NCBI GenBank assembly: GCA_020061125.1
Contig: JAGUYV010000414.1
Location: 1 to 11,386, forward strand
Direction: 5' to 3'
From: a bacterium
GTDB lineage: Bacteria > UBP15 > UBA6099 > DSWB01
DNA length: 11,386 nucleotides
In this document: one piece after another, positions 1 through 11,386 of the stretch
Layout: each line of letters begins with the position of its first letter
Numbering within the stretch: the first letter of the stretch is position 1
Translations under genes and position numbers: made by a program
The notes under the pieces: generated by a model
Told to the model about the DNA's origin: nothing
Databases searched by the model: none
Seen by the model: only the letters and a program-made list of their open reading frames with translations

Positions 1-4
1 GCGC

Positions 5-1006
5 GTGGCGCCGGGCGGCGCGGAGACTGCTCTGGTGCGGCCGCCGGGCGTAACCGAACCGGACCTGTTCCTTGCCGAATGCCTTCGCTGCGGCGAGTGC
101 ATGCGCGCATGCCCCACCAACGCCATTCAGCCCGTGTGGTTCCAGGACACGCTGGAAAACCTTTGGACCCCGCACCTGGCCACGCGCGTTGGCTATTGCG
201 ACTGGGCGTGCAACAAGTGCGGCCGGGTGTGCCCGTCGCACGCCATCAAGGAGCTTACGCTCGAGGTCAAGCAGCGCACCGTGCTCGGCCGCGCCGTGTT
301 CGATCACAATCGCTGCATCCCGTGGTCGCGGGGCGAAAACTGCGCGGTGTGTGAAGAGCATTGCCCTGTGCCGGAGAAAGCCATCCACCTGCGCGAGGAA
401 AAAATGCTCGACGACCACCTGACGGAAATCACGGTCATGGTTCCATTCGTGCGCGAGGATCACTGCATCGGATGCGGCAGTTGCGAGGCTGTATGCCCCG
501 TGGAAGGCCGCGCGGGCGTGCGCGTCACCGGCGTTGCGCAGCATGTGCTCGAACCAAAGCAACACGGCCGCAGTCTCGGCGGCATCGTGCTGTCTTCCCT
601 TCTGCCCGCCTCGCCCCCGGCGCCCTGGCAGGCCGACGGAGAACCCCGCACCGCGGGACCGGACGATCTGTTCGTGCTCATCAACGGCGAGGCCGATGTG
701 TACATCAAACACGGATACCGCCGCGCCCTGCACCAGGCCTATTCCGATCCGTTCGCACCGGACACCTATTACATGGATGTGGAACTGTATCTCATGGCCA
801 ACGGGCAGGCGGCCAAAGGCATCTACGCGGAAAAAGCGCCTCCCGGCGGCGAGCCTGCCGAGGCCGGAGACACGGCTTCCTACACGCAAGGACAGTTGCT
901 TGTCCGCATCGGCCCCCTGTTCATGATCCTCAAAGGCGAAGCCTCGCGCGACGATTTCCTGGCCATGGCGCGCGCCCTGCAAGCTAATGTGCCGAAAGCG
1001 CATTGA
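5..1006 (+). CDS. 4Fe-4S polyferredoxin (MauM/NapG-like) with C-terminal DUF6599-like domain, 5' partial
   Basis: Electron-transfer iron-sulfur protein whose true start probably lies upstream: the frame is open to base 2 and the GTG at 5 is only the first possible start. Four 4Fe-4S Cys sets are visible (numbering from that GTG): C26/29/32/36, C65/69/72/76, C104/113/116/120 and C154/157/160/164. The stretch RPPG...LAECLRCGECMRACP is typical of MauM/NapG-type ferredoxins, which in nitrate and methylamine systems pass electrons at the membrane. From about residue 216 to 330 the chain changes to a Cys-free domain with LFVLINGEADVYIKHGYRRA and DVELYLM, which I read as a DUF6599-like domain of unknown function. 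Its missing N-terminus could hold a signal peptide or membrane helices. It converges with the membrane-protein gene on the other strand, leaving only 21 bases between stops. The redox role is well supported; the electron donor and acceptor are unknown. Confidence 0.85.
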   Translation: MAPGGAETALVRPPGVTEPDLFLAECLRCGECMRACPTNAIQPVWFQDTLENLWTPHLATRVGYCDWACNKCGRVCPSHAIKELTLEVKQRTVLGRAVFDHNRCIPWSRGENCAVCEEHCPVPEKAIHLREEKMLDDHLTEITVMVPFVREDHCIGCGSCEAVCPVEGRAGVRVTGVAQHVLEPKQHGRSLGGIVLSSLLPASPPAPWQADGEPRTAGPDDLFVLINGEADVYIKHGYRRALHQAYSDPFAPDTYYMDVELYLMANGQAAKGIYAEKAPPGGEPAEAGDTASYTQGQLLVRIGPLFMILKGEASRDDFLAMARALQANVPKAH

Positions 1007-1027
1007 TTGCCTTATGGGGAAGAGAAA

Positions 1028-1852
1028 TCAAACCTCGACTCTGAACGCGCCGCGCAGGGCGTAGGCCGAGGCCAGGGAAATCACGAAGAACACCACGAGC
1101 CAGTGCACGGGGCGGCCGAAAACCAGCAATTCGCGCTCCGGATAATCAATGGATATTTTTTGAATCATGGCATTGCGGATTGCGGGTTCGCCGGGGTTGA
1201 GCGCGCGCTCGAACACGCCGCCGCTCACGCGCGCGGGCCACGCGGCCGCCGTATGCCTCCCGGCGGCGAACTGCTTTTCCGTGGTGGTTCCGCCGATTTT
1301 CACGCGCAGAATATGACGGCCGGGATTGTCGGGATTCACACGCCAGTTGATTTCTCGCTGCTCGGGAATGCGCAGAGGAGGCGTCTCCACGGTCACGCCC
1401 GGCCCCGCATCGAGAGCGGCGCGGTCCAGGTCCGGCTCACCGGCGCTGTCAGACACCACCGCGCGCACGATCACAGGTTCCCCGGGCAGCACGGGCCGGA
1501 ACTGGTACCAGGCCGAGGCCTGCACAAGAAGCAGCACGATGGGGCCGATCAGAATCAGCATGGGCACGAGCATGTGCCTGATATATGACAGGTTGTCGAG
1601 GAGCAGCATGCCCGCGGATCGCAGGGTCTGCGCGGGGTCGGACGCGAACAGGCGCATTTCCAGCAGCCGGCCCTGCATCCGGTCTCTGGCCGCGGCCAGA
1701 CCCTTCTGGTTCGAGGTCCATTTGAAAACCAGAAGCATGAGCGCTCCCGCAGCCACGGACACCGCAGCCAGGCCCGCAAGCGGGTGCATGCCGCGGAACG
1801 GCGTGAGCACGGCGGTAAACAGGATCGTAAGAGCGCTGTTCAAAATGTCCAT
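1028..1852 (-). CDS. Three-helix membrane protein with periplasmic domain, possibly Oxa1/EMC3-like
   Basis: A 274-residue protein of unknown function and last gene of the four-gene minus-strand operon. It starts 7 bases after the stop of the small RHH-like gene and has only a weak ribosome binding site, so translational coupling is likely. Hydrophobic segments lie at about 24-44, 94-112 and 250-268. The loop between the first two (44-93) is rich in Arg/Lys and helical (SNQKGLAAARDRMQGRLLEM), which the positive-inside rule places in the cytoplasm. Residues 113-249 would be a periplasmic, beta-rich region (for example EINWRVNPDNPGRHILRVKI). A helix, a charged cytoplasmic hairpin and a second helix with PMLILIGPIVLLLVQ recall the DUF106/EMC3/TMCO1 branch of the Oxa1 superfamily of membrane-protein insertases. 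That link is my inference from layout and motif feel; a plain envelope-anchored protein is the alternative. Confidence 0.8.
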   Translation of the reverse strand: MDILNSALTILFTAVLTPFRGMHPLAGLAAVSVAAGALMLLVFKWTSNQKGLAAARDRMQGRLLEMRLFASDPAQTLRSAGMLLLDNLSYIRHMLVPMLILIGPIVLLLVQASAWYQFRPVLPGEPVIVRAVVSDSAGEPDLDRAALDAGPGVTVETPPLRIPEQREINWRVNPDNPGRHILRVKIGGTTTEKQFAAGRHTAAAWPARVSGGVFERALNPGEPAIRNAMIQKISIDYPERELLVFGRPVHWLVVFFVISLASAYALRGAFRVEV

Positions 1853-1859
1853 GACGCGG

Positions 1860-2054
1860 TCAGTCTATGTATCCGAGGCCCTGCAGTCTTTTTCTGGCCT
1901 GCTCCTCGTTGTCCGCTGCGGGCGCGGCCGCGCCTGCGAGTTCGCGCTCAATGAGGTGCGCCACGAATTCGCTGACCGAGGAATACCCCGCGGCCCGCGC
2001 GTGCTCGTCTGCGCGTTTGAGCAGATCTTTGCCGATTTCGATTTTTGCGGCCAT
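1860..2054 (-). CDS. Small ribbon-helix-helix-like protein with C-terminal RLQGLGYID tail
   Basis: A 64-residue protein. The ATG at 2054 is chosen because a CGGAG Shine-Dalgarno (2065-2061) sits 6 bases upstream; a longer frame from 2231 runs into the phosphodiesterase gene and has no such signal. Residues 3-40 (KIEIGKDLLKRADEHARAAG, then SSVSEFVAHLIEREL) look like a CopG/ribbon-helix-helix fold: one beta strand and two helices, as in many antitoxins and small repressors. A short Ala-rich linker (41-48) is followed by EEQARKRLQGLGYID, resembling the 'RL..LGY' tail that I associate with the C-termini of sulfatases and other alkaline-phosphatase-superfamily proteins. The gene starts 11 bases after the stop of such a phosphodiesterase, so it may work with it as a small partner rather than as a DNA-binding repressor. 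Either role is inference; no toxin gene is adjacent. Confidence 0.8.
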   Translation of the reverse strand: MAAKIEIGKDLLKRADEHARAAGYSSVSEFVAHLIERELAGAAAPAADNEEQARKRLQGLGYID

Positions 2055-2065
2055 GTGAATCTCCG

Positions 2066-4072
2066 TTAAAGAATGTTCTTGCCCCGGCTCGTGCCCGGAG
2101 GCGGCGCGTTGAAACGGGCGCACATGGTGGCGGCGATGTCGCGGAGGCCGGGTGCGCGCGCCTTGATTTTCTTGTTGCACAGCACCACGCCCGGCACATG
2201 CGCGGGATCCACGCAATGGTCGCCGGACCACTTGCGCTCGTTGACCGCGGTCACGGTCAGGGGTGCGGCGCCGAGCGCGGTTTCATCGGATGCGCGATAT
2301 CCGGCCCGGTAGCCGATCACAAGGTCCGGGGCCAAATCCCTGTTGCGCGGGGAATACACTTCCGTGGCCCGGTACACGCTCGATATGGGTTTGATCCCGG
2401 TCTCTGGGTCTTTGAACTCCAGGAGCATGCCCTGCAACTGGCGCAGCAGCTTTTCTTTTTCCGGGCCGGGGGGCACGATGCCGCCGCCTTCCCGCCCCTG
2501 CTCGTTCACATACAGGCCGTTGAAACCCATGGCGTAGGCGCGGGATACGCTCCAGTCCGCGTTGCTGAAAAATTCCGCCTCCGGGTCGTCGTGGGTCAGG
2601 CCCAGGAACTCATTGTCTTTCAGCCATGTGTTGAGGTTCACCGCGCGATAAAACGGCGCGAATCCGTGGTCGGACATAATCATGAGCGTGTCGTCCGGGC
2701 CGAGATACTTCATGACGCGCCCCGCGATGCGGTCCAGGTTGCGGTAGTAATCGTAAATCGCGTCCCGGGATTTTTTGTCGCGCCGCTCGTGCATGGGATG
2801 CTCGGGATCGAACGCGCTCCAGAACATGTGGCTGCCCAGATCCGTGTCCCCGAAATAATGGAACAGAAACCCGCCGTCGAAATGGTCGAGATTGTGGAAC
2901 AGCACGGCTGTGAGTTCCTGATGGTACTGGTCCGCGATATGCCTGTACTCGTCGTCGGACAGGATGCCATGGTCCAGCGCCTTGGTGTCCTCGGGCATGC
3001 CCAGAGTGGAAAACGGTCCGCCGAGGGCGCGGGCGAGTTGCGCCGCGTAGTCCGGCGGCGTGCTGATGGGCATGGCCGGGGCGCGCGGGTCAATGTTCAC
3101 CGGGGATACATACATGCGGAAATGGGGCCGCAATTCCTGGAGCAGCACGCGCACCATACCCGAGGCGGAAACCAGGTGCGGAACATTTTCAAAAGTGATG
3201 GACAGCCACCGGCTCCACTCCCCGGTTTTGAGGATCACGGATTGGCCCTGGAGATCCAGGCGCGCCACGGGGTTGGACCTGTCAAAGAAAACTGTGAACG
3301 GGACTTCGCCCGGCGGCTCCTCGAAGTGGAATTCATTGGGCGGGCCGGGAATCGAGGAATCAACGCGTCCTGCCGCCGGGTTGACGAAGCGCACCTGACC
3401 GCCGGTCATGTCCGCGGCGTTGACGGCGTAATCCGTGGTGAAACAGGTGAACGAACCATAGCCCCCGAGCAGGTCGGGCGTGCCCATGCCGGACACGGTG
3501 CGCGCCCTGCCCTTTGACGGTGGAAAATTGCTCGGGATGCGGAACACCGTGCACGGCACGCCCGCGTCTTCGAGCGCGTCCCAGAACGCCGCGCCGCGCC
3601 GCAGCAGGCGCACTCCGCCCGGCTTGAGCGGAATGCGGTATTTCCCGGCCGAGATTTTTTTCGTGGCCGGATACGCCTCGGATGTGGACAGATACGGGGA
3701 ATAAGTCTCGGGATTTCGGTGAATGAAATCGAAAATTCCGTGTACGCCGGGGTCCGCGCCCGCGATGGCGTCGGCCCAGGCGACCGGGCTTTGCGGCGGC
3801 GTGCTCGTGGCCAGTTTCAGAACCGTGTTGTTGCGCATGAGCTTCTCAAGATTTGGCGCTTGCCCCCTGTGCACAAGCTTGCCGAGAAGATCCGGGTCCA
3901 TGCCGTCGAACCCAAGCAGAACCACTTTGTTTTTTTGCGTCCGCTCACGCCTGGCGCACGCGAACGGCGCGGCGCCCAACCCGGCCGCCAGGGACAGGGT
4001 CAGGGCGGACTTGCCGAACTCCCGCCGGGTCATGCGCTCATGACGGTTTCCGCTCACAGTTTCTTTTCTCAC
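2066..4072 (-). CDS. Tat-exported alkaline phosphatase superfamily protein (type I phosphodiesterase/nucleotide pyrophosphatase-like)
   Basis: A 668-residue metal-dependent phospho- or sulfo-ester hydrolase or transferase, predicted to act outside the cytoplasm. Metal and nucleophile motifs of the superfamily are all present: GFDGMDP (D56), TPPQSPVAW (probable nucleophile S95), PGVHGIFDF (H111), FGDTDLGSH (D409/D411/H415), MSDHGF (D468/H469) and SGDH (D618/H619). The N-terminus carries a Tat motif (TRREFGKS, residues 15-22) and a hydrophobic stretch ending GAAPFAC, where C39 could be a non-canonical lipobox cysteine. The listed GTG start overlaps the upstream dehydrogenase stop by 4 bases; an in-frame ATG at 4033 would give the shorter, equally plausible start MTRREF. 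Substrate is unknown: nucleotides, phosphonates, phospholipid head groups and sulfate esters all occur in the superfamily. The operon partners (dehydrogenase, RHH-like protein, membrane protein) suggest envelope or organophosphorus metabolism, which is inference. Confidence 0.9.
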   Translation of the reverse strand: MRKETVSGNRHERMTRREFGKSALTLSLAAGLGAAPFACARRERTQKNKVVLLGFDGMDPDLLGKLVHRGQAPNLEKLMRNNTVLKLATSTPPQSPVAWADAIAGADPGVHGIFDFIHRNPETYSPYLSTSEAYPATKKISAGKYRIPLKPGGVRLLRRGAAFWDALEDAGVPCTVFRIPSNFPPSKGRARTVSGMGTPDLLGGYGSFTCFTTDYAVNAADMTGGQVRFVNPAAGRVDSSIPGPPNEFHFEEPPGEVPFTVFFDRSNPVARLDLQGQSVILKTGEWSRWLSITFENVPHLVSASGMVRVLLQELRPHFRMYVSPVNIDPRAPAMPISTPPDYAAQLARALGGPFSTLGMPEDTKALDHGILSDDEYRHIADQYHQELTAVLFHNLDHFDGGFLFHYFGDTDLGSHMFWSAFDPEHPMHERRDKKSRDAIYDYYRNLDRIAGRVMKYLGPDDTLMIMSDHGFAPFYRAVNLNTWLKDNEFLGLTHDDPEAEFFSNADWSVSRAYAMGFNGLYVNEQGREGGGIVPPGPEKEKLLRQLQGMLLEFKDPETGIKPISSVYRATEVYSPRNRDLAPDLVIGYRAGYRASDETALGAAPLTVTAVNERKWSGDHCVDPAHVPGVVLCNKKIKARAPGLRDIAATMCARFNAPPPGTSRGKNIL

Positions 4073-5196
4073 AAAGATACAAGATCCTGTCTTGTGATTG
4101 GCCGCAGATTGTTGGCGCAGTTGAATGGATTGGTGGCGTCAACCAGCGCGGGGAGGTCGTCCGCGCCCAAACCGATATCCGCCAGCGAACGCGGCGCGCC
4201 GTGCGCCTCGATGAACTGTTGCAGGACCTCCACGGCGGCATGTTCTGAAGAAACTTTCAGCAACTCGAACAGGCGCGCCTTTTTCTCACCGTCCAGAACC
4301 GGCATGTTGAATTCCAGGGCCTGGGGGATCACGAAGGTGCAGGCGAACCCGTGGGGCGTGCCGCGCCGTGCGGTGATGGGATAGGACATGCCGTGGGCCA
4401 CGGCCGTGCCCGTGCTCAACAGTGCGAAGCCCGCGGTCAGAGCCGCGTAACTCATGCGTGCGCGGCACTCGAGGTCGTCAAGCGCGTCCACGGTGCGCGG
4501 CAGCCATTCCAGAATCACGCGGATGGCCTCGAAGCAATGCGCGTCGCCCGCGGGCTGCGAGCGCTTGCACCACAGGGATTCGCAGGCGTGGGACAGCGCG
4601 TCCAGGCCCGTGCTCGCGGTCTGATCCGCGGGAAGGTGCAGGCACAGTTCCGGATCCACGATGGCGTGCGCGGGCCACGCTGCGGGCGCGGACAGCGCGT
4701 ACTTGTTTTCGATCTCGGGGATGGTGATCACGAACGCGGCGTTCACCTCGGTGCCGGTTCCGGCCGTGGTGTTGATGGTGATTACCGGCTCGGCACGCGG
4801 CCCGAAGTTCTTTTTCTGGAGCATGTAATCGGCCAGGTCTCCCTGGTGGTGGACCATGAGAGCAGCGGCCTTGGCCGCGTCCAGGGCCGAGCCGCCGCCG
4901 AGGCCCACGAACAGCCCGCAGCGTTCCTGCTTGTAGAGCGCAGCGGCCTGGTGCGCTTCGCCGGTTGTGGGGTTGGGAGAAACCCTGTCGAACACGACAA
5001 CGCGATCCGCTCCCAGAAGATCCAGAACGCGATCCAGAATCCCGGTGCTCCTCATGGCCGAGCGGCCCGTTACCAGCATGATGCGCGTGTCTTTACCGTA
5101 TGGCGCGGCAAGCTCCGGCAGCTTGTTCAACGAGCCAGGCCCGAAATGCGCCATGGCCCGGTGCGGATATACCCAGTTGAAATCTTTCATTCCCAT
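4069..5196 (-). CDS. Iron-containing alcohol dehydrogenase (group III family)
   Basis: A 375-residue NAD(P)-dependent, metal-binding alcohol/aldehyde oxidoreductase, first gene of the minus-strand operon. The ATG at 5196 is preceded by GGGTGG (5208-5203) with 6 bases between; an in-frame TTG at 5214 and an ATG at 5190 are alternatives. Family signatures are clear: nucleotide-binding GLGGGSALDAAKAAA (98-112), NTTAGTGTEVN (142-152), STGLDALSHACES (195-207) with ligands D199 and H203, HGMSYPITARRGTPHG (268-283) with ligands H268 and H282, and a C-terminal NNLRPITRQDL like the usual NNPR end. Length is normal, so the gene is intact. In FucO-type enzymes the residue four after the third ligand is a catalytic-site His; here it is Tyr272, as I recall from the phosphonoacetaldehyde/hydroxyethylphosphonate-type subgroup. 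That hints at a phosphonate-linked substrate but does not prove it. Confidence 0.92.
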   Translation of the reverse strand: MGMKDFNWVYPHRAMAHFGPGSLNKLPELAAPYGKDTRIMLVTGRSAMRSTGILDRVLDLLGADRVVVFDRVSPNPTTGEAHQAAALYKQERCGLFVGLGGGSALDAAKAAALMVHHQGDLADYMLQKKNFGPRAEPVITINTTAGTGTEVNAAFVITIPEIENKYALSAPAAWPAHAIVDPELCLHLPADQTASTGLDALSHACESLWCKRSQPAGDAHCFEAIRVILEWLPRTVDALDDLECRARMSYAALTAGFALLSTGTAVAHGMSYPITARRGTPHGFACTFVIPQALEFNMPVLDGEKKARLFELLKVSSEHAAVEVLQQFIEAHGAPRSLADIGLGADDLPALVDATNPFNCANNLRPITRQDLVSL

Positions 5197-5231
5197 GCGC
5201 AGCCACCCGTGCAAAAGTTTCTATGACATTC

Positions 5232-5255
5232 ATTATAGCGGCAATTCCCAAGCGC
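5232..5255 (-). promoter_or_regulatory. Candidate sigma-70 promoter of the alcohol dehydrogenase operon
   Basis: On the minus strand a perfect TATAAT -10 box lies at 5237-5232. It starts 36 bases before the chosen ATG and would give a leader of about 30 bases. The -35 position at 17 bases spacing reads TTTCCG, a poor match. Because an intrinsic terminator just upstream (5308-5283) closes the preceding gene, the operon needs its own promoter here, which supports the call. Confidence 0.5.
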
Positions 5256-5282
5256 GGAAAACACGGAACCCATGCGCGAAAT

Positions 5283-5308
5283 AAAAAACCGGGGAGCGGA
5301 TCCCCGGT
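5283..5308 (-). terminator. Rho-independent terminator after the 171-residue protein gene
   Basis: The perfect 8-bp stem ACCGGGGA/TCCCCGGT (5288-5295 with 5301-5308) has a 5-base loop. On the minus strand it is followed directly by TTTTTTAT (5288 downward), the classic intrinsic terminator layout. It sits 32 bases downstream of the stop of the minus-strand gene that ends at 5340 and separates that gene from the dehydrogenase operon. Confidence 0.85.
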
Positions 5309-5339
5309 CTGGTTGGATTCATGAGGAACCTGTATCGTG

Positions 5340-5855
5340 TTATGCGTACATGGCGAATGAGGATTGAAGGGAACTGATGCGCGCGTCGCGCGCCTTTTTC
5401 CCGGCGCGCTGCTCGAAAATCCAATCCATTTCCTGATCCACGGTGCGCTCGCGCGTGCCGGTCTGGGCCAGTGTCTTTTTCTCGCGGCCCGCGCCCATGG
5501 ACTCCATGAGCGCGACCATTTCATAGAGCTTGCGCATGGACTTTTCGCCCAGGCGGTTTTCTGCGGCCAGCATGCGCACGGTGCTGCTCAAGCTGTCGCG
5601 CTGTGAGCGCGGGATGTTTGCATATTTGATGCGGGTGAGCAGGCCGCGGGTCTGAAGGTCCTGCTGCAACTGCGCAGGGTCCACGGCGGCGTCGCCGGAA
5701 TACAGTTTTTGAAGCAGGGAAGCGCCCAGACCGCCGATGCCGCCGCTTGCGGACCCGGTCAGCGAGGATGCGAGCATGGCCTTGCGATTGGACTCCATCT
5801 GCTCCTGGATGGGCTTGAGCCACTGCTGGATTGTGTTCAGAATCTCGGTTTTCAT
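5340..5855 (-). CDS. Hypothetical protein under a predicted flagellar sigma-28 promoter
   Basis: A 171-residue protein that I do not recognise. The N-terminal 27 residues form a charged amphipathic helix (ILNTIQQWLKPIQEQMESNR), followed by a Gly/Ser/Ala linker at 31-46 and a helical remainder with many Arg, Lys and Glu, including LGEKSMRKLYEMVALMESMG and QEMDWIFEQRAGKKARDARI. There is no signal peptide or membrane helix, so it is probably cytoplasmic or exported by the flagellar apparatus. A near-perfect FliA promoter lies immediately upstream and an intrinsic terminator follows, making it a single-gene unit of the probable flagellar/chemotaxis regulon. The start is uncertain: the promoter leaves only a few bases of leader before the ATG at 5855, while an in-frame ATG at 5798 (152 residues) is preceded by CAGGAG. 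A TTG at 5966 would read through the promoter and is unlikely. A rod-cap/FlgJ-like or chaperone-like helper is conceivable but unproven. Confidence 0.8.
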   Translation of the reverse strand: MKTEILNTIQQWLKPIQEQMESNRKAMLASSLTGSASGGIGGLGASLLQKLYSGDAAVDPAQLQQDLQTRGLLTRIKYANIPRSQRDSLSSTVRMLAAENRLGEKSMRKLYEMVALMESMGAGREKKTLAQTGTRERTVDQEMDWIFEQRAGKKARDARISSLQSSFAMYA

Positions 5856-5865
5856 GGCATTCTCT

Positions 5866-5892
5866 ATATCGGCGGAATTCCTTGAAACTTTA
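5866..5892 (-). promoter_or_regulatory. Sigma-28 (FliA) type promoter
   Basis: Read on the minus strand: TAAAGTTT at 5892-5885, an 11-base spacer, then GCCGATAT at 5873-5866. The enterobacterial FliA consensus is TAAAGTTT-N11-GCCGATAA, so this is 15 of 16 matches with exact spacing. It points at the 171-residue gene. Transcription would start near 5859, so the ATG at 5855 would be almost leaderless. Confidence 0.8.
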
Positions 5893-5996
5893 GCGTTGAT
5901 TCCGGAAATCAATCTTGAAAGGTTTGATAAAAATTTGCGTTGTAAATGAACGCCTTGTCTGCACAATTATGCAGCTCTTTAATGCGCCGGGCTGCT

Positions 5997-6056
5997 AAAA
6001 ACCGGGGACTGGGTCGTTTTCCGCAAGGAAAACGAAGCCTGTCCCCAGCGTTTTTT
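5997..6056 (+). repeat. Large imperfect hairpin with GCAA tetraloop (REP-like element or bidirectional terminator)
   Basis: The outer stem GGGGAC/GTCCCC (6004-6009 with 6041-6046) and the inner stem CGTTTTCC/GGAAAACG (6015-6022 with 6027-6034) close on a GCAA loop (6023-6026). Between them, GG/CC and T-A pairs bring the two stems nearly into register with two mismatches and one bulge. The left flank is AAAAA (5997-6001) and the right flank TTTTTT (6051-6056), so either strand could terminate transcription. The GGGGAC...GTCCCC ends resemble dispersed REP-type palindromes of other bacteria. Only one copy is present here, so its repeat status is inference. Confidence 0.65.
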
Positions 6057-6083
6057 CACCCCGCGCTGATTCACAACTCGATA

Positions 6084-6103
6084 CGCCTGCATAGCGGCAG
6101 GCG
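6084..6103 (+). repeat. Small perfect hairpin in the divergent intergenic region
   Basis: CGCCTGC (6084-6090) and GCAGGCG (6097-6103) form a perfect 7-bp stem with a 6-base loop. A short T-run (6108-6112) begins 5 bases after it. No gene ends nearby on the + strand, so a terminator role is only possible if a small RNA is made from this gap. The rest of the roughly 340-base gap (5856-6195) holds the FliA promoter and the larger hairpin; I see no convincing gene in it. Confidence 0.45.
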
Positions 6104-6185
6104 GGCATTTTTGTTGTTCCGCATACAAAGCCTCTGTTGCGTGATACCATGTTAACAACGCGGATTTAGAATGTTATCAGAGATT

Positions 6186-6189
6186 GGAG
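6186..6189 (+). promoter_or_regulatory. Ribosome binding site fixing the solute-binding protein start
   Basis: GGAG lies 6 bases upstream of the ATG at 6196. This favours that ATG over the in-frame TTG at 6184, which would overlap the Shine-Dalgarno itself, and gives a normal short n-region before the twin-arginine motif. Confidence 0.7.
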
Positions 6190-6195
6190 CGCGGC

Positions 6196-7521
6196 ATGAA
6201 CACGGCAAACAGACACACGCGGAGGGAGTTTTTGAAACAGAGCGCCATGGGCGCGCTTGCCGGGGCCGCGCTGGCAGCGCCCGGCGCAGCCTGGGCCGCT
6301 CCCCTGAAAAACAGCAAAATCCGGCTCATGCTTCGCCAGGATCTTGTTCCAGATTTCATCATGAACGGGTACCTGCAGCGCTTCAACGCCAAAAACAAGG
6401 ACATCTTTGTCGAATCCTCTTATGTCAACAGCAACCATGGGTGGGCCTATGAAGTGGAACACTGCCACGAGGCCCCGGCATGGTACACCGAGGGCGCACC
6501 GTGCCAGGTGTTCATGGGCCGCGGCCCTGCCCTGGCCCAGCTCGCCGACGCCGGAACCATCATCCCCCTCGACGATTTCCTCGCAAAATCCGGCGAACTG
6601 GACCGGAGCGACTACCACCGCAGCCGATACGGAAGCGTTCTGGACTCGGCCACCTACCGCGGCAGCCTGTGGGGCATCCCCATCATCGGCGACACCTACG
6701 CGCTGTTCTGCAACATGGACCTGTTCGCCGCGGCCGGGCTGGACACGCCCCCGGCCACCTGGGAGCAGGCCATCTCCATGGCGCGCGCCATAACTCGCGA
6801 CACATCCGGCGACGGCAGGCCCGATGTGTTCGGTTACTCCCAGTGCTCGTTCCAGTTCCCGCTCCAGATCCTTTCCGCGGGCATGGACCTTGTGGATCTC
6901 AAGAACAAGCGCGTGCTGTTCGACACGGACGCGGGCCTCGAAGCCCTGGACACTTACCGCCGCTTGAGCGCCAACTCCCCGCCCCATGTGGATTTCGAAA
7001 AAGGCGATATGGGCATGAAAATCAGCGTCACCACCAACGCCCACGGCCGCTACAGCCACATCAACCATGTGACCGCGCCCCTGCCCGCGGGCGCGCGCCG
7101 CGCAAACACCTACGGCGACTCCGACGGCATCACCGCGTTCGCCATCGCGTCTTCGGCCGGCAAAGACGAGCGCGAGGCCGCCTGGCGCTTCATCGAGTTC
7201 ACCGCGGGCGCGCCCATGTTCTTCGAACTGACAAAGGCCGCGCGCATGATCCCCCTGCGCAATTCCATTCTCAACAGCAGCAAATACGCCGAATATCTCG
7301 AACGATATCCCGTGAAAAAGGCGTTCGTTCAGGAACTCGAATACGCCGTGCCCAAGCCTTGCATCCCCGAATACCGGTACATTGAAGTCATCATGCGCGA
7401 CATCCTGCTCGTGGTGCAGCACGCGGAAAACAGACTGGCCGTGTCTCTGGACGCCATGCGCGAACACCTCAAGGCCAAGACGGAACTGGCCAACGCACGG
7501 CTGGCCAAAGCAGCCTGGTAA
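6196..7521 (+). CDS. Tat-exported extracellular solute-binding protein, family 1 type
   Basis: A 441-residue periplasmic binding protein of an ABC importer, probably for a sugar or related solute. The N-terminus has a textbook Tat motif (TRREFLKQ, residues 8-15), an Ala/Gly-rich h-region and an AWA-type cleavage site near residue 34. The mature part matches the family 1 pattern: GTIIPLDDFLAKSGEL, then RGSLWGIPIIGDTYALFCNM, then DLFAAAGLDTPPATWEQA, and late in the chain AAWRFIEFTAGAPMF. Length is normal for the family. Tat rather than Sec export is notable, as most such proteins use Sec; it suggests folding or cofactor loading before export. No permease or ATPase gene is adjacent: upstream is a divergent flagellar-type gene and downstream an unrelated operon with its own promoter. 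It is therefore an orphan here, and its ligand cannot be read from the sequence. Confidence 0.88.
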   Translation: MNTANRHTRREFLKQSAMGALAGAALAAPGAAWAAPLKNSKIRLMLRQDLVPDFIMNGYLQRFNAKNKDIFVESSYVNSNHGWAYEVEHCHEAPAWYTEGAPCQVFMGRGPALAQLADAGTIIPLDDFLAKSGELDRSDYHRSRYGSVLDSATYRGSLWGIPIIGDTYALFCNMDLFAAAGLDTPPATWEQAISMARAITRDTSGDGRPDVFGYSQCSFQFPLQILSAGMDLVDLKNKRVLFDTDAGLEALDTYRRLSANSPPHVDFEKGDMGMKISVTTNAHGRYSHINHVTAPLPAGARRANTYGDSDGITAFAIASSAGKDEREAAWRFIEFTAGAPMFFELTKAARMIPLRNSILNSSKYAEYLERYPVKKAFVQELEYAVPKPCIPEYRYIEVIMRDILLVVQHAENRLAVSLDAMREHLKAKTELANARLAKAAW

Positions 7522-7552
7522 GCCGCCGCTTTTCGTGCTCCGCGGCCGGGTT

Positions 7553-7581
7553 TTGACTACTGAAAGTTTCCTATATATAAT
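7553..7581 (+). promoter_or_regulatory. Near-consensus sigma-70 promoter of the DUF2505/CvpA-like/metK operon
   Basis: TTGACT (7553-7558) and TATAAT (7576-7581) are separated by exactly 17 bases: 11 of 12 consensus matches. The predicted start near 7588 gives a leader of about 57 bases before the ATG at 7645. The 123-base gap otherwise shows only a weak GC-rich inverted repeat after the solute-binding protein gene (GCCGC/GCGGC, then TTTT), a poor terminator candidate. Confidence 0.8.
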
Positions 7582-7644
7582 TCTCCATGTTTTGCCCGGC
7601 CCGGTCCGGAGATCCTGCGGCCCACGCCTTTTCGAGGAGGAACC

Positions 7645-8133
7645 ATGAAGTACACCAAAGAGGATGTGTTCGACGCGCCGTTCGACAAAGTGGTGGAAAT
7701 CTGCCTGGACCGCTCGCGCGATGTGGACACCTACCCCAATGTCACAAAAACAACTGTCAAGAAACGCGAAACCCAGGGCCACATCACCAAGCTCGTGGTG
7801 GAGACCGTGGCCAACGGGGACATCCCCAAGGCCCTGCGCAAAGTCATCCTGCCCAAAATGCTCACATGGTTGGAATACGGCACCTGGGACGACAAGGAAA
7901 AAACTTACGAGTATAAAGTCAAGACGCACTACTTCTCGAACATCACCAATGTGGGCGGCAAGTTTTTCTATACCGAGCCGGAACCGGGCAAGTGCAAGCG
8001 CCGCCTCGAGGGGTATGTGGAAATCAACCTTCCCGTGTTGGGGAAAATCGCGGAAAAGAAAATCGCCGAAGTCCAGATGGAGAACCTCGAGCTGGATGTG
8101 GCCGCGATCAAGAAGCAAATCAAGGGCCTGTGA
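7645..8133 (+). CDS. DUF2505 family protein (SRPBCC/START-like fold)
   Basis: A 162-residue protein resembling the DUF2505 family, whose members have a predicted helix-grip (SRPBCC) fold that can hold a hydrophobic ligand. Visible features: an opening strand YTKEDVFDAPFDKVVEICLD as in START-like proteins, the central IPKALRKVILPKMLTWLEYG with WD a few residues on, and CKRRLEGYVEINLPVLGKIA followed by a long C-terminal helix (EKKIAEVQMENLELDVAAIK) that would cover the cavity. There is no signal peptide or membrane segment, so it is cytoplasmic. The start is well fixed by AGGAGG (7635-7640) four bases before the ATG. It is the first gene after a strong promoter and precedes the CvpA-like and metK genes on the same strand. 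Function and ligand are unknown; the high expression signals suggest a housekeeping role. Confidence 0.85.
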   Translation: MKYTKEDVFDAPFDKVVEICLDRSRDVDTYPNVTKTTVKKRETQGHITKLVVETVANGDIPKALRKVILPKMLTWLEYGTWDDKEKTYEYKVKTHYFSNITNVGGKFFYTEPEPGKCKRRLEGYVEINLPVLGKIAEKKIAEVQMENLELDVAAIKKQIKGL

Positions 8134-8251
8134 CGCGCGCCGTGGAATCAGCCGCTTGCGCGTGTTACAATAAACAGCGTCAAGCAAAGGCGCGCCGTGT
8201 GCGCCGCACGCTCCGAGCGCCGGAGCGATTCATGCGAAGCCGGAGAGAGCC

Positions 8252-8707
8252 ATGACACAAGCGGACTATCTGTGCATCGGACTCATCGTACTGTTCGCCG
8301 GGATAGGCGCGGTCATCGGGTTCACACGCGGCCTGGCCGGATTTCTTGGGATTTATTTCGGGTGCACCTACGCCTCGCGAAACGCCACCGAGGGCAACAA
8401 GTACCTCATGCTCGCCTTCGGCATCTTCGCAGGCGCGCTCGTTCTGGGATTCCTGTTCTACGGCGCCACGCGCTTCACGCCCATTGACGCCATGGACGCC
8501 GTGTTCGGCGCGATCTTCGGTATTCTCATCGGCTGGGGCGCGGCGCACGCGGTGATGCATTATTATGTTGCTTTCAACAACGACACCAAGTTTTACGCCG
8601 ACATCTACAATGGCGCGTTCGCCATGGATATCCACGACATCCGGCCCTACCAGGAGGTCATGAACCGCACCGATGAATTGCGGCATCCCGACCCGGACAA
8701 ATTTTAG
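8252..8707 (+). CDS. CvpA-like integral membrane protein
   Basis: A 151-residue inner-membrane protein. Hydrophobic segments lie at about 6-38 (probably a re-entrant pair), 52-71 and 84-104. The first contains [19 protein letters not shown] and the last [16 protein letters not shown], which match the GxxxGFxRG and D..G..FG..xG patterns of CvpA (colicin V production) family proteins. The 45-residue C-terminal tail is soluble and acidic. CvpA proteins are linked to colicin V production and envelope homeostasis; the molecular activity is not settled. The start is supported by GGAG 6 bases upstream of the ATG. The gene lies 118 bases after the DUF2505 gene and 41 bases before metK, with no terminator seen between them. 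The 118-base gap holds a small hairpin (CTCCG/CGGAG, 8211-8225) and an isolated TACAAT box (8166-8171) without a good -35. Family assignment is moderately sure. Confidence 0.75.
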
Positions 8708-8748
8708 TTGGCTTCATTGGCATTCATTTCTCTCAAGGAGTTGATATA

Positions 8749-9960
8749 GTGAAAAGACACCTGTTCACATCGGAATCCGTAACAGAAGGCCACCCGGACA
8801 AGCTGTGCGATTCCATTTCAGACGCCATCCTGGACGCGGTTCTGGCAAAAGACAAGATGAGCCGCGTGGCATGCGAGACCGCGGCCACTACGGGCGTGGT
8901 CTTCGTGGCCGGTGAAATCACCACCAAGGCGAACATTGACTACCAGGATGTGGTGCGCGGCGCCATCCGCGAAATCGGATACACCGGAGGCAAGTTCGGA
9001 TTCGATTCCGACACCTGCGGCGTGATCGTGGCCATGGACAAGCAGTCGCCCGACATTGACATGGGCGTGAGCCAGGCCCTGGAAGCGCGCATGAAAAGCG
9101 AAAAGGACTGCGGCAAGGGCCAGGACGACGCCTGCGACACACAGGGCGCGGGCGACCAGGGCATGGTCTTCGGCTACGCGTGCAACGAGACCAAAGAACT
9201 CATGCCCATGCCCATTTCCCTGGCGCACAAGCTCACCGGCCGGCTCGCAGAAACGCGCAAAAAAGGCGTGCTCCCGTTCCTCGGCCCGGACGGCAAGGCG
9301 CAGGTCACCGTGGTATATGAAAACGGCAAGCCCGTGAGCGTGGACACCGTGCTCATCAGCACACAGCACACCGCGGATGTCACGGACAAAAAGATCCGCG
9401 ACGGTCTGGTTTCGCAGGTCATTGAAAAAGTGATCCCCAAACGCATGTTGAGCGCCAACACGCGCATCCTGGTCAACCCCACAGGCCGGTTCGTGGTGGG
9501 CGGCCCCGTGGGCGACACCGGCCTCACCGGCCGAAAAATCATCGTAGACACCTACGGCGGCTACTCGCGCCACGGTGGCGGCGCGTTCTCCGGCAAAGAC
9601 CCCTCCAAGGTGGACCGCTCCGGCACCTACATGGCCCGCTACGCGGCCAAGAACATCGTGGCCTCGGGCGCGGCCGCCAAATGCGAAATCCAGATCAGCT
9701 ACGCCATCGGCGTGGCCAAGCCCGTATCCATCTTCATTGACGCCTTCGGCACGGAAACCGTGCCCATGGACAAACTCGAAAAGGCCGTGCTCGAAGTCTT
9801 CGACTTCCGCCCGCTCGCCATCATCAACACGCTCAAGCTGCGGCGGCCCATTTACCGCCTCACCTCCAACTACGGCCACTTCGGCAGGGAACTGCCCGAA
9901 TTCGCCTGGGAAAAGACCGACAAGGCCGCCGCGCTCAAGAAGGCGCTCGGCATCAAGTGA
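8749..9960 (+). CDS. metK: S-adenosylmethionine synthetase (methionine adenosyltransferase)
   Basis: A 403-residue enzyme making S-adenosylmethionine from ATP and methionine, releasing phosphate and diphosphate; cytoplasmic, normally a tetramer. All signatures are present: [20 protein letters not shown] with catalytic H15 and D17, the [12 protein letters not shown] hexapeptide region, [20 protein letters not shown], and the P-loop-like [19 protein letters not shown]. Length is close to the usual 380-400. Translation begins at a GTG preceded by AAGGAG (8735-8740) at 8 bases spacing. It is the last gene of the operon starting near 7588 and is followed by a strong terminator. The 41-base gap upstream is too short for a SAM riboswitch, so feedback control at this point by that route is not seen. 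Confidence 0.98.
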
Positions 9961-9993
9961 CCCGCGCCACGGCGCGTATCTTTGAACATTACG

Positions 9994-10028
9994 GAGTGAG
10001 CAGCGCGGCCCGTTGCTCACTCTTTTTT
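9994..10028 (+). terminator. Rho-independent terminator after metK
   Basis: The 9-bp perfect stem GAGTGAGCA/TGCTCACTC (9994-10002 with 10014-10022) has an 11-base loop and is followed directly by TTTTTT (10023-10028). It lies 34 bases after the metK stop and separates the operon from the protease gene. Confidence 0.9.
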
Positions 10029-10066
10029 CTTGGCGTCGCGGATTCGCGATTCCATGAAACAAAATC

Positions 10067-10134
10067 GCGGCCCGGCTGTCTGACATGTAAGAACGCGCCC
10101 GCCGCGCGCATATATCATGAAGCAGCCGGCCCGC
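10067..10134 (+). promoter_or_regulatory. Long-range inverted repeat in the HtrA upstream region
   Basis: GCGG-C-CCGGCTG (10067-10078) pairs with CAGCCGG-C-CCGC (10123-10134): 11 of 12 positions pair with one C/C mismatch, around a 44-base loop. A possible ECF-sigma-like pair, GAAAC (10056-10060) and GTCTGA (10078-10083) 17 bases apart, overlaps the left arm, but the -35 is imperfect. A regulatory role is unproven. The rest of the gap between terminator and protease (10029-10151) shows no gene. Confidence 0.3.
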
Positions 10135-10151
10135 GGTCTGGAAGTGATTAT

Positions 10152-11386
<1,235 letters not shown>

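Follow-up and report, generated by a model that had tools for sequence, protein, structure and literature searches.

In E. coli, class 3 FliA (sigma-28) promoters include that of tsr, TAAAGTTT-N11-GCCGAAAA (PMC4183435, Table 2), and in C. jejuni transcription begins 6 to 8 nt downstream of the sigma-28 -10 motif (PMC3847290). The leaderless mRNAs described in C. jejuni and H. pylori have the -10 box directly before the ATG and no ribosome-binding site; the leaderless genes of C. jejuni have sigma-70 promoters, and the leaderless property is poorly conserved between species (PMC3847290). The promoter sequence is common to FliA and WhiG, the latter governing sporulation and the control of type IV pili (PMC8325347), and C. 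jejuni CJnc170 provides a precedent for a FliA-dependent small RNA (PMC11187230).

The stretch of DNA analyzed here (the window, 11,386 nt) comes from a 4.12-Mb, 79% complete genome of UBP15, a candidate phylum listed as 'Candidatus Lagoxiota' and recorded from black smokers, digester sludge, and wastewater (PMC11382960). A first reading made from the letters of the window (the sequence-only reading) had claimed that a FliA promoter matching 15 of 16 consensus positions, with the exact 11-base spacer, sits just upstream of the start codon of an unrecognized 171-residue protein, here called P0001, and that a terminator follows the gene. When the consensus (-35 TAAAGTTT, N11, -10 GCCGATAA) was scored against the window, all of these elements were recovered: positions 5892-5866 on the minus strand read TAAAGTTT-CAAGGAATTCC-GCCGATAT, matching 15 of 16 FliA consensus positions across an 11-base spacer, and the ATG at 5855 is the 11th base after the -10 box. 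This site shares its two boxes and its 11-base spacer with E. coli class 3 FliA promoters. The features of the locus are as follows.

5885-5892, minus strand: -35 element TAAAGTTT of the predicted FliA promoter (8/8 consensus positions)
5866-5873, minus strand: -10 element GCCGATAT of the predicted FliA promoter (7/8 consensus positions)
5856-5861, minus strand: expected transcription start zone, placed from the -10 position and the C. jejuni sigma-28 rule (PMC3847290), giving a leader of 0 to 6 nt
5340-5855, minus strand: P0001 gene, encoding a 171-aa helical protein (ATG 5855-5853, stop 5342-5340)
5286-5310, minus strand: terminator-like hairpin of the intrinsic type, 10 pairs followed by T's, about 30 nt past the stop codon

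The P0001 gene is arranged as a single unit with its own promoter. With as many as 3 mismatches allowed, 5892-5866 was the sole match in the window, and 5 of 200 shuffles gave any match at all; in the whole genome, three sites scoring at least 15/16 were seen, against 0.024 expected from base composition at one spacing. Its sequence and setting make it almost certain that this is a genuine FliA promoter, and we infer that transcription of the gene would depend on FliA in the cell.

The window genome carries a FliA gene (254.8 bits, above the curated cutoff) together with 21 Flagellin_N matches over the cutoff, hook-associated relatives included, so that the lack of fliA or of flagellar genes, which the sequence-only reading had named as a refutation, does not apply here. 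This Flagellin_N set is unusually large, and several of its members lie in frames of 500 to 1,000 aa. A single sigma factor scores above the FliA cutoff, the others in the genome matching the FliA profile weakly, and its gene adjoins a MinD/ParA-type gene that we read as flhG. Two FlgM candidates (C390:6036-6203 and C497:1637-1798), both scoring below the curated Pfam FlgM cutoff, lie behind FliA-type sites with an 11-base spacer, and further FliA-type sites precede fliD (contig C84) and flagellins (C422 and C200). With a 12-base spacer, the motif is perfect (16/16) at two genome sites against 0.0004 expected, one before a flgL-like gene (C51) and one before a putative small RNA (C352); since this spacing also occurs before flagellins, 11 bases was rejected as the sole valid spacer length. 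Among the relatives, perfect or 15/16 sites precede a flgM-like gene in genome G001 and a flagellin in G003, both named from their translations. The sites before flgM, fliD, the flgL-like gene, and flagellins suggest that the FliA promoter serves the late genes of this lineage, the spacer being 11 or 12 bases long. In the genome scan proposed in the sequence-only reading, the best sites stood out from the backward-pattern control, but matches at loose thresholds did not. Genome-wide matches with 2 or 3 mismatches showed no excess over backward-pattern controls, and because the controls equal or exceed them, we regard these counts as uninformative. Several flagellin starts of the window genome have no clear FliA site.

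A profile search found a relative of P0001 in all seven available genomes of the phylum, and the window genome holds a second, diverged copy of the gene (28% identity). Relatives in a named collection include UBP15_UBA6099 and ADurb.Bin236. In 379 genomes outside UBP15 there was no credible match to the family, and the gene appears to be confined to this one candidate phylum. A weak match outside the phylum, in G020 (E = 2.5e-4, 46 profile positions within a 606-aa frame), was left uncounted. Judged by eye from the translations and, for the window, from the Pfam and NCBIfam scans, gene neighbors vary among the family loci: the window locus is flanked by an alcohol dehydrogenase and a solute-binding protein, another by a DNA methylase and an unknown gene, another by an SRAP-type protein and a carbamoyltransferase, and a third of these other loci by a sphingosine-lyase-like protein and pilins. 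Beside the G005 family copy lies a tandem pair of near-identical pilin-like genes (G005:C156; L112 4215-4604 and 4625-4969). Elsewhere in the window, at the contig start (positions 5-1006, plus strand), a NapG/MauM-like polyferredoxin is joined to a DUF6599 domain.

The site was scored within the 60 nt that precede the ATG of all eight gene copies, with 1,000 shuffles each. It reached 15/16 in the window and in G002, G003, G004, and G006 (these four genomes being close relatives that count as about one observation), and 14/16 with a 12-base spacer at the diverged second copy of the window genome. The score was 12/16 in G001 and 11/16 in G005, where the site is degraded. No shuffle reached the observed score for the six strong copies, compared with 13 of 1,000 for G001 and 64 of 1,000 for G005. 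Among 135 control ORFs, scores of at least 12 belonged to family members alone, bar one ORF on the flagellin contig C275. Thus, a FliA-type site abuts the start codon in 8/8 copies, strong in six, moderate in one, and degraded in one, and the possibility raised at the outset, that the motif might be unconserved upstream of orthologues, is contradicted by these scores. The retention of FliA-type sites before the relatives, although the neighboring genes differ, suggests a phylum-specific gene of the late flagellar regulon. The assignment of the 171-aa gene to the late flagellar class in the sequence-only reading is likewise supported, as a prediction, by the FliA gene, the regulon sites, and the conserved site.

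The placement of the window site is atypical, leaving room for a leader of a few nucleotides only, without a Shine-Dalgarno sequence. Taken as the distance that separates the -10 box from the ATG, the leaders of other late genes are ~30 to 40 nt (flgM), ~47 nt (C422), 57 nt (the flgL-like gene and the G003 flagellin), ~77 nt (fliD), and 133 nt (the C200 flagellin); UBP15 late genes thus keep a leader of ~30 nt or more, with a Shine-Dalgarno sequence in the cases read, whereas 10 nt separate the window site from its ATG. The six other genomes have a corresponding gap of 7 nt and the two window-genome copies have gaps of 10 and 9 nt, and no Shine-Dalgarno-like word is present. The arrangement therefore has the sequence hallmarks of leaderless mRNAs, a -10 box that lies within ~10 nt of the start codon and the lack of a Shine-Dalgarno sequence, and its position indicates that the P0001 mRNA is probably leaderless or nearly so. 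By the C. jejuni sigma-28 rule, this mRNA would begin at the AUG or at most about 5 nt ahead of it. The first ATG is supported as the start by the M-x-I-D beginning, which is invariant in the five proteins of G001 to G005. In having the -10 box directly before the ATG and no ribosome-binding site, the P0001 family resembles the leaderless mRNAs described in C. jejuni and H. pylori; unlike the C. jejuni leaderless genes (PMC3847290), it has a sigma-28-type box, with a spacing kept across the phylum.

P0001 had no match in Pfam, NCBIfam, or PHROGs; when all family members were compared with Pfam at E values up to 10, scattered weak matches alone appeared, and PHROGs gave the same picture. The protein is predicted to be all-helical: in two AlphaFold models (pLDDT 70 and 77), the core is made of helices and a long helix forms the C terminus. 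Foldseek and VIA-align searches with both models returned nothing at E < 0.001 or Z ≥ 8, and the fold matches listed are common helical arrangements (three-helix bundles, ISD11, and others). FlgM and FlgN resemble P0001 in being small helical proteins of the flagellar regulon (~100 to 180 aa), but they have separate genes in the window genome and P0001 matches neither model. Identity with FlgM (PF04316) was rejected, there being no match for P0001 or for any family member at E up to 10, as was identity with FlgN (PF05130), which P0001 does not match and which has its own gene at C51:6708-7130. The profile matched H. pylori HP0242 weakly, along 55 residues of the helical region, the best score being to an engineered chimera (E = 0.014), with an E value of 0.36 to native HP0242; HP0242 is absent among the fold matches listed, and we do not trust this match. 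With no family match and no significant fold match, the role of P0001 is read from its regulation. The product would be small, soluble, and helical, and our guess is that it most likely works in the cytoplasm as an accessory factor in late flagellar assembly, in export, or in the control of motility.

Taken together, these results lead us to propose, with a probability of roughly 80%, that the site is the FliA promoter of a one-gene late flagellar unit that yields a near-leaderless mRNA for a phylum-restricted accessory protein. According to the usual scheme, export of FlgM through the finished hook-basal body would free FliA, and FliA-RNA polymerase would then transcribe the P0001 gene alongside flagellin, flgM, and fliD. 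Transcription would start at the AUG or a few bases before it, giving a leaderless or near-leaderless mRNA, and translation of P0001 would proceed without a Shine-Dalgarno sequence. One alternative concerns the start codon: the promoter is real, but translation begins farther downstream, at an ATG that has a Shine-Dalgarno sequence, such as M20 of P0001, so that the mRNA has a leader. M20 is preceded by CAGGAGCAG, with CAGGAG directly upstream, as this alternative would have it; the spacing from CAGGAG to M20 is short, however, in the alignment M20 is not matched by an ATG at the equivalent position in every relative, and both the M-x-I-D sequence at the first ATG in the G001 to G005 proteins and the distance from the -10 box to that ATG are constant. 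We consider a start at M20 unlikely.

The promoter itself might be questioned in two ways, each of which we judge very improbable. The motif could match by chance or be decaying, with the gene read from another promoter and lying outside the flagellar regulon, a view to which the degraded G005 site and the lack of excess over backward-pattern controls at 2 or 3 mismatches lend some weight. Against it, sites of this quality are expected 0.024 times per genome, the site is kept before diverged relatives and the second copy in other gene neighborhoods, and a crude scan of positions 5000-6300 found no sigma-70-like site. It is also conceivable that the site is read by a FliA/WhiG relative governing a nonflagellar function, in which case the gene would not be flagellar. 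WhiG does share the FliA promoter sequence, and other sigma factors in the genome match the FliA profile weakly, but the single sigma factor above the FliA cutoff is encoded beside the flhG-like gene and the same sites stand before flagellin, flgM, and fliD.

The analysis places an orphan protein of an uncultured phylum in a pathway by means of one promoter, an assignment that survives a phylum-wide test, and it brings to light a previously undescribed protein family. A near-leaderless arrangement conserved under the flagellar sigma factor is unusual. More speculatively, a phylum-private late flagellar protein made from an always leaderless sigma-28 transcript, whose translation would escape leader-based control acting on other late genes, might represent a new late checkpoint or assembly factor, an idea that we put forward tentatively.

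The FliA promoter scan also led to a putative small RNA antisense to flagellin. At C352:2662-2689 of the window genome, a perfect 16/16 FliA site has no long ORF behind it; the element (site and RNA, 2662-2766) includes a putative RNA of about 77 nt with a folding z of -5.4, which combines a hairpin with a terminator and has no credible Rfam match. It recurs in G001 (C178), G005 (C4), and G006 (C539), and thus in 4/7 UBP15 genomes, each copy having a FliA-like site of its own, although those of G001 and G006 are weaker; the full-length element was not found in G002 to G004. Among the copies, the 18-nt GAGTTGAAGTTAGTGTTG is invariant and one terminator pair is changed on both sides, from C-G to T-A. 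The window genome (C173) and G001 (C10) each have a flagellin gene that contains, a few codons past its ATG, the exact complement of GAGTTGAAGTTAGTGTTG, and a flagellin start in G005 (C121) is complementary to it at 16 of 18 positions; in G006, no flagellin target was found. Among 20 flagellin-family starts, the pairing predicted for the small RNA was best with C173 (-41.7 kcal/mol, z = -7.5), the runner-up giving -34.1 kcal/mol (z = -3.4). We regard the C352 element as a putative FliA-driven small RNA antisense to the flagellin start, although the complementarity could come from an inverted copy of the flagellin start instead of regulation.

A few other FliA-type sites precede genes of diverse kinds. 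A 15/16 site at C314:5710-5736 lies ~75 nt before a glycosyltransferase-like gene, which is possibly a flagellin glycosylation gene, the site otherwise being there by chance. A FliA-type site at C456:621-648 of the window genome precedes a small protein without a Pfam match, and FliA-type sites are also found before small proteins at G005:C330 and G006:C114; these small proteins may be further members of the late regulon.
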